This document shows positions 1-64,000 of a DNA stretch of 64,000 nucleotides, piece after piece; positions within the stretch are counted from its first letter, which is position 1, and the number at the start of each line of letters is the position of its first letter. The position numbers were made by a program, and so were the translations under genes. The stretch covers positions 248,001 through 312,000 of the forward strand of contig NZ_LT629791.1 of assembly GCF_900105925.1 (NCBI RefSeq), written 5' to 3'. The stretch is from Jiangella alkaliphila. GTDB taxonomy: Bacteria > Actinomycetota > Actinomycetes > Jiangellales > Jiangellaceae. Under the pieces are notes generated by a model. It saw nothing but the letters and a program-made list of their open reading frames with translations, was not told the DNA's origin and did no database searches.

Positions 1-649
1 TCGACAGCGGCAGCACGATGCGGGTGAGGATCTGCAGCTCGTTGGCGCCGTCGATGCGAGCGGCGTCGACCAGCTCGCCGGGGATCTCTTGGAAGAACGC
101 GCGCATGATGATCACCTGGAACGCGCCCACCATGGTCGGCAGGATCAGTGACCAGTAGGAGTCGAGCAGCCCGAGCTGCCGCACGGTGAGGTACGTCGGG
201 ATCATGCCCGGCGTGAAGAACAGCGTGAACAGCACGGTGAGCAGCACCGGCTTGTGCAGGAAGCTGCTGGACCGGCTCAGCGAGTACGCGAGCAGGGTGA
301 CGCAGGTCAGCGACAGCCCGGTGCCGACCACGGTGATGCCGATGGAGATCACCAACGCGCGGGTGACCACGCCGCCGGACAGGATCGCCCGGTACGCGTC
401 GAGGTTCGGCCGGTCCGGCCAGAGCACGTAGCCGCCGGCCTCGGTGACCTGCTGCTGGTCGGCCAGGCTGGTCGAGACGACGGCGAGGAACGGCAGGATC
501 ACCAGGGCGCAGGCGATCAGCAGCACGATGCCCTTGAGGCCGCGGACCGGCAGCCCCGGCCGTGGCGTCCCGGCGATCGTGTGCGGCCGGCGGGCCCGGC
601 CGCCGCGGCGGTCGTCGCGCCGGTCGTCGCGGATGATGGTGTCGGTCAC
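1..649 (-). CDS. carbohydrate ABC transporter permease, LplC type (partial, 3' end outside window)
   Basis: Inner-membrane permease of a CUT1-type sugar importer, expected to pair with the LplB-like permease just upstream. The visible 216 residues have a basic N-terminus, a first hydrophobic helix at about residues 45-65, further helices, and the cytoplasmic EAA loop (IPGELVDAARIDGANELQIL) that docks on the ATPase. The window edge truncates the gene soon after this loop. The GTG start at 649 was chosen because it overlaps the preceding stop by four bases (GTGA), which implies translational coupling. It is the last visible gene of the leftward operon starting near 11240. As is usual for CUT1 systems, no ATPase gene is seen in the operon. 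Confidence 0.9.
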   Translation of the reverse strand, partial: MTDTIIRDDRRDDRRGGRARRPHTIAGTPRPGLPVRGLKGIVLLIACALVILPFLAVVSTSLADQQQVTEAGGYVLWPDRPNLDAYRAILSGGVVTRALVISIGITVVGTGLSLTCVTLLAYSLSRSSSFLHKPVLLTVLFTLFFTPGMIPTYLTVRQLGLLDSYWSLILPTMVGAFQVIIMRAFFQEIPGELVDAARIDGANELQILTRIVLPLS

Positions 650-1659
650 TTGGAGTACACCCCTCTCTCGCCGAGCAGGTGCGCGACCTTGTTGGCGCCC
701 AGCACCAGGACGACGCCGACCAGCCCCTTGATCAGGCCGACCGCCGCCGACACGCCCCAGTTGCCGCCGATGACGCCGTTGAAGTAGACGTAGGTGTCGA
801 GCACTTCGGCGGCGTCGGCGCCGACCTGTTGCTGTTGCAGGATGAGCTGCTCGAAGCCGACGGTCAGCACGTCGCCGAGCTTGAGGATGAGCAGCAGCAC
901 GATGACGCCGCGGATGCTCGGCAGCGTGACGTGCCACAGCTGCCGCATGCGCGACGCGCCGTCGACCGCGCTGGCCTCGTACAGCTCCATGTCGACCCGC
1001 GACAGCGCGGCCAGGAAGATGATCGTCCCCCAGCCGGCGTCCTTCCAGATCACCTGCGACGTGATGAGCGTGAGGAACATGTCGGGGTTGCCGAAGATCG
1101 ACAGCGTCGCCCACTCGTGCGACCGCAGGAAGTTGTTCAGCAGCCCGGCGTTGCCCAGCATGTGCTGGAAGATCGCGACGACGACCACCCACGACATGAA
1201 GTGCGGCAGGTACAGGATCGACTGCACCAGCCGCTTGAGCCGCTCGCTGAGCATGGAGTTCAGCAGCAGTGCGAGCGCGATCGGCACCGGGAACACGACG
1301 ACGATCTGCACGAACGAGATGACCAGGGTGTTCGTCAGCGCGTTGACGAACGCGGGGTCGCCGTTGAAGACCACCTCGAAGTTCTGGAACCCGACCCAGG
1401 GGGAGTCCCAGATGCCGATGTAGGGCTGGTAGTCCTTGAACGCGATGACGTTGCCGAGCAGCGGCACGTAGTTGAACAGCAGCACGACCAGCAGCCCGGG
1501 CACACCGAGCAGCAGCAGGAACCGGTCGCGACGGAACCTGGTCCGCCGCGACGCCCGCGCCTGCGGCGCGCCCGCCCCGGGCGACCCGGGCCGGCCGCTC
1601 CGGCGCGGCCGGCGGCTCCGGCCGGCCGGAGCCGGTGTCGTCTCTACCTCTGTGGCCAT
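646..1659 (-). CDS. carbohydrate ABC transporter permease, LplB type
   Basis: A 337-residue inner-membrane permease of the same sugar importer. After a Pro/Arg-rich cytoplasmic tail it has a first helix (LLLLGVPGLLVVLLFNYVPL), the family-typical segment with FKDYQPYIGIWDSPWVGFQNF, several more helices and an EAA loop (ELYEASAVDGASRMRQLWHV). The frame stays open to 1740, but the ATG at 1659 is preceded by a good Shine-Dalgarno (GGAGG, four bases away) and leaves 28 bases after the binding-protein stop, so the upstream start is unlikely. The stop overlaps the next permease start. Confidence 0.92.
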   Translation of the reverse strand: MATEVETTPAPAGRSRRPRRSGRPGSPGAGAPQARASRRTRFRRDRFLLLLGVPGLLVVLLFNYVPLLGNVIAFKDYQPYIGIWDSPWVGFQNFEVVFNGDPAFVNALTNTLVISFVQIVVVFPVPIALALLLNSMLSERLKRLVQSILYLPHFMSWVVVVAIFQHMLGNAGLLNNFLRSHEWATLSIFGNPDMFLTLITSQVIWKDAGWGTIIFLAALSRVDMELYEASAVDGASRMRQLWHVTLPSIRGVIVLLLILKLGDVLTVGFEQLILQQQQVGADAAEVLDTYVYFNGVIGGNWGVSAAVGLIKGLVGVVLVLGANKVAHLLGERGVYSK

Positions 1660-1687
1660 GCTGCCTCCATGCCGGTCGGCGGCATCC

Positions 1688-3325
1688 TCAGCGTGCCTCG
1701 GCGAAGGCGGCCTCGAGCTCCGTGCGGATCTGGTCGCCACCCTGCCGGCGCCAGTTGTCCACGACGGTGTCCCAGTACTCGATCGGCTGGCGGCCGGCGA
1801 GGATCTCGAGCGCGCCGTCGTCGACGATCTTCGTCAGCTGGCCGCCCTTGTTGATGGACGCTTCGGAGTACAGGCCCTCGGCGGCGCTGCGGACGACGTT
1901 GGGGATGGCCTCCTCCTGGTAGGCGCGCTGGGCGTCGACCCGGTCGCGAGCGCGCGGGCCGAGCACGTGCGGGGAGTCGGCGACGTACTCCAGCGGCACC
2001 TTGACCTCGGTGTCGCCCTCAGGGGTGCGGACCGGCGCGCCGTTCTCCATCGTGTAGTGGGTGCCCTCGATGCCGTACTTGCGGAACATGAACTCGCTGG
2101 TGCCCAGCGGCGCGGCCAGCCAGTTGCACAGCGCCAGCAGCTGCTGGATGCGCTCGGGGTCGGCCTGCTTGAACGCGGTGTAGCCGAAGCTGGTGGCGCC
2201 GGCGCGGACCATGCCTGGGCCGCCGCCGTCGAACTTCGGTGCGGCGACGGCGCCGACCTCGACGGGGTAGGTGTCGGCCAGGATGTCCCAGGCCGCGTAG
2301 CCGTCGGACTTGAACGCCAGCGTCCCATTGCCGAACAGCTCGCGTTCCTGCAGCTTGCCGCCGAGCGCGTCGGGGTGGAACAGCCCGGCCTGCACCAGCT
2401 CAGCGGTGCGGGCGATGGCCTCTTTGCGTTCCTCGGTCTCGTGCTCGGACGTGAACGTGCCGCCCTCTTCCTTCCACGCGTTCGGGACGCCGAGCATGTT
2501 GCCGACGAACGTGATGATGTTCTTGCCGTTGCCGACCTCGCCGCTGCTGAACGCCCACCGGTTGTTCGCCGGGTCGTTGAGGCCCTCGGCCAGCTCACGG
2601 AACTCCGCGAAGCCGGCCGGCGCCGGGTTGAGGCTGCGCTCGGCGATGAAGTCGGCGCGCGAGAAGAAGATGGTGCCGACGACCGCCCGCGGGATCGGCA
2701 GCGCGTAGATGCCGCCGCCGTACACCATGTTCGGCCACGAGTCGGCCGGGATGTTGGCCAGGAACGGGTACTCGTTCACGGCGTCGCCGGACAGGTACTC
2801 GGTCAGGTCGGCGCACAGCCGGGTCAGCACGTCGGACCGGTTCGCCAGCGTCGTGTTGATCAGGATGATGTCGGGCAGGTCGCCGCCGGCGAACACCGTC
2901 GCCAGCTTGTTCGGGTAGTCCGCCTGCGGTGTCATCGTGACGTTCAGCTCGGTGCCGACCCGGGTGTTGAGCTCCTGCCAGTACGCGTTGTCGCCGACGG
3001 CCGGCGGCAGCGGGCCGAGCAGGCTGGTCAGCATCTCGACCGGCTCGGCGCCGGCCAGCGGCGGCGAGCTGAACGCGTCGACCGGCGTCGGGTAGCTGTA
3101 GAAGCCGGCCATGACGCCGTCGGGCGTCGCCGGCAGGTCGGGGCTGACCTGCTCCCACGGCGTGTACGTCGGCAGCTGGACCGCCTTGTTGGCCGACGCG
3201 GCGTCGGACGGGCTGGCGCCGCCGTCGCCGCCGCACGCGGACAGGAGGCTGGGAGCGGCCACGACGGCGGCCAGGCCTCCGGTGACCTCGAGGAACCGCC
3301 GCCTGGTGAATCGCATGTCGCTCAT
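1688..3325 (-). CDS. extracellular sugar-binding lipoprotein, LplA type
   Basis: A 545-residue solute-binding protein, a typical length for the large LplA/AlgQ-like binding proteins that deliver oligosaccharides to LplB/LplC permeases. The N-terminus combines a twin-arginine-like signal (TRRRFLEVTGG) with a lipobox (SLLSAC at about residues 26-31), so it is probably a Tat-exported lipoprotein on the outer face of the membrane. The rest reads as a standard two-lobed binding protein. The start at 3325 follows a GGAG about seven bases upstream and overlaps the preceding stop (ATGA). A much longer open frame to 4579 exists, but it is an artefact of GC-rich DNA overlapping the SGNH hydrolase gene. 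Confidence 0.92.
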   Translation of the reverse strand: MSDMRFTRRRFLEVTGGLAAVVAAPSLLSACGGDGGASPSDAASANKAVQLPTYTPWEQVSPDLPATPDGVMAGFYSYPTPVDAFSSPPLAGAEPVEMLTSLLGPLPPAVGDNAYWQELNTRVGTELNVTMTPQADYPNKLATVFAGGDLPDIILINTTLANRSDVLTRLCADLTEYLSGDAVNEYPFLANIPADSWPNMVYGGGIYALPIPRAVVGTIFFSRADFIAERSLNPAPAGFAEFRELAEGLNDPANNRWAFSSGEVGNGKNIITFVGNMLGVPNAWKEEGGTFTSEHETEERKEAIARTAELVQAGLFHPDALGGKLQERELFGNGTLAFKSDGYAAWDILADTYPVEVGAVAAPKFDGGGPGMVRAGATSFGYTAFKQADPERIQQLLALCNWLAAPLGTSEFMFRKYGIEGTHYTMENGAPVRTPEGDTEVKVPLEYVADSPHVLGPRARDRVDAQRAYQEEAIPNVVRSAAEGLYSEASINKGGQLTKIVDDGALEILAGRQPIEYWDTVVDNWRRQGGDQIRTELEAAFAEAR

Positions 3326-4563
3326 GGGGCTACTCCGATCATGCTGGAAGTGGAGGTCAGGGCCGGGTCGAGCAGAGCCAGGTCGACGGCGTCGGCCATC
3401 GCCTGGTAGCCGGCCCCGGTGAGGTGCACGCCGCCGCCGGAGTCGAACTCGGCGCGCAGCTGCTTCGGGTTCGCCGGGTCGCGGACGGCAAGGTCGAAGT
3501 CGACGCCGCCGGCGGCCCGGACGGCGGTGTTGACCGCCTCGCGGATCGCTTCCTTCTCGTCCGTGTAGCTGGCCGAGCCCAGCCACGGCGTGATGGTGCC
3601 GCAGCTGAACCGGATGCCGTGCAGGCTCAGCCGCTCGCCGATCTGGCGATACGCGGCGAGCAGGTCGTCGGCGCTGGCGGCCTTGCCGCTGGCGATGTCG
3701 TTGATGCCCTCGACCAGCACGACCGCGTACACGCCGGGGTGCGACAGGACGTCGCGGTCGAGCCGGGCCTGGCTGTTGGGCGAGGCGCCGTCCCAGAGCA
3801 CGCGGTTGCCGGAGATGCCGGCGTTGACGACGCCGACGGGGCCGAACGTGCCGCCCGCCGCCAGCAGCCGCCGGGCCAGGAAGTCGGGCCAGCGCCGGTT
3901 GGTGCCGGACGTCGAGCCGACGCCGTCGGTGATGGAGTCGCCGAGGCAGACGACGGTGCCGCCGGCCGCGCCGGTCTCGACCGTCACCTCGTCGATCAGG
4001 TACCACTGCGAGATCGGCGTGACGAACGCCGCCGCAGACTCGTCCGCGCCGTGGTCGCCGTCGGTGCTCAGGTAGGAGCGCTGTGCGGCGATGCTGTGCC
4101 CGGTGACGTTGGCGACCGGGGTGCCGAGGTGGACACTGATGGCGAGGTCGGCCTGCTCGGGCAGCGTGAGGTCGACGGCGTCGCCGAGGACGACGGCGCC
4201 GGCGGCGATCGTGATGGTGGCCGCGCCGCCGAACGTCACCGCCCGGTTGGTGCCCGGGCTGACGGCGCCGCCACCGGCGTGCAGGCCGAGGTGCACCGGC
4301 CCGACCGTGATGGGTTCGGCACCGGCGACGTTGGACAGCCGGACCCGCGGATTGGTGCCGCCGACGCTGGTGCGGACGATGAACCGCCCGGTACGCCCGC
4401 CGAACGTGACGCCGGCGAGGCCGTAGGCTCCGGCGCCCCACGTGCCGGCCCGAACCCCGCGGGCGGCCGGCGCCGCGGTCGCGCTCGCGGCCGCCGCACC
4501 ACTCGCCAGCGCACCACCGGCCACCAGCGCCGTCGTGGCACCCAGGAAACTGCGCCGTCTCAT
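3322..4563 (-). CDS. Tat-exported SGNH/GDSL-family hydrolase
   Basis: A 413-residue secreted esterase of the SGNH fold, a class that includes carbohydrate deacetylases. It opens with a twin-arginine signal (MRRRSFLGATTALVAGG) rich in Ala. A beta-rich N-terminal half of about 195 residues precedes the catalytic half. There the blocks are visible in order: VVCLGDSITDGVGS (nucleophile Ser), a Gly block (NAGISGNR), an Asn block (VEGINDI) and a C-terminal HLTGAGY with the catalytic His. Both start and stop overlap neighbours by four bases. Its place between a GH38-like enzyme and a sugar importer suggests removal of acyl groups from a glycan outside the cell. The substrate is unknown. Confidence 0.88.
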   Translation of the reverse strand: MRRRSFLGATTALVAGGALASGAAAASATAAPAARGVRAGTWGAGAYGLAGVTFGGRTGRFIVRTSVGGTNPRVRLSNVAGAEPITVGPVHLGLHAGGGAVSPGTNRAVTFGGAATITIAAGAVVLGDAVDLTLPEQADLAISVHLGTPVANVTGHSIAAQRSYLSTDGDHGADESAAAFVTPISQWYLIDEVTVETGAAGGTVVCLGDSITDGVGSTSGTNRRWPDFLARRLLAAGGTFGPVGVVNAGISGNRVLWDGASPNSQARLDRDVLSHPGVYAVVLVEGINDIASGKAASADDLLAAYRQIGERLSLHGIRFSCGTITPWLGSASYTDEKEAIREAVNTAVRAAGGVDFDLAVRDPANPKQLRAEFDSGGGVHLTGAGYQAMADAVDLALLDPALTSTSSMIGVAP

Positions 4564-7500
4564 CGCCCACCCTCCCCACCGCGTACCAGCACTGACACGA
4601 CCTGCCACGGGCGCAGCTGCACGACCGCGGCGCCGGAGTCGTCGACCGGCACCGGACCGGCCTCGCGTTCGTCGGCGTGACACCGTACGACGCGGCCTGC
4701 GACCGGCAGGCGGACGGTCCCGCCGTCGCCGGAGAGGTCCTGCAGCCGCAGCAGCAGCCCGTCGCGGTCGCGGGCCTCGGCGACCGTCGCGTGCACCCAG
4801 CCGGGCAGCCCGAGGTCGAGCAGCGAGGCGCCGCCCGCCGGAAGCGGCCGCGGGTCGGTGCCGAACTTGTCCAGCCGGGTCACCTCGGAGACGGCTGCGG
4901 GAACCCGGACCTCGCGGCCGAACCGCCCTGCCGCCACCGGGTCGAACGACGGCAGCGGCGTGAACGCGTACCGCAGCGTCAGCTCGCCGTCCTGCTCAGG
5001 TGGCGTGTTGGTCGGCCAGTAGTTGTTCATCACCCATGACAGGACGCTGCCGCTCGCCGGCTCGAACCGTTCCGGCCAGGCGCCGCGGACGATGTCGCCG
5101 GCGGTGAACAACGGCGCGTCGGCGCTGGTCCAGGCGACCGCCGGGCCGCCGGGCGCGGACTCGACCACGACGCCGTACTGGGTGGTGAACCACTCGTGAC
5201 ACGCGCCGGGTGCGTGGTCGGTGGCGGGGTTGATCCAGCCCTGCTGACGGTCGTAGCGGAACCGGGGCGCGTCGGCGGCGAACGGGAACGCGATGTACAC
5301 CGACTCTTTGGCCAGCTCGCGCTCCTTGGTCAGCCGCACCGTGACGTCGACGCGGTCGGAGTCGTCGCGCAGCAGCACGTCGGCCTCGATGCTGGGCAGG
5401 CTCGGCGCCGACCCGACCGTACGCAGCCGCCAGCCGTCGTGGGTGCGGCGCAGGCCGACGGGTCGCATCGTCGCGGCGGTGACCGTCAGCTCGGGACGGT
5501 CGGCGACCGGGCGACGGCCGGACAGCGTGCTGCGCGGCGCCGGCGGATGCACGTGCGGCGTACCCGAGTGGATCAGCTCGTGCGGATCGTAGCCGCGGGT
5601 CAGGGCGGCCGGACCGTTCAGCACGTAGAGCACCTGGCCGAGCCGCCACGGCGCGGCGTCGTCGAGCAGCGATCGGCCGGTGCGCTGGTGCGTCAAGGTC
5701 GTCACCGACCCGGTGGCAGGGTCGAACTCCACCTGCCACCGGGACGTCTCCAGGCTCGGCGGGACCGGCGCCCATCCGCCGTCGCCGGCCACACTCGAAC
5801 CGCCGGCGCTCGAACCGCCCGCACTCGAACCGCCGCCGGCCGCGCCGCCCTCTTCACCGGGCGCCAGCGTGCGGGCGGCGCCCAGCGGGACCGTCCGGTA
5901 GCCGAACGGCGGCACGTCGGGCACCGTGAGCCGGTAGCGCAGCAGCCCGTTGCAGTCCTCGAGCACCTCGGTGGCCAGCTCGGCGCCGTCGAGCAAGAAC
6001 GGCGTGCCGGCCGGCGCCTCGACCTCGATCTCGACGTCGCGCGCCCAGCCCAGCGGGTTGTACGCGAGCACCGTCGGGCCGGCGGTGCTGACCAGCTCGC
6101 CGAGCTGGCTGAACGCCCGCCGGGTCTCGTCGACCGCGGTGCGGTACCCGCTGTGCACCTGGTGCCGCTTCCAGTCCAGCTGGTCGCCGACCTGTTCGCC
6201 GTGCGGGTGCGCGTTGGCGTGCGACCACGTCCACGTGTGCTCGCTGCCGAACAGCACGCCGTCCCAGGCGGCGTCGAGCGCGGCGCGGTTCGGCCGGTAG
6301 GTGTCGTCGGCCCGGGCCACCAGCGCGGCCAGCGCCTCCGCCGTCGGCAGCGCCACCTGGGCCCGTCGGTGCTCGGCGATGACGACCGCGCCGGTGCCGA
6401 CGCCGTCCTCCCAGTAGCTGCCCCCGTCGCCGCGCCACACCGGGAGGCGGTCGGCCAACGGGCGGACGGCGTCGAGGTAGCCGGCCATGGTCGACACGGC
6501 GACGCGGGGCCAGGCGAACACGGCGTTCCAGCGGGCGGCGAACGCGGCGTCGCCGTCGGCGAGGTCCTCGTTGTCGGCGTGCGTGCCGATGACGGCGAGG
6601 TCGTGCGGCAGGTAGTCGGCGCGCTCGTACCGGTCGAGCAGCCGGACCAGCGCGTGCGCGCCGCCGGCCACCGTCTGCGGGTCGCCGGCCATGAACCGCA
6701 GCTGCGAGTAGGTGTCGGAGAAGTGGGTGAGCACCCGCGATCCGTCGACGCCCTCCCACTGCACCGGGCTGGCTAGGTGCTGGAGGTCGCTGTCGGCGTT
6801 GCCGCCGCGGTGGTGATTCTCAATGCCGACGAACGCGTCGATGCCCAGCGCCGTCAGCATGGACGGGACCGCCGCGCTGTACGACGGCACGTCGGTGAGG
6901 TTCGCGTAGCCGACCGGGACGCCGTACTCGTCGCGCAGCCGGGCGGCCAGATACGCCGCGCGGTACACCTCTTCCAGGCTGGCCACGCCGGACAGGAACA
7001 GGCTGTGGAACGCGTTGACCGACAGCCGGCCCGACCGCAGCGCGTCGAGCACTCGCTGCGACCGCTTCTCCGACCGCGTCGCCAGGTACTGCCCGACCAC
7101 CAGCGAGCCGTCGACGGAGAACGCGAACGCGTCGTCGCGATCCAGGGCGTCGAGCGCGCGGTCGAGGTTGCGGCTGTGCAGCTCGAGCACCTTGCCCTGG
7201 ACGTCGGTGTAGCCGACGTCGAGGTGGACGTGCGGGATGAGGTGGACGGTCCACTTGCGCTGCGGCGCGAGCGTGAACGTCGTGGGTGCGGCGTCGTCGA
7301 TGGTGACGGCGGCGGACGTGGGTGCGGTCAGCTCGGTGATCGGGAACCGGACCCGGACCTGGCCGAACTCGCGGCCCTCCCGCGCCAGCTGAAGCGTCTG
7401 CGACTCGCCGCCGACGACGACTGTGGCGGCCGACGGCCAGGACGCACCGGCCGGCACGTCGACGGTCAGCTCGGCCAGCTGGCCGCCGGCCAGCGGGTAG

Positions 7501-8039
7501 AGCGGCGTGCTGAACAGTCGCGCGCCGGCCGACGGCCGCACCGGCGCTGGGCCGGCCGCGGTGGCCGACGGCGCGAGCGTGAGGCTCCGCCAGGTGATCC
7601 CGCTGCCGAAGTGGTGCCCGAACTGCTCCCGATGCCGCCCACCCAGCGCGTCGGCCGGCACGTCGACCGGGCCGGTGGCGGCCGCGGCGTCGAGCGTCGT
7701 CGTCAGGGCGAGGACGTGGTCGCCCGGCGCCAGCCAGGCGGCCGGCAGGGCGATCTCGAGCACGCAAGATCCCGCGATGGGGCCGTGGCGGTAGACCTCG
7801 GCGCGGTCGTCGCGGACCACCGCCGGATGGAAGAAGCCGCGTCGGCCGTCGAGCTCGACCAGCAGGTCGGGGCAGGGCCCGTGGCCGGCGTCGAACTCCA
7901 GCCGCAGCACGCTGCCGGCCGCCTCGGCGACGGCGAACGGGAGCTCGACCCGGTGGTCGCGCCAGCCGCCCGCGGCGTCGAGCGGTCCCGGCTGGAACGC
8001 CGGCAGCTCCACCCCGGGAGTCGCGAGGGTCAGCGTCAT
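4560..8039 (-). CDS. glycoside hydrolase family 38-like protein (alpha-mannosidase-like)
   Basis: A 1,159-residue protein. The N-terminal 260 residues are beta-rich and probably a carbohydrate-binding or sandwich domain. The GH38 catalytic domain begins at about residue 265 with HLIPHVHLDVGYTD, whose His-x-His-x-Asp matches the metal-binding motif of the family. LTDVPSYSAAVP near residue 383 lies where the GH38 nucleophile Asp block is expected. HTWTWSHANAHPHG fits the middle helical region. A Gly/Ser linker (GGSSAGGSSAGGSS) separates the beta-rich C-terminal half. No signal peptide is seen, so it probably acts on imported oligosaccharide. The start at 8039 forms an ATGA overlap with the upstream gene. 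The frame stays open to 8423, but that part is a shadow of the neighbour. Confidence 0.82.
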   Translation of the reverse strand: MTLTLATPGVELPAFQPGPLDAAGGWRDHRVELPFAVAEAAGSVLRLEFDAGHGPCPDLLVELDGRRGFFHPAVVRDDRAEVYRHGPIAGSCVLEIALPAAWLAPGDHVLALTTTLDAAAATGPVDVPADALGGRHREQFGHHFGSGITWRSLTLAPSATAAGPAPVRPSAGARLFSTPLYPLAGGQLAELTVDVPAGASWPSAATVVVGGESQTLQLAREGREFGQVRVRFPITELTAPTSAAVTIDDAAPTTFTLAPQRKWTVHLIPHVHLDVGYTDVQGKVLELHSRNLDRALDALDRDDAFAFSVDGSLVVGQYLATRSEKRSQRVLDALRSGRLSVNAFHSLFLSGVASLEEVYRAAYLAARLRDEYGVPVGYANLTDVPSYSAAVPSMLTALGIDAFVGIENHHRGGNADSDLQHLASPVQWEGVDGSRVLTHFSDTYSQLRFMAGDPQTVAGGAHALVRLLDRYERADYLPHDLAVIGTHADNEDLADGDAAFAARWNAVFAWPRVAVSTMAGYLDAVRPLADRLPVWRGDGGSYWEDGVGTGAVVIAEHRRAQVALPTAEALAALVARADDTYRPNRAALDAAWDGVLFGSEHTWTWSHANAHPHGEQVGDQLDWKRHQVHSGYRTAVDETRRAFSQLGELVSTAGPTVLAYNPLGWARDVEIEVEAPAGTPFLLDGAELATEVLEDCNGLLRYRLTVPDVPPFGYRTVPLGAARTLAPGEEGGAAGGGSSAGGSSAGGSSVAGDGGWAPVPPSLETSRWQVEFDPATGSVTTLTHQRTGRSLLDDAAPWRLGQVLYVLNGPAALTRGYDPHELIHSGTPHVHPPAPRSTLSGRRPVADRPELTVTAATMRPVGLRRTHDGWRLRTVGSAPSLPSIEADVLLRDDSDRVDVTVRLTKERELAKESVYIAFPFAADAPRFRYDRQQGWINPATDHAPGACHEWFTTQYGVVVESAPGGPAVAWTSADAPLFTAGDIVRGAWPERFEPASGSVLSWVMNNYWPTNTPPEQDGELTLRYAFTPLPSFDPVAAGRFGREVRVPAAVSEVTRLDKFGTDPRPLPAGGASLLDLGLPGWVHATVAEARDRDGLLLRLQDLSGDGGTVRLPVAGRVVRCHADEREAGPVPVDDSGAAVVQLRPWQVVSVLVRGGEGGR

Positions 8040-9583
8040 GGCGCCGCCTCGAGCTCGGGCAGCTCCAGCACGGTGCCGTGCTCGGCCAGCGCCGCGGCCA
8101 ACGTGGGGTAGTCGTACTGCTGCACCGGCCGCCCGCTGCGCAGCGCCTGCGCGGCCAGTTCGCCGGCGGCCTCGCCGAGCATGCCGTAGGCCGGCTCCAT
8201 GCGCGGCGACAGGATGCCGACGTGGCTGGCGGAGAAGCACACCGGCACGGCCAGGTTCTCGATGCTGCCCCGCGCCGGGAACAGGCTCTCGGCCGGCAGC
8301 TGGTAGAGGTCGGCCGGCGCGTTGCGGTAGCTCCCCGTGGTGCTGCCCTCGCCGACGATGGTGTCGTCGCCGTCGGGGTAGTACTGGACGATGTGGCAGT
8401 CGAGGCCGTACTGCCAGCAGCACACCGCGGTGGCCTTGGTGTTGTCCGGCCGCTGGGTGTCGTGTTCGGTGAACACGTGCTCGCCGATCATGCGGCGGGC
8501 CTCGCGCACATAGAGCGCGTGCGGGAAACCGGCGCCGTAGGGGCTGTCGGCGAACTCGTCGGGCGGCAGGCCGAAGGTCTGGGCGTCGGCGCGGAACGTC
8601 GCGGGCAGCGCCGGGTCGTTGGCCAGGAAGTACAGCATGCCCTGGTGCCAGCGGACCTGCTCGGCGATGATCTCGTCGCGTCGCTTCCAGCCGCCGTCGG
8701 GGTAGTCCCAGTTCACGCCGGGCAGGTCGAAGCCGATGAACTGCGCCTGGTTGGTCTGGAACTTGCCGTGCGGCAGCGCGGCGGTGTGCGTGACGATGGA
8801 CGACAGCCCCGGGACGCCGCGGTGCTCGAGCAGGCTGCGCAGGTGGGTGTACAGCGCGGGGTCGTAGCCGTCGGGCTTCGGGAACGGCAGGCGGTCGGCC
8901 TCGCGGGTCAGCACGCCGCGGAAGTTGTACGCCTGCACCTTGGCGTCGCCGTCGCCGGGCTCGGAGTCGGGTACCGGGCCGACCGGGTACCCGGTGTTGG
9001 GCCGGAACGACTGGATGCGGTGCGCCCGGCCCGGCTGGAACCCGGCGTACGCCTCGCCGTACTGCGACGCGGCCTCGCGGCCGACTGCGTAGGGCACGCC
9101 CGCCGCGGCCAGCAGGTCGCCCTCGTAGGACGCGTCGATGAAGAACGACGCCCGGCGCCAGCGGCCGTCGGCCCGGACGGCGACGATGCGGCCGCCGCGC
9201 ACGCCGACGTCCTCGGAGTCGTGCAGGCGCGCGTTCAGCACGACCGTCGCGCCGGCCTCGTCGAGCAGCCGCCAGGCGACCCGCTCGGCCACCTTCGGCT
9301 CGAACAGGTACTGGGCCTTCGGGTCGTCGAGCCCCTCGGCCGCGTACTCGGCGCCGATGCCGGCGAAGAAGCGGTCCTGGGTCAACCCGGCCAGCGCCGC
9401 CGGCACGCCGGGCGTGTCGGACTTCACCAGCCCGCCGGCGACGATGCCGCCGACGTGGCCGGTCGGCTCGAGCACCAGGCTGGTGTAGCCGCGCAGCCGC
9501 AGCCGCAGCACCGCCATGATGCCGGCCAGGGTGGCGCCGTAGATGACGACGTCGTAGTCGCGGTGGTCCGCGGATTCAGGCAC
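8036..9583 (-). CDS. FAD-dependent oxidoreductase (FAD_oxidored type), first paralogue
   Basis: A 515-residue flavoprotein with an N-terminal Rossmann signature (YDVVIYGATLAGIMAVLRL), followed by the family blocks GHVGGIVAGGL and FFIDASYEGDLLAAAG. Later blocks include KVQAYNFRGVLT, YVREARRMIGE and a C-terminal SASHVGILSPRMEPAYGMLGEAAG. These blocks closely match the divergent gene at 11424, so the two are paralogues. Family members often sit in polysaccharide-utilisation loci, but their substrate is rarely known. There is no signal peptide, so it is cytoplasmic. The start at 9583 lies eight bases inside the end of the upstream flavoprotein gene. Confidence 0.86.
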   Translation of the reverse strand: MPESADHRDYDVVIYGATLAGIMAVLRLRLRGYTSLVLEPTGHVGGIVAGGLVKSDTPGVPAALAGLTQDRFFAGIGAEYAAEGLDDPKAQYLFEPKVAERVAWRLLDEAGATVVLNARLHDSEDVGVRGGRIVAVRADGRWRRASFFIDASYEGDLLAAAGVPYAVGREAASQYGEAYAGFQPGRAHRIQSFRPNTGYPVGPVPDSEPGDGDAKVQAYNFRGVLTREADRLPFPKPDGYDPALYTHLRSLLEHRGVPGLSSIVTHTAALPHGKFQTNQAQFIGFDLPGVNWDYPDGGWKRRDEIIAEQVRWHQGMLYFLANDPALPATFRADAQTFGLPPDEFADSPYGAGFPHALYVREARRMIGEHVFTEHDTQRPDNTKATAVCCWQYGLDCHIVQYYPDGDDTIVGEGSTTGSYRNAPADLYQLPAESLFPARGSIENLAVPVCFSASHVGILSPRMEPAYGMLGEAAGELAAQALRSGRPVQQYDYPTLAAALAEHGTVLELPELEAAP

Positions 9584-11240
9584 GGCGCACCCGCCTCTCC
9601 GGCAGTGCGAGCACCGGGGTGGAGTTCTTCACCGTCTGCGAGGGCCGGGTGCGCCGGATGTCGTCGGGCCATTGAACCGGCGCGCCGACCGTGCCGGTGA
9701 GCAGGCGCTGGAGGTCCTCGACGCGGGCCGGCGCGTCGCCGACGGCGTGCGGCTCGGTGCCCTCGCGGTGGCAGAGCGCGGCCAGAGCGCCGACCGCCTC
9801 GCCGATGCTCCACTCGACCGGGTGCAGCCGGTAGCAGCCGTTGGTGATGTGGGTGGTGCCGATGTTCTTGTTGGCCGGCAGCAGGTTGCGCACCCGGACC
9901 GGCAGCAGCGCGCCGAGCGGGATCTGGAACGGGTAGGTCTCGAGGTTGACGTAGTTGACGCCGGCGGCGCTGGGGTGCAGGTCGATGTTGTAGTGCCCGA
10001 CCCCGACGGCATCGGCGAACTGCTCCGCGCCCTTGCCGTCGGGCCGGTCGACGACGGCGACGTGCTGCTCGAGCACGGTGAACCGGGCCTGGATGCGGCG
10101 CGCCTCGCGGATGTAGGCGTACTTCGCGAGGCCGTCGCCGGTGCCGGTGAGGTCGGGCCGCAGGGTCAGGCCCGGGTAGCCGGTGCCGCCGTCGTGCCGC
10201 GGCGCCTCGGTCTGCATCCAGTGCAGGTACGACAGCGACAGCTCCTTGCACCGCTGCAGCGCAGTCTCGCGGGCGGTGTCGTCGACGCCCGGGCCGAGCA
10301 GCGGCGCCTCCCAGTAGTCGATGTTCGGCCAGTTGACCAGCGAGATGTCGGTGTCGACGACGTCGCGGCGGAACTGCGTGCGGGCCCGGATGCGACGGAA
10401 GTGCCAGAGGTCGGGCAGCCGGACGGCGTCGAGGTCGCCCTCGAAGATGCGGTTGACCTTGCCCGACATCGTGTGGATGTCGATCTTCTCCCAGGACAGC
10501 TGCGGCCCCGGCCAGAACGGGTCGACGTGGGTCTTCCAGTGGTCGTACGAGGCCGGCTTGGCGACCGTGTGGTCCTCGCCCGGCCGGTACTCCAGCGGGA
10601 AGCACCAGGTGATGGCCTGCTGGTCGGTCGGGTCGGCGACGGGCGCGGCGTACGGCTCGCCGGTCTGGTCGTGCGACTCGGCGCCGATGACGTGTTCGAC
10701 GCCGGCCAGCTCGAGGAGGTCGCCCAGCTCGGTGGCGTCGACGATCAGCGGCGCGGTGGCGGTGACGGTCTCGCCGGTGCGGGTGTCGCGCAGTGTCACG
10801 GCGGTGACGTGGTCGCCGTCGACCTCGGCCGCCACCGGCACGTGGTGGTAGCGGACGCTGACCCGGCCGGCGGAGATCCAGCCGGCCAGCAACTCGTCGA
10901 TGACGGCGACGCCGACGCGCGGCTCGTGGCAGAGCTTGCTGACGTTGCCGAGGCCCGGGTTGAGCGTCGGGTCGGCGGCCGCCTCGGGCGTCAGGGCGTA
11001 GTTGCGGCGGTAGTAGTCGCGGACGCGGGTGCGCAGGTCGGCGTAGCCGGCGGAGACGTGCGGGGTCTCGATCCACGGGTGCTCGTCGGACGGCACCGCC
11101 TGCGCGGTGAGCTGCCCGCCGAGCCAGTCGGTCTCCTCGGTGAGCACGACGCGAAGGCCGAGCGTCGCCGCCGTCAGCGCCGCCGCCACACCGCCGAGGC
11201 CACCGCCGACGACCAGCAGATCAGTCTTCAGTTCCGTCAC
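9576..11240 (-). CDS. FAD-dependent oxidoreductase, second and more divergent paralogue
   Basis: A 554-residue flavoprotein. It has a dinucleotide-binding signature DLLVVGGGLGGVAAALTAA close to the N-terminus, then TEETDWLGGQLTAQ, IVDATELGDLLELAG and a C-terminal block LLPANKNIGTTHITNG. It resembles the other two flavoproteins of the locus but has a longer middle region. The frame is open to 11393. The GTG at 11240 is preferred because the flavin motif normally begins within about 10 residues of the start, because GGAG precedes it by ten bases, and because upstream codons would cover a palindrome and the promoter. It is the first gene of the leftward operon. Confidence 0.83.
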   Translation of the reverse strand: MTELKTDLLVVGGGLGGVAAALTAATLGLRVVLTEETDWLGGQLTAQAVPSDEHPWIETPHVSAGYADLRTRVRDYYRRNYALTPEAAADPTLNPGLGNVSKLCHEPRVGVAVIDELLAGWISAGRVSVRYHHVPVAAEVDGDHVTAVTLRDTRTGETVTATAPLIVDATELGDLLELAGVEHVIGAESHDQTGEPYAAPVADPTDQQAITWCFPLEYRPGEDHTVAKPASYDHWKTHVDPFWPGPQLSWEKIDIHTMSGKVNRIFEGDLDAVRLPDLWHFRRIRARTQFRRDVVDTDISLVNWPNIDYWEAPLLGPGVDDTARETALQRCKELSLSYLHWMQTEAPRHDGGTGYPGLTLRPDLTGTGDGLAKYAYIREARRIQARFTVLEQHVAVVDRPDGKGAEQFADAVGVGHYNIDLHPSAAGVNYVNLETYPFQIPLGALLPVRVRNLLPANKNIGTTHITNGCYRLHPVEWSIGEAVGALAALCHREGTEPHAVGDAPARVEDLQRLLTGTVGAPVQWPDDIRRTRPSQTVKNSTPVLALPERRVRRA

Positions 11241-11261
11241 GCCGATCTCACTCCAGACGCT

Positions 11262-11273
11262 GCTAATATTAGC
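11262..11273. promoter_or_regulatory. 12-bp palindromic operator candidate A
   Basis: Perfect palindrome GCTAATATTAGC in the leader of the leftward operon, 22 bases before the GTG at 11240. It shares the pattern GCTRATATYAGC with the site at 11373-11384, centre to centre 111 bp. Read on the minus strand it also contains TAATAT, a possible -10 element. A binding site for the LacI-type regulator encoded nearby is the natural guess. LacI-family sites usually have a central CG rather than AT, so another factor is possible. Confidence 0.6.
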
Positions 11274-11276
11274 CGA

Positions 11277-11292
11277 TGTGGCGCCCGCCACA
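11277..11292. promoter_or_regulatory. second inverted repeat in the divergent spacer
   Basis: Perfect inverted repeat TGTGGCG-CC-CGCCACA (7-bp arms, 2-bp centre), three bases from operator candidate A. Its CG-rich arms differ from the AT-centred palindromes, so a second regulator or a transcript hairpin are both possible. Confidence 0.45.
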
Positions 11293-11306
11293 AATGTTTC
11301 GGTCAC

Positions 11307-11335
11307 GCTACAGCCAAGTCCCCGGATGATGTCAA
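11307..11335 (-). promoter_or_regulatory. predicted promoter of the leftward glycan operon
   Basis: On the minus strand a perfect -35 TTGACA (11335-11330) is followed after 17 bases by TGTAGC (11312-11307), a weak -10. Transcription would start near 11300, putting operator candidate A about 27-38 bases downstream of the start, a road-block position. A competing choice is TAATAT inside operator A as the -10, with a poor -35 near 11293. Confidence 0.5.
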
Positions 11336-11372
11336 GAGGAAAGTTCCAGGGTGAAGGTGAGATGGTCGGCAT

Positions 11373-11384
11373 GCTGATATCAGC
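11373..11384. promoter_or_regulatory. 12-bp palindromic operator candidate B
   Basis: Perfect palindrome GCTGATATCAGC two bases upstream of the predicted -35 of the rightward gene. It differs from operator candidate A only at the two symmetric positions 4 and 9. A half-site GCTGAT recurs at 11403-11408 inside the promoter spacer. Confidence 0.6.
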
Positions 11385-11386
11385 GA

Positions 11387-11416
11387 TGGACAAGTCGATG
11401 TTGCTGATGCTAGAAC
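11387..11416 (+). promoter_or_regulatory. predicted leaderless promoter of the rightward flavoprotein gene
   Basis: A -35-like TGGACA (11387-11392), an 18-base spacer and a -10-like TAGAAC (11411-11416) would start transcription about 7-8 bases later, at or next to the ATG at 11424. That ATG has no Shine-Dalgarno, which fits a leaderless mRNA, common in actinobacteria. Confidence 0.5.
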
Positions 11417-11423
11417 CTCATCC

Positions 11424-12965
11424 ATGACGCCCGAACCCGCGCTGCCCGGTCTGCGCCACCACCATCCACCCGACGGCCCACCCGTGGACGCCGATGCCGA
11501 CGTCGTCGTCTACGGCGCCACGTCGGGCGGCGTCGTGGCGGCGGTGCGGGCCGCCCGCGGCGGGCAGTCGGTGGTGCTGCTGGCCTTCGGCGACCACGTC
11601 GGCGGCATGACCACGGGTGGCCTCGGCACCACCGACGTCGGCGACGCGCGCACGGTCGGCGGCCTGGCCAGGTCGTTCTACGACGACGTCGCGGCGGCCT
11701 ACGGCGCACCCGCGCCGCACTGGGACGTCGAGGCGCACGTCGGCGAGGAGGTCTTCGAGCGCTGGCTGGCCGAGGCGGGCGTCACGGTGCACCGGCGGCG
11801 GCACCTGGCGTCGGCCGAGCGCGACGGCGAGCGCATCACCGAGCTGCGCACCGACGACGGCAGCGGGTACCGCGCGAAGGTCTACGTCGACGCCTCCTAC
11901 GAGGGCGACCTGCTGGCCGCGGCGGGGGTCACGTACACGCTGGGCCGCGAGGCGTCCTCGGTCTACGACGAGACGGTCGCCGGCGTCCGGCACAGCGTCA
12001 ACCACCAGTTCGACCTACCGGTCGACCCGTACGTCGTGCCCGGCGAGCCGGCGTCCGGGCTACTGCCGGGCATCTCGGCCGACCCGTACGGCAAGGTCGG
12101 CGACGGCGACCGGCGCATCCAGGCGTACAACTTCCGGCTGCACGTCACCACCGCGCCCGGCCGGCTGCCGTTCCCGCGGCCGGCCGGCTACGACCCCGCC
12201 CGCTACGAGCTGCTGCGCCGCTACGTCGAAGCCGGCGGCTACGAGCTGTTCGGCCGCACCACCCGGGTCCGCGGCGACGTCTACGACATGAACAACCACG
12301 GCGCGTTCTCGTCGGACCACATCGGCGCCAATTACGACTGGCCCGAGGGCGACTACGCCCGGCGCGAGGAGATCTTCCAGGACCACGTCCGCTACCAGGC
12401 CGGGCTGCTGCACTTCCTGGCCACCGACCCGCGGCTGCCGGCGGACGTGCGCGCCGAGACCAACCGGTTCGGGCTGGCGCCGGGCGAGTTCGCCGACAGC
12501 TCGCACTGGCCGGCGCAGCTGTACATCCGCGAGGCGCGGCGCATGGTGTCCGCCTACGTCATCACCCAGCACGACGCCACCGGCGGGTCCCGGGCCGCCG
12601 ACCCGGTCGCGCTGGCCTCGTACGTCATGGACTCCCACAACGCGAAGCGGGTGCTCGTCGACGGGCAGCCACGCAACGAGGGCAACGTCCAGCAGCCGCT
12701 CACCGCGCCGTTCGGCGTCTCCTACCGCGCGCTGGTGCCGCGGGCCGGCGAGTGCTCCAACCTGCTGGTCGCGTCGGCCATCTCCGCGTCGCACGCAGCG
12801 TTCGCGTCGGCCCGTATGGAGCCGGTGTTCATGATGCTCGGCGAGGCCGCCGGCGTCGCCGCGGGGAAGGCGATCACCGATAAGGTCGCGGTCCAAGACG
12901 TCGAGTACGCCGCGCTCCGGCGCGAGCTCGTGCTCGGCGACGCCATTCTGCCGGCCGGCAACTGA
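11424..12965 (+). CDS. FAD-dependent oxidoreductase (FAD_oxidored type), third paralogue
   Basis: A 513-residue cytoplasmic flavoprotein transcribed away from the importer operon. Signatures include DVVVYGATSGGVVAAVRAA (flavin binding), FGDHVGGMTTGGLG, VYVDASYEGDLLAAAG, RIQAYNFRLHVT and a C-terminal SASHAAFASARMEPVFMMLG, nearly block for block those of the product of 8036-9583. A related but distinct oxidation step on the same glycan is plausible. The ATG at 11424 is the only sensible start and lacks a ribosome-binding site, in line with the leaderless promoter. The LacI-type gene follows after 18 bases, probably in the same operon. Confidence 0.87.
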   Translation: MTPEPALPGLRHHHPPDGPPVDADADVVVYGATSGGVVAAVRAARGGQSVVLLAFGDHVGGMTTGGLGTTDVGDARTVGGLARSFYDDVAAAYGAPAPHWDVEAHVGEEVFERWLAEAGVTVHRRRHLASAERDGERITELRTDDGSGYRAKVYVDASYEGDLLAAAGVTYTLGREASSVYDETVAGVRHSVNHQFDLPVDPYVVPGEPASGLLPGISADPYGKVGDGDRRIQAYNFRLHVTTAPGRLPFPRPAGYDPARYELLRRYVEAGGYELFGRTTRVRGDVYDMNNHGAFSSDHIGANYDWPEGDYARREEIFQDHVRYQAGLLHFLATDPRLPADVRAETNRFGLAPGEFADSSHWPAQLYIREARRMVSAYVITQHDATGGSRAADPVALASYVMDSHNAKRVLVDGQPRNEGNVQQPLTAPFGVSYRALVPRAGECSNLLVASAISASHAAFASARMEPVFMMLGEAAGVAAGKAITDKVAVQDVEYAALRRELVLGDAILPAGN

Positions 12966-12983
12966 CACGGGGGTGACACAGCG

Positions 12984-14141
12984 GTGACCGACTCCGAGAG
13001 CGAGCGCACCAGTGGCAGCCGCCGGTCGCGGCAGGCCGACGTCGCCCGCGAGGCCGGCGTCTCGCAGTCGACGGTGTCCATGGTGCTCACCGGCGCGGGC
13101 GACCTCGGCCGCATCTCGCCAGAGACCCAGCGGCGCGTCCTCGAGGCGGCCCGGCAGCTGGACTACATTCCGGCGGCCCAGAGCGTGCGGGTCGGCTGGC
13201 CGGTCACCCGGCAGGTCGCGACTCGGCAGGCGACCGCGCGGCAGGCAGCGTCACGGCAGGCCGGGTCACGGCAGGCGGCGGCGCGGCAGCTGGCCTCGCC
13301 GCTGCTGCTCGGCGTGCACACGTTCGAACCGATCTTCCCGACCAGCGCCCGCGACTACTACTTCGAGTTCCTGCGCGGCATCGAGGTGCAGGCCGGCGCC
13401 GAGGGCCACAACCTGGTGCTGTTCACGGCGGCGCAGGACGAGGACGGCGTCCGGCGCATCTACCAGGACAACCTCAACCGCCTGGGGCAGGCGACCGGCA
13501 GCCTGCTGCTCGGCTACCACCCGCACCGCGACGACCTCGCCCACCTCGCCGCCGACGGCTACCCGTTCGCCTACATCGGCCACCGCGAGGTGTCGGGCGC
13601 CGAGATCAGCTACGTCGGCGGCGACTACCGGTCCGGCACCGGCCGCATCGTCGACGAACTGGTCGCCATGGGTCACCGCACGTTTGCCTACCTCGGCGAC
13701 GCCCTCCGCGACGAGCCGCAGGTCGACCGCTGGGACGGCTTCAGCAGCGCGCTCGGCCGGTTCGGGCTCCCGGTGCCCGAGCCCGCCTACGACCGGCCCG
13801 ACGAACTGACCGCCCAGTGGCTCGACGGCGTCCTCGATGCCGGCGCGACCGTGGTCATGGTCGAGTCGGTCGGCCTGCTGCGCGTGCTGACCGCCATGGC
13901 CGGCCTGCGTGGCCTGTCCATCCCCGACGACCTCTCCGTCGTCCTCCTGGTCGACGATCCGGGCGGCGAGGTCGGCGGCCGCGAGTGGGCGTCGCTGCAG
14001 GTGCCGCGCAACGCTATGGGGCGGCGCGCGGTCCGGCTGCTGACGTCGCTGATCACCGACCCGCAGGGCGACTACGAACGGCAGATCCTGCTGCCGTGCA
14101 CACACACGCTGGAGGGATCGGTCTCGCCGCCGCGCGGCTAG
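12984..14141 (+). CDS. LacI-family transcriptional regulator with expanded hinge
   Basis: A 385-residue regulator. The helix-turn-helix is at residues 17-40 (ADVAREAGVSQSTVSMVLTG) and the DNA-binding domain continues to about residue 67. Next comes an unusual run of six pentapeptides of the form x-Arg-Gln-x-Ala/x (residues 75-104), then a periplasmic-binding-like effector domain (LLLGVHTFEPIFPTSARDYYF onward) ending at HTLEGSVSPPRG. The GTG start at 12984 lies 18 bases after the flavoprotein stop. It is the likely local repressor of the glycan locus, acting on the palindromes at 11262 and 11373. Its stop overlaps the convergent reductase gene by four bases. Confidence 0.88.
   Translation: MTDSESERTSGSRRSRQADVAREAGVSQSTVSMVLTGAGDLGRISPETQRRVLEAARQLDYIPAAQSVRVGWPVTRQVATRQATARQAASRQAGSRQAAARQLASPLLLGVHTFEPIFPTSARDYYFEFLRGIEVQAGAEGHNLVLFTAAQDEDGVRRIYQDNLNRLGQATGSLLLGYHPHRDDLAHLAADGYPFAYIGHREVSGAEISYVGGDYRSGTGRIVDELVAMGHRTFAYLGDALRDEPQVDRWDGFSSALGRFGLPVPEPAYDRPDELTAQWLDGVLDAGATVVMVESVGLLRVLTAMAGLRGLSIPDDLSVVLLVDDPGGEVGGREWASLQVPRNAMGRRAVRLLTSLITDPQGDYERQILLPCTHTLEGSVSPPRG
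13206..13295 (+). repeat. six 15-bp tandem repeats inside the LacI-type gene
   Basis: Six consecutive 15-bp units encode TRQVA, TRQAT, ARQAA, SRQAG, SRQAA and ARQLA. Each unit carries CGGCAG. The last unit resembles the usual LacI-family hinge-helix sequence (ARQLAS), so the array looks like an in-frame expansion of the hinge coding sequence. Confidence 0.85.
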
Positions 14142-14671
14142 GGCTTGACCACGCGGTAGCGCAGCACCGTGCCGGCGGCTTCGACCAGCTCGAGGTCGAC
14201 GCGGTCGCGGCCGGGCCCGCCGTAGAGCCTGATGCCGTCGCCGAGCAGCAGCGGCGCGATATGCACCAGCAGCTCGTCGACCAGCCCGGCCTCGACGCAC
14301 TGCAGGGCGACGTCGGCGCCGAGCACCAGCAGGTCGCCGTCGCCGGCCGCGGCCTGGGCCGTCGCGACCGCGGCGAGAATGTCGCCGGACAGGAACGCCG
14401 GCCCGTCCTCCGCCGCGGCGGGCGGGTGCGTCGTCAGCACGAACTCCGGGCCCGACCACGCGCCCTCGTACGCCTCACCGCTGCCCTTGCCGACGTCACG
14501 CTGCCCGACGTCGTAGGTGTGCCGGCCGGAGAGGATCGCGCCGACCCGCGGCACGACGTCGGCCGAGGCCTCCGGCGGCGCCGGCTGCTCGAACACCCAG
14601 TCCATGTCGTGCTCCGGCCCGGCGATGAAGCCGTCGACCGACATCGTCACATGCCACAGGACCTTGCCCAC
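14138..14671 (-). CDS. dihydrofolate reductase / RibD C-terminal family protein
   Basis: A 177-residue protein of the RibD-C/DHFR-like fold, an NADPH-dependent reductase family. It begins with KVLWHVTMSVDGFIAG, the standard N-terminal strand and substrate loop, and has a central VGAILSGRHTYDVG and a C-terminal LLVLGADVALQCVEAGLVDELLVHIAPLLLGDG. The physiological substrate of these stand-alone members is mostly unknown. It is convergent with the LacI-type gene, sharing four bases at the stops. A weak TATCG-CGATA inverted repeat lies at 14682-14695 in the 78-bp divergent spacer. Confidence 0.88.
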   Translation of the reverse strand: MGKVLWHVTMSVDGFIAGPEHDMDWVFEQPAPPEASADVVPRVGAILSGRHTYDVGQRDVGKGSGEAYEGAWSGPEFVLTTHPPAAAEDGPAFLSGDILAAVATAQAAAGDGDLLVLGADVALQCVEAGLVDELLVHIAPLLLGDGIRLYGGPGRDRVDLELVEAAGTVLRYRVVKP

Positions 14672-14749
14672 CCCCCGAACCTATCGGGCACGATAACGGC
14701 ATGCGGCAGGCCTACCCCACGACGCCCGCCCGGCTGGCAGGCTGAGGCC

Positions 14750-15079
14750 ATGGCGTACGACGAAGGGCTCGCCGCCCGCATCCGCGAGGTCGTGGCCGAC
14801 CGCCTCGACGTCACCGAGAAGCGCATGTTCGGCGGCCTCGCGTTCCTGGTCAACGGCAACCTCGCCTGCGCGGTCCACCACGACGACCTGCTGGTCCGGC
14901 TGCCCGCCGACGAGCACGAGGCGGCGCTCGGCGAGCCAGGCGCAAGCATCTTCGACCTGACCGGCCGCCCGATGAAGGGCTGGCTGGTCGTCGACGCCAC
15001 CGCACTGGCCGAGGACGATGACCTGCACCGCTGGGCCGGCCGCGGCCTCGACTTCGCCGGCGGCTTCCCGCCGAAGTGA
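14750..15079 (+). CDS. TfoX N-terminal domain protein
   Basis: A 109-residue small protein matching the TfoX/Sxy N-terminal domain: EKRMFGGLAFLVNGNLACAV near residue 25, then DDLLVRLP, GRPMKGWLVVDA and a terminal LDFAGGFPPK. Full-length TfoX regulates competence in Proteobacteria, but isolated N-domain proteins are common in actinobacteria and have no assigned role. The ATG at 14750 follows GAGG three bases upstream. The stop is two bases from the stop of the convergent PLP enzyme gene. Confidence 0.85.
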   Translation: MAYDEGLAARIREVVADRLDVTEKRMFGGLAFLVNGNLACAVHHDDLLVRLPADEHEAALGEPGASIFDLTGRPMKGWLVVDATALAEDDDLHRWAGRGLDFAGGFPPK

Positions 15080-15081
15080 GC

Positions 15082-16395
15082 TCACCACGCCGGTTCCGGC
15101 CGCCCGTCCCCGATGCCGCGCAGCCGGTCACGGTGCGCGACCACCCGGCGGAAGATCTCGGCCAGGACGTCCGGGAACCGCGGATCGCGCAGGAACTTGG
15201 TGTGCACGAACACCGCCCGCTCGACCACCCGCGCGGACACGTCGTAGGAAAGATCAACGCCCTCGGCCCAGTGCCGCCAGGCCGGGTCCAGGTGCGTCGG
15301 CGTGAAGCCGGCCTCGGCCCAGACGCCCTCCGCGGCCAGCGCCACCCGCAGGTCCTTCGGCGTCAGGCCGAGCGACGACTCGAGCGCATCGGTGCAGGAC
15401 AGGTACAGCGCGAAGAACGGCGGGTACTCCGCGTCCGGCGGCGGGTTCCACAGGACCGGCTCCGGGAACACCGAGGCATCAGCGATCAGCGAGCGGATCA
15501 GCCGCCGGTTCTCCCGCATCACCAGCCGGGCGTGCAGCGCGCGCAGCCACTGCACCAGCAGCAGCGCCGCCGGCTGCTCGCCCATGCGCTGGTTGCCCGC
15601 CATCATCGGCCCGACCTCGGCGTACGGGATCGGGTCGAGGCGGCCCGGCCCGGTGCCGCAGTCGGTGTCGGCGCGCAGTAGCGCGGCCAACTCCGGGTCC
15701 GAGGTCACGGTCAGCCCGCCCTCGCACGACGGTGCCGCCTTGCCGCCGCCCTGGCCGGAGATCGACGCCGTCGGCGCCCCATCGCCGTCGAACCGGGCCG
15801 CGCCGCCGAGCGCGTTGTCGTGGTGGACGACGACGTCGTACTGACGGCCGAGCGCGGCGAACCGGTCGATCGCGCCGAAGTTGCCGTACATGGTCGCGGG
15901 GACGACGGCCAGCACCCGGTCCGCGTGCCGCGCCAAGTACTCCGCCGCGACCTCCTCGTCCATCGTCGCGTCGAGCTTGGCGGGGATCGGCACCAGCCGC
16001 GGCGACCGGCCCAGCTGCGCGGCCACGCCCAGCACGACGCCGTGATGCGCCGACGCGTGCGTCAGGTCCGCCACCAGCACCTCGTCCCGCCCCTGCGCCC
16101 ACGACGCACGCGATGCACCCCGGGCGAACAGCTGGGCCCGCAGCCCGCTCGCGATCGCCAGGGTGCCGTTGGGCTGGCCGACGCCGTACCGGTAGCCGGT
16201 GGTGTCGGCGACGACCTGCTCGAGCACCGCCCGCCACTTCGCCGGGTGGTTGGCATACCCGACCCACTGCCCGCCGTCGGTGACCTCGCCGAGGATCGCG
16301 CTTTCGACGCCGCCGACCTCCGGCCACACCGGGTCGTTCGCCGAGGTGACGACAGGGTCACCGCCCAGCACGGCCGGCAGCGCGACGCCGCTCAT
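15082..16395 (-). CDS. DegT/DnrJ/EryC1/StrS-like PLP-dependent aminotransferase
   Basis: A 437-residue fold-type I PLP enzyme. The cofactor Asp is in VVHHDNALGG (D193) and the Schiff-base Lys is probably K219 in SGQGGGKAAPSCEGGLTVTSD, which aligns with the DegT-family block normally reading SFHPTK-N-TGEGG. The loop is atypical, with GQGGGK replacing the usual aromatic/His segment, so the substrate may be unusual. It is the last gene of a leftward import operon and its start overlaps the enolase-superfamily stop by four bases. Transamination or elimination on a keto-sugar made by the dehydratase is an inference. Confidence 0.8.
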   Translation of the reverse strand: MSGVALPAVLGGDPVVTSANDPVWPEVGGVESAILGEVTDGGQWVGYANHPAKWRAVLEQVVADTTGYRYGVGQPNGTLAIASGLRAQLFARGASRASWAQGRDEVLVADLTHASAHHGVVLGVAAQLGRSPRLVPIPAKLDATMDEEVAAEYLARHADRVLAVVPATMYGNFGAIDRFAALGRQYDVVVHHDNALGGAARFDGDGAPTASISGQGGGKAAPSCEGGLTVTSDPELAALLRADTDCGTGPGRLDPIPYAEVGPMMAGNQRMGEQPAALLLVQWLRALHARLVMRENRRLIRSLIADASVFPEPVLWNPPPDAEYPPFFALYLSCTDALESSLGLTPKDLRVALAAEGVWAEAGFTPTHLDPAWRHWAEGVDLSYDVSARVVERAVFVHTKFLRDPRFPDVLAEIFRRVVAHRDRLRGIGDGRPEPAW

Positions 16396-17540
16396 CGCGG
16401 GCCTGCGTCAGAGAAGAGGGAATGGCCCGGCGCGTACCGCTCCAGCGCGTCGGCGTCGAGCCGCACCCCGAGCCCCGGCGACGACGGCACCGGCAGCAGC
16501 CCGTCGGCGTCCAGCGCGAACCCGCCCGCGGCCAGCTCGTCGATGTAGGCCGACCCGGTCTTGTACTCCACCAGCTCGGTCCCGGGCAGCGCCGCCGCCA
16601 GGTGCAGGTCGGCGGCCAGCCCGACGGCGGTGTTCCAGCCGTGCGGGACGAAGCCGACGCCGTACTCGCCGGCCAGCCAGGCCACCCGGCGCGACTCGGA
16701 CAGCCCGCCGCCCTTCGTCGTGTCGGGCTGGACGAGGTCGAAGGCGCCGGCGGTGAGGAACCGGTGGAAGTCCTGCCTCCGGGTCAGCACCTCGCCACCG
16801 GAGATCGGCACCCGCGAGCGCGACCGCAGCGAGACGAAGCCCTCGACGTCATCGGGTCGCAGCGCCTCCTCGAACCAGGCGACGTCGTAGCCGGCCAGCA
16901 TGTCCGACGTCCGCACCGCCCACGACAGGCCGCGAGCCCAGAACGCGTCGGACCCGCCGGCGTCGACGGCCAGCAGCGCGTCCGGCCCGACGGTCTCGCG
17001 CGCGGCCCGCACGATCTCCTCGTCCACCGCGTCGCCGACCCGGCCGAAGGCGCCCCAGCCGATCTTGAACGCCGTGAACCCGAGCGCCACCAGCCGGGCG
17101 AGGTCGTCCTTCAGCACCGGCGGGTCGTCCATCAGCACCGACGCGTACGGCCGGACCCGCTCGCGGTACCGCCCGCCCAGCAACGTGCTGACCGGCAGCC
17201 CGGTGACCTGGCCGAGGATGTCCCACAGCGCGATGTCGATGCCGCTGACGGCGTGCGTGACGGCGCCGCCGCGGCCCAGCCAGAACGTGTGCTCGTGCAG
17301 GATCTGGCTGACCCGGTCCGGCTCTCGCGGGTCGGCGCGGACGGCGAGCGGACGCAGCGTCTCCAGCGCCGCCCGCACCAGCGCCTCGCTGGAGAACACG
17401 CTGCCGATGCCGACGACGCCCTCGTCGGTGTGCACCGCGACCAGCGTGTGGACGTTGTCGTCCGGGTCCAGCTCGCGCGCCCAGCCGCCCTTCGGGGTCG
17501 CGCCGCGCAGTCCGGCCGCCCTGATGTCAGTGATCCGCAT
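16392..17540 (-). CDS. enolase-superfamily enzyme (mandelate racemase/muconate lactonizing type)
   Basis: A 382-residue enzyme with an N-terminal capping domain (1-120) and a TIM barrel. Metal ligands are visible as AVDAGG (D193), WFEEAL (E224 or E225) and ISGGE (E250), with D273 in QPDTTKGGG and H300 in VPHGW forming the His-Asp dyad of acid-sugar dehydratases. The second-strand motif is FKIGWG: K159 is present, but the second Lys of the common K-x-K is Gly. A sugar-acid dehydratase is the best guess. The start overlaps the upstream fusion gene by 14 bases. Confidence 0.85.
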   Translation of the reverse strand: MRITDIRAAGLRGATPKGGWARELDPDDNVHTLVAVHTDEGVVGIGSVFSSEALVRAALETLRPLAVRADPREPDRVSQILHEHTFWLGRGGAVTHAVSGIDIALWDILGQVTGLPVSTLLGGRYRERVRPYASVLMDDPPVLKDDLARLVALGFTAFKIGWGAFGRVGDAVDEEIVRAARETVGPDALLAVDAGGSDAFWARGLSWAVRTSDMLAGYDVAWFEEALRPDDVEGFVSLRSRSRVPISGGEVLTRRQDFHRFLTAGAFDLVQPDTTKGGGLSESRRVAWLAGEYGVGFVPHGWNTAVGLAADLHLAAALPGTELVEYKTGSAYIDELAAGGFALDADGLLPVPSSPGLGVRLDADALERYAPGHSLFSDAGPR

Positions 17541-20373
17541 GATCCCTCTCCACGTCGATGACGACCGCCTCGCCGGCGGCCAGCTCGAGCTCCGTCCCCG
17601 CGACCGGCCGCGGCGCCGCGCCGGTCGTCGACAGCACCACCCGCCCGGTCACGGACGACGGCACCGTCGCCGGCCGGTCGGTCAGGTTGAGCAGGACGAG
17701 CTTCCGGTCGCTCCCCGCGGACCGGGTGTAGGCGAGGACCGAGTCGGTTCCGCCGGCGAACGCGATCGAGCCGCGACGCAGCGCCGGCGACGCGTGCCGC
17801 AGCCGGGTCAGCGCCCGGTACAGCCGCAGCATCGACGCCGGATCGGCCAGCTGAGCGGCCACGTTGAGCGTCGCGACGTCATGCGACACCGGCAGCCACA
17901 GCCGCGACTCGTCCGCCGTGGAGAAGCCGCCGGTCGCGCCGTCCGTCCACGGCATCGGGGTACGGGACGGGTCCCGGCTCACGCCGCCGTGGGTGCGGGC
18001 GAAGTAGTCGCGCTGCCGATCGACCGGCACCGGCTGGTCGGTCATGCCCAGCTCGTCGGCGTACAGCAGGCACGGCGTCGCGGCCAGCGTGAGCAGCAGG
18101 ACAGCCGCGACCCGCGCCTGCGCCGGGCCCAGCCGCGTCGCCAGCCGCGGCCGGTCGTGGTTGCCCAGTGCGACGATCGGCCAGGCGCCGTCCGGCAGCG
18201 CCGCGTACAACGCCTCCAGCTCCGAGCGCAGCAGGTCGGCCCGCCAGTGCGTCTCCAGCAGCCGGAACGGGAACGGCAGGTGCATCCCGGCGGCGTAGTA
18301 CGCGGCCCAGTCCGCCCACGGCATCGCCTCGATCTCGGCGATCGTCACGCGGCCGCCCGCGTACTCGTCGGCGACGGCGCGGATCTCGGCCAGCGCCGCG
18401 AAGGTGTCCGGGTGCCGCCGGTCGTGGACGTGCAGCTGGGTGCCGAAGTCGGGATGCTGCAGGTCGAACACGTTGTGATGACCCTCGGGCGCCGACGGGT
18501 TGTCGCGGAACTCGGGGTCCTTCATCAGCATGTGCGCGACGTCGATCCGCACGCCGTCCGCACCCCGGTCCAGCCAGAACCGCAGCACGTCCAGCAGCGC
18601 CTTGCGGACCTCGGGGTTGCGCCAGTTGAGGTCCGGCTGCTCGACCAGGTGCGAGTGCAGGTAGTACTGCCCGGTCGGTTCGTCGTACTCCCACACCGAG
18701 CCGCCGGCCTCGCTGGTCCAGTTGTTCGGCTCGTCGCGCCACATGTACCAGTCCCGCTTCGGGTCGTCTCGCGACGAGCGGGACGCGACGAACCACGGGT
18801 GCTGGTCGGACGTGTGGTTCGGGATGTAGTCGACGATCACCCGGATGCCCCGCTCATGGGCGGCGGCGACCAGCCGGTCGAACGTCCCGAGCGTCCCGAA
18901 GACCGGCTCGACGTCGAGGTAGTCGGACACGTCGAAGCCCTGGTCCAGCAGCGGCGACCGGAAGAACGGCCCGGTCCAGACCGCATCGACGCCCAGGTCG
19001 CGCAGGTAGTCCAGGCCCTCGATCAGCCCCTCCAGGTCGCCGATGCCGTCGCCGGACCCGTCGCGGAAGCTGGGCAGGTGGCACTCGTAGACGACGGCGC
19101 CGCGCCACCACTCCGGATCGGCGGACCCGCGGAGCAGCCCGGCCGCCCGCACCCCCGCCGCGACCAGGTCGTCCGAGATGTCCGGCCGGAACGGCAGGTG
19201 ACCGGCGATGATCGGCACCTCGTAGGCCGGGTACGGGTCGGCCGGCGGCTCGTACGCGTCGTGCGTCGGCGCGTAGCCGAGCCAGCCGTTCGTCGTCGAC
19301 AGCACCAGGCAGTGCTCGCCCAGCGCCTCCACCAGCCGCCGCTTGATGCCGTCGAACACCTCGACGTTGTAGCCGAGCAGCGTCAGCGGGCCGAGCCGCA
19401 GTGCGTGCACCCACAGCGGCCGGCGCACCTCTCGCCCCTCCTCCAGCGCGGCGACGGTGCGGCGCAGCGACAGGGACGTGACGTCGTCGCCCTCGTCGCG
19501 GCGTTTGCGCAGCTCATCGAGGTCGTACGGGGCCAGCTCGTACGGGATCTCCTGCTTGACGACGGCGACGGCGTCGTCCTCGACCGGGGTGCTCCCGGCG
19601 ATGCCGGCGGTGACGGCGTCGGCGAACCGGCCGGCGAACAGCTCCAGCGCGACCATCGACTCGTCCGCCGGGCCGTGTGCGTACAGCGGGTTGACGTCGC
19701 CGAGCGCGCCCTGCAGGAACACCCCGGTCGCGCCGGGGTGCGCCGCTTCGACGATCCGCAGCGCCTCGCCCGGGAAGTCGCCGTGCACGGCCGACGTCGA
19801 CTCGCAGCAGATCACCGGGTGACACGAGTACGACGCGACGAACCCGGCCAGCGCGCCGTCGTGGTCGACCCGCAGCACGTGCACGCCGGAATCGATCAGT
19901 GCCGGGTCGCGCGACGGCAGCATGCGGTTGTGCGCGAACTCCTCTAGGGGGACGACGGCGTGCCGCACGGTCGCGGGGGCGAGCCCGCGCACCGCCGCGA
20001 CGCACGCGCGGGCGATGAGGTCCGCGACCCCCGCGACGTACTGCTCGTCCGGCGCGCCCCAGCCCACGTTCTCGACGGTGGCCGGGCCGGAGTGGTTGTG
20101 CGTGGCGTGGACGACGACCTCGTCCGGCCGCCAGCCGGTCGCGGCGGCGACCCGCGCGGCCACGTCGTCGACGATCGAGGCCGCCACGCCCAGCAGGTCG
20201 CAGCTGACCAGCACCCAGCGCCCGCCGTCGGCACCGGCGACCGCGACGGCCCGGGCGTACAGCGGGGCGTGCACGGACGTCGCCCGGCGGCGCAGGAACG
20301 GGCCGAAGCCGGCCAGCTCGACGCCCAGCGGCGGGGTGAGGTCGGTCCGGCCGAAGCCGATCCGCAAGGTCAT
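17527..20373 (-). CDS. fusion protein: ceramidase-like N-domain plus GH13 alpha-amylase-family C-domain
   Basis: A single 948-residue open frame. Residues 1-420 match the neutral/alkaline ceramidase-like family, with ITPP-like LTPPLGVELAGFG, HATHNHSGP as metal-binding block, SYSCHPVICC and LQGALGDVNPLY. Residues from about 430 form a complete GH13 enzyme starting at WWRGAVVYECHLPSFRDGSGDG. It has DYIPNHTS, the nucleophile in GVRIDVAH (near 608), the acid/base Glu in TIAEIEAMPW (near 678), ALGNHD (near 741) and RTPMPWTDGATGGFS, plus a C-terminal beta domain. There is no signal peptide. The ATG at 20373 lies eight bases from the permease stop. No stop or frameshift is visible at the junction (19120-19170). 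Confidence 0.85.
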   Translation of the reverse strand: MTLRIGFGRTDLTPPLGVELAGFGPFLRRRATSVHAPLYARAVAVAGADGGRWVLVSCDLLGVAASIVDDVAARVAAATGWRPDEVVVHATHNHSGPATVENVGWGAPDEQYVAGVADLIARACVAAVRGLAPATVRHAVVPLEEFAHNRMLPSRDPALIDSGVHVLRVDHDGALAGFVASYSCHPVICCESTSAVHGDFPGEALRIVEAAHPGATGVFLQGALGDVNPLYAHGPADESMVALELFAGRFADAVTAGIAGSTPVEDDAVAVVKQEIPYELAPYDLDELRKRRDEGDDVTSLSLRRTVAALEEGREVRRPLWVHALRLGPLTLLGYNVEVFDGIKRRLVEALGEHCLVLSTTNGWLGYAPTHDAYEPPADPYPAYEVPIIAGHLPFRPDISDDLVAAGVRAAGLLRGSADPEWWRGAVVYECHLPSFRDGSGDGIGDLEGLIEGLDYLRDLGVDAVWTGPFFRSPLLDQGFDVSDYLDVEPVFGTLGTFDRLVAAAHERGIRVIVDYIPNHTSDQHPWFVASRSSRDDPKRDWYMWRDEPNNWTSEAGGSVWEYDEPTGQYYLHSHLVEQPDLNWRNPEVRKALLDVLRFWLDRGADGVRIDVAHMLMKDPEFRDNPSAPEGHHNVFDLQHPDFGTQLHVHDRRHPDTFAALAEIRAVADEYAGGRVTIAEIEAMPWADWAAYYAAGMHLPFPFRLLETHWRADLLRSELEALYAALPDGAWPIVALGNHDRPRLATRLGPAQARVAAVLLLTLAATPCLLYADELGMTDQPVPVDRQRDYFARTHGGVSRDPSRTPMPWTDGATGGFSTADESRLWLPVSHDVATLNVAAQLADPASMLRLYRALTRLRHASPALRRGSIAFAGGTDSVLAYTRSAGSDRKLVLLNLTDRPATVPSSVTGRVVLSTTGAAPRPVAGTELELAAGEAVVIDVERDHADH

Positions 20374-20380
20374 GGTCAGG

Positions 20381-21247
20381 TCATCCTTTCGAGACACCGG
20401 CCAGCAGGCCGCGGACGAAGTGCCGTTGCAGCGCGACGAACACGGCCATCGGCACCAGCACGGACAGCACGGCGGCGGACGTGAGGATCTCCCAGCCGTC
20501 GCCGCGCGAGGCGACCAGCTGCGACACCGCGACGGTCATCGGCGCGACATCGCGGAAGCCGCCGAGGAAGATCAGCGCGACCAGCAGGTCGTTCCACGTC
20601 CACACGAAGTCGAAGATGGCCAGCGCCGCGAGCGCCGGCCGGGCCACTGGAAGCACGATGGAGAGGAAGATCTGGCTCCGGCTCGCGCCGTCCATCTCCG
20701 CCGCCTCGAACAGTTCGCGCGGGATGGCGGCGAAGAAGTTGTGCAGCAGGTAGACGGCGAACGGCAGCCCGAAGCCCAGGTGCACCAGCCAGATGCCGAG
20801 GAAGCTACCGGTGAGGTCCAGCGTGTTGAACACCCGCAGCAGCGGCACCAGCGTGATCTGGATCGGCACGATGATCAGCGCGACGACGGTCAGCAGCACC
20901 GCCGACCGCAGCCGGAACCGCATGCCGGCCAGCGCGTACGCCGCGGCCGCGCCGAGCGCCACCGTCAGCACCGTCGCCGGCACCACCACAGCGAGGCTGT
21001 TGAACAGGCTCAACGCCATGCCGTCGCGGTCGAGCACCCGCCGGTAGTTCTCCAGCGTGTAGTCGCCGGGCAGCGCGAACGACTCCCACCACCCCGACGA
21101 CAGCACCGCCCACGACGGCCGGAACGCGCTGACCACCAGGCCGAGCAGCGGCACCGCCCAGATCACCGCGACGCCGACCACCACGACGTGCAACGGCACC
21201 CGCCGCCACCACGCCGGCCGCACGCGCACCGCTCCCGCCGCCGTCAT
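20381..21247 (-). CDS. carbohydrate ABC transporter permease, MalG type
   Basis: A 288-residue inner-membrane permease of a CUT1 sugar importer. The first helix is LHVVVVGVAVIWAVPLLGLVVSAF. The large periplasmic loop with LENYRRVL and the C-terminal EAA loop (IPRELFEAAEMDGASRSQIF) are typical of MalG-like subunits. The frame extends upstream to 21676, but the ATG at 21247 overlaps the MalF-type stop (ATGA), so it is the natural start. The gene sits between its partner permease and the fusion hydrolase. Confidence 0.92.
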   Translation of the reverse strand: MTAAGAVRVRPAWWRRVPLHVVVVGVAVIWAVPLLGLVVSAFRPSWAVLSSGWWESFALPGDYTLENYRRVLDRDGMALSLFNSLAVVVPATVLTVALGAAAAYALAGMRFRLRSAVLLTVVALIIVPIQITLVPLLRVFNTLDLTGSFLGIWLVHLGFGLPFAVYLLHNFFAAIPRELFEAAEMDGASRSQIFLSIVLPVARPALAALAIFDFVWTWNDLLVALIFLGGFRDVAPMTVAVSQLVASRGDGWEILTSAAVLSVLVPMAVFVALQRHFVRGLLAGVSKG

Positions 21248-22215
21248 GCCGCCGCGCTCTCCCGCCGGAACTGCCGCACGTTGAACACCATGATCGGCAC
21301 GACGGTGAGCATGAGGATCGTCGCGACCGCCCCGGCCAGCCCGTTGTCCTTCGCGGTGAACAGCGCCCGGTACATGACCGTCGACAGCACGTCGGTGCCG
21401 TAGTTGCCGTTGGTCATCACGTACACGATGTCGAACGCCTTGAGCGCGGTCACCGTCATCGTCGTCGCGACGACCACGACGGTCGGCACCAGGAACGGCA
21501 GCGTGACGTGCCGGAACGCCGCCCACTCCGACGCGCCGTCCAGCCGGGCCGCCTCCAGCAGCTCGCCCGGCACCGAGCGCAGTGCCGCGTCGAAGATCAC
21601 CATCGCGAACCCGGCCTGCGTCCACAGCGTCGCGCCGATCAGCGCGTAGTTGTTCGTCGCGGTGTCGACGATCCACGCGACCGGCTCGCCGCCCAGCGCC
21701 GTCACGACGGCGTTCAACGTCGCGGTCTGCGGGGCGCCGGGCGGCTGGTAGTCGTACATGAAGCTCCAGATCACCCCGGCCGCGACGGCCGAGATCGCGA
21801 TCGGCAGGAACAGCGCGGCCTTGACCAGCGCGCCGTAGCGCACCCGGTCGGCCAGCACGGCGATGGCCAGCCCGGCCAGCACCGCGAGCGTCGGCAGCAG
21901 CACCACCCAGAGCACGGTGTTGCGCAGCGCGACGCGGGTGACCTCGTCGGACAGCGTCTGCGTGTAGTTGGCGAACCCCGCGAACCCGCCGTCGTCATCG
22001 ACGAAGCTCCACCCGACCGTGACGACCGCCGGGAAGGCCAGCGCCAGCAGCACCATCGCGACCGCCGGGCCGGCGAACAGCCACGGCACCAGCCGCCGGT
22101 ACGCGCCCCGCGGCAGCGCCGCCAGCGCACGGTCGCCGAGGCGCAGGTAGGCCCAGCCGGCGACGACGATCACGGCCGTCGCCGCCAGCGTGAGGACGAT
22201 GCGATCGGCGATCAT
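21244..22215 (-). CDS. carbohydrate ABC transporter permease, MalF type
   Basis: A 323-residue permease with an extra N-terminal helix (LTLAATAVIVVAGWAYL), then PWLFAGPAVAMVLLALAF and the rest of a MalF-like core. The EAA loop reads VPGELLEAARLDGASEWAAF. The leading helix before the core is a common variant in actinobacterial systems. Both ends overlap neighbours by four bases, which supports coupled translation with the binding protein and the MalG-type subunit. Confidence 0.92.
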   Translation of the reverse strand: MIADRIVLTLAATAVIVVAGWAYLRLGDRALAALPRGAYRRLVPWLFAGPAVAMVLLALAFPAVVTVGWSFVDDDGGFAGFANYTQTLSDEVTRVALRNTVLWVVLLPTLAVLAGLAIAVLADRVRYGALVKAALFLPIAISAVAAGVIWSFMYDYQPPGAPQTATLNAVVTALGGEPVAWIVDTATNNYALIGATLWTQAGFAMVIFDAALRSVPGELLEAARLDGASEWAAFRHVTLPFLVPTVVVVATTMTVTALKAFDIVYVMTNGNYGTDVLSTVMYRALFTAKDNGLAGAVATILMLTVVPIMVFNVRQFRRESAAA

Positions 22216-23564
22216 CCCCGGGCGTCCTCGATGCCCTGCAGGATCGCGTCCAGGTCGCCCGGCTCCTGCGCGAACGCCAGCCCGGACTGCCAGAACGCGT
22301 CCACCTCGGACTGCGGCATCAGCGAGTTGCCCAGCGGGTACGTCGCCTCCGCCGCGGTCAGGACTTCCTGAGCGCGGCGCAGGAACGGGTCCTCGTACGC
22401 GTCGGCCGGCACCGTGACGTTCGGCGACAGCCAGCGGCCGGTCGCCGCGACCAGCGTGCCCGCCTCGGTGGAGGCGAGGTACCGGGTGAGCGCGGCCGAC
22501 TGCGGCGTCTCGTTGACCAGGCCGAGGATCTCGCCGGAGAACGAGGAGATGCCCGGATGCTCGGGATTGAAGTCCGGCGCGGGGAAGAAGTCGAGGTCCT
22601 CACCCGGCACCAGGTCGGGGAACGCGTCGGTGATGATGCCGCCCATGAACGTCGCCTGCTGGAGCAGGTAGCAGCCGGGCTCCGGCGCGAACATCGGGTT
22701 GGCCGCCTGGGAGAAGTCGGTGCTGAGCACCGTCGTCGTGCCGCCGTAGACCATGCCGTCGGCGATCATCTCGCCGTACGTCTGGTAGGCCTGCGCGACC
22801 TGCGGCGACGTCCACGGCTCGGCGCCCTCGCGCCAGGCGCGGTGGAACTCCGGACCGGCCTGGCGGAGCAGGATCTCGTCGATGAAGTCCGCGGCCGGCC
22901 AGCCGCTCGCGGCGCCGCTCTCCAGCCCGACGCACCACGGCGTCTCGCCGGCGGCTGCCTTCTCCGCGGCCCAGGTCTGCAGCTCGTCCCAGCTCTCCGG
23001 CTCGGTCGGGCCGTCGTAGCGGCGCGGGTCGTACCAGATCAGGCCGCCCAGGTTGACGGTGCTGTACAGGCCGAACAGCTCGCCGCCGGCCGTGCCGGTC
23101 TCGAGCATGCTGGCCGGGTAGTTCGCGCTGAGCACGGCGTCGTCGACCACCGTTGCGAGGTCGACGAGGGCGCCCTGCTCGGCCAGCGCCGCCATCTCGC
23201 CGATGGCCGGCGTGGCGACGAGGTCGGGCGGGTTGCCGCCGTCGATGCGGGTCTGCAGGACGGCGGCGAAGTCGCGGGTGCCCTCGTAGCGCACCTCGAT
23301 GCCGGTGGCGTCCTCGAACGGCGCGACCACGCTGAGGAACGCGTCGAGCTCCTCGCCGCCCAGCACGCCGAGCATCGTCACGCTGCCGCCGAGCTCCTCG
23401 CCGTCGGCTGCCGCGAGCGCGGCTTCTTCGGCGGCGGCGACCGCGGCGTCGTCGGCCGCCGGTTCCTCCGGACGGGCGGACTGGTCGCCGCTGCTGCACG
23501 CGGCCAGCGCGGTGATGACGGCACCCGCCGCGACCAGCGCGGTCCCACGGTGACGCAGGTTCAT
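22212..23564 (-). CDS. extracellular solute-binding lipoprotein of sugar ABC importer
   Basis: A 450-residue binding protein. The N-terminus is a lipoprotein signal (LRHRGTALVAAGAVITALAAC, Cys at about residue 23), followed by an acidic Ala/Glu-rich linker and an SBP_bac_1-like body with VTMLGVLGGEELDAF, then IEVRYEGTRDFAAVLQTRIDGG and NPPDLVATPAIGEMAALA. The start at 23564 is fixed by GAGGAG eight bases upstream. An upstream extension to 23753 would run through the promoter region. It is the first gene of the leftward operon, divergent from the GntR gene. Confidence 0.92.
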   Translation of the reverse strand: MNLRHRGTALVAAGAVITALAACSSGDQSARPEEPAADDAAVAAAEEAALAAADGEELGGSVTMLGVLGGEELDAFLSVVAPFEDATGIEVRYEGTRDFAAVLQTRIDGGNPPDLVATPAIGEMAALAEQGALVDLATVVDDAVLSANYPASMLETGTAGGELFGLYSTVNLGGLIWYDPRRYDGPTEPESWDELQTWAAEKAAAGETPWCVGLESGAASGWPAADFIDEILLRQAGPEFHRAWREGAEPWTSPQVAQAYQTYGEMIADGMVYGGTTTVLSTDFSQAANPMFAPEPGCYLLQQATFMGGIITDAFPDLVPGEDLDFFPAPDFNPEHPGISSFSGEILGLVNETPQSAALTRYLASTEAGTLVAATGRWLSPNVTVPADAYEDPFLRRAQEVLTAAEATYPLGNSLMPQSEVDAFWQSGLAFAQEPGDLDAILQGIEDARG

Positions 23565-23636
23565 GGTCGGCTCCTCGGTTCGTCGGGATGGCCGGTGGGT
23601 TTCGTAGAGCGGGACCGTAGCAGGGTCGACGGCCGA

Positions 23637-23669
23637 TTGTCGACAGTCGCTCATATGCTCTAGGATCAT
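23637..23669 (+). promoter_or_regulatory. predicted promoter and GntR-type operator
   Basis: TTGTCG (23637-23642), an 18-base spacer and TAGGAT (23661-23666) form a plausible promoter for the GntR operon. An imperfect palindrome, ATGCTCTAGGATCAT (23655-23669; symmetric bases ATG-n-TC-nnn-GA-n-CAT), covers the -10, which suits autoregulation. Confidence 0.45.
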
Positions 23670-23702
23670 GGCCATGCACCCTCGAAACGGCGGAGGTCTT
23701 CC

Positions 23703-24374
23703 ATGAGCGGGCTGGGCTTGCGCCGGGTTCCGAGCCTGTCGCGGCGCGAGCACGTCGCCGAGATCCTGCGTGAGGCGATCACCAGCGGCCGGCTCAAACC
23801 GGGCGACCGGCTGATCGAGCTCGACCTCGCCGCCGAGCTGGGCACCAGCCGCGCCCCCATCCGCGAGGCGCTGCGCCAGCTCGAGCAGGAGGGGCTGGTC
23901 GCGTCCTATCCGTACCGCGGCAGCGAGGTGCTCGGCGTCTCACAGGACGAGGTCGAGCAGGTGCTGGTGCCGATCCGGATCACCCTGGAACGGTTCGCGT
24001 TCGGCAAGGCGCTGGACAAGCTGACCGACGACGACCTCGACGCCCTGCAGGGCATGGTCGACGACATGCTCGCCGCTGCGTCGGCGGGCGAGGCCGAACG
24101 GCTGGCCGACCTCGACATCCGGTTCCACGAGCTGGTCATCACCCGCTCCGAGCAGCGGCACTGCCTGCAGATGTGGAAGACCATCCAGCCGCGGGTGCGG
24201 GCGTACTTCCGCCGCGACGCACCGGCGCACGACGACCCGGCCGAGGTCGCCCGGCAGCACCAGGAGTTGCTGGACGTCCTGCGCGGCGGCGACCGCGACG
24301 CCGTGCTCGACGCCGTCGAGCGGCACATCCACATCCACCTCGCCCCGCGCGGAGCCGGCGACGATGTGGGCTGA
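23703..24374 (+). CDS. GntR-family regulator with FCD effector domain
   Basis: A 223-residue FadR-subfamily regulator. The winged helix occupies residues 8-75 (REHVAEILREAITSGRLKPG, RAPIREALRQLEQEGLV), followed by an all-helical FCD domain with the conserved metal-ligand helix pattern (DLDIRFHELVI, then HQELLDVLRGGD and ERHIHIHLAPRG). Such regulators normally sense organic acids or sugar acids. The ATG at 23703 follows GGAGG. It heads a four-gene operon and faces the sugar importer operon, so it may control both. Confidence 0.9.
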   Translation: MSGLGLRRVPSLSRREHVAEILREAITSGRLKPGDRLIELDLAAELGTSRAPIREALRQLEQEGLVASYPYRGSEVLGVSQDEVEQVLVPIRITLERFAFGKALDKLTDDDLDALQGMVDDMLAAASAGEAERLADLDIRFHELVITRSEQRHCLQMWKTIQPRVRAYFRRDAPAHDDPAEVARQHQELLDVLRGGDRDAVLDAVERHIHIHLAPRGAGDDVG

Positions 24375-25137
24375 GACGGTCGCCGTCACCGGGGCCGGTT
24401 CCGGCATCGGCCGGGCGGTGCTGCTGGCGGCGGCCGCGCGCGGAGCACGGGTGGCGGCGCTGGACGTGAACGAGGCGGCGGCCGCGTCGGTGGCCGAGCA
24501 GGCGCTGACCGCCGGGGCGGCGCGCGCCGTGGCCGTGCGGTGCGACGTCGCGTCCGAGTCGTCGGTGGCCGCGGCGTTCGACACGGTGTCGGCGGCGGTC
24601 GGCGACCCGGGCGCGGTGTACGCCAACGCCGGCATCGAGGTCAACGCCGCCTTGCACGAGTTCCCGGCCGGCGACTGGGAGCGCGTGGTGGCCGTCAACC
24701 TGGTCGGCGTGTTCCTCACCTGCCGTGAGGCGCTGCGCCGGCTGGTCGATGCGGGGCGCGGCGGCTCGGTCGTCTGCACATCGTCGCCGGCCGCCTTCGT
24801 CGGGCACTCCGGCGGCGGCAACAGCGCCTACGCCGCGTCGAAGGGCGGGGTGTCGGCGTTCGTCCGGTCGGCGGCGCTCGACTACGCGCCGTACGGCATC
24901 CGCGTCAACGCCGTCGTTCCGGGCGCGACCGACACCGCGATGCTCACCGCCGGGGGCGCCGACCCGGACCGGCTGCGGGCGGCGGCCGCGACCCAGATCC
25001 CGCTCGGGCGGCTCGGCCGGCCGGACGAGGTGGCCGCGGCGGTTCTGTGGCTGCTGTCCGGGGAATCGTCATACGTGACCGGGTCGCACCTGGTCTGCGA
25101 CGGCGGGCTGATGGCGAAGAGCGCCAACGACTTCTGA
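24364..25137 (+). CDS. short-chain dehydrogenase/reductase
   Basis: A 257-residue classical SDR. The NAD(P)-binding motif TGAGSGIGRA starts at residue 9. Asp near residue 34 (VAALDVNE) favours NAD(H). Next come YANAGIE, the catalytic Ser in CTSSPAAF and the YAASK Tyr/Lys pair. It ends SHLVCDGGLMAKS. The ATG at 24364 lies 11 bases inside the GntR gene. Together with the MDR dehydrogenase two genes on, it suggests sequential oxidation of a sugar or polyol. Confidence 0.9.
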   Translation: MWAETVAVTGAGSGIGRAVLLAAAARGARVAALDVNEAAAASVAEQALTAGAARAVAVRCDVASESSVAAAFDTVSAAVGDPGAVYANAGIEVNAALHEFPAGDWERVVAVNLVGVFLTCREALRRLVDAGRGGSVVCTSSPAAFVGHSGGGNSAYAASKGGVSAFVRSAALDYAPYGIRVNAVVPGATDTAMLTAGGADPDRLRAAAATQIPLGRLGRPDEVAAAVLWLLSGESSYVTGSHLVCDGGLMAKSANDF

Positions 25138-25153
25138 CTTCCGAGGAGGCCTT

Positions 25154-25516
25154 GTGGAGGAGATCGGTTCGACGGTGTGGGTGGTCGCCGACGGGTACAT
25201 CCCGCCGGGCAGCAGCGGCGACGACCCGGCGCTGGCCAGTCACGAGAGCGTCTGCATCCTCAACACCGGGCCGGCGGACGCGGCCGTCGAGCTGTGGGTG
25301 TACTTCACCGACCGCGATCCCGACGGCCCGCACGTCCTGCCCGTCCCGGCGCGGCGGGCGTTCCACCAGCAGCTCGGCGCGCTCGGCGTCCCCGCGGGCG
25401 TCGACTACAGCGTCGTCCTGCACAGTGACGTGCCGGTCGTGGTGCAGCACACGCGACTGGACTCGCGGCAGGCGGCCAACGCCCTCATGTCGACCATCGC
25501 CTACCCGGCGCGGTGA
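25154..25516 (+). CDS. sensory rhodopsin transducer family protein (ASRT-like)
   Basis: A 120-residue protein that closely follows the Anabaena sensory rhodopsin transducer family: VWVVADGYIPPG at the N-terminus, SHESVCILNTG, LPVPARRAFH and the near-invariant C-terminal VVVQHTRLDSRQAANALMST. The fold of this family is a small beta-sandwich tetramer, proposed in the literature to bind small molecules. No rhodopsin gene is present in the window. The neighbours are sugar dehydrogenases, so a sugar-binding or enzyme role is more likely than light signalling. The GTG start at 25154 follows GAGGAGG. Confidence 0.88.
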   Translation: MEEIGSTVWVVADGYIPPGSSGDDPALASHESVCILNTGPADAAVELWVYFTDRDPDGPHVLPVPARRAFHQQLGALGVPAGVDYSVVLHSDVPVVVQHTRLDSRQAANALMSTIAYPAR

Positions 25517-26466
25517 GCGCGATGCAGACGCGACGGAGCGAGCTGACCGCTCCGCGGACGTCGGCCGTCCGGTCCGTGGACCTGCCCGAGCCGGGGTACG
25601 GCGAGGTGCTGCTACGGCTGCTGGTCAGCGGTGTTTGCGCCAGCGAGGTGGCGGAGTGGACGGCGGGACCGGGCGACGGCGCCGGCGTCTTGGCGCTGGG
25701 GCACGAGCCGGTGGGCGAGGTCGTCGCCACCGGCCCCGACGTCTCGGCGGTGCGGCCGGGCGACGTCGTCACCGGCCGGGTCGACGCGTCGTTCGCCGAC
25801 CACACCATCGCCGACGCCCGCGACCTCGTCGTCGTCCCGCCCGGGCTGGAGCCGGCCGAGGCGCTCGGCGAGCCGCTCGGCTGCGTCGTCGAGGCGCTGC
25901 GCCGGACCCGGCTCGACACCGGCGACCGGGTCGCCGTCGTCGGGACCGGGTTCATGGGGCTGGTGCTGCTGCAGCTGCTCCGGCACGCGGGCACGCGCCA
26001 GGTCGTCGCGATCGACCCGCGGCCGGACGCGCGCGACCAGGCACTGATCCACGGCGCGGACGCCGTGGTGGCGCCGGGCGAGGCGGCGGGGCCCGCGTAC
26101 GCCGACGCCTTCGACGTCGTCGTCGAGGCGTCCGGCACCGCGCCGGGACTCGACCTCGCGACGACGCTGGTGCGGCCGCACGGCGTGCTGTCGATCATGG
26201 GCTACCACCAGGGCCCGCGCACCGTCGACCTGAAGACGTGGAACTTCAAGTCCATCGACGTCGTCAACGCGCACGTCCGCGACCGCGACCGGCTGCGCGA
26301 CAGCGTCCGTCGCGGCCTCGACCTGGTCGCCGCCGGCCGCATCAACGTCGGCGCCCTGATCACCCACCGCTTCGCGCTGGACGACGTCGACGCCGCCTTC
26401 ACCGCCCTGGTCGACAAGGCGCCCGGCTTCGTCAAGGCCGCCATCACCTGGCCCGAGCCAAGTTGA
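25513..26466 (+). CDS. zinc-type medium-chain alcohol/polyol dehydrogenase
   Basis: A 317-residue MDR dehydrogenase. Catalytic zinc ligands are suggested by GVCASE and LGHEPVG, and EPLGCVVEALRR is the family-typical helix. The Rossmann motif GTGFMGL is at about residues 141-147, followed by the NAD-selecting AIDPRPD. The four-Cys structural zinc lobe is missing, which makes the protein shorter than sorbitol or threonine dehydrogenases (about 340-350 residues). The GTG start overlaps the ASRT stop (GTGA), and the stop codon lies inside the left arm of the downstream inverted repeat. Its substrate is unknown. Confidence 0.87.
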   Translation: MSAMQTRRSELTAPRTSAVRSVDLPEPGYGEVLLRLLVSGVCASEVAEWTAGPGDGAGVLALGHEPVGEVVATGPDVSAVRPGDVVTGRVDASFADHTIADARDLVVVPPGLEPAEALGEPLGCVVEALRRTRLDTGDRVAVVGTGFMGLVLLQLLRHAGTRQVVAIDPRPDARDQALIHGADAVVAPGEAAGPAYADAFDVVVEASGTAPGLDLATTLVRPHGVLSIMGYHQGPRTVDLKTWNFKSIDVVNAHVRDRDRLRDSVRRGLDLVAAGRINVGALITHRFALDDVDAAFTALVDKAPGFVKAAITWPEPS

Positions 26467-26533
26467 TCTTGGAGTTGTTCGGCAATCGCAGGACGAATTG
26501 TCCGATAGATGGCCGAACAACTCCAAGATCAAC
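26462..26533. terminator. 72-bp inverted repeat between convergent genes (bidirectional terminator or palindromic element)
   Basis: The arms 26462-26483 and 26512-26533 are perfectly complementary over 22 bp, with a 28-base loop holding a small GGAC/GTCC inner hairpin. It contains the MDR gene stop and lies seven bases from the LysR gene stop, so both transcripts would form the hairpin. No T-run follows, as is usual for actinobacterial terminators. Confidence 0.8.
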
Positions 26534-26539
26534 GCGGGT

Positions 26540-27439
26540 TCAGGGTGCGGCGGCTCGGGCGGCGAACGGCTGGCCGAGGATGGCGGAGGTGAGCGCCTCG
26601 ACCGGCTCGACCGGCGACCGCGGGTTCGACAGCAGCGTGAAGTCGATGTCGCCGAGCTCGGGGAGGCCGACCGACGCGGGCAGGGCCTGGAGGTCGGCCG
26701 GGACGAGGCTGCTGGGGAAGACCGCGACGCCGATGCCGGCGCGGGCCGCGGCCAGGACGCCGTTCACCTCGAGCGTCTTGCAGGTGATCTTCCAGCTGCG
26801 CCCGGACTCCGCAAGCACCCGCAGCGCCGTCACCCGGCTGACCGACGGCGCGGTGTAGGTGATCAGCGGGATCGGCTCGTCCGGCCGGACCTGGGTGCCG
26901 GGCAGTCCGATCCAGACGAGACGGTCGCGGCGGACGACCCGGCCGACGGTCTCGTCGGGGAACTCCTTGATGAAGACGAGGTCGAGCTGGTTGGCCTCCA
27001 GCCGGCGCATCAGCGTGCGCGTCTGCGTGACCGTCAGCTCCAGGTTGATCCGCGGGTGCAGCTGCCGGAACGCCCGCAGGACGGCGGGCAGCTGGGCCAG
27101 CGCGAGGTCGTCGGCCGCGCCGAAGCGGAGCCGGCCGCGCATCGCCGTCCCGGTGAAGTAGCTGGCCGCCTCGTCGTGGACGGCGAGGATCGAGCGGGCG
27201 AAGCCGGCCATCGCCTCGCCGTTGTCGGTGAGCGTGACGACGCGGGTGTCGCGCAGCAGCAGCTGCCGGCCGGCCGCCTCCTCGAGCCGGCGGACGTGCT
27301 GGCTGACGCTCGGCTGACTGATGCCCAGCTGCTGCGCCGCCTGAGTGAAGTTCAGCGTCGACGCGACCGCCAGGAATGTCCGCAGATGCACCGGATCGAA
27401 CACGGGCCACCCCACTGTCATTGAGTTTCTTGATGACAT
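26540..27439 (-). CDS. LysR-family transcriptional regulator
   Basis: About 299 residues. The helix-turn-helix is at residues 20-65 (LRTFLAVASTLNFTQAAQQLGISQPSVSQHVRRLE) and an effector domain follows (RGRLRFGAADDLALAQLPAVLRAF, HPRINLELTV). The start is uncertain: ATG at 27439, ATG at 27421 or a GTG at 27403 next to GGGGTGG would all keep the HTH. It is divergent from the MFS exporter across a short spacer with a direct ATCGGC repeat near 27457, so it probably controls that exporter. Confidence 0.88.
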   Translation of the reverse strand: MSSRNSMTVGWPVFDPVHLRTFLAVASTLNFTQAAQQLGISQPSVSQHVRRLEEAAGRQLLLRDTRVVTLTDNGEAMAGFARSILAVHDEAASYFTGTAMRGRLRFGAADDLALAQLPAVLRAFRQLHPRINLELTVTQTRTLMRRLEANQLDLVFIKEFPDETVGRVVRRDRLVWIGLPGTQVRPDEPIPLITYTAPSVSRVTALRVLAESGRSWKITCKTLEVNGVLAAARAGIGVAVFPSSLVPADLQALPASVGLPELGDIDFTLLSNPRSPVEPVEALTSAILGQPFAARAAAP

Positions 27440-27527
27440 TTATAGCCCTTATCGGCTTCGCGAATCGGCAGTTCAGCACCTAACGTTGAACACGGTCCTG
27501 CCAACGCACCATCGAAGGAATCGCACC

Positions 27528-29039
27528 GTGAGACCGGCGCCCGTCGCCCCGCACCCATCCTCACCAGCCCACTCAGATACCCACCGCCCGCACTGGCGCG
27601 ACACGTTCGCCTCGCTGCGGGTCCGCAACTACCGTCTCTACGTCATCTCCCAGGTCCTGACCAACACGTGCGGCTGGATGCAGCGCGTGGCGCAGGACTG
27701 GCTCATCCTCAGCCTGACCGGCAACGTCGCCTGGGTCGGGCTCACCGTCACCCTCCAGCTCGCCCCGATGCTCCTGTTCGGCCTGTGGGGCGGCGTCGTC
27801 GCGGATCGGTTCGACAAGCGCAGGCTGCTGATGATCACGCAGTCGCTGTTCGCGCTGTCCGCCCTGGTCCTCGGCCTGCTGACGCTGCTCGGCGCGATCG
27901 AGCCGTGGCACGTCCTGGCCAGCGCCGCGTTCCTGGGCCTGGCGATCGTCGTCGACAACCCGACGCGGCAGGCGTTCGTCCCGGAGGTCGCCGGGCACGA
28001 GCACCTGCGCAACGCGATCAGCATCAACTCGACGGTGTTCCAGCTCGGCGCGCTGGTCGGGCCGGCGCTGGCCGCCGTCGGCATCGCACTGGTCGGCGAG
28101 GGCTGGTCGTTCGTCGTCAACGCGATGGCCGGCGTCGTCGCGGTCGTGCTGCTGGTCGCGATGCGCCCGTCGGAACTGTCGGCCGCGCCGGCGATCGCCC
28201 GTGCCCGCGGGCAGCTGCGGGCGGGGCTGCACTATGTCGGCGAGAAGCCGGTGATCCTGTGGTCGACTGTGCTGGTCGGCTTCGTCGCGATCACCGGCAT
28301 CAACCTCGCCACCGTCCTGGCCGCCTACGCCGACGACGTGTTCGGCATCGGCGCGGCCGGGTACGGCCTGCTGAACTCGTGTCTGGCCGCCGGCGCCGTG
28401 GCCGGGGCGCTGGCCTCGACCCGGCGTAAGAGCCTGCGGCTGCGCACGCTGGTGTACTCGGCCGCCGTGCTAGGCGTGCTGCAGATGACGGCCGGCGTGA
28501 TCAACTCGCTGCCGCTGTTCTGCATCGTGCTCGTCGGCGTCGGAGCGGTGTCGCTGCTGTACCTGACCGGCGGCAACACCCTGGTCCAGACGACGGTCGC
28601 GGGCACCATGCGCGGCCGGGTCATGGCGCTGTACATCCTCGTGCTGTTCGGCGCACAGGCCGGTTCCGGCACGCTGATCGGCTGGATCGCGCACGAGTTC
28701 GGCGCGCACGTCGCCATGGTCGTCAGCGGCGCCGGGCCGCTGCTGGGCGCCGTCGTCGTCGGGGCGGTGCTGGCCCGGAAGGGCCGGCTGACCACCCGGC
28801 TCATCCTGCGCGACCGGCCCGGCCGCGGCCTGCTGTACGTCGTGCCGCGCGACTCGGTGCCGCAGGCGGCGGTGTCGCTGACGCCGGGCCTGCTCAGCCG
28901 GGGTTTGCGCGGACGGTCCCGGTCCACGCACCCGGCCGAGCGACGGCGCCGGCGGCAGCCCCGCGCGGTGCCGGGCCGGGCGGCGCATCCGCGCCAGCAC
29001 ACCGAGCGCACCTGGACCCGGACCGGCCGGATGCGCTGA
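27528..29039 (+). CDS. MFS transporter, EntS/DHA3-like exporter
   Basis: A 503-residue inner-membrane protein with about 12 hydrophobic segments. It starts SLRVRNYRLYVISQVLTNTCGWMQRVAQDWLIL, the signature of the MFS_3 (enterobactin exporter-like) branch. The cytoplasmic loop GGVVADRFDKRRLLM matches the MFS motif A region. The last 70 residues are Arg-rich and hydrophilic. The GTG at 27528 follows AAGGAA. The frame is open back to 27345 but would overlap the LysR gene. Export of a small toxic or signalling compound under LysR control is likely. Confidence 0.88.
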   Translation: MRPAPVAPHPSSPAHSDTHRPHWRDTFASLRVRNYRLYVISQVLTNTCGWMQRVAQDWLILSLTGNVAWVGLTVTLQLAPMLLFGLWGGVVADRFDKRRLLMITQSLFALSALVLGLLTLLGAIEPWHVLASAAFLGLAIVVDNPTRQAFVPEVAGHEHLRNAISINSTVFQLGALVGPALAAVGIALVGEGWSFVVNAMAGVVAVVLLVAMRPSELSAAPAIARARGQLRAGLHYVGEKPVILWSTVLVGFVAITGINLATVLAAYADDVFGIGAAGYGLLNSCLAAGAVAGALASTRRKSLRLRTLVYSAAVLGVLQMTAGVINSLPLFCIVLVGVGAVSLLYLTGGNTLVQTTVAGTMRGRVMALYILVLFGAQAGSGTLIGWIAHEFGAHVAMVVSGAGPLLGAVVVGAVLARKGRLTTRLILRDRPGRGLLYVVPRDSVPQAAVSLTPGLLSRGLRGRSRSTHPAERRRRRQPRAVPGRAAHPRQHTERTWTRTGRMR

Positions 29040-29059
29040 CCCTGCGGCGACGGGGCCGG

Positions 29060-29719
29060 CTACTCGCAGCCGACCCCGTCGTCGTCGGCGTCCAGGCCGT
29101 AGATGTCCTCGCCGACGACGTCGACCGGCCCGTCCGCGTACGACGGCCCGTTGCCGCTGCCGCCGGCGCAGTCGACGTCGGAGTCGATCGGCACGCACCC
29201 GGAGTAGTTCGGGTCGCAGCCCTCGTCCGGCGGGTCGACCAGCCCGAGAGCGTCCTCCTCCGGCTCGGGCTCCGGTTCGGGTTCCGGCTCGGGTTCGGGC
29301 TCCGGGGGCGGCGGCGGTGGCTCGTACGTCCCGACCGACGTCACCTCGTCGACCGGCGTCGTGGTCACCTCGTCGCTGACGAGCTCACGGCCGGTCTCGG
29401 CGCCGTCGGTCAGCGTCACCTCGTAGGTGAGCGTCCGCACGCCCGCGACCCCGGCCGTCGTGACGGCGGACGTGCCCACGTCCATCGTGTCGTCCTCGAC
29501 GGTGACCCGCTCGAACGGGACCGCCTCGGTCTGCGTCACCGTCTCGACCGTCACCACCGGCGTCGGAGTCGGCGACGGCGTCGAGCTCGCCGTCGTCGGT
29601 TCGGCCGCGACCGGCGCGGCCCGCGCTCCGTCGTCGCCGGAGCCGCACGCGGCCACCGTCAACGCGAGCGGAACAAGAACGAGAACGCCTGTACGCAGGC
29701 GCGTTCCACCGAAACCCAT
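29060..29719 (-). CDS. G5-domain lipoprotein with Excalibur-type C-terminus
   Basis: A 219-residue exported lipoprotein. The signal peptide ends in a lipobox (LTVAAC, Cys near residue 25). A Ser/Thr/Pro linker leads to a G5 domain (about residues 55-130, VTVETVTQTEAVPFERVTVED), then a low-complexity Pro-Glu repeat (PPPPPPEPEPEPEPEP). The C-terminus, GCDPNYSGCVPIDSDVDCAG and GEDIYGLDADDDGVGCE, matches Cys-rich, Asp-rich nuclease-associated/Excalibur-like domains. A calcium-binding envelope function is inferred. Confidence 0.85.
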   Translation of the reverse strand: MGFGGTRLRTGVLVLVPLALTVAACGSGDDGARAAPVAAEPTTASSTPSPTPTPVVTVETVTQTEAVPFERVTVEDDTMDVGTSAVTTAGVAGVRTLTYEVTLTDGAETGRELVSDEVTTTPVDEVTSVGTYEPPPPPPEPEPEPEPEPEPEPEEDALGLVDPPDEGCDPNYSGCVPIDSDVDCAGGSGNGPSYADGPVDVVGEDIYGLDADDDGVGCE

Positions 29720-29790
29720 GGCCCCCCGGCCCCCTGCCCTGTATGGGAAGCGGCGAGGCTATCCCCGCTCCGTGACCCCGTCAACAGCCG

Positions 29791-30168
29791 TCACGTGGCG
29801 AGCGTCGCCACGATCGCGACGGCGGGCGGCAACGCCTGACCGACGGCGCCCTGCCAGAGCCGCCGGTCGGAGACGAACAGGACGATCCCCGCCAGCACCA
29901 TCGCGGCGCAGCCGAAGACCACCAGCGTCTTCCCGACGGCGTCCTCGTCCACCGCCCACACTCCGACGCCGATCAGCACGCCGGCCGCGAGGGCCAGATT
30001 GTAGAAGCCCTGATTGAAGGCCCACACCCGCACACCGGCCGCATGGCCGGGATCGCGGACGAACGCCCGCTGCACGGACGGCCGGTCGAACAGGATGCTC
30101 TCCATCACGAACGCCGCGAGGTGGAAGAGGCCGGCCACCACCGCGAAGACCCACGCGACCACCGTCAT
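29791..30168 (-). CDS. DUF1304 family membrane protein
   Basis: A 125-residue integral membrane protein with four predicted helices: VVAWVFAVVAGLFHLAAFVMES at the N-terminus, FNQGFYNLALAAGVLIGVGVW, LVVFGCAAMVLAGIVLFVS and a C-terminal PPAVAIVATLAT. FNQGFYNLALA is the characteristic block of DUF1304. The function of the family is not known. It is flanked on the upstream side by a hairpin that separates it from the next gene. Confidence 0.85.
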   Translation of the reverse strand: MTVVAWVFAVVAGLFHLAAFVMESILFDRPSVQRAFVRDPGHAAGVRVWAFNQGFYNLALAAGVLIGVGVWAVDEDAVGKTLVVFGCAAMVLAGIVLFVSDRRLWQGAVGQALPPAVAIVATLAT

Positions 30169-30205
30169 GGCCGAAGTATGGCGGCGCCGGCGTCAACAGC
30201 AAGGC

Positions 30206-30239
30206 GCCGGGCCGGTGTGACCCTCGGCACCGGCCCGGC
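30206..30239 (-). terminator. hairpin terminator
   Basis: Twelve-bp perfect stem (30206-30217 with 30228-30239) and a 10-base loop, 24 bases beyond the stop of the gene at 30263-30586. It probably ends that leftward transcript. Confidence 0.7.
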
Positions 30240-30262
30240 ATGCATCGATCGGCGGTCAGGCG

Positions 30263-30586
30263 TCAGCGGCCGACCGCCTTCTCCAGTTGCTTCTTCGTCA
30301 TCTTCGAGCGCCCCTTGACGCCCTTCTCCTTGGCCTCGTTGTAGAGCTGCGCCTTCGTCCGGCCGCCCGGGCCCTTGCCGGAGCGCAGTCCCCCACGCCG
30401 GCCGGAGGAGATGTCGTCGGTGGACGAGCGGCTCTTCTGGCGCGCCTCGCCGGACCTCGCCCGCTCCTTGTTGACGGTGCGCGCGGCGATCTCCTCGGCG
30501 CGATCCTCGCCGTAGTCGCGGTCCTCCAAGCCCTCCTTGATGTGCTCGTACTGCCGCTCCCGCTTGTCACTCCACTGTCTCGGCAT
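30263..30586 (-). CDS. Rho-N/SAP-like basic protein (often annotated plasmid stabilization protein)
   Basis: A 107-residue, highly charged, cytoplasmic protein. The N-terminal part, MPRQWSDKRERQYEHIKEG and RAEEIAARTVNKERARSGE, is conserved across actinobacteria. The C-terminal RTKAQLYNEAKEKGVKGRSK with MTKKQLEKAVGR resembles a Rho-N/SAP helix-extended-loop-helix nucleic-acid binding fold. The start is fixed by a full anti-16S match (GGAGGTGATC) four bases before the ATG at 30586. The name plasmid stabilization is historical and no toxin partner is seen. Confidence 0.82.
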   Translation of the reverse strand: MPRQWSDKRERQYEHIKEGLEDRDYGEDRAEEIAARTVNKERARSGEARQKSRSSTDDISSGRRGGLRSGKGPGGRTKAQLYNEAKEKGVKGRSKMTKKQLEKAVGR

Positions 30587-30676
30587 CCAGATCACCTCCG
30601 TCACAGGGCCCGTACCCGCCCCCGCCGAAACCATCCGCCGTCGTTTGCCAGCGGGACCGCCGGGTAGGTGACGACG

Positions 30677-31771
30677 ATGCGACTGGACACTCTCACCGGC
30701 ATCCTCGACCATCCCGGACCGTTCGCCAGCGCGCTGCTGGACGTCAGCCGCACGACGGAGGACGCACGCCAGCGGCTGGAGCTGCGCGGCCGGGCCGCCC
30801 GGACGGAGCTGGCGGCGTCAGGCGCGCCTGACGCCGTCGCGGAGGAGGTGGTCGGGCGGTTGCTGGAGCCGTCCGGACGGCCGGGCGAAACGGCCCGGCT
30901 CGTGGTGGCGGGGCGGGACGGCGTGCTGGTGGACGAGCTGCTCCCGGGCTGGGCCGGGCGAGAGGCGCTGACGTGGGGCCCGCTGCCCGACGCGACGGGA
31001 TGGCTGGCCTACCAGGAGACGGCGGTCCCGGTGCTCGTCGTGCTGGCCGACCAGGCCGGCGCCGACCTGCTGCACTGCGCCGCCTGGGGCCGCGCGGCCG
31101 TCATCGTCCACACCGTCGACGGCGGCAGCGAGCTGCCGGCCAAGGTCTCCGACGGAGGCATGGACCGCGCCGACCCGCAGGGCCGGACCGACGAGCTGTG
31201 GCGGTTCAACGCCCGCGCGGTGGTCGCCGAGGTGGAACGGCTGGCCGGGTCGGAGCCCCCGCTGATCGTGCTCGCCGGCGACCCGCGCGCCCGTCACGAC
31301 GTCCGCACCGGCCTGCCGCCGCAGATCGCCGAGCGGGTGGTCGAGGTCGAGCGCGGCAGCCGCGCCGACGGCGCCGCCACCGACGCGTTCGTCGCGGAGG
31401 TCGACGCCGCGGTGGAGCGGGCGGTGGACGAGCGGCACCGGCGCGCGGCGGCCCGGTTGGAGGAGCACCTCGGCCGGCAGTACGCCGTCGCCGTCGGGCT
31501 CGCCGACGTGCTGGACATGACCGTCCAGGCCGGCGTCGACACCGTCGTCCTCGACGAGGAGCGGACGGCCGGCCGCTCGGTGCGCCCGGCCGATCACCCG
31601 TTCCTGCCGTTGCCGGACGGCGTGCGCGCGGCGCCCGCGGTCCGGTCCGACCTGCTGGTGCTCGCCGCGGCCGCGGCCACCGGCGCCGAGGCCGTCTTCA
31701 CCGCGCCGTCGCTGCTGCCCGACGACGGCGTCGCCGCCCTGCTGCGGTGGGACCGGCCGGCGCCGGGATGA
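30677..31771 (+). CDS. Rv2629-like baeRF family protein (Balon-type ribosome hibernation factor candidate)
   Basis: A 364-residue protein resembling Mycobacterium Rv2629, a bacterial relative of archaeal/eukaryotic release factor eRF1 in the same group as Balon, which occupies the ribosomal A site in dormant cells. Visible features: LTGILDHPGPFASALLDVSRTTEDA at the N-terminus, a central VHTVDGGSELPAKVSDGGMDR, a nucleotide/RNA-fold block LIVLAGDPRARHDVRTGLP, and an eL30-like C-terminal domain (TVVLDEERTAG and SDLLVLAAAAATGAEAVF). The ATG at 30677 is chosen because GGTAGGTG lies eight bases upstream; a GTG at 30668 is inside that ribosome-binding site. Confidence 0.78.
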   Translation: MRLDTLTGILDHPGPFASALLDVSRTTEDARQRLELRGRAARTELAASGAPDAVAEEVVGRLLEPSGRPGETARLVVAGRDGVLVDELLPGWAGREALTWGPLPDATGWLAYQETAVPVLVVLADQAGADLLHCAAWGRAAVIVHTVDGGSELPAKVSDGGMDRADPQGRTDELWRFNARAVVAEVERLAGSEPPLIVLAGDPRARHDVRTGLPPQIAERVVEVERGSRADGAATDAFVAEVDAAVERAVDERHRRAAARLEEHLGRQYAVAVGLADVLDMTVQAGVDTVVLDEERTAGRSVRPADHPFLPLPDGVRAAPAVRSDLLVLAAAAATGAEAVFTAPSLLPDDGVAALLRWDRPAPG

Positions 31772-31779
31772 GCCGGGGC

Positions 31780-32457
31780 TCAGCCGACGTCGGCCGGCCG
31801 CGAGGCGACGATCTGCTCGGCCCGCTCGCCGAGCGTGACGCCGTGATCGCGGGCGCTGTTGCGCAGCAGCGCGAACGCCTGGCCGGCGTCGAGGCCGTGC
31901 CGCTCCATCAGCACGCCCTGCGCCTGCCCGATGGCATGCCGCGTGTTCATGGCCCGGCGCAGCCCGGACTCGCGCTGGGCCGACACCAGCGCGACGGACG
32001 CGTGCTGGGCGTAGAACCGGGTCAGCTCCGCCCGCTCGGCGGCGAACGCGCCCACCTTCGCCGAGTAGACACTCAGCGCGCCCAGCGACGACCGGCTGGT
32101 GCCGAGCGAGAGCGACAGCACGCTGCGGAAGCCCAGCTCACAGACCGGACGGCCCCAGCTGCTCCAGCGCGAATCGGCCGCGGTGTCGTCGACCACGACG
32201 GCGTCGCGCGCGGACATCGCCTGGAGACCCGGGCCCTCGGCGCACTCGAGTTGCACTCTGTCGGCCCGCTCGGCCGCCGGGCTGGTCGCCGACAGCACCG
32301 CCGGCCGGCTGCCCCGGCGGAGCATGACGGCCACGCCGTCGCCGCCGGTGAGCTCCTGCGCGTACTGCAGGACGCTCTGTACCGTGCTCTCGACGTCGGG
32401 CTCGCGGTGCAGGCCAGCAGCCGCTTCGGCGAGATCGGACGTGGGATTGGGGTCCAT
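31780..32457 (-). CDS. GAF-ANTAR regulator 1
   Basis: A 225-residue protein. A GAF sensor domain (about 25-155, VQSVLQYAQELTGGDGVAVM) leads into a C-terminal ANTAR RNA-binding domain (NTRHAIGQAQGVLMERHGLD, AFALLRNSARDHGVTLGERA). ANTAR proteins act by binding paired hairpins in nascent mRNA to prevent termination. The start at 32457 is preferred, with a GTG at 32469 as alternative. It is divergent from the TetR gene and convergent with the Rv2629-like gene, eight bases apart. Confidence 0.88.
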   Translation of the reverse strand: MDPNPTSDLAEAAAGLHREPDVESTVQSVLQYAQELTGGDGVAVMLRRGSRPAVLSATSPAAERADRVQLECAEGPGLQAMSARDAVVVDDTAADSRWSSWGRPVCELGFRSVLSLSLGTSRSSLGALSVYSAKVGAFAAERAELTRFYAQHASVALVSAQRESGLRRAMNTRHAIGQAQGVLMERHGLDAGQAFALLRNSARDHGVTLGERAEQIVASRPADVG

Positions 32458-32507
32458 GGCTTCGCTCACCTTCTGCCAGGGGGCACGAGGCTCCACCACC
32501 GACGAAC

Positions 32508-32521
32508 AGACAGTTCTGTCT
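32508..32521. promoter_or_regulatory. TetR-type operator candidate
   Basis: Perfect inverted repeat AGACAG-TT-CTGTCT in the 107-bp spacer between GAF-ANTAR 1 and the TetR gene. TetR/AcrR regulators commonly bind such 6-2-6 palindromes next to their own gene. Confidence 0.65.
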
Positions 32522-32564
32522 ACCGTGCGACACCGATTGCTGTCAACGGGTATGGTGGAGCGTC

Positions 32565-33146
32565 ATGCAGGCTCCGGACACACTCGGCGCCTCGCCGACC
32601 GCGCGAGAGCGCATCCTGGCGACCAGTTATCGGCTGTTCGCCAGGCGAGGTGTGCTGGGCGTGGGCGTCGACGAGGTCATCGAACGCTCCCATGTCGCCA
32701 AGGCCACCTTCTACAAACACTTCCCGTCGAAGAACGACCTGGTCCTGGCGTTTCTCGACCGGCGGGAACGCGAGTGGACCATCGGCCTGGTCGAGACCGA
32801 GTCGCAGAAGCGCGGCGACACCCCCGAGGAGCAACTGCTCGCCATCTTCGACGTGTTCGACGAGTGGTTCCGCGGCGACGACTTCGACGGCATCGCCTTC
32901 ATCACCGTGCTGCTCGAGATGGGCAAGTCGCACCCGCTGGGCCAGGCCAGCATCCAGCACCTGGCCAACCTGCGCGGCATCGTCAGCCACCGGGCCGGCG
33001 AGGCCGGGCTGCGCGACCCGGACGAGTTCGCCCGGTCGTGGCAGATCCTCATGAAGGGCTCCATCATCGCCGCGCTCGAGGGCGACGTCGACGCCGCCCG
33101 CCGGGCCAGGGCGATGGCGGCCAGCCTGATCGAACAGTTCCGCTGA
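32565..33146 (+). CDS. TetR/AcrR-family transcriptional regulator
   Basis: A 193-residue repressor. The N-terminal HTH is standard (ARERILATSYRLFARRGVLG, then KATFYKHFPSKNDLVLAFL at about residues 45-64), followed by a helical ligand domain of unknown specificity. GGTGGAG four bases upstream supports the ATG at 32565. The neighbours on both sides are GAF-ANTAR proteins, and the palindrome 44 bases upstream probably mediates autoregulation and control of the divergent gene. Confidence 0.9.
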   Translation: MQAPDTLGASPTARERILATSYRLFARRGVLGVGVDEVIERSHVAKATFYKHFPSKNDLVLAFLDRREREWTIGLVETESQKRGDTPEEQLLAIFDVFDEWFRGDDFDGIAFITVLLEMGKSHPLGQASIQHLANLRGIVSHRAGEAGLRDPDEFARSWQILMKGSIIAALEGDVDAARRARAMAASLIEQFR

Positions 33147-33170
33147 CCATCGCCACGGGGGGCGACCACC

Positions 33171-33989
33171 ATGACCGACGACGGGCCGCAAGCCGGCCGC
33201 GACCTCACCGAGTTGCTCGGCGCCGTGCACAACCTGCTGCTCAACTCGCCGCGGGTCGAGGAGTTCCTCACCGACCTCGCCAAGCTGGCCGCCGACCTCG
33301 TCGAGCCGCCGGCGTCGTGCGGCATCACCACCAGCTACGACGGCCGGCCACGGACGGTCGTCAGCAGCGACCCGCGCGCCGCGCAGGTCGACGAGGGGCA
33401 GTACACCGGCGGCTGGGGCCCGTGCGTGCACACGCTGGCCACCGGCGACCCGGTCGAGATCGCCGACCAGGAGTCCGACGAACGCTGGCCGAAGTACCGC
33501 GTCCACGCCGTCGCGCTCGGCGTGCGCTCGTCGCTGAGCCTGCCGCTGACCGTGAATCGCGAGGTCATCGGCGCGATGAACCTCTACGACTTCGACCAGC
33601 CCGAGGCGTTCGACGCCCAGAACCGGCACCGGGCCGAGACGTTCGCCGCGCAGGCGTCGACGGCGCTGACGCTCGCGCTGCGCCAGGCGCACGACGCCGA
33701 GCTGACCGACCAGCTCGAGCAGGCGCTGGCCACGCGCAGCGTCATCGACCAGGCCGTCGGCATCCTCATGGCGCAGCAGCGGTGCTCGGCCGACCAGGCG
33801 TTCGGGCTGTTGCGCAAGCACTCGCAGAACAACAACCTCAAGCTGCGCACCGTCGCCGAGCGGATGGTGGCGAAGGTGTCCGGGCAGCCGGCGCCGCGGA
33901 CGGCCGTGTTCCAGCGGCGGCCGGGCGGGTCCATGCCCGAGGCGACGCCGGCGCTCGACGACGGCGGCATGGGCGGCGCGGGCGCGTAA
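33171..33989 (+). CDS. GAF-ANTAR regulator 2
   Basis: A 272-residue protein with a GAF domain at about 15-165 (CGITTSYDGRPRTVVSSDPR, GPCVHTLATGDPVEI, MNLYDFDQPEAFD) and an ANTAR domain at about 180-240 (LATRSVIDQAVGILMAQQRC, FGLLRKHSQNNNLKLRTVAE). A 30-residue Gly/Pro tail is disordered. It starts 25 bases after the TetR gene, possibly co-transcribed. Confidence 0.9.
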   Translation: MTDDGPQAGRDLTELLGAVHNLLLNSPRVEEFLTDLAKLAADLVEPPASCGITTSYDGRPRTVVSSDPRAAQVDEGQYTGGWGPCVHTLATGDPVEIADQESDERWPKYRVHAVALGVRSSLSLPLTVNREVIGAMNLYDFDQPEAFDAQNRHRAETFAAQASTALTLALRQAHDAELTDQLEQALATRSVIDQAVGILMAQQRCSADQAFGLLRKHSQNNNLKLRTVAERMVAKVSGQPAPRTAVFQRRPGGSMPEATPALDDGGMGGAGA

Positions 33990-34109
33990 GCCGGGCCGCA
34001 CCGCCCACGAGTTGTCTTTTCCGGGCCGGGCTCTGTACCTTGACGGTCTCCGGTTAAGACGCCAGCCGGCGGCAGTCTCGCCGCATCAGGCCGACGCACC
34101 GAGGTCTTC

Positions 34110-34838
34110 ATGGACTCGCCCTACGAGGCGCTCCCCGAGCCGGAGCCGGACACCGTCACCCGGCTCCTCGCCGCCGCCGCGTCGCAGCTCTACCTGCAGC
34201 CCGACGTGCACTCGACGGTGACCGCCGTCGCGCAGCAAGGTGTCGAGATCATCGGCGGCGACGCCGCGAGCGCCACGCTGCTGCGCCCGCGCGGCGACCG
34301 CGAGCTGGTCGTCGGCACGACCAGCCGGGCCGAGGAGGCCGATCGTTCCCAGTTCGACCTCGCCGAGGGGCCGTCGCTGACCGCCCTGGCGGCGCGGGCG
34401 CCGGTCCTGGTCGACGACACCGACGCCGAGCCGCGCTGGCCACGCTGGCGACTGGCCCTCGCGGAGCTCGGCTACCGCAGCCTGCTGGCGCTGCCGCTGG
34501 AGCTCGGGCCGCACTTCTCCGGTGCGATCGTCGTGTTCTGGGAGCAGCCCGAGCAGCCGGCCGAGCGGCACGTCGCCGTGGCGCGGATGTTGCTGCGGCA
34601 CGCCGCCATCGCGATCACCGACTCCCGGCGGTCGTCGACGCTGCGCGAGGCCATCGACGCCCGCTACCAGATCGGGCTGGCGCAGGGCATCCTCATAGAG
34701 CGGTACGGCCTGGACGCCGCCCAGTCGTTCGAGGTGCTGCGCCGGTACTCGCGCGACAACAACGTCAAGCTCAGCCGGGTCGCGGCCGACGTCGTGCGCA
34801 CGCGGTCGCTGCCCGACGCCCACGGCAGCGGCGAGTGA
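34110..34838 (+). CDS. GAF-ANTAR regulator 3
   Basis: A 242-residue GAF-ANTAR protein: GAF at about 20-165 (VTAVAQQGVEIIGGDAASAT, FDLAEGPSLTALAARAPVLV) and ANTAR at about 175-230 (DARYQIGLAQGILIERYGLD, FEVLRRYSRDNNVKLSRVA). The 120-bp gap before it is long enough to hold its own promoter. The ATG at 34110 is the first in frame. Confidence 0.9.
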   Translation: MDSPYEALPEPEPDTVTRLLAAAASQLYLQPDVHSTVTAVAQQGVEIIGGDAASATLLRPRGDRELVVGTTSRAEEADRSQFDLAEGPSLTALAARAPVLVDDTDAEPRWPRWRLALAELGYRSLLALPLELGPHFSGAIVVFWEQPEQPAERHVAVARMLLRHAAIAITDSRRSSTLREAIDARYQIGLAQGILIERYGLDAAQSFEVLRRYSRDNNVKLSRVAADVVRTRSLPDAHGSGE

Positions 34839-34899
34839 GTCCAGTAGTGTGGCCAGCGGCGACCGGCCTCGTGCGCCGGTCACCGCCGGGAGCCGCCAC

Positions 34900-35625
34900 G
34901 TGACCACCCCTGCCGAGCTGACGTCGCGACTGGCCCGGGCGGTCGCCGACGCCGGTTCCGGCACACGGCCGGCGCAGCGGCTGGGCGAGGCCTGCCGCCT
35001 GGTCCTCGGCGCCGACGGTGTCGCCGTCGTGCTCGCCGCCACGCTCCCGCAGCGGCTCACTGTCTGCGTCACCGACGACGTCATCGCGCGGGTCGAGGGC
35101 CTGCAGGACGTCCTCGGCGAGGGCCCCGGCGCTGACGCCTACCGGTACGGCCGGACGGTCGTGGGCCGCATCGGCTCCGACGACGCCGCGGCCGCCTGGC
35201 CGCTGTTCGCCGAGGCGGCGCTGCACGCTGCCGGCCCGCTCACCGTCGTGGCGGTCCCGGTCCCGGCCGGCACGGACGTCCTCGGCGTGCTGACGGCGTA
35301 TTGGATGGGCACCGGCCATCCGGTGCCGGACGCGGAGCTGACGACGCACCTGGCGGCTGCCGCCGGCACGACGCTGCTGCGCGACCCCGGCCTCGGCCAC
35401 GATCTCGGCCTCGACGCACCGGACGGCGCGCCCACCGGCGTCCGGGCCGAGGTGCACCGCGCCACCGGCGTCCTGATGGCGCGGCTGCGCCTGTCGCCGG
35501 ACGACGCGCTCGCGTTGCTGCGCGCCCGGGCCTACGCGTCCGGCGTCACGCTGGACGAGGTCGCGCGGCAGGTCCTGGACAACGTCGTGGGCCTCGCGTC
35601 CGGCGGCCGCCCACGACGGCGCTGA
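34900..35625 (+). CDS. GAF-ANTAR regulator 4
   Basis: A 241-residue, more divergent member. The GAF half (about 15-165, LGEACRLVLGADGVAVVLAA and LQDVLGEGPGADAYRYGRTV) is Ala-rich. The ANTAR domain is AEVHRATGVLMARLRLSPDD with LALLRARAYASGVTLDEVA. The GTG at 34900 follows GGGAG; a longer frame from 34849 has no comparable ribosome-binding site. A strong hairpin follows the stop. Confidence 0.83.
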   Translation: MTTPAELTSRLARAVADAGSGTRPAQRLGEACRLVLGADGVAVVLAATLPQRLTVCVTDDVIARVEGLQDVLGEGPGADAYRYGRTVVGRIGSDDAAAAWPLFAEAALHAAGPLTVVAVPVPAGTDVLGVLTAYWMGTGHPVPDAELTTHLAAAAGTTLLRDPGLGHDLGLDAPDGAPTGVRAEVHRATGVLMARLRLSPDDALALLRARAYASGVTLDEVARQVLDNVVGLASGGRPRRR

Positions 35626-35647
35626 CGGGCGGTGACGGCGGAACGGC

Positions 35648-35689
35648 CACTCCGCTCCCGGGAAGGGGGGCTTCGCGGGGAGCGGAGTG
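35648..35689 (+). terminator. hairpin terminator after GAF-ANTAR 4
   Basis: Perfect 12-bp stem (35648-35659 with 35678-35689) around an 18-base G-rich loop, 23 bases beyond the stop. It could also end the leftward LuxR transcript, whose stop is at 35806. Confidence 0.75.
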
Positions 35690-35805
35690 CCGATTCCCCC
35701 GTAGACGGATGTGCCGGCCGGCCCTGCACCCTTCCACCCGTCACTGTGTAGGAGGCACCAGCGCACCGGATCAGCACGCGGGAATCGCAGGTTTTCTGAG
35801 CGGCG

Positions 35806-38571
35806 CTACGCCGCCCCGCCGCTGTCGTCGTCGAGACCGGCGACGACGATGCCTGTCAGCTCGGTGCGCGACCGGATGCCGAGCTTGCGGAAGATGCGGC
35901 CCAGGTGCGCCTCGACGGTGCGGACGGACACGAACAGCTCGGCGGCGATCTCGCGGTTGCGCCGGCCGCTGGCGACCAGCGTGGCGATGCGCTGCTCGGC
36001 GTCGGTGAGGTCGGCCAGCCGGGTGGTCGGCGGCACCGGTCCCCCGGCCGCGCCGAGCTCCTGACCGGCCCGGCCGGCCAGCGCGATGGCGCCGCTCTCC
36101 TGGGCCAGCACGACGGTGCGCTGCAGCCACGACCGCGCGTCGGTGCGGCGGCCGAGCCGGCGCAGCCGCTCGCCGAAACAGAGCAGCGTGCGGGCCTGCT
36201 CGACCGGTGAGACCGTGTCGGGCGCGGTCTCGACCGCCTCGCGGAACAGCGTCAGCGCCTCCTCGCCCTCGCTGGCCAGCGCCCGGCAGCGCGCGACGGT
36301 GTGCCGCGCCCACGCCGTCGGGACCCGGCCGGCGCGCAGCTCGAACTCGGCCAGCGCGGCCCGGGCCCGGCCCAGTTCGCCGCTGCGCACGCAGGCCTCG
36401 ATGTAGTCGGGCTCGACGGCGAGGATGGACGGGTCGGCGTGCTCCAGCGCCTGCCGGCGCGCGTGGTCCAGCACCGACATCGCCTCGTCAAATCGGCCGA
36501 GCAGCAGCAGGAACGCGCCGGTCTCGGCCTGCATGACGGCGGTCGCCCACGAGTCGCTGTGCCGCCGCGACCCCTCGATGGACTGGCGCCGACGGTCCCA
36601 GGCGGCCTCGTCCTCACCCAGGTAGGCGTTGACCCTGATCATGTACGCCGGCACCAGCGCGCGGTGGGCGCTGTCGGCGTCGACGCGGTCCCAGGCGGCC
36701 GCGGCCTCGACGGCCTCGCGCAGCCGGCCGGCCCGCAGCTCCAGCTGGACCAGCCCGGCCAGCGACGCCCGCAGCAGCAGCGGCGAGTCGCCGAACTGCC
36801 CGCTGGTGACGGCGCGCAGCAGCCGCCGCGCCTGCCCGTACCGCTCGGCCCGGACCAGCACGGTCGCGTGCAGCAGGTTCGCCTCGGCCTCGCCGAACAG
36901 GTCCTCCGCACCTGTGGGCCCGCTCTCGACCAGCTCCACCGCGCGATCCAGCTCGCCGCTCACGGAGGCCAGCAGCGCGGCCGTGCGCTGGTGCGCGGCG
37001 CCGGTGGCGGCGTCGAAGTCGTCGCAGAACCGTTCCGCCAGCGCCAGGAACCGGGCCGCCTCGGCCTGCTCCATGCGCCCGGCCAGCCCGTGTGCGGCGG
37101 CGAGGTCGAGCGCGGCCGCGCGGGTCGGGTCGATCGGCGCGATCTCCTCGACGTGCCGGCTGACCAGGCCGGTCGCGACCTCGCCGTCGAGCAGGTTGCG
37201 GGCGCGCACCTCCAGCAGCGCGAAGTCGGCCCGCTGCTCGGCCGTGGTGTCGAGCCGGAACCGCTCCCGCGCGATGTGCACCGCCTCGTCCAGCCGGCCG
37301 GCGAGGACGGCGAACCGGCCGGCCTGCAGCAGCCGCCCGATGCGCTCGCCGGGCTTGGACGTCAGCCGGACCGCTTCGCGCGCGAACGCCAGCGACCGTT
37401 CGACCTCACCACGGACCAGCGACTCGGCGGCCACCCGCTCCAGCCGGGTGGCCAGCTCGTCGTCGTGGTCGTGCCGGGTCTGCGCCAGGTGCCAGAGCTG
37501 CCGCCCGGGGTCGGAGTCGGCGTACGCGGCGGCCAGTGCCTGGTGGGCGGCGTCGCGCTCGGCCATGGTGGCGGCCTGCCAGATGATCGAGCGGACCGCC
37601 GGGCGCTGCAGCGTGAACGTCCCGTCGGACCGGTTGAGATGCTCGGCGAACAGCCAGGCGACGTGCGGCGCGTCGGGCGAGCCGAGCGCGTTCAGCACCG
37701 GGGCCAGCCGATGGTCCTCGCTGCCGGTGGCGACCAGCAGCGCAAACCGCTGGTCGTCGCCGAGCGTCGCCAGCTCGGGCAGCTGCTGCGCCTGCAGCAC
37801 CGGCGAGTGCGGCAGGTGGCGGTCCAGCTCGACCTGCCCGAGCAGCTGCACGTCCGGGACCCGGCCGACGACGTCGAGCAGGGCCCGCGGGTTGCCGCCG
37901 ACCCGGGCGGCGAGGCGGGCGGCGACGCTGTGCAGGGTGTGCGAGCCGGCCGCGCGGCGGACCAGCTCGGTCGCCTCGGTGGACGGCAGTTCGCCGAGGC
38001 GGATCAGCGGCAGCCCGAGCAGCGGAGGCACCCGTTCGGCGGTGTCGACGACCACCAGGAACACCAGCGGCGACGTCCCGACCCGCCGGGCCACGAAGCC
38101 CAGGACCTCCAGCGACTGCGGGTCGAGCCGGTGCGCGTCGTCGATGACGATGACCAGCGGCCGCCGCACCCGGCTGACCAGCGGCTGCACCTGGACGGCG
38201 ATCTCGTACGCCGACGCGGTCTGGTCCAGCTGCGTCGTGAGCTCGTCGACCAGCCGCGCCGCCTGCCGCTGCTGCTCAGGCTCCAGCGAGCCCACGACGG
38301 CGGACAGCACGAGGTGCAGGCCCGAGAACGGCCAGCCGCGCTCGGAGTCGGCGGCCACGACCGACGACACGGTCACCTCGTCGAGGCCGGCCAGCCGCCC
38401 GGCGCGCGCGTCGTCGGACACGGCGCGCACGAGCGCGCTCTTGCCGACGCCGTCGACGCCCTCCACGACGACCGCGCCACCCTCGCCGGCCGCCAACCTC
38501 AGCAGGACTTCCCGGATCCTGGTCTGCTCACTGTCGCGACCGATCAACGCGTCGCGTACTTCCTTGTCCAC
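35806..38571 (-). CDS. large ATPase-LuxR (LAL-type) transcriptional regulator
   Basis: A 921-residue regulator. The N-terminal AAA/NACHT-like ATPase has Walker A GVDGVGKSA (38-46) and Walker B LVIVIDDAHRLD (about 138-149). A long helical, TPR-like middle runs from about 360 to 830. The C-terminal LuxR helix-turn-helix reads LTDAEQRIATLVASGRRNRE with IAAELFVSVRTVEAHLGRIF (about 850-905). LAL proteins act as signal-gated activators of catabolic or biosynthetic genes. It is divergent from another large LuxR regulator across 195 bp. Confidence 0.92.
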   Translation of the reverse strand: MDKEVRDALIGRDSEQTRIREVLLRLAAGEGGAVVVEGVDGVGKSALVRAVSDDARAGRLAGLDEVTVSSVVAADSERGWPFSGLHLVLSAVVGSLEPEQQRQAARLVDELTTQLDQTASAYEIAVQVQPLVSRVRRPLVIVIDDAHRLDPQSLEVLGFVARRVGTSPLVFLVVVDTAERVPPLLGLPLIRLGELPSTEATELVRRAAGSHTLHSVAARLAARVGGNPRALLDVVGRVPDVQLLGQVELDRHLPHSPVLQAQQLPELATLGDDQRFALLVATGSEDHRLAPVLNALGSPDAPHVAWLFAEHLNRSDGTFTLQRPAVRSIIWQAATMAERDAAHQALAAAYADSDPGRQLWHLAQTRHDHDDELATRLERVAAESLVRGEVERSLAFAREAVRLTSKPGERIGRLLQAGRFAVLAGRLDEAVHIARERFRLDTTAEQRADFALLEVRARNLLDGEVATGLVSRHVEEIAPIDPTRAAALDLAAAHGLAGRMEQAEAARFLALAERFCDDFDAATGAAHQRTAALLASVSGELDRAVELVESGPTGAEDLFGEAEANLLHATVLVRAERYGQARRLLRAVTSGQFGDSPLLLRASLAGLVQLELRAGRLREAVEAAAAWDRVDADSAHRALVPAYMIRVNAYLGEDEAAWDRRRQSIEGSRRHSDSWATAVMQAETGAFLLLLGRFDEAMSVLDHARRQALEHADPSILAVEPDYIEACVRSGELGRARAALAEFELRAGRVPTAWARHTVARCRALASEGEEALTLFREAVETAPDTVSPVEQARTLLCFGERLRRLGRRTDARSWLQRTVVLAQESGAIALAGRAGQELGAAGGPVPPTTRLADLTDAEQRIATLVASGRRNREIAAELFVSVRTVEAHLGRIFRKLGIRSRTELTGIVVAGLDDDSGGAA

Positions 38572-38766
38572 CCGTTCCCCTCACCCTGCGATCACACCAT
38601 CGCCGGGCCCCCCATCGCGATCTTCACCCCCAAGCATCGCGTCCGGCACCCTCCCATGACGGCAGAAGCCGACACTGCTGACGGGTGAGCGGGGGTGGAT
38701 CGTGGGGTGAGGGAGGGGGTGAGTCTAAGATCGACTTCGGGCGGGGGGCTCGGGGGAGGCTGTGCG
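38572..38766. other. divergent spacer between two LuxR-type regulator genes
   Basis: This 195-bp spacer must contain both promoters. The strand toward 38767 is very G-rich, with the ribosome-binding site GGAGG seven bases before the ATG. No convincing palindrome or -35/-10 pair was recognised. Confidence 0.5.
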
Positions 38767-41274
38767 ATGCAAGGTGCTGAAGGTGACCGACGGCGGGCGG
38801 GGCCGCGTCCCGTCCTGTCCAGACCGCGCCTGAGCGAGCCCTTGACCAGGCGCGATGCCGCGCCCATCGTCGTCGTGCAGGGCCCACCCGGACTGGGCAA
38901 GTCGCTGCTGCTCGACGACGTCGCCCGCCGGCTGGGCCCGGGCCGGGTGGCGCGGGTGGACCCGGACGCCGGCGACGACCTCGGCGCCGTCGTCGACGAC
39001 ATCCTGGCCCACGCGGTCGCCGACGACGCGGCCGACCCGCCGGCGGTCCTGCTCGACGGCGTCGTCCGGCCCGACGGCGAGGGCGTGCGCGCGGCGCTGC
39101 GATCGGTGCGCGACCACGACACCCGGCTGCTGCTGAGCACCCGGACGCTGCCCGGCTGGGTGACGTCGGACCGGCTGCTCGACGGCACCATCCACCTCGT
39201 CGGGCTGCCTGACCTGTTGTTCGACTCCTCGGAGATCCAGCAGCTGGCCACCCGGTTCCGGGTCGCGCTGAGCGCCGACGACCTCGCCGAGCTGGACCAG
39301 ACGGCCGACGGCTGGCCGGCGCTCGTCGTCGCGTGGCTGCGCACCCGGCGGACCGACGCGACGTTGTCCGCGCGCGCGCTGCACGACCTCATCGACCGCT
39401 TCGTCCGCATCGAGGTGCTCGGCGACCTCGGCCCGGCGGACCGTGCGCTGCTCACCGACGCGGCCGCCGCGCCGCGGTTCGACGCGACCGTACTGGCGCT
39501 GCTGCTCGAGGACCACGCCCTGCCGGCGTACACGGCGACGCTGATCGACCGGTGGGCGACTGCCGGCCGGCTGGTGCCCGCCTCCGACGAGGGCCACTGG
39601 CGGCTGCCGCTGCCGGTGCGCCGCTGCCTGCTGGCGCAGCTGGACCTCGAGCAGCCGGGGCGGCGCACCGATCTGGTGACGCGGGCCGTCCGGCTGCTGG
39701 TCGCCCGCGGCCGCACGACCGACGCGCTGCCGCTGGTGGTCGACTCCACGCTGGACAAGGCGACCGCCGGCAGCGTGGTGCGGGCCAGCTGGGAGCCGGC
39801 GGTCGCGCGTGGCCAGTTCGACGACCTGCTGCCTGCGGTGAACACGCTGCCCGACGACGTCGTCGCCGCCGACCCGGTGCTGTTGCTGCTGGCGGCCATC
39901 TCCGCGGTCGCGCCGCCGCCCGATCTCGACACGTTCGCCCGCCGGGTCGCGCAGGCCGACCGGCTTGTCGACCAGCACATGCTGAGCGGGACGCTGCTGA
40001 CCATCCGGTGCTTCCAGATGGTGCTGGCCCGGGCCCGGGGAGACGCGGCCGCCGCGCTCGCCGTCGAGCGGATGGGCCAGGCGCTGATCGAGGCCGCCGG
40101 CGACGACGAGCTGCGCGAGCACCTCGACCGCATCGTCTACTTCGACTGGCAGACCGGCGCCAACCGGCTGGCGACCGGCGACCTCGACGCCGCCGAGACC
40201 GTCCTCGGTCACACCGCCACCCAGGCCCGGCACCACGGCATCGCCTGGCACGAGGCGAACAGCGAGGCGCTGCGCTCGTACACGTCGTTCCTGCGCGGCG
40301 ACCTCGCCGGCGCGGCCCGGCAGACGCGGTCGGCGGCGGAGATCGCCCGCCGGCACGGCTGGGCCGACAACCAGTTCACCGACCACGTGCACCTCACCCG
40401 CGGCGCGCTCGACCTCGAGCACGGGCGCACCACCGGCGTCGCCGAGCGGCTGCACCGCGCCCAGCGCCGGGTCGACCGCGACGCCGTCCCGCCGGCCGCG
40501 CGGCTCGCGCTCGCGTGGTCGACCCTCGCGCTGCTGGCCGGCGACCGCACCGCCGCCGGGCACGCCGAGCTGCTGACCGGCGACGATTACACAACCAACC
40601 GGCTGCCGCTCAACCGGCTGCTCGCGACGATCGCCCGCGCGTACGCGCTGCTGGCCCGCGACGACCCCAAGGCCGCGTCCGCTGTGCTGGACACCGCAAT
40701 CGCGCCGCCCGGGCACGCCGCCCTGCTCGCCGTCGCCCGGGCCAGGGCGCTGCTGGCCGCCGACGACCCGCTGGCGGCCGGGCGCGAACTGGCCGCGCTC
40801 GGCGACCTCGGCGCCGTCTCGCTGACAGTCCGCGCCGACGTCTTCGCCCTGCACGTCGAGAGCGCCCTGCAGCGCGGCGTCAGCGCCGACGGCGACGTCC
40901 ACCAGCTGCTGGCGCTGGCCGAGCGGACCGGCGCGCGTCGGCAGTTGCTGCTGCCGCCGTTGCTGCGGGCGGCGCTCACCGGCGGCGAGCTGCCGCTGCC
41001 GCCGTCAGGCCCGCTGAGCACGCTGGCGGTCGAGCTGGCGGCGCTGCACCGCGCCAACACCGCCGGCGCGCCCGCGCTGTCCGAGCGCGAGACCGAGGTG
41101 CTGCTGTCGCTCGACGGGCCCGACACGCTCAGCGAGATCGCTAAATCGATGTACATCTCCGGCAACACCTTGAAGACGACGGCCCGATCGCTCTACCGCA
41201 AGCTCGGCGCGGCCGACCGCTACGAGGCCGTCACGGTGGCCCGGGCGCTGGGGATCCTGCCGCCCGTCACCTGA
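38767..41274 (+). CDS. LuxR-family regulator with N-terminal P-loop ATPase domain (MalT/LAL-like)
   Basis: An 835-residue regulator. Walker A is GPPGLGKSLLLDD (39-51). The following segment, LLLSTRTLPGWVTSDRLLDG, resembles the MalT-like NTPase core. A long Ala-rich helical-repeat middle and a C-terminal LuxR-type HTH follow (ALSERETEVLLSLDGPDTLS, IAKSMYISGNTLKTTARSLY, about 760-825). The frame is open from 38695, but the ATG at 38767 has GGAGG at the right distance. It differs clearly from its divergent neighbour, so the pair is not a recent duplication. Confidence 0.88.
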   Translation: MQGAEGDRRRAGPRPVLSRPRLSEPLTRRDAAPIVVVQGPPGLGKSLLLDDVARRLGPGRVARVDPDAGDDLGAVVDDILAHAVADDAADPPAVLLDGVVRPDGEGVRAALRSVRDHDTRLLLSTRTLPGWVTSDRLLDGTIHLVGLPDLLFDSSEIQQLATRFRVALSADDLAELDQTADGWPALVVAWLRTRRTDATLSARALHDLIDRFVRIEVLGDLGPADRALLTDAAAAPRFDATVLALLLEDHALPAYTATLIDRWATAGRLVPASDEGHWRLPLPVRRCLLAQLDLEQPGRRTDLVTRAVRLLVARGRTTDALPLVVDSTLDKATAGSVVRASWEPAVARGQFDDLLPAVNTLPDDVVAADPVLLLLAAISAVAPPPDLDTFARRVAQADRLVDQHMLSGTLLTIRCFQMVLARARGDAAAALAVERMGQALIEAAGDDELREHLDRIVYFDWQTGANRLATGDLDAAETVLGHTATQARHHGIAWHEANSEALRSYTSFLRGDLAGAARQTRSAAEIARRHGWADNQFTDHVHLTRGALDLEHGRTTGVAERLHRAQRRVDRDAVPPAARLALAWSTLALLAGDRTAAGHAELLTGDDYTTNRLPLNRLLATIARAYALLARDDPKAASAVLDTAIAPPGHAALLAVARARALLAADDPLAAGRELAALGDLGAVSLTVRADVFALHVESALQRGVSADGDVHQLLALAERTGARRQLLLPPLLRAALTGGELPLPPSGPLSTLAVELAALHRANTAGAPALSERETEVLLSLDGPDTLSEIAKSMYISGNTLKTTARSLYRKLGAADRYEAVTVARALGILPPVT

Positions 41275-41373
41275 TCGGTTGCTCCCGGTTTGCGGCAAGA
41301 TCGTGAATCCCCCTAGGAAGTTCTGCGGGGAGTGCCGACGCGCGGGGGACCCGCCTGCCACCAGGTTCTTTCC

Positions 41374-41931
41374 ATGGCAGCTGAGTGGGATCATCAGGAG
41401 TTCGCCATCCTGCTCGACCGGGCCCACGAGGGCGACGACGACGCCTTCGGGATCCTCTACGAGAAGACGGCGCCGATGGCCCACCGCGCGGCCCAGCACA
41501 TCGTGCGTGACCGGCACGCCGCCGACGACCTGGTCCAGGAGACGTTCTGCCTCGTGTTGAACGCCGTCCGGGCCGGCCGCGGGCCGCGCTCGTCGTTCCC
41601 CGGCTACGTGCTGTCGACGGTGAAGCGGCTGGCCTACCGGCATTCGACCGCGCGCGGCCGCACCGTCATCGTCCAGGACCCGGCCGCCTGGGACGCGCTT
41701 CTCGGCCGGCCCGGCTCCGACGCCGCGGACGCTGGGCGGGTCGCGGCCGCGCTGGCCAGCCTGCCGGCCCGCTGGCGCCACGTCCTCTGGCTGGTCGACG
41801 TCGAGCACTACTCGCCGTCGGAGCTGGGCTCGCGGATGTCGATGACCCCGAACGCCGTCTCCAGCCTGGCAGCCCGGGCCCGCAAGGCCCTGCGCGCCGC
41901 CTACCTCGAGACGGCCGCCGACGCCGCCTGA
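41374..41931 (+). CDS. ECF-type RNA polymerase sigma factor
   Basis: A 185-residue sigma-70-family protein with region 2 (FGILYEKTAPMAHRAAQHIV, AADDLVQETFCLVLNAV) and region 4 (LPARWRHVLWLVDVEHYSPS, ELGSRMSMTPNAVSSLAARA). No anti-sigma gene is adjacent, which is unusual for ECF factors, although the next gene encodes a surface protein in the other direction. The ATG at 41374 is chosen because region 2 begins about 12 residues later; a GTG/ATG further upstream at 41332 is possible but lacks a ribosome-binding site. Confidence 0.86.
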   Translation: MAAEWDHQEFAILLDRAHEGDDDAFGILYEKTAPMAHRAAQHIVRDRHAADDLVQETFCLVLNAVRAGRGPRSSFPGYVLSTVKRLAYRHSTARGRTVIVQDPAAWDALLGRPGSDAADAGRVAAALASLPARWRHVLWLVDVEHYSPSELGSRMSMTPNAVSSLAARARKALRAAYLETAADAA

Positions 41932-41990
41932 CCCGCACGCCAGGGCCTGGCCGCCCCACATCGTCGCCGGTCAGTGCTCATCCACACCTG

Positions 41991-42074
41991 CTGGTGCTCT
42001 GCCGTCGCATGAGACGGCAGACCTCCATCGCGCGCGATGGTGCTCTGCAGTCGGATGAGACGGCAGAGCACCAG
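41991..42074. repeat. compound palindromic element
   Basis: An 84-bp structure. The outer arms 41991-42006 and 42059-42074 are perfect 16-bp inverted repeats. Each also pairs internally with a partial copy (42013-42020 and 42039-42052) to give two tandem hairpins. The centre 42025-42040 is a perfect 16-bp palindrome (CCATCGCGCGCGATGG). It lies 60 bases after the sigma-factor stop, so it could terminate that transcript or be a REP/MITE-like element. Confidence 0.7.
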
Positions 42075-42098
42075 CGCCGCTGACAGGACACTGAACGT

Positions 42099-42143
42099 GC
42101 GAAGACCCGGCCGCCGCGGCGTGCGCGACGATCGGGCCTTCGC
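42099..42143 (+). terminator. weak hairpin in the sigma/surface-protein spacer
   Basis: Imperfect arms GCGAAGACCCG (42099-42109) and CGGGCCTTCGC (42133-42143) can pair with one mismatch around a 23-base loop. It may assist termination of the rightward transcript. Confidence 0.35.
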
Positions 42144-42153
42144 GTTGACGACG

Positions 42154-42192
42154 CGACCGCGGGGCCGGCTGCTGGTGCCGGCCCCGCGGTCG
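42154..42192 (-). terminator. hairpin terminator of the surface-protein gene
   Basis: Perfect 16-bp stem (42154-42169 with 42177-42192) and a 7-base loop, five bases past the stop of the leftward gene at 42197. Confidence 0.8.
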
Positions 42193-42196
42193 TGTG

Positions 42197-45100
42197 TCAG
42201 CCGGTCAGGCCTCCCGTCCCGGTCCGGCGGCGGGTGACGACCAGGGCCGTCCCGCCGACGATGATCAGCAACGCTCCGGCCAGCGCCAGCAGCACGGACA
42301 GGCCGTTGCCGGTGTCGGCGAGGTCGTCGTCGCCACCGTCACCGCCGCCGCCACCATCGCCGTTGCCGTCGTCGTCACCGTCGTCGCCACCAGGAGGCGG
42401 CGTGCCCGGGGTCTCCGGGGGCGTCGGCGGGTCGAGCGGCGCGCAGGCGTCGGCGTCGAGCTCGTGACCGTTGTGGTCGAGCAGCCCGAGGTTGAGCAGC
42501 CCGCCGTTCTCGCCGGCACCCGGGTCGTCCGGGCACTGGACCGACTCGGCGGTCGCGGTGGCCGGGTCGACCGTGACGGCGACGGTCACCTCGTAGGTGT
42601 GCGTCGTGTCGACGTCGATGGTGACGTCGCCGGTGATGGCGTTCTCCGGCGCGTCCGGCTCCTCACCTTGACCGGTGAACGTGTCCAGGGTCGGCACGTC
42701 GCCGGGCTCGGTGTTCTCGGCCGTGACGTCGACGATGGTGATGCCGGCGCCGTAGTTGAGCTGGTCGCTGAGGACGTAGTCCCCGGCCGCGGCCCCGTCG
42801 TTCTGGACCTCCAGCTCGTAGGTGATCGTGTAGGCGTTCGTGCCGGTCGACGTGGGCCCGGACGCGATCGTCTTATCCAGGTGGATCGACGGCAGGTCGG
42901 CGCAGTCGGTGTCGGTGATCTCGTCGCCGCCCTCGGTGGTGAGGGTGGCGCCGTTGTTCAGACCGCCGTTCTCCCAGTTGTCGCCGGGCTCACCCGCACA
43001 CGCGGCCGCCGTGTTGCCGTCGTCGTCCACCTCGAAGTTCGGCGGGACGTCGGCGACGACCGTGATGGTGTAGACGTGCGGCGCGTAGCCCTCGTCGTTC
43101 ATGCCGGGCAGCGTCACATCCTCGGCGATGAGGGTGTCCTCGAGACCGTCCCAGTCCTCGTTCACGGAGACCCCGTCGGGGAAGTCCGTGACCTCGGCGT
43201 AGTCGACCTCGACGGTGTCGCCGAACAGCAGCTCGTCCTCGAGGTCGTAGGTGGTCTCGCCCGGCAGCAGGTTGTTCACCGTCAGGGTGTAGACGACCTC
43301 CCACTGACCGTCGTTGACGGGCTCGGCGGACACCAGCTCCTTGTCGAGGTCCGGCTCGCCGAGCGAGAGGCAGGCCTCGTCGTCGTCGGTGAGGTCGTTG
43401 TGCTCTATGCCGGTGCTGTTGGCCAGCCCGCCGTTCTCGCCGGAGTCCGGCTCGGGGCAGGTCATCGACTCCTCGGTGAGCGTCTCCTCGTCGAGGGAGA
43501 AGACCACCTGCACCTGGTAGGTGTGCACCCCGCCGGCGGCGAGCGGCACGTCCTCGGCGATGACGTTGACGGGGTCGCCGTCAGCGCCCTGGCCGGTCCA
43601 GGTGTCCAGCGCGGTGACGCCCTCGGGCGTGGTGACCACCTGGGCGTCCTCGACGAGGATCCCCTCGCCGTACCGGAGCTGGTCGCTGATGGTGTAGTCG
43701 CCGTCAGCCGCGCCCGTGTTCGACGCCACCAGGTCGTAGGTGATGGTCCACGTCCCGTCGCCGTTGGCGGTCGGGCCGGCGCTGACCGTCTTCTCGATGT
43801 CGATCGACGGCAGCGGCGCGCAGGCCTGGTCGTCCTCGGTCAGGCCGGACTCGTCGGTCAGCGTCGACGTGTTGTTGAACGCCGTGTCCGACGTCGGGTC
43901 CTCGCCCTCGCCGGGGCAGGCCGTCGGGTCCTCGCCGCCCTCACCGGGCACGAGCTGCAGCGGCGCTTCCGCGATCACCGTCAGCTCGTAGTGGTGCGGC
44001 GCGTACCCGTCGTCGTCGGTGCCCAGCAACGGCACCTGCTCGGCGATGACCAGCTGGTCCTGCCCGTTCCACGGCGGGTCGAACAGCGTGGCCTCGGCCG
44101 GCGACGCGGTGACGTCGGCGGACACGATGGTCACCTGGTCGGTGAAGTGCAGCTCGTCGGCCAGGTCGTAGAGCGTCGCCTGGACGCCCTTGTTGGTCAC
44201 GTCGATGCCGTAGACGATCTCCCACTGGCCGTTGCCGATCGGCGTGGCCGAGATGAGCGTCTTGTCGTGGGTCGGCTGGCCGACCTCACGGCACTCGGTG
44301 TCGGTGTCCGGGTACCCGTTGAACGACGAGTTCGCGTCGTTGTAGAGCCCCGTGCCATCCTCACCGCCGTCGCCGGCCAGCGTGCAGTCCGACGGGTCGG
44401 GCTGGGCCGGCGGGTTGGGCAGGTTCACGGTGAACTGGACGGTGACGGTGTACTCGTGCGACTCCAGCGCGCCGATCGGCTCGTCCTCGACGATCAGCAG
44501 GTCGGTGACGCCGTCGTACTCCGGCCGGGTCGTGATGGTGCCCGGGACGGTGTTCGCCGCGACGACCGAGCCGTCGACGATCTCGATGCCGGTGCCGAAG
44601 CGCAGCGCGTCCTCGAGGTCGTAGTCGGTCGGCACCTCGGACTCGTTGGTGACGGTGAGGCCGTAGGTGATCTCCCAGACGCCGGGCTGGTTCTCCCGGT
44701 CCACCACGTGCGGCTCGGTGACGACGGTCTTGTCGAGCGTGACGATCGGCAGGTCGCCGCACTCGTCGTCGGTGAGGTCCTCGTGGTTGTCGGGGGACAT
44801 CGTGGCGTGGTTGAACAGCCCCGTGGTCGGGTCGCCGGCCTGCTGGCCGTCGGTGCAGGCCAGGTTCTCCGGCGGCGCCGTCACCTCGCCGGTCTCCGGG
44901 TCGGTCGTCAGCGCGACGGTGACCTCGAGCGTGTAGACGTGCTCGCTGCCGTTCTCGACGGTCGACTGCGGCGCGATCGGCACCTCGCCGGTGACGACGT
45001 TGAGATCCGTCGTGCCGTCCCAGTTCGGGTTCAGCAGCCCGTCGGCCTCCGGCGGACCGGACACCACCTGCGTGTCGACCACCTCGATGCCGTCGCCGTA

Positions 45101-47650
45101 CCCGGTCAGGTCGTCGGTGAGCAGGTACGCCCCCGGGATCATCCCGGTGTTCTCGGCGACCAGCTCGTAGACGACCGTCCACGTGCCGTCGTCGTCCGGA
45201 TTCTCCGTCGGTCCGGACACCGTGCGTTTGTCGAACTCGTAGTCGATGTTGGCGTAGCCGAAGTCGATCGTGTGGTCGTTCTCGCCCGGTCCGCCGGTGG
45301 TGATGCCGGCGTACGGGAAGTCGCCGTCCTCGGTGGTCTCCACCAGGCCGTCGGAGTCGTTCCGGTTCGCGTCGACGGAGTTCGGGTCACCGGTGTCGGG
45401 CACCGTCGGATACCAGTTCTCCAGTGGCCCGCCGGGTTCGTAGTCGGCCGGGTTGTCGACGCCGACGACGTAGTCGGTGTGCGTCTGGAGCTGGTAGTCC
45501 TGGTCGTTGGACGAGAAGTAGTACTCGCCGTTCGCGTCCGTCGTCGTGGTGCTGACGAGAGTGCGGTTGCCGTCGGCGTCGACCTCGTACAGGTTGACGG
45601 TCGCGCCCGGCACCGGTTCTTCGTCCGGGTCCTGGATGCCGTCGTTGTCGTTGTCGAACCAGACGTAGTTGCCGATCTCGATCGGCGCCGCCGACGCCAT
45701 CGCCGTCAGCTCGCCCAGGCTGTTGCCCTTGCCGGTCTCGCCGATGTCGTTGGTGCCGACGATGACGGCCGCACCGCGCGGCTCCACGAGCGTGCCGTTG
45801 TCCTGGAAGTACCGGCGGGTGCCGGCCTGGAAGCCGGCCTCGGCGACGTGGATCCCTGTCTCCATGATGCCGTCAGCGCGGCTGGGCACCACCAGCGTCG
45901 CACCGAGGTGCTCAGCGCTGTTCACCCAGGTGTCCATGAAGAACTTGCCAGGCTGACCATTGGGACCGTTCAGCGTCACCTGATTCGTCACCGCACCTGG
46001 CTGGCCGTTGACCACGCCGTTCTGCTCGATCGACCAGGTGCCGTCCCCGTTGGAGCCGGCCTTCAGCAGCTCACCGCCGAGCGACCGGGGGACCACGATC
46101 GTGTCGTCGTCCGGGGCGAGGTAGGCCAGGTGGCCGAAGAGATCGCCACCGAGATCGCGGACGCCTACGATCAGGTCGCCGTGCAGATAGCGCGCGTCGG
46201 CGACGATCGGCACGGAAGAGTACATGACCTGTCCCTGCAGGAACGTCGCCCATTGCGCGGAATTGGTGGTCCACGGCTGGTAGCTCGCGGGGTAGAGGCC
46301 CGCGAACAGGCCACGGTTGTAGTCCAGCGGGAAGTCCAGCACCTCGGTCAGGTTCGTCGGGTCGGCCGGGTCGAACGCGTACACGTAGGCGTGCAGGTCG
46401 GCGCGGTTGCCGGTCGACTCGGCCGTGTTGGTGACCGTCAGGTACATCTCGTTGGTCAACGGGTTCGCCGAGATGCCGTGCGGGCGTAGGTCACTGCCGT
46501 CCGGGAAGTACGCGTCCAACTCGTGCTCGGTCACCCCGAGCACCTGCGTGCCGTCGCGGCTGATCTCGACCTCGACCAGCGACCGGTTGTACAGGTTGAC
46601 CGCGAACAGCGACTCCTGGTCGTTGGAGATCTCCATCGCGCCGAGGCCGGTGCGGCCTACCGTGTCCCACGCCTGGGCGTCCCGCAGCCAGTCGTAGGCC
46701 GGGTTGTCCAGGGCCATGACCGGCCGCAAGCCGTTCGGGTCGCCTGGCAGCGCGCCCGGGTCGGAGTCACTGCCGAGGTCGACGCCGTAGTCCGACAGGT
46801 TCACGAAGAGATCGGCGCTGGCCGTCGGCGAGGCCGGCGACCCGCCGTCCGGCGTGACCCGGTAGACGGCGTCGATCCCGCCCGGGCCGAGACCCGTGTG
46901 CCGCCGGACGTACGCCGAGGCGAACACGGTGCCGACGCCGCCAGGCTCCTCGGCCCGCTGCCACGCGGTGCCGTAGGTGGCGCCGATTTGGCCGAACGGC
47001 ACCTGCATGCTGGTCGGCACCGCGGTCGTGGTGTTCGGGCTCATCGCTTCGTATTCGTGCGCCGCGCCGGCGAACTCGGTGGAGTGGACGCCGTCGTGAC
47101 CGCCGAACCGGAATACCGGCAGGTAGACGTAGGGGTTGTTCTCGACGAACGCACCGGGTGTCTGGAACGAGAAGTCGACCTGGGTCGCGGGGACCGTGTC
47201 GATGAACTGCACGGTGGTGCCGTTGCTGCGCCCGGCCGCCCGGCCGACGACGGAGTCGCGCCACTCGGCCCACTCGGGTGTGTCGGGCACGTTCGCCTCG
47301 ACCCGCCAGGGGCCGGCGTCACTCGTGACCGGCAGCGAGTAGTTGCCGCTCGCGTCCGTGATGGCAGGGCCGGCGACGTTGCCGTCGGCGTCGTAGGCGT
47401 AGACCTCGATGCCCTCGAGCAGGCCCGACGCCTCGAACGTGTCGTACGTGCCGTCGGAGTCGTAGTCCTGCCAGATCGTGCCGGTGATCGGGTCACCGAC
47501 CGCGGCCTGCGCCGGGATCGTCGATGCGCCGGCGGCGCCGAGCACGGAACCCACGACGGCGAGCGATGCGAACACGCTCAGCGCTGACCGGGCCCGTTTC
47601 GGGCGAGCGGGGGCCGGATGGCCGTGGCCTCGTTCGTGGAGCGATCTCAC
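42197..47650 (-). CDS. cell-wall-anchored repeat surface protein with LADTG sortase motif
   Basis: 1,817 residues. The signal peptide (SALSVFASLAVVGSVLGAAG, ending at AQA) is followed by an SdrD-B/Cna-B-like domain (ITGTIWQDYDSDGTYDTFEA, about 35-125) and a roughly 500-residue adhesin/propeller-like region. A second SdrD-B domain (YVWFDNDNDGIQDPDEEPVP, about 660-760) precedes six isopeptide-type repeats of 150-170 residues starting near 802, 972, 1128, 1283, 1433 and 1592, each opening with D/E-K-x-(V/I/L). The C-terminus is LADTG (1777-1781), a hydrophobic helix and RRR, which is a class E-like sortase signal. The GTG start at 47650 follows GGAGG. No sortase gene is in the window. Confidence 0.88.
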   Translation of the reverse strand: MRSLHERGHGHPAPARPKRARSALSVFASLAVVGSVLGAAGASTIPAQAAVGDPITGTIWQDYDSDGTYDTFEASGLLEGIEVYAYDADGNVAGPAITDASGNYSLPVTSDAGPWRVEANVPDTPEWAEWRDSVVGRAAGRSNGTTVQFIDTVPATQVDFSFQTPGAFVENNPYVYLPVFRFGGHDGVHSTEFAGAAHEYEAMSPNTTTAVPTSMQVPFGQIGATYGTAWQRAEEPGGVGTVFASAYVRRHTGLGPGGIDAVYRVTPDGGSPASPTASADLFVNLSDYGVDLGSDSDPGALPGDPNGLRPVMALDNPAYDWLRDAQAWDTVGRTGLGAMEISNDQESLFAVNLYNRSLVEVEISRDGTQVLGVTEHELDAYFPDGSDLRPHGISANPLTNEMYLTVTNTAESTGNRADLHAYVYAFDPADPTNLTEVLDFPLDYNRGLFAGLYPASYQPWTTNSAQWATFLQGQVMYSSVPIVADARYLHGDLIVGVRDLGGDLFGHLAYLAPDDDTIVVPRSLGGELLKAGSNGDGTWSIEQNGVVNGQPGAVTNQVTLNGPNGQPGKFFMDTWVNSAEHLGATLVVPSRADGIMETGIHVAEAGFQAGTRRYFQDNGTLVEPRGAAVIVGTNDIGETGKGNSLGELTAMASAAPIEIGNYVWFDNDNDGIQDPDEEPVPGATVNLYEVDADGNRTLVSTTTTDANGEYYFSSNDQDYQLQTHTDYVVGVDNPADYEPGGPLENWYPTVPDTGDPNSVDANRNDSDGLVETTEDGDFPYAGITTGGPGENDHTIDFGYANIDYEFDKRTVSGPTENPDDDGTWTVVYELVAENTGMIPGAYLLTDDLTGYGDGIEVVDTQVVSGPPEADGLLNPNWDGTTDLNVVTGEVPIAPQSTVENGSEHVYTLEVTVALTTDPETGEVTAPPENLACTDGQQAGDPTTGLFNHATMSPDNHEDLTDDECGDLPIVTLDKTVVTEPHVVDRENQPGVWEITYGLTVTNESEVPTDYDLEDALRFGTGIEIVDGSVVAANTVPGTITTRPEYDGVTDLLIVEDEPIGALESHEYTVTVQFTVNLPNPPAQPDPSDCTLAGDGGEDGTGLYNDANSSFNGYPDTDTECREVGQPTHDKTLISATPIGNGQWEIVYGIDVTNKGVQATLYDLADELHFTDQVTIVSADVTASPAEATLFDPPWNGQDQLVIAEQVPLLGTDDDGYAPHHYELTVIAEAPLQLVPGEGGEDPTACPGEGEDPTSDTAFNNTSTLTDESGLTEDDQACAPLPSIDIEKTVSAGPTANGDGTWTITYDLVASNTGAADGDYTISDQLRYGEGILVEDAQVVTTPEGVTALDTWTGQGADGDPVNVIAEDVPLAAGGVHTYQVQVVFSLDEETLTEESMTCPEPDSGENGGLANSTGIEHNDLTDDDEACLSLGEPDLDKELVSAEPVNDGQWEVVYTLTVNNLLPGETTYDLEDELLFGDTVEVDYAEVTDFPDGVSVNEDWDGLEDTLIAEDVTLPGMNDEGYAPHVYTITVVADVPPNFEVDDDGNTAAACAGEPGDNWENGGLNNGATLTTEGGDEITDTDCADLPSIHLDKTIASGPTSTGTNAYTITYELEVQNDGAAAGDYVLSDQLNYGAGITIVDVTAENTEPGDVPTLDTFTGQGEEPDAPENAITGDVTIDVDTTHTYEVTVAVTVDPATATAESVQCPDDPGAGENGGLLNLGLLDHNGHELDADACAPLDPPTPPETPGTPPPGGDDGDDDGNGDGGGGGDGGDDDLADTGNGLSVLLALAGALLIIVGGTALVVTRRRTGTGGLTG

Positions 47651-47771
47651 GGGGGTCCTCCGTCACTGTCGCACAACTGCGGTTGCACATCCCGAGCCGG
47701 CGTGCTCCCGTGCGGGGGTACACGACGGCGCTGACCATGAAGAGTCCGTCCGCATGGCGTTCAGCACGCGG

Positions 47772-47787
47772 TGTGACACAGATCACG
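47772..47787. promoter_or_regulatory. Crp/GlxR-like binding site
   Basis: TGTGACACAGATCACG matches the classic TGTGA-n6-TCACA pattern at nine of ten positions. It lies in the 214-bp divergent spacer, 122 bp from the surface-protein start and 78 bp from the lipoprotein start, so it could serve either gene. Confidence 0.6.
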
Positions 47788-47864
47788 TTTCAGGTCGGAA
47801 CTCCGTGACCCGAGTGTCCGAATTGCCAGGTGAGCGAGCCGCGGCCGTGCCTACACTCGGGCCC

Positions 47865-48671
47865 ATGAGCAGTCCCGGGCGCCGTGCGGCGCTGGCCACG
47901 GCCGCACTTCTCGCGGCGCTCGTCGCGCTGGGCGGCTGCTCCGGCGACGACGATCCGGGCGCCGCGCCGAGCGCGTCTGGCCCGTCCGAGTCCGGCGAGG
48001 GGCCGCGGCCGCTGACCGGCGACGAGGCGCAGCGGCTGTCGATGATGCGATACACGAACTACACCGACGGCGTCCGCGCGGTCCGGTTCGAGGTGACCGA
48101 CAGCGGCCGGACGTACACCGTCGACGGCTGGGCCGACTTCGCCCAGCACGTCGGCTATGCGAACGTCAGCCAGGACGGCGCCGACCCGGAGCTGGTGGCG
48201 TGGACGCTGTCGGAGCTCACGTCGCACGCGCCGGTCGGGCCCGCGGGCGAGGCCGGGCCGCCGCTGCCGCCGCCCGACGACACCGCGTGGACGTCGTCGA
48301 CGCTGGTGCCGGAGCAGTCCCGGCTGCACGCGGTGCTGGCGCTGGTCTTCCAGGCCGCCAGCGACCGGCCGGACAACCCGCTGCTGCTGCAGCAGACCGA
48401 CGCGCGCTGGCTGCGCTCCGACGAGGTCGACGGCGTGCGGGTCGACGTCGTCGCCGGGCCGACCGCCGACCGCGCCTACGACCCCGCGACCGCCACCACC
48501 GCGCCGGACGGCAGCGACGCGACGGTGCGGTACTGGCTGGACGAGCAGGGCCGGCTGCTGCGGCTCGAGACGCGCCTCGGCGGCGCGGGCGACTGGACCA
48601 CCGTCGACTTCGCCGAGGCGCAAGGCGTGGACGTCGCTTCCGCGTTCCTCACGACCACGGCGCGCGGCTGA
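47865..48671 (+). CDS. hypothetical lipoprotein
   Basis: A 268-residue exported protein with no family recognised. The signal peptide (ALATAALLAALVALGGC) ends in a lipobox with Cys at about residue 25, followed by an acidic/Ser-rich linker. The mature part starts MMRYTNYTDGVRAVRFEVTD and has LVPEQSRLHAVLALVFQAAS and RYWLDEQGRLLRLETRL, reminiscent of LolA/LprG-like beta-sheet lipoproteins. Its stop shares one base with the start of the peroxidase gene, so the two are coupled and the lipoprotein may assist the exported peroxidase. Confidence 0.8.
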   Translation: MSSPGRRAALATAALLAALVALGGCSGDDDPGAAPSASGPSESGEGPRPLTGDEAQRLSMMRYTNYTDGVRAVRFEVTDSGRTYTVDGWADFAQHVGYANVSQDGADPELVAWTLSELTSHAPVGPAGEAGPPLPPPDDTAWTSSTLVPEQSRLHAVLALVFQAASDRPDNPLLLQQTDARWLRSDEVDGVRVDVVAGPTADRAYDPATATTAPDGSDATVRYWLDEQGRLLRLETRLGGAGDWTTVDFAEAQGVDVASAFLTTTARG

Positions 48672-49906
48672 TGAGCGAGCCCACCGAGCCGCCGGCCCCG
48701 GCCGGCCGCACCCGGCGCCGCGACCTGCTGCGCGGGCTGGCCGCGGCCGGCGCGGCCGCGGGCTTCGCGGGCGCCGCGGGGCTGGCCGCCGGTCGTGCGA
48801 CGGCCGACGACGGCGACCGGCGGGCGGCGGCGTCGCAGGAGCCTTCCACCCCGGCCGCAGCGGGCGGGCGACGGGACGCCGTCGACGCGACCGGCGCCCA
48901 CCAGGCCGGCATCGCCCGTCCGGGCACCCCGCAGCCGCACGGCCTGCTGCTGGTCCTCGACCTCGTCGCGACGCCGTCACCCACGGCGCCGTACCGCGAC
49001 GCCGTCCGTGCCCTGTGCGCGCGGCTGGGCACCGCGATCCTCGACCTCACCGGTGAGCGAGCCGCGGAGGCCGGGCTGCTGGACGGGCCGGGCGACCTCA
49101 CGGCGACGGTCGGGCTCGGCCCGCGGGTGGTCGCGGCGTTCGGCGCCGACCTGCCGGGCGCGGAGCCGCTGCCGGTGTTCGCCGCCGACGCCTCGGTGCC
49201 GCCCGAACGGACCGGCGGCGACCTGCTGATCGCCGTCTACGCCAGTGACCCGAACGACGTGCACCGGGCCGCCGCCTGGCTGACCGAGCGGGCCGCGCCC
49301 GACGCCGTCCCGCGCTGGTCGCAACGCGGCTTCCGGGCGCCCGGCACCGACACCATCGCGCGCAACCCGCTCGGCTTCCACGACGGCGTCATCGTCCCGC
49401 GCGACGCCGCTGAGCAGGACGAACACGTGTGGATCGCCGACGGCCCGCTGGCCGGCGGCTCGATCTGCGTCGTCCGGCGGCTCTGCCTCGACGCCGCCCG
49501 GTTCACCGCCGAGCCGGTCGAGCGGCAGGAGGCGGTCGTCGGCCGGCACCGCAACGACGGCTCACCGCTGTCCGGCGGCGGCCCGACCGGCGAGGTCGAC
49601 CTGCTGGCCAAGACGCCCGACGGCCAGTACGTCACGCCGGCGCGGTCGCACGTGCGGGCCGCGCACCCGTCCGTCACCGGCAGCGCCCTGATGCTGCGCC
49701 GCGGCTACGCCTTCGACGACGGCGCGACGGACGCCGGGCTGCTGTTCATCTGCTTCCAGCGCGACCTGCGCACGTTCGCGCAGACCCAGTTCCGCCTCGA
49801 CGAGGTCGACGACCTGGGCGAGTACGTCACCCCCACCGGCAGCGCGACGTTCCTCGTCCTGCCCGGCTTCGACGCCGACCACCCCCTCGGCGCGTCACTC
49901 CCATGA
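48671..49906 (+). CDS. Tat-exported DyP-type haem peroxidase (EfeB-like)
   Basis: A 411-residue peroxidase. A twin-arginine signal (RTRRRDLLRGLAAAGAAAGF) directs it across the membrane folded with haem. The catalytic GxxDG block is NPLGFHDGV (distal Asp), the proximal haem-ligand His is probably in VVGRHRNDGSPL, and the distal Arg/His region is RSHVRAAHP. LLFICFQRDLRTFAQTQFRL is the typical C-terminal helix. EfeU and EfeO partners are not present, so deferrochelatase activity is uncertain. The stop codon lies inside the palindrome CATGATCATG at which an IS1182-type element is inserted. Confidence 0.9.
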   Translation: MSEPTEPPAPAGRTRRRDLLRGLAAAGAAAGFAGAAGLAAGRATADDGDRRAAASQEPSTPAAAGGRRDAVDATGAHQAGIARPGTPQPHGLLLVLDLVATPSPTAPYRDAVRALCARLGTAILDLTGERAAEAGLLDGPGDLTATVGLGPRVVAAFGADLPGAEPLPVFAADASVPPERTGGDLLIAVYASDPNDVHRAAAWLTERAAPDAVPRWSQRGFRAPGTDTIARNPLGFHDGVIVPRDAAEQDEHVWIADGPLAGGSICVVRRLCLDAARFTAEPVERQEAVVGRHRNDGSPLSGGGPTGEVDLLAKTPDGQYVTPARSHVRAAHPSVTGSALMLRRGYAFDDGATDAGLLFICFQRDLRTFAQTQFRLDEVDDLGEYVTPTGSATFLVLPGFDADHPLGASLP

Positions 49907-49986
49907 TCATGTCCCTTCGCGGTCGCTGTAGAGCCTGTTGCTTTTTGTCTCGGCGTGGCGTCTGGCCTGGTTGATCATGGTTTGGA

Positions 49987-50637
49987 ATGGTGCGGGTCAT
50001 GGCGAAGGGATACCGGCCGGTCGATCGTGACCAGGCGTTTCTGTTGCCGCCGTCGATGACGGACTGGCTGCCCGGTGATCATCTGGTGTGGTTCGTGATC
50101 GCGGCGGTGAAGCGGATGGACACGACCGCGTTCCACGCCCGGGCCAGGCTCGGCTCGGTGGGCCGGCGGGGCTTCGACCCGGACATGCTGCTCACCTTGT
50201 TCATCTACGCGATGGCGCACGGGGTGTCCTCGTCGCGGCAGATCGAACGGTTGTGCGGCACCGATGTGGCGTTCCGGATCATCTGCGCCTCCGATGTGCC
50301 CGACCACACGGTGCTGGCCCGGTTCCGCCGCGACCACGGGCAGGCGCTGGAAGACCTGCTGACCGCGTCGCTGCTGCTGGCCACGGAACTGGGCATGGTC
50401 CGGCTCGGGACGGTGGCCTTCGACGGCACCAAGATCGCCGCGAACGCGTCGATGGGAGCGAACCGGTCCGAGGCGCACCTGCGCAAACTCGCCCGGCAGT
50501 ATCTGGGTCGGGCCGCGGCCACCGATGACGCCGAAGATGAGCTGTTCGGCGAGGACCAGCGCGGGGACGAGCTGCCCGAGGACCTGACCGACCGGTCCCG
50601 CCGCGGTGAGCGGATCAGCCAGGCGCTGGCCGAGATC
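49987..50637 (+). pseudogene. IS1182-family transposase, 5' part (split)
   Basis: The first 217 codons of an IS1182 transposase: YRPVDRDQAFLLPPSMTDWL, then LVWFVIAAVKRMD and FDPDMLLTLFIYAMAHGVSS. The first catalytic Asp region of the DDE domain is probably TVAFDGTKIAANAS. Codons run to the ATC at 50635-50637, where an IS256 element begins; the frame then runs into foreign sequence and stops at 50661. The start could be ATG 49987 or 49999. Confidence 0.85.
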
Positions 50638-52059
50638 GGGCCTGTCAAGTTTTTCGTGTAAGACAGGGCAAACCTTTACCTTGATGTGACTTTTCTAGGT
50701 GAGTCGTCCTGGGAATTCCACGACCAGGAAGTTGAGTGCTTTCTTCCATCCATGGGTTCCGGTGCCTGATGCTCCTCCTCGTTTCCGGCTGATGTTACGG
50801 ATCCCGAGAAAGAGCAGCTTCATGGCGGCGTCATCGTCGGGGAAGTGGCCGCGAGTCTTGGTGATCTTCCGCAGCTGGTAGTTGATTGATTCGATCAGGT
50901 TCGTCGTGTAGACGATTCGGCGTAGCTCGGCCGGGTAATCCAGGAACGGGATGAACTCGTTCCACGCATTCTTCCACACCTCGATCGCGCCGGGATACTG
51001 CTGCCCGAAATTCTGCTCGAATTCTTTCAACGCGATCTCGGCCGCCGCGACGCCGGGAGCGGTGTAGATGTGACGCATCGCCGTGGCGACCTTTTTCCGG
51101 TCGCCGTAGGAGATGAATCGCATCGTGTTGCGGATGACGTGCACGACACAGGTTTGCACGGTGACCTTGTCGAACACGCTGCGCGCGGCGTCAGGCAGCC
51201 CGGTGAGCCCGTCGCAGCACAGGATGAGGACGTCGCGCAGGCCCCGGTTGCGCAGCTGCGTGAGCACGTGCGCCCAGAACTTCGCGCCCTCCTCCGCGGC
51301 GATCCAGATCCCCAGCACGTCCTTCAACCCGTCGACGTCGACGCCCACGACCAGGTGTGCGGACTTCAGCGTGACCGAGCCGCGGTCGCGGACCCGGATC
51401 CGGATGGCGTCGACGTAGACGATCGGGTAGACCTCGTCGACCGGCCGGTTCTGCCACAGTGTGATCTCGTCCACGACCACGTCGGTGATCTTGGAGATCA
51501 GCGCCGGCGACGTGTTGATGTCGTAGATCTCCTTCAGGTGCGCCTCGATCTCCCGGGTCGATAGCCCGCGCGCATACAACGACAGAATGATGTCCTCGAT
51601 CGCGCCGACACGCCGGGAGTGTTTCGGCACGATCTGCGGGGCGAATGTCGAATTCCGGTCTCGTGGCACGGTCACGTTCACCGGGCCGGCCGTCGTCGCG
51701 ACCGTTTTGGCCGAACGCCCATTCCGGGAGTTCCCCGATCCGCGCCCAGCCGGATCACCGGGCTCATAACCGAGATGATCGGTCATCTCGGTCTCCAACG
51801 CCCGCTCCAGAACTCTCGACGTCAACCGATTCAACAACCCATGAACACCATCAACCGGTGTCCCGGACGACTCGGCATCCGCCAACAGATTATCAATCGC
51901 CTCATCCGGCAACACCGCCGCCAACCGACGAGCTGCCTCATCCGAGGAATCGACAACCTTCTCCTGCTCCGACACAAAGAATCCTCTCGCGGCCACGACG
52001 CAAACACGCCCGGACCAATCCTGGCCCACCCGGCCTTACACGAAAGATTCAACACGCCC
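50638..52059. mobile_element. IS256-family insertion sequence
   Basis: A 1,422-bp element flanked by a perfect 8-bp target duplication CCGAGATC (50630-50637 and 52060-52067). The inverted repeats start GGGCCTGTCAAG at the left and GGGCGTGTTGAA at the right (as read inward) and end in a common TTTCGTGTAA. It is visibly less GC-rich than its host. The intact duplication and complete transposase suggest a fairly recent insertion that may still be mobile. Confidence 0.92.
50695..51975 (-). CDS. IS256-family (Mutator-type) transposase
   Basis: A 426-residue DDE transposase. The N-terminal block is LLADAESSGTPVDGVHGLLN, followed by FAPQIVPKHSRRVGAIEDII and LYARGLSTREIEAHLKEIY. Catalytic residues are visible as YVDAIRIRVRD (first Asp), LCCDGLTGLPDA (second Asp) and TTNLIESINYQLRK (Glu). 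The GTG at 51975 follows GAGAGGA by six bases; the open frame reaches 52029 at the element edge. It is complete and lies opposite to the gene it interrupts. Confidence 0.92.
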   Translation of the reverse strand: MSEQEKVVDSSDEAARRLAAVLPDEAIDNLLADAESSGTPVDGVHGLLNRLTSRVLERALETEMTDHLGYEPGDPAGRGSGNSRNGRSAKTVATTAGPVNVTVPRDRNSTFAPQIVPKHSRRVGAIEDIILSLYARGLSTREIEAHLKEIYDINTSPALISKITDVVVDEITLWQNRPVDEVYPIVYVDAIRIRVRDRGSVTLKSAHLVVGVDVDGLKDVLGIWIAAEEGAKFWAHVLTQLRNRGLRDVLILCCDGLTGLPDAARSVFDKVTVQTCVVHVIRNTMRFISYGDRKKVATAMRHIYTAPGVAAAEIALKEFEQNFGQQYPGAIEVWKNAWNEFIPFLDYPAELRRIVYTTNLIESINYQLRKITKTRGHFPDDDAAMKLLFLGIRNISRKRGGASGTGTHGWKKALNFLVVEFPGRLT

Positions 52060-52067
52060 CCGAGATC

Positions 52068-53045
52068 GAACGACGCCGGGCCGCCGAGCAGGCCGGGACC
52101 GAGGCCGAGCGGGCCGCGGCGGCGGAATACGTCGCGAAGGCCGGTGACCCGGCCGGCCGGGCTCCGACGGGGCAGGCACCGAAGGCCGCGGACCCGGTGG
52201 CGGTGGCTCGGGCCCGCTGGCAGCGTGAACACGACCGCGCCCAGGCCCGCTTCGACGCCTACCAGGTCAAGGCCGCCGCTGCGGCCGCACGAGGACACCG
52301 GCTGCCCGGCACCCCGACCGCGGCACCGGACGACCACCCCACGGTGATGCGGCTGCGCCAAGCCTACCAGGACGCCCTGGCCCGCCAGGCCGAACCGGCC
52401 ACACCCGGCCCGGACACCACCACCAGCGCTCACCGGGCGAACCTGACCGACCCGGACTCCCGGCTGCTCAAGACCCGCAACGGCTGGATGCAGGGCTACA
52501 ACTGCCAGACCGCGACCAGCGCCGACGGGTTCATCATCTCCGCCCGCGCGACCCAGGACGCCAACGACGTGCACCAGTTCGTCCCGACCATGAACGACGT
52601 CACCGCCACCGCCGGCATGCTGGCCGAGCACACCGGCCGTGACGACCTCGCCGTGGGCACCATGATCGGCGACGCCGGCTACGACAGCCACGCCAACCTG
52701 ACCGCGCCCGGCCCGGACCGGCTCATCGCCAACGCCACCCGACGCGACCTGAACCAGGCCGCCGCCACCGACCCGGCCACCGGCCCACCACCACCCGACG
52801 CCACCACCCGCGAACAGATGGACCACCGGCTGCGCACCGACGACGGGCACGCCCTCTACGCCCGCCGCGCCCCGATGGTCGAAGCCCCCAACGGCTGGCT
52901 CAAAGACCGCCGCGGACTACGACGTGGCTTCGCCCGCCGCGGCATCGACGCCGTCCAAGCCGAACTCTCCCTCGCCGCCGCCGTCACCAACCTGCTCAAG
53001 ATCGCCACCAACGGCATCACCACCACCCAGCTTGCCACCGCCTGA
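52068..53045 (+). pseudogene. IS1182-family transposase, 3' part (split)
   Basis: Continuation of the split transposase, 325 codons plus stop. It begins ERRRAAEQAGTEAERAA, and joining it to the 5' part with one copy of the duplication reads ...QALAEI-ERRRAAEQ... in frame, giving about 542 residues in total. Catalytic blocks include RLLKTRNGWMQGYNCQTATS, MIGDAGYDSHANL and a C-terminal VEAPNGWLKDRRGLRRGFAR. No independent start is supported. Confidence 0.87.
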
Positions 53046-53168
53046 CAGGCCACCAGCACCGACCCGACACGCCCACGAAGCCGCGCCCATCAGCCAGAAC
53101 CACGCCCGCCACCCACAACCCGCAAAGAGCAACGGGCTCTGTAGCGCCGCGAAGGGACATGATCATGG

Positions 53169-53358
53169 AAACTCGGGTGGCGTCCTCGATCGGGCAGCGA
53201 TGGTCCGATTGATTCACGGCTGGGTGCCCAGGCGCTCCCTAGGATCCGTGATGAACAGCAGGAACGCCCGGCCTCGCGGGGTCGTCCTGCGCGCTTCCAA
53301 CCCTTGGGCTGACATGGTCGTGCCCAACTCACCACCAGAGACGAGCCCGGCGGCGGCG
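53169..53358. other. 190-bp spacer beyond the IS element
   Basis: The original downstream flank of the peroxidase gene before IS insertion. No credible gene or strong hairpin was seen. It holds the 3' end of the leftward CMD transcript. Confidence 0.4.
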
Positions 53359-53964
53359 TCACCCTGCCGTGACGGCGTCCTCGACCGGCCGGCCGTAGTC
53401 GACGGCGTCGAGGACGGCCTGCGGGGCGCGGTCCAGGATCTCCGCGTCGGGCCGGGCGCCGAGCGCGTCGTTCACCGTCGAGAACGCGACCCGCAGGCCG
53501 CAGAACAGCGTGATCGCGAAGATCTCGCCGTCGGCCCAGCCGGCGTCGCGCAGGTCCTGCACGTCGCGCTGGGCGGTGCCGTTCGGGTCGCGGACCACCT
53601 TGCGCGCCCACGACGCCATCGCCCGCTCCTTCGCGGTCAGCCCGTCGTCGCGGCCGGTGAGGACGGCGGCCGCGGTCTCCGGGTCGGCCTCGCCGGCCAG
53701 CCGGGTGCCCCACACCAGCGAGCAGACCGAGTTGCCGAGCGCCGAGGCGGCGGCGCCGACCAGGATGCCGCGCTGCCGGAACGTCATGCCGTTGCTCTCC
53801 CACACGTGCGTGATCAGGTCGAACAGCTTCTCGTGGTCCTCCGGGCCGTACGCCCACAGCCGCGACACGTTCATGACGTAGCCGTCCTCGGCGAGGTAGT
53901 GCTCGTAGAGGCGCTGCGCCGCGGGTGAGTCCGGTGCGTCGCCGAGGAAGTGCGGACTGGTCAT
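53359..53964 (-). CDS. carboxymuconolactone decarboxylase (AhpD-like) family protein
   Basis: A 201-residue all-helical protein. RQRGILVGAAASALGNSVCS with LVWGTRLAGEADPETAAAV resembles the AhpD/CMD core, but the redox CxxC-His motif is reduced to a single Cys (SVCSLVWG). A second helical repeat, LTAKERAMASWARKVVRDPN, ends in GEIFAITLFCGLRVAFSTVN, typical of peroxidase-related CMD proteins. The start at 53964 overlaps the regulator stop by four bases (ATGA), so the two are co-translated. Confidence 0.78.
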   Translation of the reverse strand: MTSPHFLGDAPDSPAAQRLYEHYLAEDGYVMNVSRLWAYGPEDHEKLFDLITHVWESNGMTFRQRGILVGAAASALGNSVCSLVWGTRLAGEADPETAAAVLTGRDDGLTAKERAMASWARKVVRDPNGTAQRDVQDLRDAGWADGEIFAITLFCGLRVAFSTVNDALGARPDAEILDRAPQAVLDAVDYGRPVEDAVTAG

Positions 53965-55781
53965 CGGGTCACCTTCGGTCGGTCGGGAGCGTCGATCAGG
54001 ACGGTCAGGGCGGGGTTGTCGACGTCGGCGGCGAGCACGCGCGCGGTCGCCAGCGCGCCGCCGTCGCCGAGCCGGTGCCGGTGCAGCTGCGCGCGGACCA
54101 CCAGCTCGCGCATGCTGCCGCGGGCGGCCAGCGTGCCGAGCGACGCGACCAGCGGCCGGGCCAGGTCGACGTCGCCGCGGTCCAGCGCGGCGCCGATCGC
54201 GGTGTCGAGGACGTGGCCCTGCATCCAGTGGTAGCGGTCGGTCACCCGGTTGCAGCGGACGGTCGCCTCGGTGAGCCACTCCGCCGCCCCCCGCTCGTCG
54301 CCGCGGCCGGCGCTGACGAGGGCGAGCCCGCGCGCCGCGAAGCCCTCCCAGCACGGGTCGCCGACCTGGCAGCCGAGCACCCAGGACTGCTCGAACGCGT
54401 CGGCGGCCGCGGTGAGCTCTCCGTTGCGCAGGTCGACCTCGGCCCGCAGCGCCTGCGGCCAGGGCAGGAACGCCAGCCAGCGCTGTTCGTGGACGATCCG
54501 CAGCGACCGGTCCGCGGCGACGGTGGCCTGGTGCCGCTCGTCGCGCAGCAGGTGTGCCCGGGCCAGGATCGACAGCGACCAGGCCTCCTGCCGGTCGTCG
54601 CCGGCGGTGCGGGCCCGGTCGATCGAGTCGGCCAGGTGGGTGAACGCCGCCGGGTAGTCGGCCTCGTCGGAGGCGTTCTGGCCGCGGACGCCGAGGATCG
54701 CGGCCAGCTCGGCGTCGGTCTCGGCCAACCCCTGGGCGCGGGACAGCCAGGTCGCGGCGGCCGACCGGCGGCCGGCCTGCACCTCGACGAAGCCCAGCTC
54801 GCGATGTGCCGTGACGGCGGAGACGCGGTCGCCCGCGGCCGTCGCGAACCGCAGCGCCTCGTGCAGGACCAGCGCGCCCTCCTCGTCGCGGCCGCGCACC
54901 GCGTGCACCAGCGCGCCGCCGAGCGCCGTCAGCGTCCGGGCCTGCAACTGCGGGTCCCGGCAGCGGGCCGCCTCGGCGACGGCCCGGCGCAGGCACTGGA
55001 TGCCCGGGTCGACGGCGCCCGCGAGGATCGCCGCGCGCCCCGCGTCGAGCTGGCTCAGCGCCGCCGCCCGGCCGCTCAGCGCCGGCGTCCGGGGCGAGTC
55101 CGACGCGGCCGACGCGGCCTCCGTCAGCGCCACCGACGCCTCGATGCCCAGCTCGCGCATGAGCACGTCGCGGCCGGCCGCCACCTGCCGCTGCGCCGCC
55201 GTCCGGTCCCCGGCCATCGCCAGGCTGCGGACCAGCAGCTCGTGGTTGCCCTCCTCGAGCGGGTTCAGCTCGACCACCCGCGCGGCGTACGGGACGGCGT
55301 CGGCGGCCCGGCCGCCGGCCAGCAGCGCCACCGCCGTCTGCCGCAGCCGCGCCTCGATCAGCGCGGACACCCGGTGCCGCTCGACCGCCAGCCACGACTC
55401 GACCTCCGGGCAGGATGCGACGTGGACGCCCTCGAGCAGCTCGTGGCCGGCGCTCAGCAGCTGCGCCGGGTCGGCCAGCTCGTCGACCAGCCACCGCGCG
55501 TCGACGGTGTCGTCGGGCAGGCCGCCGCGGGCGACCGGGTCGCCGGTCAGCACGTCGGACCGGCCGAGCGTGCGGCGCAGCTCCGCCAGCGTCCAACGCA
55601 GCGCGCCGAGCGGGTCCTCGGCGTCGGCGAAGAACAGCTCGGCCAGCCGCTGCCGGCTCGGCGGGCGGTCCGCGAGCAGGACGTAGGCCAGCAGCACCCA
55701 CGCCTTCCGGCCGCGGGGCGCGCGCACGGGCCGGCCGTCGCGCTCGATGGCCGGTGGCCCCAGGAGCCGGATCGTCCCCAT
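53961..55781 (-). CDS. SARP/BTAD-domain transcriptional regulator
   Basis: A 606-residue regulator. It starts with an OmpR-like winged helix typical of SARP proteins (GTIRLLGPPAIERDGRPVRA, RKAWVLLAYVLLADRPPSRQ, FFADAEDPLGALRWTLAELR). A bacterial transcriptional activation domain follows (about 95-245, LLEGVHVASCPEVESWLAVE). A TPR-like helical C-terminus to residue 600 replaces the ATPase found in AfsR. The ATG at 55781 follows a G-run ribosome-binding site; the frame is open to 55907 but would enter the rhodanese gene. It is coupled to the CMD protein gene. Confidence 0.87.
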   Translation of the reverse strand: MGTIRLLGPPAIERDGRPVRAPRGRKAWVLLAYVLLADRPPSRQRLAELFFADAEDPLGALRWTLAELRRTLGRSDVLTGDPVARGGLPDDTVDARWLVDELADPAQLLSAGHELLEGVHVASCPEVESWLAVERHRVSALIEARLRQTAVALLAGGRAADAVPYAARVVELNPLEEGNHELLVRSLAMAGDRTAAQRQVAAGRDVLMRELGIEASVALTEAASAASDSPRTPALSGRAAALSQLDAGRAAILAGAVDPGIQCLRRAVAEAARCRDPQLQARTLTALGGALVHAVRGRDEEGALVLHEALRFATAAGDRVSAVTAHRELGFVEVQAGRRSAAATWLSRAQGLAETDAELAAILGVRGQNASDEADYPAAFTHLADSIDRARTAGDDRQEAWSLSILARAHLLRDERHQATVAADRSLRIVHEQRWLAFLPWPQALRAEVDLRNGELTAAADAFEQSWVLGCQVGDPCWEGFAARGLALVSAGRGDERGAAEWLTEATVRCNRVTDRYHWMQGHVLDTAIGAALDRGDVDLARPLVASLGTLAARGSMRELVVRAQLHRHRLGDGGALATARVLAADVDNPALTVLIDAPDRPKVTR

Positions 55782-55867
55782 GCGATACCCCCCGCTGGGT
55801 CGATTGTGACCCCGAACGGCGGGCCGCGGAATGCCTGGCGGCCCGCCGGTTCGCGGCCGCGCACCGG

Positions 55868-56260
55868 TCAGGCCGGCGGCGCGACGGGGCGACCCTCGGC
55901 CGTCCATGCCTTCAGCCCGCCGTCAAGATGTGCGACATCGGTGTAGCCCAGGCCCAGCAGAGCCCGCGTGGCCAGCGCCGATCGGCCGCCGGACGCGCAG
56001 TACAGGATGGTCTGGTCGCCCGGGCTGAACTCGGCCCGATGGTACGGGCTGGCCGGGTCGGCGTAGAACTCCAGCATCCCGCGCGGCGCATGCACGGCGC
56101 CCGGGATGACGCCGTCGCGGCCGACCTCGTCCTGCTCGCGGAGGTCGACCAGCGTGACGCCGCCGGCCGCCAGCCGGTCGGCCACCTCGTCGGTGGTGAG
56201 GTTGCGGATGCCGCTCTTCGCAGCGGCGACGAGGTGCTGGACGGAATGCTGTGTGCTCAC
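55868..56260 (-). CDS. single-domain rhodanese-like protein
   Basis: A 130-residue sulfurtransferase-like protein. IRNLTTDEVADRLAAGGVTL, then VDLREQDEVGRDGVIPGAVH, and the active-site loop ILYCASGGRSALA with the catalytic Cys (loop CASGGR). A terminal AHLDGGLKAWTAEG closes the fold. The GTG start at 56260 follows GGGGGA. It is divergent from idi over 159 bp. Confidence 0.9.
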   Translation of the reverse strand: MSTQHSVQHLVAAAKSGIRNLTTDEVADRLAAGGVTLVDLREQDEVGRDGVIPGAVHAPRGMLEFYADPASPYHRAEFSPGDQTILYCASGGRSALATRALLGLGYTDVAHLDGGLKAWTAEGRPVAPPA

Positions 56261-56419
56261 GGTTGTTCCCCCGTTGGTCGATGTGGTGCGGTTCGTCGCA
56301 GGACGATCCGGCACGGGCGTGTGAAAGCGCGTGTGATGGGCAATTGCCGTGGAGTGTCCGCGTGGGGCATCCTGCACAGACGCACTTTCGACGGCGTTGT
56401 GCGAAAGGGGGACGGCGCG

Positions 56420-57022
56420 ATGGCAGAGACGTTGGTCGGTGAGCGGGTCGTGCTGCTGGACCCCGCCGGCGCCGCCGTCGGCACGGCGCTGAAGAGCGAG
56501 GTCCACCACGCGGCGACGCCGCTGCACCTGGCGTTCTCCTGCTACGTCTTCGACGCCGCCGGATCGCTGCTGGTCACCAAGCGCGCCGCGCACAAGGCGA
56601 CCTGGCCGGACGTGTGGACGAACTCGTTCTGCGGCCACCCCGGACCGGACGAGGACATCGCGACGGCGCTGGCCCGGCGGGCGGTCGACGAGCTGACCAT
56701 CCGGCTGGGCGACCTGCGCCCCGTCCTCCCCCGGTTCCGCTACCGCGCGGTGATGCCCAACGGCGTCGTCGAGAACGAGGTCTGCCCGGTCTTCGCCGCG
56801 ACGACGGCCGATCCGCCCGAGCCGCACGCCTCCGAGGTCAGCGCCCTGGAGTGGGTCCCCTGGTCGATGTTCCGCGACGACGTCCTGGCCGGCCGCCGCG
56901 AGGTGTCGCCCTGGTGCGCCTGGCAGGTGGCCGAGCTGGCCGCGCTGCCGGACGACCCGCTCGCCTGGCCGGCCGGCGACTGGGCCGCGCTGCCGCCCGC
57001 CGCCCTCGGCTCCGCCGCCTGA
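56420..57022 (+). CDS. idi: isopentenyl-diphosphate delta-isomerase, type 1
   Basis: A 200-residue Nudix-fold enzyme that interconverts isopentenyl and dimethylallyl diphosphate. Active-site Cys is in TNSFCGHPGPDED (about residue 73), preceded by KRAAHKATWPDVWTNSF. The metal/acid-base Glu block is VVENEVCPVFAA, and WVPWSMFRDDVLAGRREVSP and WCAWQV close the enzyme. The ATG at 56420 follows GGGGG. No other isoprenoid gene is nearby, so it is a stand-alone housekeeping copy as far as the window shows. Confidence 0.93.
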   Translation: MAETLVGERVVLLDPAGAAVGTALKSEVHHAATPLHLAFSCYVFDAAGSLLVTKRAAHKATWPDVWTNSFCGHPGPDEDIATALARRAVDELTIRLGDLRPVLPRFRYRAVMPNGVVENEVCPVFAATTADPPEPHASEVSALEWVPWSMFRDDVLAGRREVSPWCAWQVAELAALPDDPLAWPAGDWAALPPAALGSAA

Positions 57023-57187
57023 GCCTCAGGTCTACCGTCGCACCCGCCGAACCGCTATCATGATCGAGTACGGCACGCCTTCCGGCTCGGCTTCACCCGA
57101 CCCGGGAGGCATTCGGCGTTTCTGGGCCCTTTTCGCGACAGCGTCGCCCGCGCCCGCCGTCCACACCACACACTCCGAGGGAGCAGC

Positions 57188-57700
57188 ATGCCCATGCCCG
57201 TCGTCCGTCCTGCCGACACCGCCGACGCCGCCGACCGGGCCGTCCTCGACCGGCTCTGGCTGATGTTCCGGCACGACATGTCCGAGTTCCAGGGCGGACT
57301 GCCGAACCCCGACGGCACGTTCCGCAGCGACCGGCTGGCCGCCGCGCTCACCGATCCCGACCGGCTGGCCTACCTCCTGACCAGCGATGACCACCCCGCG
57401 GGCTTCGCGATCGTCCGCGGCCTCGACCAACCCACCCGGGTGCTGAACAGCTTCTTCGTGGTGCGCGGGGTACGTCGCCGCGGGGTCGGGCTGGCCGCCG
57501 TCCGCGAGGTCGTCCAGCGGCACCCGGGCGCGTGGGAGGTCGCGTTCCAGGAGGCCAACGCCGGCGCGGTCCGGTTCTGGCGCCGGGTCGCCACGGCCCT
57601 GGCCGGCCGGCGGTGGACGGAGGAGCGGCGGGCGGTGCCGGGCCGGCCCGACCTGGCGCCGGACGTCTGGATCCGCTTCGACGTGGCGCCGGTCGGCTGA
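57188..57700 (+). CDS. GNAT-family N-acetyltransferase
   Basis: A 170-residue protein. The acetyl-CoA binding block is VLNSFFVVRGVRRRGVGLAA (R/Q-x-x-G-x-G/A region GVRRRGVG), followed by VREVVQRHPGAWEVAFQEAN and AVRFWRRVATALAG, the standard motif A/B order. The acceptor is unknown. ATGs at 57188 and 57194 are both possible; AGGGAGCAGC just before favours the first. A 165-bp spacer separates it from idi. Confidence 0.87.
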   Translation: MPMPVVRPADTADAADRAVLDRLWLMFRHDMSEFQGGLPNPDGTFRSDRLAAALTDPDRLAYLLTSDDHPAGFAIVRGLDQPTRVLNSFFVVRGVRRRGVGLAAVREVVQRHPGAWEVAFQEANAGAVRFWRRVATALAGRRWTEERRAVPGRPDLAPDVWIRFDVAPVG

Positions 57701-57721
57701 ACCACACGGCAGAATGCCCCA

Positions 57722-58360
57722 ATGGTGATGACCCCGCCGACCCGCCTGACCCGTATGGCCGACAAGGCCGTCACCGACCTCCCGGCGCTGCACGCGCTGC
57801 TCGACGACGTCCTGCTGGGGCATGTGGCGGTGGTGGTCGACGGCCATCCGGTCGCGTTCCCGACCGCCGTGGCCCGCGACGGCGACCAGCTGCTGGTGCA
57901 CGGCTCGACCGGCTCGTCCTGGCTGCGGGCGCTGAGCACAGGGGCGCCCGCATCGGTCACCGTCACCGCGATGGACGCCGTCGTGGTGGCGCGCGCGTCG
58001 TTCGAGTCGTCGTTCCACTACCGCAGCGCCGTGCTCTTCGGCCGGTTCACCACGCTCGCGGGCGACGACAAGGAGCGCGCGCTCGACGTGCTGGTCGACC
58101 GCATCCTGCCCGGCCGCACCGCCGAGCTGCGCCGTCCGACGAAGCGTGAGCTGGCCGCGACGCTCATCCTCGGGCTGCCCATCGACCAGTGGTCGCTCAA
58201 GGTGTCCGAACGCTGGCCCGACGACCTCCCCGAGGACGTCGAGGGCCCGACGTGGGCCGGCATCGTCCCCTTCCAGCAGGGCTACCGAGACCCCGTCCCC
58301 GCGCCCGACCTGCGCGCCGGCATCCCCGTCCCGCCGTCGGTGCGCGCACTGTCTGACTGA
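57722..58360 (+). CDS. pyridoxamine 5'-phosphate oxidase-related flavin protein
   Basis: A 212-residue protein of the split-barrel FMN-binding fold. VAVVVDGHPVAFPTAVARDG, LLVHGSTGSSWLRALSTGAP, SFHYRSAVLFGRFTTLAGDD and a C-terminal VPFQQGYRDPVPAPDLRAGI resemble the FMN-binding negative regulator/PNPOx-like family. The substrate is unknown. It starts 21 bases after the GNAT gene. Second possible start at 57728. Confidence 0.85.
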   Translation: MVMTPPTRLTRMADKAVTDLPALHALLDDVLLGHVAVVVDGHPVAFPTAVARDGDQLLVHGSTGSSWLRALSTGAPASVTVTAMDAVVVARASFESSFHYRSAVLFGRFTTLAGDDKERALDVLVDRILPGRTAELRRPTKRELAATLILGLPIDQWSLKVSERWPDDLPEDVEGPTWAGIVPFQQGYRDPVPAPDLRAGIPVPPSVRALSD

Positions 58361-58385
58361 GCCGCGTTGCGGGTACGGACCCGGC

Positions 58386-59177
58386 ATGCGCGTACTGACC
58401 TGGAACGTGTGGTGGCGATTCGGCGAGCAGTGGCGGGAGCGGCAGATCGCCATTGCCGCGACGCTCGCCGCGCACCAGCCGGAGATCGTCGGCCTGCAGG
58501 AGTCCTGGGCCGCCCGCGAGGCGTCACAGGCCTCGGTGCTGGCAGCACCCCTGGGCCTGCACTCGGTGTTCGGCGGCCCGTCCCTGCCCGACCCGGTCGA
58601 GGAACCCGGCCACGACGGCGTCGACCTCGGACTGGCGATCCTCAGCCGCTGGCCGATCCGGCACTCGTGGACGCACCGGCTGCCGTCGAGCCGCGCCGCG
58701 CCGCCGGTCGCGCTGGTCGCCGCCGTCGATCATCCCGACGGCGTGCTGCACGTCTGCGTGTGCGCCGAGCACCACGCCGACCTCGCCGACGACCACCTCG
58801 CGCAGACGCGGGAACTGGCCCGGCTGGTCACCGAACTGAGCACACTCGGGAGCGCGCTGCCGGTACTGCTGCTCGGCGACCTCAACGCCGGCCCGGACAC
58901 ACCCGAGATCGCTGCGCTCACCTCGCACGACGGCATCGTCGACGCCTGGACCGCGAGCGGCGGCGGCGACGGTGACGGCGTCACGCTGAGCGCCGCGCTG
59001 CCGATCGCGCCGCTGGGCGCCGTCAAGCAGCTGGACCGCCGCATCGACTACGTGCTGTTCCGCCGCTCCACGGGTGGACCGGCGCCCGCGGTGACCCACG
59101 CCGCCGTCGTGGACGAGCCGGTCGACGGGCTGTACGCGTCGGACCACTTCGCCGTCGTCGCCGACCTAGCGCTATGA
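58386..59177 (+). CDS. endonuclease/exonuclease/phosphatase (EEP) family protein
   Basis: A 263-residue Mg-dependent phosphodiesterase fold. MRVLTWNVWWRFG gives the metal Asn, IVGLQESW the Glu, VALVAAVDHPDGVLHVCVCA the central strand, LLLGDLNAGPDTPEI the Asp/Asn pair, and YASDHFAVVADLAL the terminal His. No signal peptide. The substrate may be a nucleic acid, a phosphoinositide or a sphingolipid. The ATG at 58386 is 25 bases after the previous stop. Its last six bases overlap the convergent LysR gene. Confidence 0.88.
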   Translation: MRVLTWNVWWRFGEQWRERQIAIAATLAAHQPEIVGLQESWAAREASQASVLAAPLGLHSVFGGPSLPDPVEEPGHDGVDLGLAILSRWPIRHSWTHRLPSSRAAPPVALVAAVDHPDGVLHVCVCAEHHADLADDHLAQTRELARLVTELSTLGSALPVLLLGDLNAGPDTPEIAALTSHDGIVDAWTASGGGDGDGVTLSAALPIAPLGAVKQLDRRIDYVLFRRSTGGPAPAVTHAAVVDEPVDGLYASDHFAVVADLAL

Positions 59178-60059
59178 CTCGCGCAGCTGACGGGTGAACG
59201 CGGACAGGTCGTGGACGAACTCGTGCACCAGCGGGCGCAGGGTCCGGCCGCGCACCCAGTTGATCGCGAGGTCGAACGCCAGCCGCCGGCCGTCCGCGTC
59301 GCACAGCGGCCGGGTGAGCAGGTCGCCGCTGCGGCGGTCGACGGCGTCGCTGAGGACGCCGATGCCGACCCCGGCCGCGACCAGCGCGGCGATCGTCTGC
59401 CCGGCGCTGCACTCGAAGATGACCTCCGGCTGGACGCCCGCCATCTGACAGGCCGACCGCAGCAGCTTCGTCGAGCGGAAGTGCTCGCCGATGACGAGCA
59501 CCGGCTCGCGGTCCAGCTCGTTGACCCGCAGCGGCCCCGGTTCGTGCAGCCGGTGACCACTCGGGATCAGCGCCTTCACCTCGACCCGGGTGATCGGCAG
59601 GCTGTCGACCTCGCGCGGCACCGGCGGCGACGCGATCGCGGCGTCGCACTCGTGGTCCATCAGCCGCTGCCGGGTCCGGATCGGGGTGTCCTCGATCAGC
59701 CGGACCCGGGTCGAGCGGTGCTGGGGGATCCAGTCGGCCAGGAAGTCGGTGAGGTAGGTGCTGACGGCGGTGGTCGTGCAGGCGACGACGATGGTGTGCG
59801 ACCACGCGCCGGTCGTGACGGCGCGCGCCTCCTCGACCGTCGCCAGCACCCGGCGCGCGGTGGACAGCAGCGCCTCACCCTGGGTCGTAACCTTGACCCC
59901 GTGCCGGCTGCGCTCCAGCAGTAGCACGCCGAGCTCCTGCTCGAGCCGGGCGATGCGCCGGGTCAGCGACGGCTGCGAGACGTACAGCGCCTCGGCGGCG
60001 CGCCGGAACCCGTTGTGCTCGACGACGGCGATGTACGCCGTGAGGTCCTCCAGCTCCAT
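59172..60059 (-). CDS. LysR-family regulator of the aromatic cleavage operon
   Basis: A 295-residue LysR regulator. The HTH is at residues 1-60 (MELEDLTAYIAVVEHNGFRR, AAEALYVSQPSLTRRIARLE). The effector domain (HTIVVACTTTAVSTYLTDFL and LVAAGVGIGVLSDAVDRRSG) is of the type that senses aromatic intermediates. It lies 22 bases behind the LigA-like gene on the same strand, so it is probably the last gene of the operon and regulates it. Confidence 0.9.
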   Translation of the reverse strand: MELEDLTAYIAVVEHNGFRRAAEALYVSQPSLTRRIARLEQELGVLLLERSRHGVKVTTQGEALLSTARRVLATVEEARAVTTGAWSHTIVVACTTTAVSTYLTDFLADWIPQHRSTRVRLIEDTPIRTRQRLMDHECDAAIASPPVPREVDSLPITRVEVKALIPSGHRLHEPGPLRVNELDREPVLVIGEHFRSTKLLRSACQMAGVQPEVIFECSAGQTIAALVAAGVGIGVLSDAVDRRSGDLLTRPLCDADGRRLAFDLAINWVRGRTLRPLVHEFVHDLSAFTRQLRES

Positions 60060-60081
60060 GCCTCATCCTCGTGCCCGCCGG

Positions 60082-60417
60082 TCACACGATCGCGTCCGGG
60101 TAGCCGCTCGGACGTACTGCCTCACGGTAGCGCTCGTTCAGCTCCGGCCAGGGGACCTCGTGGATGTAGACGGCCTCGGTGAAGTGCCAGAGCAGGTACG
60201 GGTGGGCGCCCAGCGCGTAGAGCGCGGCGTAGTTGCGGGCCGCGAACGCCGCCCGCTCGGCGTCGGTCAGGACGCGGTCATCGGTGCGCCGGTCCGGCCC
60301 GGCCGCGCCGGCCAGCCAGGCGTCGACGAACGCGGCCGGGTCGGCGACGTAGGCCCGGACGGCGTCGTCGCTCATCTCGACCGCGCGCATGAACTTGTTC
60401 ATCATGTACGTGCTCAT
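60082..60417 (-). CDS. LigA-like small subunit of class II extradiol dioxygenase
   Basis: A 111-residue all-helical protein matching the protocatechuate 4,5-dioxygenase alpha subunit: MNKFMRAVEMSDDAVRAYVA near the N-terminus, then LTDAERAAFAARNYAALYAL and GAHPYLLWHFTEAVY. In LigAB this subunit covers the active site. The start at 60417 overlaps the LigB-like stop by four bases (ATGA), so the subunits are co-translated. Confidence 0.85.
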   Translation of the reverse strand: MSTYMMNKFMRAVEMSDDAVRAYVADPAAFVDAWLAGAAGPDRRTDDRVLTDAERAAFAARNYAALYALGAHPYLLWHFTEAVYIHEVPWPELNERYREAVRPSGYPDAIV

Positions 60418-61259
60418 GGCCCGGTCCAGAGGAAGAAGGGGCTGGGGGCGAACCGCGACGGCGTCGCCTCGGCCAGGTCCGCGGGCCGGCCGCTGACCGC
60501 GGCGAGCGCGGCCACCACGTTGACGTACTGGTAGGTCATGTTGCCGGCGCAGGTCACCCGCTCGTAGGTGCAGCCGGCGATGGCCGCGGCCAGGTCGCCG
60601 TCGCGCATCCAGCCGACCGCCTCGGCGTCGAACCCGGGGTCGGACGACGCGCCGCCGAGGAACTGCCGCGGCCCGCCGATCTCCGTCGCCATGTGGCCGG
60701 ACGTCAGCAGCGCCACCCGGGCGTCGGCGTCCCAGCGGGCGATGCCGTCGCGGATCGCCTCGCCCAGCGCGACGTACCGCTCGGGGCCGGGCAGCGGCGG
60801 CAGGACGCCGTTGACGTGGATCGGCACGACGGGGACGTCGAAGTCCGGCGTGAGGTACAACAGCGGCAGCACGAAGCTGTGGTCCAGCCGCCACTCGTGG
60901 CTGACGGCGAAGTCGATCCGGCCGGTCAGCAGCTCGCGCCCGGCGATCGCCTCGGCCAGCGCCCGGTGGCCGCGGACCTCGCGGTACGGCAGCCCGAACG
61001 TGCGCACCTCGTTCTCGAACGTCCCGTGGTAGCCGTCGGCCAGCCCGATCACGAAGGCCGGGCAGTTGTCGGCGTAGAACTGCCTGATGTGGTCGGTCCC
61101 GATCACCACGATCACGTCGACGGCGGCCGCCTCCAGCGCCGCGCGGATCCGGGCGAAGTTGGCCGCGACGCCGCGCAGGTCGTCCGGCGGCGGGTCGGTC
61201 AGCACCCGCCACAGCAGCGGGTTGTGCGGCGTCGCCGCGGTGAGCACCAGCTCGGCCAC
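60414..61259 (-). CDS. LigB-like catalytic subunit of class II extradiol dioxygenase
   Basis: A 281-residue protein of the LigB fold, which splits catechol rings next to the hydroxyls with Fe(II). Likely iron-ligand His residues are in TPHNPLLW (about residue 11) and VVIGTDHIRQFYADN (about 57). SHEWRLDHSFVLPLLYL and the LLTSGHMATEIGG block match the family, the latter carrying the catalytic His. The GTG start at 61259 follows GAGGACTGAGG and is three bases from the amidohydrolase stop. Protocatechuate or a related catechol acid is the likely substrate, by analogy to LigAB. Confidence 0.87.
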   Translation of the reverse strand: MAELVLTAATPHNPLLWRVLTDPPPDDLRGVAANFARIRAALEAAAVDVIVVIGTDHIRQFYADNCPAFVIGLADGYHGTFENEVRTFGLPYREVRGHRALAEAIAGRELLTGRIDFAVSHEWRLDHSFVLPLLYLTPDFDVPVVPIHVNGVLPPLPGPERYVALGEAIRDGIARWDADARVALLTSGHMATEIGGPRQFLGGASSDPGFDAEAVGWMRDGDLAAAIAGCTYERVTCAGNMTYQYVNVVAALAAVSGRPADLAEATPSRFAPSPFFLWTGP

Positions 61260-61261
61260 CC

Positions 61262-62149
61262 TCAGTCCTCCCCCGACCCCGACCCGGCGAGCCCGAACAG
61301 CCGCACCGCGTTGTCGCGCAGGATCTTCCGCCGCGACGTCTCCTTCCAGCCGAGCTGGTCGAACTCGGCCAGCCAGCGGTCCGCGGTCAGGACCGGCCAG
61401 TCGGTGCCGAACAGCACCCGGTCGGAGATCACCGAGTCGGCGTAGCGCACGACCTCCGGCGGCAGGTACTTCGGCCCCCAGCCGGACAGGTCCAGGTAGA
61501 CGTTGGACTTGTGCCAGACCATGGCGATGTTGTCCAGGTGCCACGGCCAGGCGGGGTGGGCAGAGATGATCCGCAGCTCGGGGAACTCGGCCGCGACGTC
61601 GTCGACGTACGGGATCGGCCGGGCGTTCTCCAGCCGGTGGCCGCCCCCGCCCGGCGTCCCCGCGCCCGCGCCGGGGAAGCCGCCGTGGAACATCACCACC
61701 AGCCCCAGCTCGGCGCAGGTCTCCCAGAGCGGGAAGAACCGCCGGTCGTTCGGGAGAAACCGCTGCCGCGACGGGTTCAGCTCGCCCACGCCGGCGATGC
61801 CGTACTCGCCGTGGCAGCGGCGGATCTCCGCGACCGCCGCCGCGCCCTTCCAAGGGTCGATCCCGGCGAAGGCGAGGAAGACGTCGGGATGGTCGGCCTG
61901 CGCCTTGCCGAGCAGGTCGTTCGGCGCGCCGCGGATGCCCGACGTGGTCTCGGAGTCGGAGTTGACGATCACCGCCATCATCCGGCGGGACCGGTACTGG
62001 TCGGCCTGCTCGGCGAACGAGACGACCGGCCGCTGCTGCCCGAAGTGCTGGGCCATCTGCGCCCGGCGCGGCCCCATCGCGGCGAGGAACTCCTCGGTCT
62101 GCGGGTGCGTGTGGACGTCGATCGCCACCAGGTCGTCGGGGACCGTCAC
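61262..62149 (-). CDS. amidohydrolase-family enzyme (ring-fission pathway hydrolase or hydratase candidate)
   Basis: A 295-residue amidohydrolase_2-type protein. The metal-binding HxH is in VAIDVHTHPQTEEFLA, another metal-ligand His is in VVMFHGGFPG, a third in IISAHPAWPWHLDN, and the catalytic Asp in VLFGTDWPVL. In the protocatechuate 4,5-cleavage route, members of this superfamily serve as LigI (lactonase) and LigJ (4-oxalomesaconate hydratase), so a similar step is plausible here. The GTG at 62149 overlaps the CoA-transferase stop (GTGA). Confidence 0.86.
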   Translation of the reverse strand: MTVPDDLVAIDVHTHPQTEEFLAAMGPRRAQMAQHFGQQRPVVSFAEQADQYRSRRMMAVIVNSDSETTSGIRGAPNDLLGKAQADHPDVFLAFAGIDPWKGAAAVAEIRRCHGEYGIAGVGELNPSRQRFLPNDRRFFPLWETCAELGLVVMFHGGFPGAGAGTPGGGGHRLENARPIPYVDDVAAEFPELRIISAHPAWPWHLDNIAMVWHKSNVYLDLSGWGPKYLPPEVVRYADSVISDRVLFGTDWPVLTADRWLAEFDQLGWKETSRRKILRDNAVRLFGLAGSGSGED

Positions 62150-63267
62150 GACGCCACCGTCTCGCCGGCCGCCAGCGGCGGGGCCGGCCGGTACTCGGGC
62201 GCGCCGCTGCGGTGGAACACCGTCGACAGCCGCGGCTGCAGCACCTCGCGGCCGTCCGGCTCGGCCACCGGCGCGGTCAGCGCGAGGTGCGCGACCTGCG
62301 GGTCGGCCAGCAGCTCGTCGACGTCGTTGAGCGCCGCGTGCGGGATGTCGGCGGCGGCCAGCCGGCCCAGCCACTGCTCCCGCGGCCGGGCGGCGGTGAT
62401 CTCCTTGAGCACGGCGTCGAGCAGGTCGTAGTGCCGCACCCGGTTCTCCCGGCTGGCGAAGCGCGGGTCGTGCGCGAGGTCGGGCCGCTCGAGCACGTCC
62501 AGCAGCGCCGTCCAGAACTTCTCCGGCACGGACAGGTGGACGACGAACGCGCCGCCGTCGGAGCCGACGCAGGCGAACGCCTGGGCACGCCGCGGCCGGC
62601 TGTCCGGCCGGGCGATCTCGCCGGTGCGCAGGTACGTCGACACCGGCTCGGTCAGGAAGTCGACGACCGAACCGAGCATGGACACCTCGACGTGCTCGCC
62701 CCGCCCGGTGCGCTGCCGGGCGTGCAGCGCGGCGAGGACCGCCTGGGCGGCGGACATCCCCGAGAGTAGGTCGGAGAAGGCCGGGCCCAGCGGGCGCATC
62801 GTCCCGGCCGGCACGACCTGGCTGTACATGCCGCTGAGCGCGGAGATCACGGTGTCGTACGCGGGCCGGCCGGCGTACGGGCCGTCCGGGCCGAACCCGG
62901 TGATCGAGCAGACGATCAGCCGCGGGTTGACCCGCTCCAGCTCGGGGTAGCCGAAGCCGAGCCGGCCGATGACGCCGGGCCGGAAGTTCTCGATCAGCAC
63001 GTCGGCGGTCGCCACCAGCCGGGTCAGCTCGGCCTTGCCCGGCTCGGTCTTCAGGTCCAGCACGACGCCGGACTTGTTGCGGTTGTACGCGGCGAACTGC
63101 GGGCTGCTCGCGGCGTCGCCGCCCTCCCACCGGCGCATCGGGTCGCCGCTGGGCGCCTCCACCTTGAGTACGTCGGCGCCCAGGTCGGCCAGCAGCTTCC
63201 CGGCGAACGGCCCGGAGATGTACTGGGCCAGCTCGATCACGCGCAGGCCGGCCAGCGGGCCGCTCAT
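62146..63267 (-). CDS. CaiB/BaiF-family CoA-transferase
   Basis: A 373-residue family III CoA-transferase. PLAGLRVIELAQYISGPFAG, then LLADLGADVLKVEAPSGDPM and the RNKSGVVLDLKTEPGK block are standard. The catalytic Asp is probably that of GRPAYDTVISALSGMY (about residue 140-160). ENFRPGVIGRLGFGYPEL is the family CoA-site motif. It moves CoA between carboxylic acids. In this operon it could activate an aromatic acid or a ring-fission acid. Start and stop overlap the neighbours by four bases. Confidence 0.92.
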   Translation of the reverse strand: MSGPLAGLRVIELAQYISGPFAGKLLADLGADVLKVEAPSGDPMRRWEGGDAASSPQFAAYNRNKSGVVLDLKTEPGKAELTRLVATADVLIENFRPGVIGRLGFGYPELERVNPRLIVCSITGFGPDGPYAGRPAYDTVISALSGMYSQVVPAGTMRPLGPAFSDLLSGMSAAQAVLAALHARQRTGRGEHVEVSMLGSVVDFLTEPVSTYLRTGEIARPDSRPRRAQAFACVGSDGGAFVVHLSVPEKFWTALLDVLERPDLAHDPRFASRENRVRHYDLLDAVLKEITAARPREQWLGRLAAADIPHAALNDVDELLADPQVAHLALTAPVAEPDGREVLQPRLSTVFHRSGAPEYRPAPPLAAGETVAS

Positions 63268-63860
63268 CGGGTCGTCATCTCTTCGTGCTCCTCGCTGAGC
63301 TCATCGGGACGGTCGTCGTACGTGGTGGCGCCGTTGTGGGTGATCAGCAGGTGCACGGGAACGGCCTCGCTCACCAGCGAGGTGACCGGGCAGCGCCGGG
63401 CCGCCTCGCGGACGACGGCGATCACGGCGTCCGGCGCCGCGGGGCTACGCAGCCGGACGTCGAGCACGAACCACTGCGGGTGCGCGGGGACGTCGTCGAC
63501 CAAGTGCTCGCCGCGCATGTCCAGCAGCGTGCGGACGTCGATCTGCAGCTCGTGCAGGGCGGCGTCGTGCAGCGCGGCCACCTTCGCGCACCAGACCTGC
63601 AGGCAGAACGCCAGGCCGCTGAGCAGGTAGCGCATCGGGCTGGGCGCCGAGCCCAAGCCGGCCCGGGCCACCGACTCGTCGCAGTAGAACTCGTACGGCT
63701 GGTCGTACTGCATGAACCGGGCGACGGCGCGCACGTCCTGCTCCAGCCGAGTGGACACCCAGGGCCGCATCCGCGCCGCGGCGGGCTCCCGGGCCAGCCG
63801 CTCGCGGGTCGACAGGACGACCTCGCGCAGGTGCGGCGCGTTGGTCAGCTCACCGGACAC
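63264..63860 (-). CDS. OsmC-family protein
   Basis: A 198-residue OsmC/Ohr-fold protein. The first redox Cys is in GSAPSPMRYLLSGLAFCLQV and the second in ARRCPVTSLV, the standard pair for peroxide reduction. A 60-residue N-terminal extension precedes the domain. Such proteins are found in some aromatic catabolism operons, where they may protect the Fe(II) dioxygenase. The GTG at 63860 lies 11 bases inside the upstream gene. Confidence 0.88.
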   Translation of the reverse strand: MSGELTNAPHLREVVLSTRERLAREPAAARMRPWVSTRLEQDVRAVARFMQYDQPYEFYCDESVARAGLGSAPSPMRYLLSGLAFCLQVWCAKVAALHDAALHELQIDVRTLLDMRGEHLVDDVPAHPQWFVLDVRLRSPAAPDAVIAVVREAARRCPVTSLVSEAVPVHLLITHNGATTYDDRPDELSEEHEEMTTR

Positions 63861-64000
63861 GGATCACGACCTTCCCGCGCCGGCCGCGATCGCCCAGGGC
63901 GGCCCACGCGGCGTGGATCTGCGCGAGCGGGAACTCGGCGGCGATCTCGGGGACGACGACGCCGGCGGCGACCAGCTCCAAGGCCCGGGCGACGTCGGCG
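63850..64000 (-). CDS. medium-chain (quinone-type) oxidoreductase, C-terminal fragment at the window edge
   Basis: The last 49 residues of a protein continuing past the window: ADVARALELVAAGVVVPEIA, then EFPLAQIHAAWAALGDRGRR and GKVVIRVR. This is the usual C-terminus of zinc-free MDR/quinone oxidoreductases. It overlaps the OsmC gene by 11 bases and is the first visible gene of the leftward aromatic operon. Confidence 0.75.
   Translation of the reverse strand, partial: ADVARALELVAAGVVVPEIAAEFPLAQIHAAWAALGDRGRRGKVVIRVR

Follow-up and report, generated by a model that had tools for sequence, protein, structure and literature searches.

The closest described relatives of the two parts of the gene analysed here are the neutral ceramidases (PF04734; P. 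aeruginosa 2zws and human 4wgk) and the alpha-glucosidases HaG (3wy1) and QsGH13 (7voh), the latter two being the nearest solved structures to its GH13 half. To our knowledge, the characterised members of the ceramidase fold are N-acyl amide hydrolases. The serine of the ceramidase motif GDxSPN (GDMSPN) matters for ceramide; GH13 enzymes cut alpha-glucosides and glucosylceramide is a beta-glucoside. It has been shown that the -1 subsite of HaG is made up of conserved residues including Tyr65 (PMC8928221). The literature that we searched had no paper on a fusion of these two families and none that deals with genes for ceramidase-like proteins in sugar operons, and it gave no function for the short proteins of this kind that are encoded in bacterial sugar operons. 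In a 64,000-nucleotide stretch of the genome of Jiangella alkaliphila, a member of a genus of soil actinomycetes, the whole of which stretch is called the window here, one gene joins the two (Table 1). Both domain families are known and their combination appears to be new and confined to one genus in the collections and papers searched.

One reading frame with two domains

The first-pass annotation had proposed a single gene in which a ceramidase-like domain is fused to a complete GH13 domain with no stop or shift between them, and this is what we found. The 948-residue frame is on the minus strand, which the annotation had not named, and runs without an internal stop from the ATG at 20373 to a TGA at 17527-17529, and AAGGA is present about 10 bases upstream of the ATG. 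Ceramidase_alk (PF04734) was detected by Pfam with an E-value of 2e-13 and 50.3 bits against a curated cut-off of 32.1, a match that is above the cut-off though it aligns residues 4-229 only, and when the separate relatives are aligned with it the domain reaches about residue 413. Pfam also detected Alpha-amylase (PF00128) at residues 435-868 (2.6e-108) and DUF3459 at the C terminus (residues 851-938), and the GH13 part starts at about residue 420 with WWRGAVVYE. The linker between them is short and both its length and its sequence differ between species (GLLRGSADPE, GRLGADSQ and GLVGGAGSDED). No secretion signal was seen by eye at the N terminus of the fusion (MTLRIGFGRTDLTPP) and no ceramidase C-terminal domain was found in it by Pfam. 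The structure predicted for the full-length fusion had a mean pLDDT of 37, a confidence too low for use.

Table 1. Features of the fused gene and its neighbours in the window
Feature	Position	Strand	Basis or remark
DegT/DnrJ/EryC1/StrS PLP aminotransferase-like gene	15082..16395	-	4-base overlap with MR_MLE gene
Enolase-superfamily (MR_MLE) sugar-acid dehydratase-like gene	16392..17540	-	14-base overlap with fusion
Fused gene, 948 aa, ceramidase-like domain + GH13 alpha-glucosidase-type domain	17527..20373	-	ORF, Pfam, 8 other Jiangella genomes
GH13 domain, residues 419-948 (D611, E680, D740)	17527..19119	-	Pfam, alignments
Fusion junction, about residues 413-419, variable linker	19117..19137	-	Comparison among species
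Ceramidase-like (PF04734) domain, residues 1-413	19135..20373	-	Pfam, alignments, model match to 2zws/4wgk
ABC transporter permease 2	20381..21247	-	
ABC transporter permease 1	21244..22215	-	Pfam
Lipoprotein solute-binding protein (SBP_bac_1), ALAACSS lipobox	22212..23564	-	
GntR/FCD regulator, divergent	23703..24374	+	Adjoins operon in Phytoactinopolyspora too
Short-chain dehydrogenase (SDR)	24364..25137	+	Conserved partner of GntR gene and operon

When the ceramidase-like domain was modelled by itself (mean pLDDT 69, pTM 0.79), the model matched the neutral ceramidases 2zws and 4wgk with a Foldseek E-value of about 1e-19 and TM-scores of 0.73-0.75 by query length, at only 18-21% identity. 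The ceramidase-family blocks pointed out in the first-pass annotation, HATHNHSGP and GALGDVNPLY, are at residues 89-97 and 222-231. Besides the fold, the domain shares with the neutral ceramidases the His, His, Glu and Tyr that align with the Zn site: H92/H94 (HATHNH), H185, E338 and Y367 align with the conserved metal-site motifs of canonical actinobacterial ceramidases, and N149/R150 align with their NR motif. These residues are the putative Zn ligands (two His, Glu and Tyr), and they are invariant even in a relative at 31% identity. Unlike in the neutral ceramidases, the GDxSPN serine is replaced by Asn228 (GDVNPLY), which may mean that the activity is changed or weakened, and the Jiangella protein also differs from them in that it has no visible signal peptide and no C-terminal domain, is fused to a GH13 domain and is encoded in an import operon. 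Related short ceramidase-like proteins have N, D or A at the position of this serine.

Nearly the whole of the GH13 domain aligns with HaG and QsGH13 (E about 1e-119). The three catalytic acids that had been claimed for it are present, D611, E680 and D740 being equivalent to HaG D202, E271 and D333, and H520, R609 and H739 are equivalent to HaG H105, R200 and H332. The His, Arg, His and Asp of the -1 subsite are kept, whereas the position of Tyr65 is taken by Phe480 in the fusion, and the fusion, unlike HaG and QsGH13, has an N-terminal ceramidase-like domain. Phe480 is found in every member of the clade, fused or not, and Tyr is found in paralogues that are matched by the same motif. Judged from these alignments, each domain keeps its core active site and both are predicted to be largely intact.

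The operon, its split relatives and the origin of the fusion

On the minus strand the operon has the order solute-binding protein, two permeases, fusion, MR_MLE and DegT, with four-base overlaps at several junctions, and its ABC transporter is of the sugar type, in agreement with the mention of bacterial sugar operons in the first-pass annotation. The nearest families to the MR_MLE protein are the sugar-acid dehydratases and the cycloisomerases, and it reaches no equivalog cut-off. For the DegT protein, weak similarity was found to perosamine synthetase and to 2-deoxy-scyllo-inosose aminotransferase, and a lysine is kept in the expected place (GGGKAAPS, by eye). Genes for a FAD-dependent oxidoreductase and a LacI-type regulator are present at 11424-14141 of the window, and in several other Jiangella genomes they likewise lie downstream of the operon.

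The full-length open fusion was found in nine of the 12 Jiangella genomes at 88-90% identity, the carriers among the relatives including J. anatolica, J. aurantiaca, J. muralis, J. endophytica and J. ureilytica. In the other three genomes the fusion is absent and so is the DegT gene of the operon; the presence of DegT matches that of the fusion exactly across the Jiangella genomes examined, and this suggests gain or loss of the operon as a whole. A sequencing error or a strain-specific fusion was considered and is ruled out because nine separate Jiangella assemblies agree, which excludes an artefact for practical purposes. The concern that the two genes might be separate elsewhere and joined in one strain only is likewise answered, as every operon-bearing Jiangella genome examined has the fusion. 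In the GH13 tree the domains from Jiangella group together as a single clade (support 100/100). The mean dN/dS (Nei-Gojobori) is 0.25 for the ceramidase-like domain and 0.18 for the GH13 catalytic domain, and therefore both halves of the fusion are under purifying selection; the linker has a value of 0.39 and the C-terminal tail one of 0.62.

Six Jiangella fusions and the protein of Phytoactinopolyspora alkaliphila share a 15-residue loop (GLTNARALDGSWTEP type) that follows the NRMLP motif and is missing in the fusion of the window (19894-19917, residues about 153-160) and in those of two other genomes (G005 and G011). The three fusions without the loop are not sisters in the GH13 tree, a distribution that points to repeated loss or recombination.

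The search for the two-domain architecture in other genomes, which the first-pass annotation had put forward as a check, gave besides the Jiangella fusions a split pair in P. alkaliphila, a member of the sister genus (G016; L023, L051). This species has the same operon in the same order and, unlike in Jiangella, the two domains are encoded by two separate genes, whose products are 64% (ceramidase-like) and 76% (GH13) identical to the corresponding parts of the fusion. The stop codon of the ceramidase-like gene overlaps a possible GH13 start at ATGA (CCCATGACT), and a second ATG is preceded by AAGGAG. The split arrangement is likely the ancestral state and, by parsimony, we infer a single fusion event on the Jiangella stem. 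A phage-integrase-family gene is located near the operon in P. alkaliphila (L023, 4070-4861) and is possibly a trace of horizontal transfer.

In another genome from the Phytoactinopolyspora genus group (G017), the GH13, MR_MLE, DegT, GntR and SDR genes are present and the operon has neither a ceramidase-like gene nor a transporter. As this operon does without a ceramidase-like gene, one activity can be dispensed with where the other is kept, and the two need not act together. The Amidase-family gene that follows DegT in this genome was considered as a stand-in for the ceramidase-like gene and was rejected because it has close homologues across the family that are outside the operon; its adjacency to DegT is probably incidental.

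Outside Jiangella, no PF04734 match was found in a frame longer than 760 aa in 198 genomes of the class. In a scan of 84,980 species genomes, close relatives of the ceramidase-like domain were found only in Jiangella and P. alkaliphila, a scan that used two short peptide patterns and could miss distant fusions. A search of 395 other genomes of the phylum gave no relative of the DegT encoded in the operon.

Possible function of the fusion

The fusion suggests that both enzymes share a substrate or a pathway. The explanation that we favour, to which we give about an even chance, is that it is a cytosolic bifunctional enzyme, merged once on the Jiangella stem, with an amidase-type Zn half and an alpha-glucosidase half. 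In an import operon, a ceramidase-like gene and the translationally coupled GH13 gene directly after it would have merged in frame. The ABC transporter would import a small hydrophilic alpha-glucoside from which the GH13 half would free glucose, and the ceramidase-like half would be a Zn-dependent hydrolase for an amide bond in that glucoside or in its aglycone and not for ceramide. SDR, DegT and MR_MLE might then oxidise, transaminate and dehydrate the released part, which would resemble an amino sugar or a sugar acid, and tethering would hold the two steps together at equal dose. Among the observations in favour of this explanation are the absence of a visible signal peptide on the fusion, the lipobox on the solute-binding protein and the recurrence of distant ceramidase-like genes beside MR_MLE, PLP-enzyme and deacylase genes or sugar ABC transporter genes (see below); the G017 operon, which keeps the GH13 gene without a ceramidase-like one, speaks against it. 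The narrower proposal, that a non-lipid Zn hydrolase without the ceramidase serine acts jointly with the alpha-glucosidase half on a single amide-bearing natural alpha-glucoside in an undescribed catabolic pathway, is put forward more tentatively.

Hydrolysis of an amide is ranked above that of a lactone or ester mainly because of the known activity of the fold on amides and because of the PLP enzyme of the operon, the DegT aminotransferase, which suggests a nitrogen-bearing substrate. It is nevertheless conceivable, if rather unlikely, that the ceramidase-like half acts as a Zn-dependent lactonase or esterase. SDR would then make a sugar lactone, the domain would open it, MR_MLE would dehydrate the resulting sugar acid and the GH13 half would supply the sugar. 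This alternative is retained because of the MR_MLE and SDR neighbours, the former being closest to sugar-acid dehydratases and cycloisomerases and recurring beside distant ceramidase-like genes and the latter being conserved with the operon, and because the ceramidase-like gene is dispensable in G017, as would be expected if lactones open spontaneously. The loss of the ceramidase serine also fits it.

A little less probable still is a fusion that arose as a side effect of the overlapping genes, in which a stop codon was lost and the product was kept as harmless with no shared substrate or channelling. The overlap of the unfused genes at ATGA means that a small change would suffice, the linker is short and variable, and one conserved GH13 operon has no ceramidase-like gene; however, the fusion has been retained in all nine operon-bearing Jiangella genomes and both of its domains are constrained.

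The first-pass annotation had supposed that the two parts act on the same glycoside or glycolipid, and while a common substrate or pathway is what the fusion suggests, a glycolipid is very improbable: an enzyme whose ceramidase-like half cleaves the N-acyl bond of a glucosylceramide-like lipid and whose GH13 half removes its sugar would be in keeping with the remote homology to neutral ceramidase, but the alpha specificity of GH13 against the beta linkage of glucosylceramide, Asn228 at the place of the serine, and a cytosolic setting with no secretion signal seen, no ceramidase C-terminal domain and an ABC importer for small solutes all speak against it.

With a partner enzyme whose chemistry is known, the fusion narrows down the possible function of the ceramidase-like domain and points to an α-glucoside, and it offers one clonable protein with both predicted activities, for which the split orthologues serve as controls.

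Distant ceramidase-like genes

In a sample of about 20 neighbourhoods, which is not a statistical test, genes for distantly related short ceramidase-like proteins were repeatedly seen in a catabolic setting. In two other actinobacterial genomes (L053, 6800-10370, and L107, 6500-13680) a ceramidase-like gene is found together with genes for MR_MLE, a class III aminotransferase and two aspartoacylase-type deacylases, and these clusters may be an undescribed catabolic pathway. In J. muralis (L099, 6497-14862) a second ceramidase-like gene is located beside genes for a sugar ABC transporter of the SBP_bac_1 type, a GFO/IDH/MocA oxidoreductase and ROK proteins. Another neighbourhood (L102, 8242-16253) has four ceramidase-like genes and two aspartoacylase-type genes, and close to them are genes for MFS transporters and for an ABC transporter of the SBP_bac_5 type.

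What the first reader, a model, noticed from the sequence alone, without database searches (positions are those of the whole stretch)
41991..42074. Nested double-hairpin palindromic element
Two tandem near-identical hairpins can also refold into one long structure because the outermost arms are perfect 16-bp complements, and the centre is itself a 16-bp perfect palindrome. Alternative foldings of this type are typical of REP/BIME or MITE elements.
Basis: seen in the sequence. Interest (0 to 1): 0.5.

Follow-up and report, generated by a model that had tools for sequence, protein, structure and literature searches.

The report
Dispersed hairpin repeat at gene ends
The element is one copy of a repeated DNA hairpin scattered through genomes of the soil bacterium Jiangella, mostly just after genes and sometimes inside protein-coding genes; it behaves like known palindromic repeats, but the enzyme family known to move those was not found.

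Summary
In detail: two near-identical 36-nt hairpins (41992-42027, 42038-42073) joined by a palindromic 10-nt linker, with perfect outer arms and centre. It is not unique: 14 loci with 33 such units in this genome, matches in 8 of 12 Jiangella genomes, in 0 of 28 genomes outside the genus. Intergenic copies lie mainly at gene 3' ends (49 of 53 classified). Four different genes carry a copy in frame; for UbiA, relatives and outgroups without it suggest a gain. At two sites read in relatives, other species hold unrelated palindromic repeats. Elements at the same site in two species are no more alike than elements at different sites. The REP-transposase domain (PF01797) was found in none of 12 genomes, and I saw no GTAG/CGTC foot tag (by eye): it works like a REP/BIME but is not filed as one. 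Most likely: a mobile or formerly mobile palindromic repeat whose transcript hairpin ends or protects mRNAs of neighbouring genes. Mobility and function are inferred, not shown.

The parts
41992..42027 (+). hairpin unit 1 (15-nt arms, 6-nt loop GCATGA)
42028..42037 (.). palindromic linker TCGCGCGCGA; at 19 junctions of the own genome TCGCGCGCGA occurs 13 times, TCGCGCGA 5 times, ACGCGCGA once
42038..42073 (+). hairpin unit 2 (loop GGATGA)
41991..42006 (+). outer left arm, perfect complement of 42059-42074
42059..42074 (+). outer right arm
42025..42040 (.). central 16-nt perfect palindrome (end of unit 1, linker, start of unit 2)
41332..41931 (+). upstream gene, sigma-70 family factor (regions 2 and 4); ends 60 nt before the first unit
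42197..47650 (-). convergent gene, 1817-aa protein with SdrD-B domains; its end lies 123 nt after the last unit
42151..42195 (.). separate GC-rich hairpin beside the stop codon of the convergent gene, seen by eye in several relatives too; probably that gene's own terminator, not part of the repeat

Best explanation
The element is a two-unit copy of a dispersed palindromic repeat of Jiangella (here called the TCTGCC family). SHOWN: it is multi-copy, found only in this genus among the genomes searched, organised as arrays of hairpins (1-4 per locus in the own genome; up to 6 per locus and 5 in a row in relatives), enriched at gene 3' ends, present at some sites in some species and absent there in others, and open in frame inside four genes. 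INFERRED: copies spread as a short hairpin and grow in place by tandem duplication of the 44/46-nt unit; they persist mainly downstream of stop codons because insertion there does little harm and because the hairpin, nearly the same on both strands, can end or protect transcripts from both sides. Here the sigma-factor gene is the likelier user, since the other gene has its own hairpin. The mover is unknown; no PF01797 (RAYT/IS200-type) protein was found in the genome.
For: Copy number: 14 loci, 33 units in the own genome (one search scored 40 of 51 candidates); 8 of 12 genus genomes with model matches at E<=0.01 (150 candidates scored per genome); 0 of 28 genomes outside the genus. Position: 63 loci = 9 intragenic, 1 unclassified, 53 intergenic (21 convergent, 28 tandem, 4 divergent), against 5, 42 and 21 of 68 other gaps of at least 100 nt in the same loci; Fisher p 3e-5 for convergent, 0.0015 for divergent (orthologous loci counted separately). 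Gain: UbiA insert in 6 genomes, neither this nor other extra sequence in 3 genus genomes and 3 outgroups, other extra sequence in 3; kinase insert in the own genome, absent in 3 of 3 other readable orthologues. Turnover: same-site elements of two species are no more alike than different-site ones (0.825 against 0.825-0.826); linkers differ between genomes; unrelated palindromes occupy the same site. G004 and G010 have no match while their sister G009 has 52. Outer arms pair better than within-unit arms in 31 of 42 arrays, equally in 6, worse in 5.
Against: No insertion junction or target duplication could be drawn; the closest genome is about 90% identical in six gene segments. 7 of 14 own loci sit at a site shared with another species, which also fits old, inherited functional elements. 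That elements are more alike within a genome than at orthologous sites holds in 33 of 43 pairs but only 19 of 28 when both flanks must match (p 0.09) and 12 of 18 without UbiA (p 0.24); fast drift under a shared constraint would also make same-site and different-site pairs equally alike. The six UbiA carriers are not one clade in the tree, so losses or several gains are needed. No U-tract follows the stem and the terminator scan found 0 sites. In the window 2 of 4 convergent gaps of at least 40 nt fold no better than shuffles, so a strong hairpin is not needed there. Most of the outer-arm advantage is position-specific consensus (permutation null 13.0 of 15, observed 13.3; p 0.014 overall and in the own genome, 0.15 in the other 30 arrays); within-unit pairs do not covary. 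The script's gene calls are inconsistent at some orthologous sites. No transcript data.
Confidence: 0.57

Rival explanations
1. Plain bidirectional terminators: hairpins made in place and kept alike by selection for termination, with no mobility.
For: 3'-end bias; half of the own loci are at shared sites (7 of 14); two-way symmetry suits convergent genes.
Against: A 36-nt sequence shared by 14 loci is not needed for termination (inference); the in-frame copies inside four genes cannot be end-of-gene terminators; no U-tract; no match in two species whose sister has many.
Confidence: 0.19
2. Classical REP/BIME moved by a RAYT (TnpA-REP).
For: Palindromic, arrayed, 3'-end biased; intragenic copies are known for REPs (PMC3733652, passages).
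Against: PF01797 in 0 of 12 genus genomes; no GTAG/CGTC foot tag seen; 15-pair stems against the 5-13 bp (GTAG) and 8-9 bp (CGTC) in the table of PMC3733652.
Confidence: 0.07
3. MITE of an insertion sequence, mobilised in trans through the outer inverted repeats.
For: Outer arms are the best-paired arms; a second palindromic family has a nearly constant length of 72 nt with well-conserved ends.
Against: No target duplication seen; no insertion sequence with these ends was searched for; the tandem inner structure would be unusual for a MITE (recalled).
Confidence: 0.1
4. Binding-site array for a chromosomal protein (nucleoid protein, gyrase, SMC-type), with specificity changing between species.
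For: CTGC/GCAG and TC/GA positions are invariant in 31 distinct units of the own genome; lineage-wide replacement of families would fit a changed reader.
Against: 3'-end bias and in-frame copies need no such role; no candidate protein was tested.
Confidence: 0.07

Closest known systems
REP / BIME / REPIN repeats (PMC3116915 and PMC3733652: passages; PMC2817692: search listing only)
   Same: Short dispersed palindromes, arrays, two alternative foldings (separate hairpins or one long one), preference for gaps between convergent and tandem genes, some intragenic copies.
   Different: No RAYT domain found in the genus, no GTAG/CGTC foot tag seen, longer stems (15 pairs), units head-to-tail with a palindromic CG linker instead of two inverted REPs.
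Rickettsia palindromic elements (RPE; passages in PMC2635572 and PMC3733652, original report recalled)
   Same: Palindromic repeat lying in frame in unrelated protein genes.
   Different: Sequence kinship not tested; here most fetched copies (53 of 63 loci classified as intergenic) are outside genes and often in arrays.
I-shaped (U-tract-less) terminators of GC-rich bacteria (PMC8269248, passages)
   Same: Strong GC-rich stem after the stop codon without a U-tract.
   Different: Not described in those passages as a shared repeat family; the in-frame copies here cannot be end-of-gene terminators.
Prokaryotic MITEs (PMC10969869, start of abstract in a search listing only)
   Same: Small dispersed elements with inverted-repeat ends (general knowledge).
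   Different: Parent element and target duplication not shown here.

Membership tests
REP / BIME | dispersed, multi-copy, palindromic | tested here: met
   14 loci, 33 units
REP / BIME | extragenic, 3'-end bias | tested here: met
   49 of 53 classified intergenic loci are next to at least one gene 3' end by the script's gene calls; 9 of 63 loci intragenic
REP / BIME | unpaired GTAG or CGTC tag at one end of the stem | tested here: not met
   flanks of 14 own loci read by eye: no shared tag; common foot CGCTGG...CCAGCG. The letters CGTC occur beside the loop, but inside the paired arm, and once by the foot (L041)
REP / BIME | RAYT (PF01797) in the genome | tested here: not met
   0 of 12 genus genomes; found in 5 of 14 controls
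RPE-like coding palindromes | in-frame copies in several unrelated genes | tested here: met
   UbiA, protein kinase, MFS transporter, hydrolase
RPE | sequence kinship with Rickettsia elements | not tested
   not searched
MITE | target-site duplication and parent insertion sequence | tested here: inconclusive
   relatives too diverged for exact junctions; parent not searched
intrinsic terminator | stem followed by a U-tract | tested here: not met
   0 sites in 41800-42400
intrinsic terminator | transcript ends at the element | not testable with these tools
   no RNA data

The most novel reading that the evidence does not exclude
Jiangella genomes hold 'hairpin slots' after stop codons, and in a few protein linkers, in which unrelated families of palindromic repeats (TCTGCC, GTTGATCTTGGAGTT, CACCTGATCGTTT, TTTTGCAATGAGCACC and others) replace one another lineage by lineage. 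They would be moved by a machinery other than the known RAYT system and kept because a two-way 3'-end hairpin is useful between genes, above all convergent ones.
Probability: 0.25. Interest if true: 0.72.

Novelty: new variant of a known kind. Interest (0 to 1): 0.5.

Why it matters
In the passages I saw, REP-type repeats are described from Proteobacteria and several other phyla, not Actinobacteria (PMC3733652), and their spread is linked to RAYT transposases. A genus with several palindromic families at gene ends, in-frame copies in proteins, and no RAYT domain found points either to an unknown mover or to repeated recruitment of hairpins as transcript ends. Both can be tested by RNA 3'-end mapping and by comparing close strains.

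Tried and rejected
Chance palindrome: rejected. Rfam RNA: on three loci only two microRNA matches far below gathering score; at gathering score, on 20 loci, only glycine riboswitches in the flanks of five. tRNA/tmRNA: none in 14 own loci. RAYT: none. Within-unit covariation as proof of RNA selection: not found (0.060 against 0.052 shuffled, 116 of 500 shuffles at least as high). L044 as a clean empty/filled site: six relatives have only 37-52 nt between the flanks, but the own insert of about 340 nt also holds a piece shared with the gene end beside locus L032, so it is not clean (G002, G006 and G001 have 152-842 nt there, G008 and G003 were not resolved). Literature: 'Jiangella' + 'palindromic' gave 2 papers; in the J. 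gansuensis genome paper, searched for the words 'palindromic' and 'repeat', they concern CRISPR; no paper holds 'GTTGATCTTGGAG'; the listings (most show only the top 8-12 of more papers) hold no title about such repeats in Jiangella. I found none in print within these searches.

Rows dropped or weak: two chance matches (L042 5485245, L044 7606836) were left out from then on, and a 35-nt first unit of L034 was added. In one search G009 and G001 were read in a wrong frame and G005 (contig end) was not read: 4 of 7 matched kinases used; five genomes had no match at 1e-60. In one search, 10 sites tried, 7 used (G006 mis-joined; G002, G003 one flank missing). In one search, 11 relatives: G011, G005, G003 lacked the left flank; G006 had 753 nt of which 700 were printed and looked coding. 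In one search, 16 of 47 'orthologous' pairs rest on one matching flank; one search repeats the test without them and is weaker. Gene orientation at orthologous sites was called differently in places (L039 and L107 divergent, L077, L084 and L100 tandem; L071 convergent, L040, L089 and L097 tandem). Searches list only part of their matches; the 49 relative loci are listed ones, not all (G007: 1 locus fetched of 6 matches).

Full report
What is there. The window lies in a 7.7-Mb single-contig genome of the genus Jiangella by its relatives: the best named matches of the neighbouring gene are Jiangella species, and relative G009 is probably J. muralis DSM 45357, because its contig length 330568 equals that of NZ_KQ434756.1. 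The finding is exact: two 36-nt units, each 15-nt arm, 6-nt loop, 15-nt arm, joined by TCGCGCGCGA; perfect outer arms; perfect central palindrome. The RNA folds far better than shuffles.

It is a repeat family. A search of the own genome with the 96-nt stretch finds 14 loci with strong matches (40 of 51 candidates scored). Parsing gives 33 units in arrays of one to four with linkers of 8 or 10 nt, so the period is 44 or 46. Units within an array can be identical or nearly so (L037, L042), which points to local tandem duplication. A covariance model of the unit matches 8 of 12 genus genomes at E<=0.01 (150 candidates scored per genome): G000 64, G002 84, G009 52, G011 37, G001 18, G008 18, G007 6, G005 2 matches, both strands counted; G003, G004, G006 and G010 none. 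A search of 40 genomes with an 85-nt consensus found the family in 7, all among the 12 of this genus and none in the other 28.

Where the copies sit. I fetched the 14 own loci and 49 listed loci of relatives (146 units in the 63 loci) and called genes with a codon-usage script trained on the window. Nine of the 63 loci are inside genes (below) and one (L102) could not be classified. The other 53 are 21 convergent, 28 tandem and 4 divergent; other gaps of at least 100 nt in the same loci are 5, 42 and 21 of 68. Orthologous loci are counted separately and the gene calls disagree at some orthologous sites, so the p-values are optimistic; for the own genome alone the counts are 6, 4 and 2 of 12 (p 0.001 for convergent against the same background). 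The finding lies between a sigma-factor gene and a convergent gene with SdrD-B domains. The latter has its own GC-rich hairpin beside its stop, seen by eye in several relatives.

Copies inside genes. Own locus L035 lies in frame in a UbiA-family gene (PF01040, E 1.3e-20). Of 15 orthologues aligned, six have this element (own, G009, G001, G008, G011, G002, the last cut by a contig end); G003, G004 and G006 have other extra sequence there, by eye another palindrome; G005, G007, G010 and three outgroups have neither. The frame is open through the element in all six although insert lengths differ. Own locus L038 is in frame in the proline-rich linker of a protein kinase (PF00069) before its C-terminal hydrophobic segment; G008, G010 and G004 lack it. 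An MFS transporter of G011 (L099) and a hydrolase of G009 (L090) carry further copies; for these two I did not look for uninterrupted orthologues. The peptides resemble WRSAVxxDGRxP and ALPSxxTAEL, two frames of the unit that both occur in the UbiA copies.

Evolution. Seven of 14 own loci share their site (both flanks matching within about 2.2 kb) with at least one other species. Elements at the same site in two species are no more alike (mean arm identity 0.825) than elements at different sites of those species (0.825-0.826). Within-genome identity is higher (0.840-0.845): in 33 of 43 pairs over all pairs, but in 19 of 28 (p 0.09) when both flanks must match and 12 of 18 (p 0.24) without UbiA, so homogenisation within genomes is suggested, not established. 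Linkers differ between genomes, for example ATCGCGCGAT-type in G000, G002, G008 and most of G009, and mostly other forms in G001 and G011. In a tree of six gene segments G009 groups with G004 and G010 (local support 1.00 and 0.996; some deeper nodes as low as 0.20), although G009 has many copies and the other two none. At the window's own site, by eye, G001, G009 and G011 have this family, G005 and G010 a CACCTGATC palindrome array, G009 both, G004 a TTTTGCAATGAGCACC palindrome, G008 other unassigned repeats (7 usable of 10 sites); J. muralis and J. ureilytica have the family and J. anatolica the CACCTGATC type (these named genomes may be among the G genomes). At the L042 site 7 of 11 relatives could be read; none shows this family and all 7 show some other palindrome by eye. 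Two of the other families are dispersed too: the arm GTTGATCTTGGAGTT (up to 1 mismatch) has 55 forward and 52 reverse matches in the own genome, 104 and 94 in G007, 0 and 1 in G004, 1 and 0 in G010, and the reversed control has none in any; GTCACCTGATCGTTT has 33 and 52 in G009 and none in G002, G004, G008 and G011. The TTTTGCAATGAGCACC type was seen at two sites of G004 only.

Arms. In 42 contiguous arrays of two or more units the outermost arms pair in 13.3 of 15 positions, the arms of one unit in 12.1 and adjacent arms in 11.2; outer exceeds within-unit in 31, equals it in 6 and falls short in 5 (sign test 1.3e-5). Fourteen single units pair in 14.0. Shuffling partners within genomes leaves most of this (null 13.0), so only a small part is covariation (p 0.014 overall and in the own genome, 0.15 elsewhere); within-unit pairs show none. 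A cautious reading is that the outer pair is the original hairpin and inner units are later additions.

Mechanism. I favour a mobile or formerly mobile palindromic repeat that survives at 3' ends and in protein linkers and there acts as a two-way transcript end or stabiliser. Shown: repetition, species-specific presence at given sites, 3'-end bias, in-frame copies, unrelated palindromes at shared sites. Inferred: transposition, the RNA role, the use by the sigma-factor gene. Against: no U-tract, though S. clavuligerus has 3' ends with strong stems and no U-tract (PMC8269248, passages); and 2 of 4 convergent gaps of the window fold no better than shuffles.

Comparison. REPs share the preference for convergent and tandem gaps and may be intragenic (PMC3733652, passages); REPINs share the two-way folding (PMC3116915, passages). 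Two defining features that I could check, a RAYT domain and a GTAG/CGTC foot tag, are not met (by eye). The phyla named in the passage of PMC3733652 do not include Actinobacteria. So it works like a REP/BIME and is not filed as one. The in-frame copies resemble Rickettsia palindromic elements (recalled; passages). Within the literature searches made I found no description of these Jiangella repeats.

Noticed in passing
window 26462-26533: Copy of a second palindromic family (72 nt, GTTGATCTTGGAGTT...AACTCCAAGATCAAC) between convergent genes; by the script's gene call the TGA stop of the upstream gene lies inside its first arm. The arm has 55 forward and 52 reverse matches in the genome.
   Followed up: partly
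L183-L202 (20 own copies of the second family, chosen from those listed with both arms exact): 19 of 20 are 72 nt and one 73 nt; 10 lie between convergent, 9 between tandem and 1 between divergent genes by the script; many are 12-46 nt from a stop codon and in 4 a stop codon overlaps the element.
   Followed up: partly
UbiA genes of G003, G004, G006 (L121, L127, L122): A different insert with a shared core (CGAGCGAGGAACGAGC or its complement, partly changed in G003) enclosed by complementary arms that differ between the three genomes; a conserved centre with variable paired arms is unusual (by eye; exact core in L122, L127, L136, L151, L152).
   Followed up: no
L110 (G002 C418:1-3300) and L107 (G002 C425:32900-38300): Higher-order tandem repeats of hairpin blocks with periods of 185 and 178 nt.
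   Followed up: no
L039 and orthologues L077, L084, L100, L107: A glycine riboswitch lies on the flank of the array in five genomes (about 750 nt away in L039), in front of what looks by eye like a glycine dehydrogenase gene.
   Followed up: no
L044 intergenic stretch: An insert of about 340 nt, absent in six relatives, contains the element plus a piece shared with the gene end beside locus L032, as if an element had moved together with flanking DNA.
   Followed up: partly
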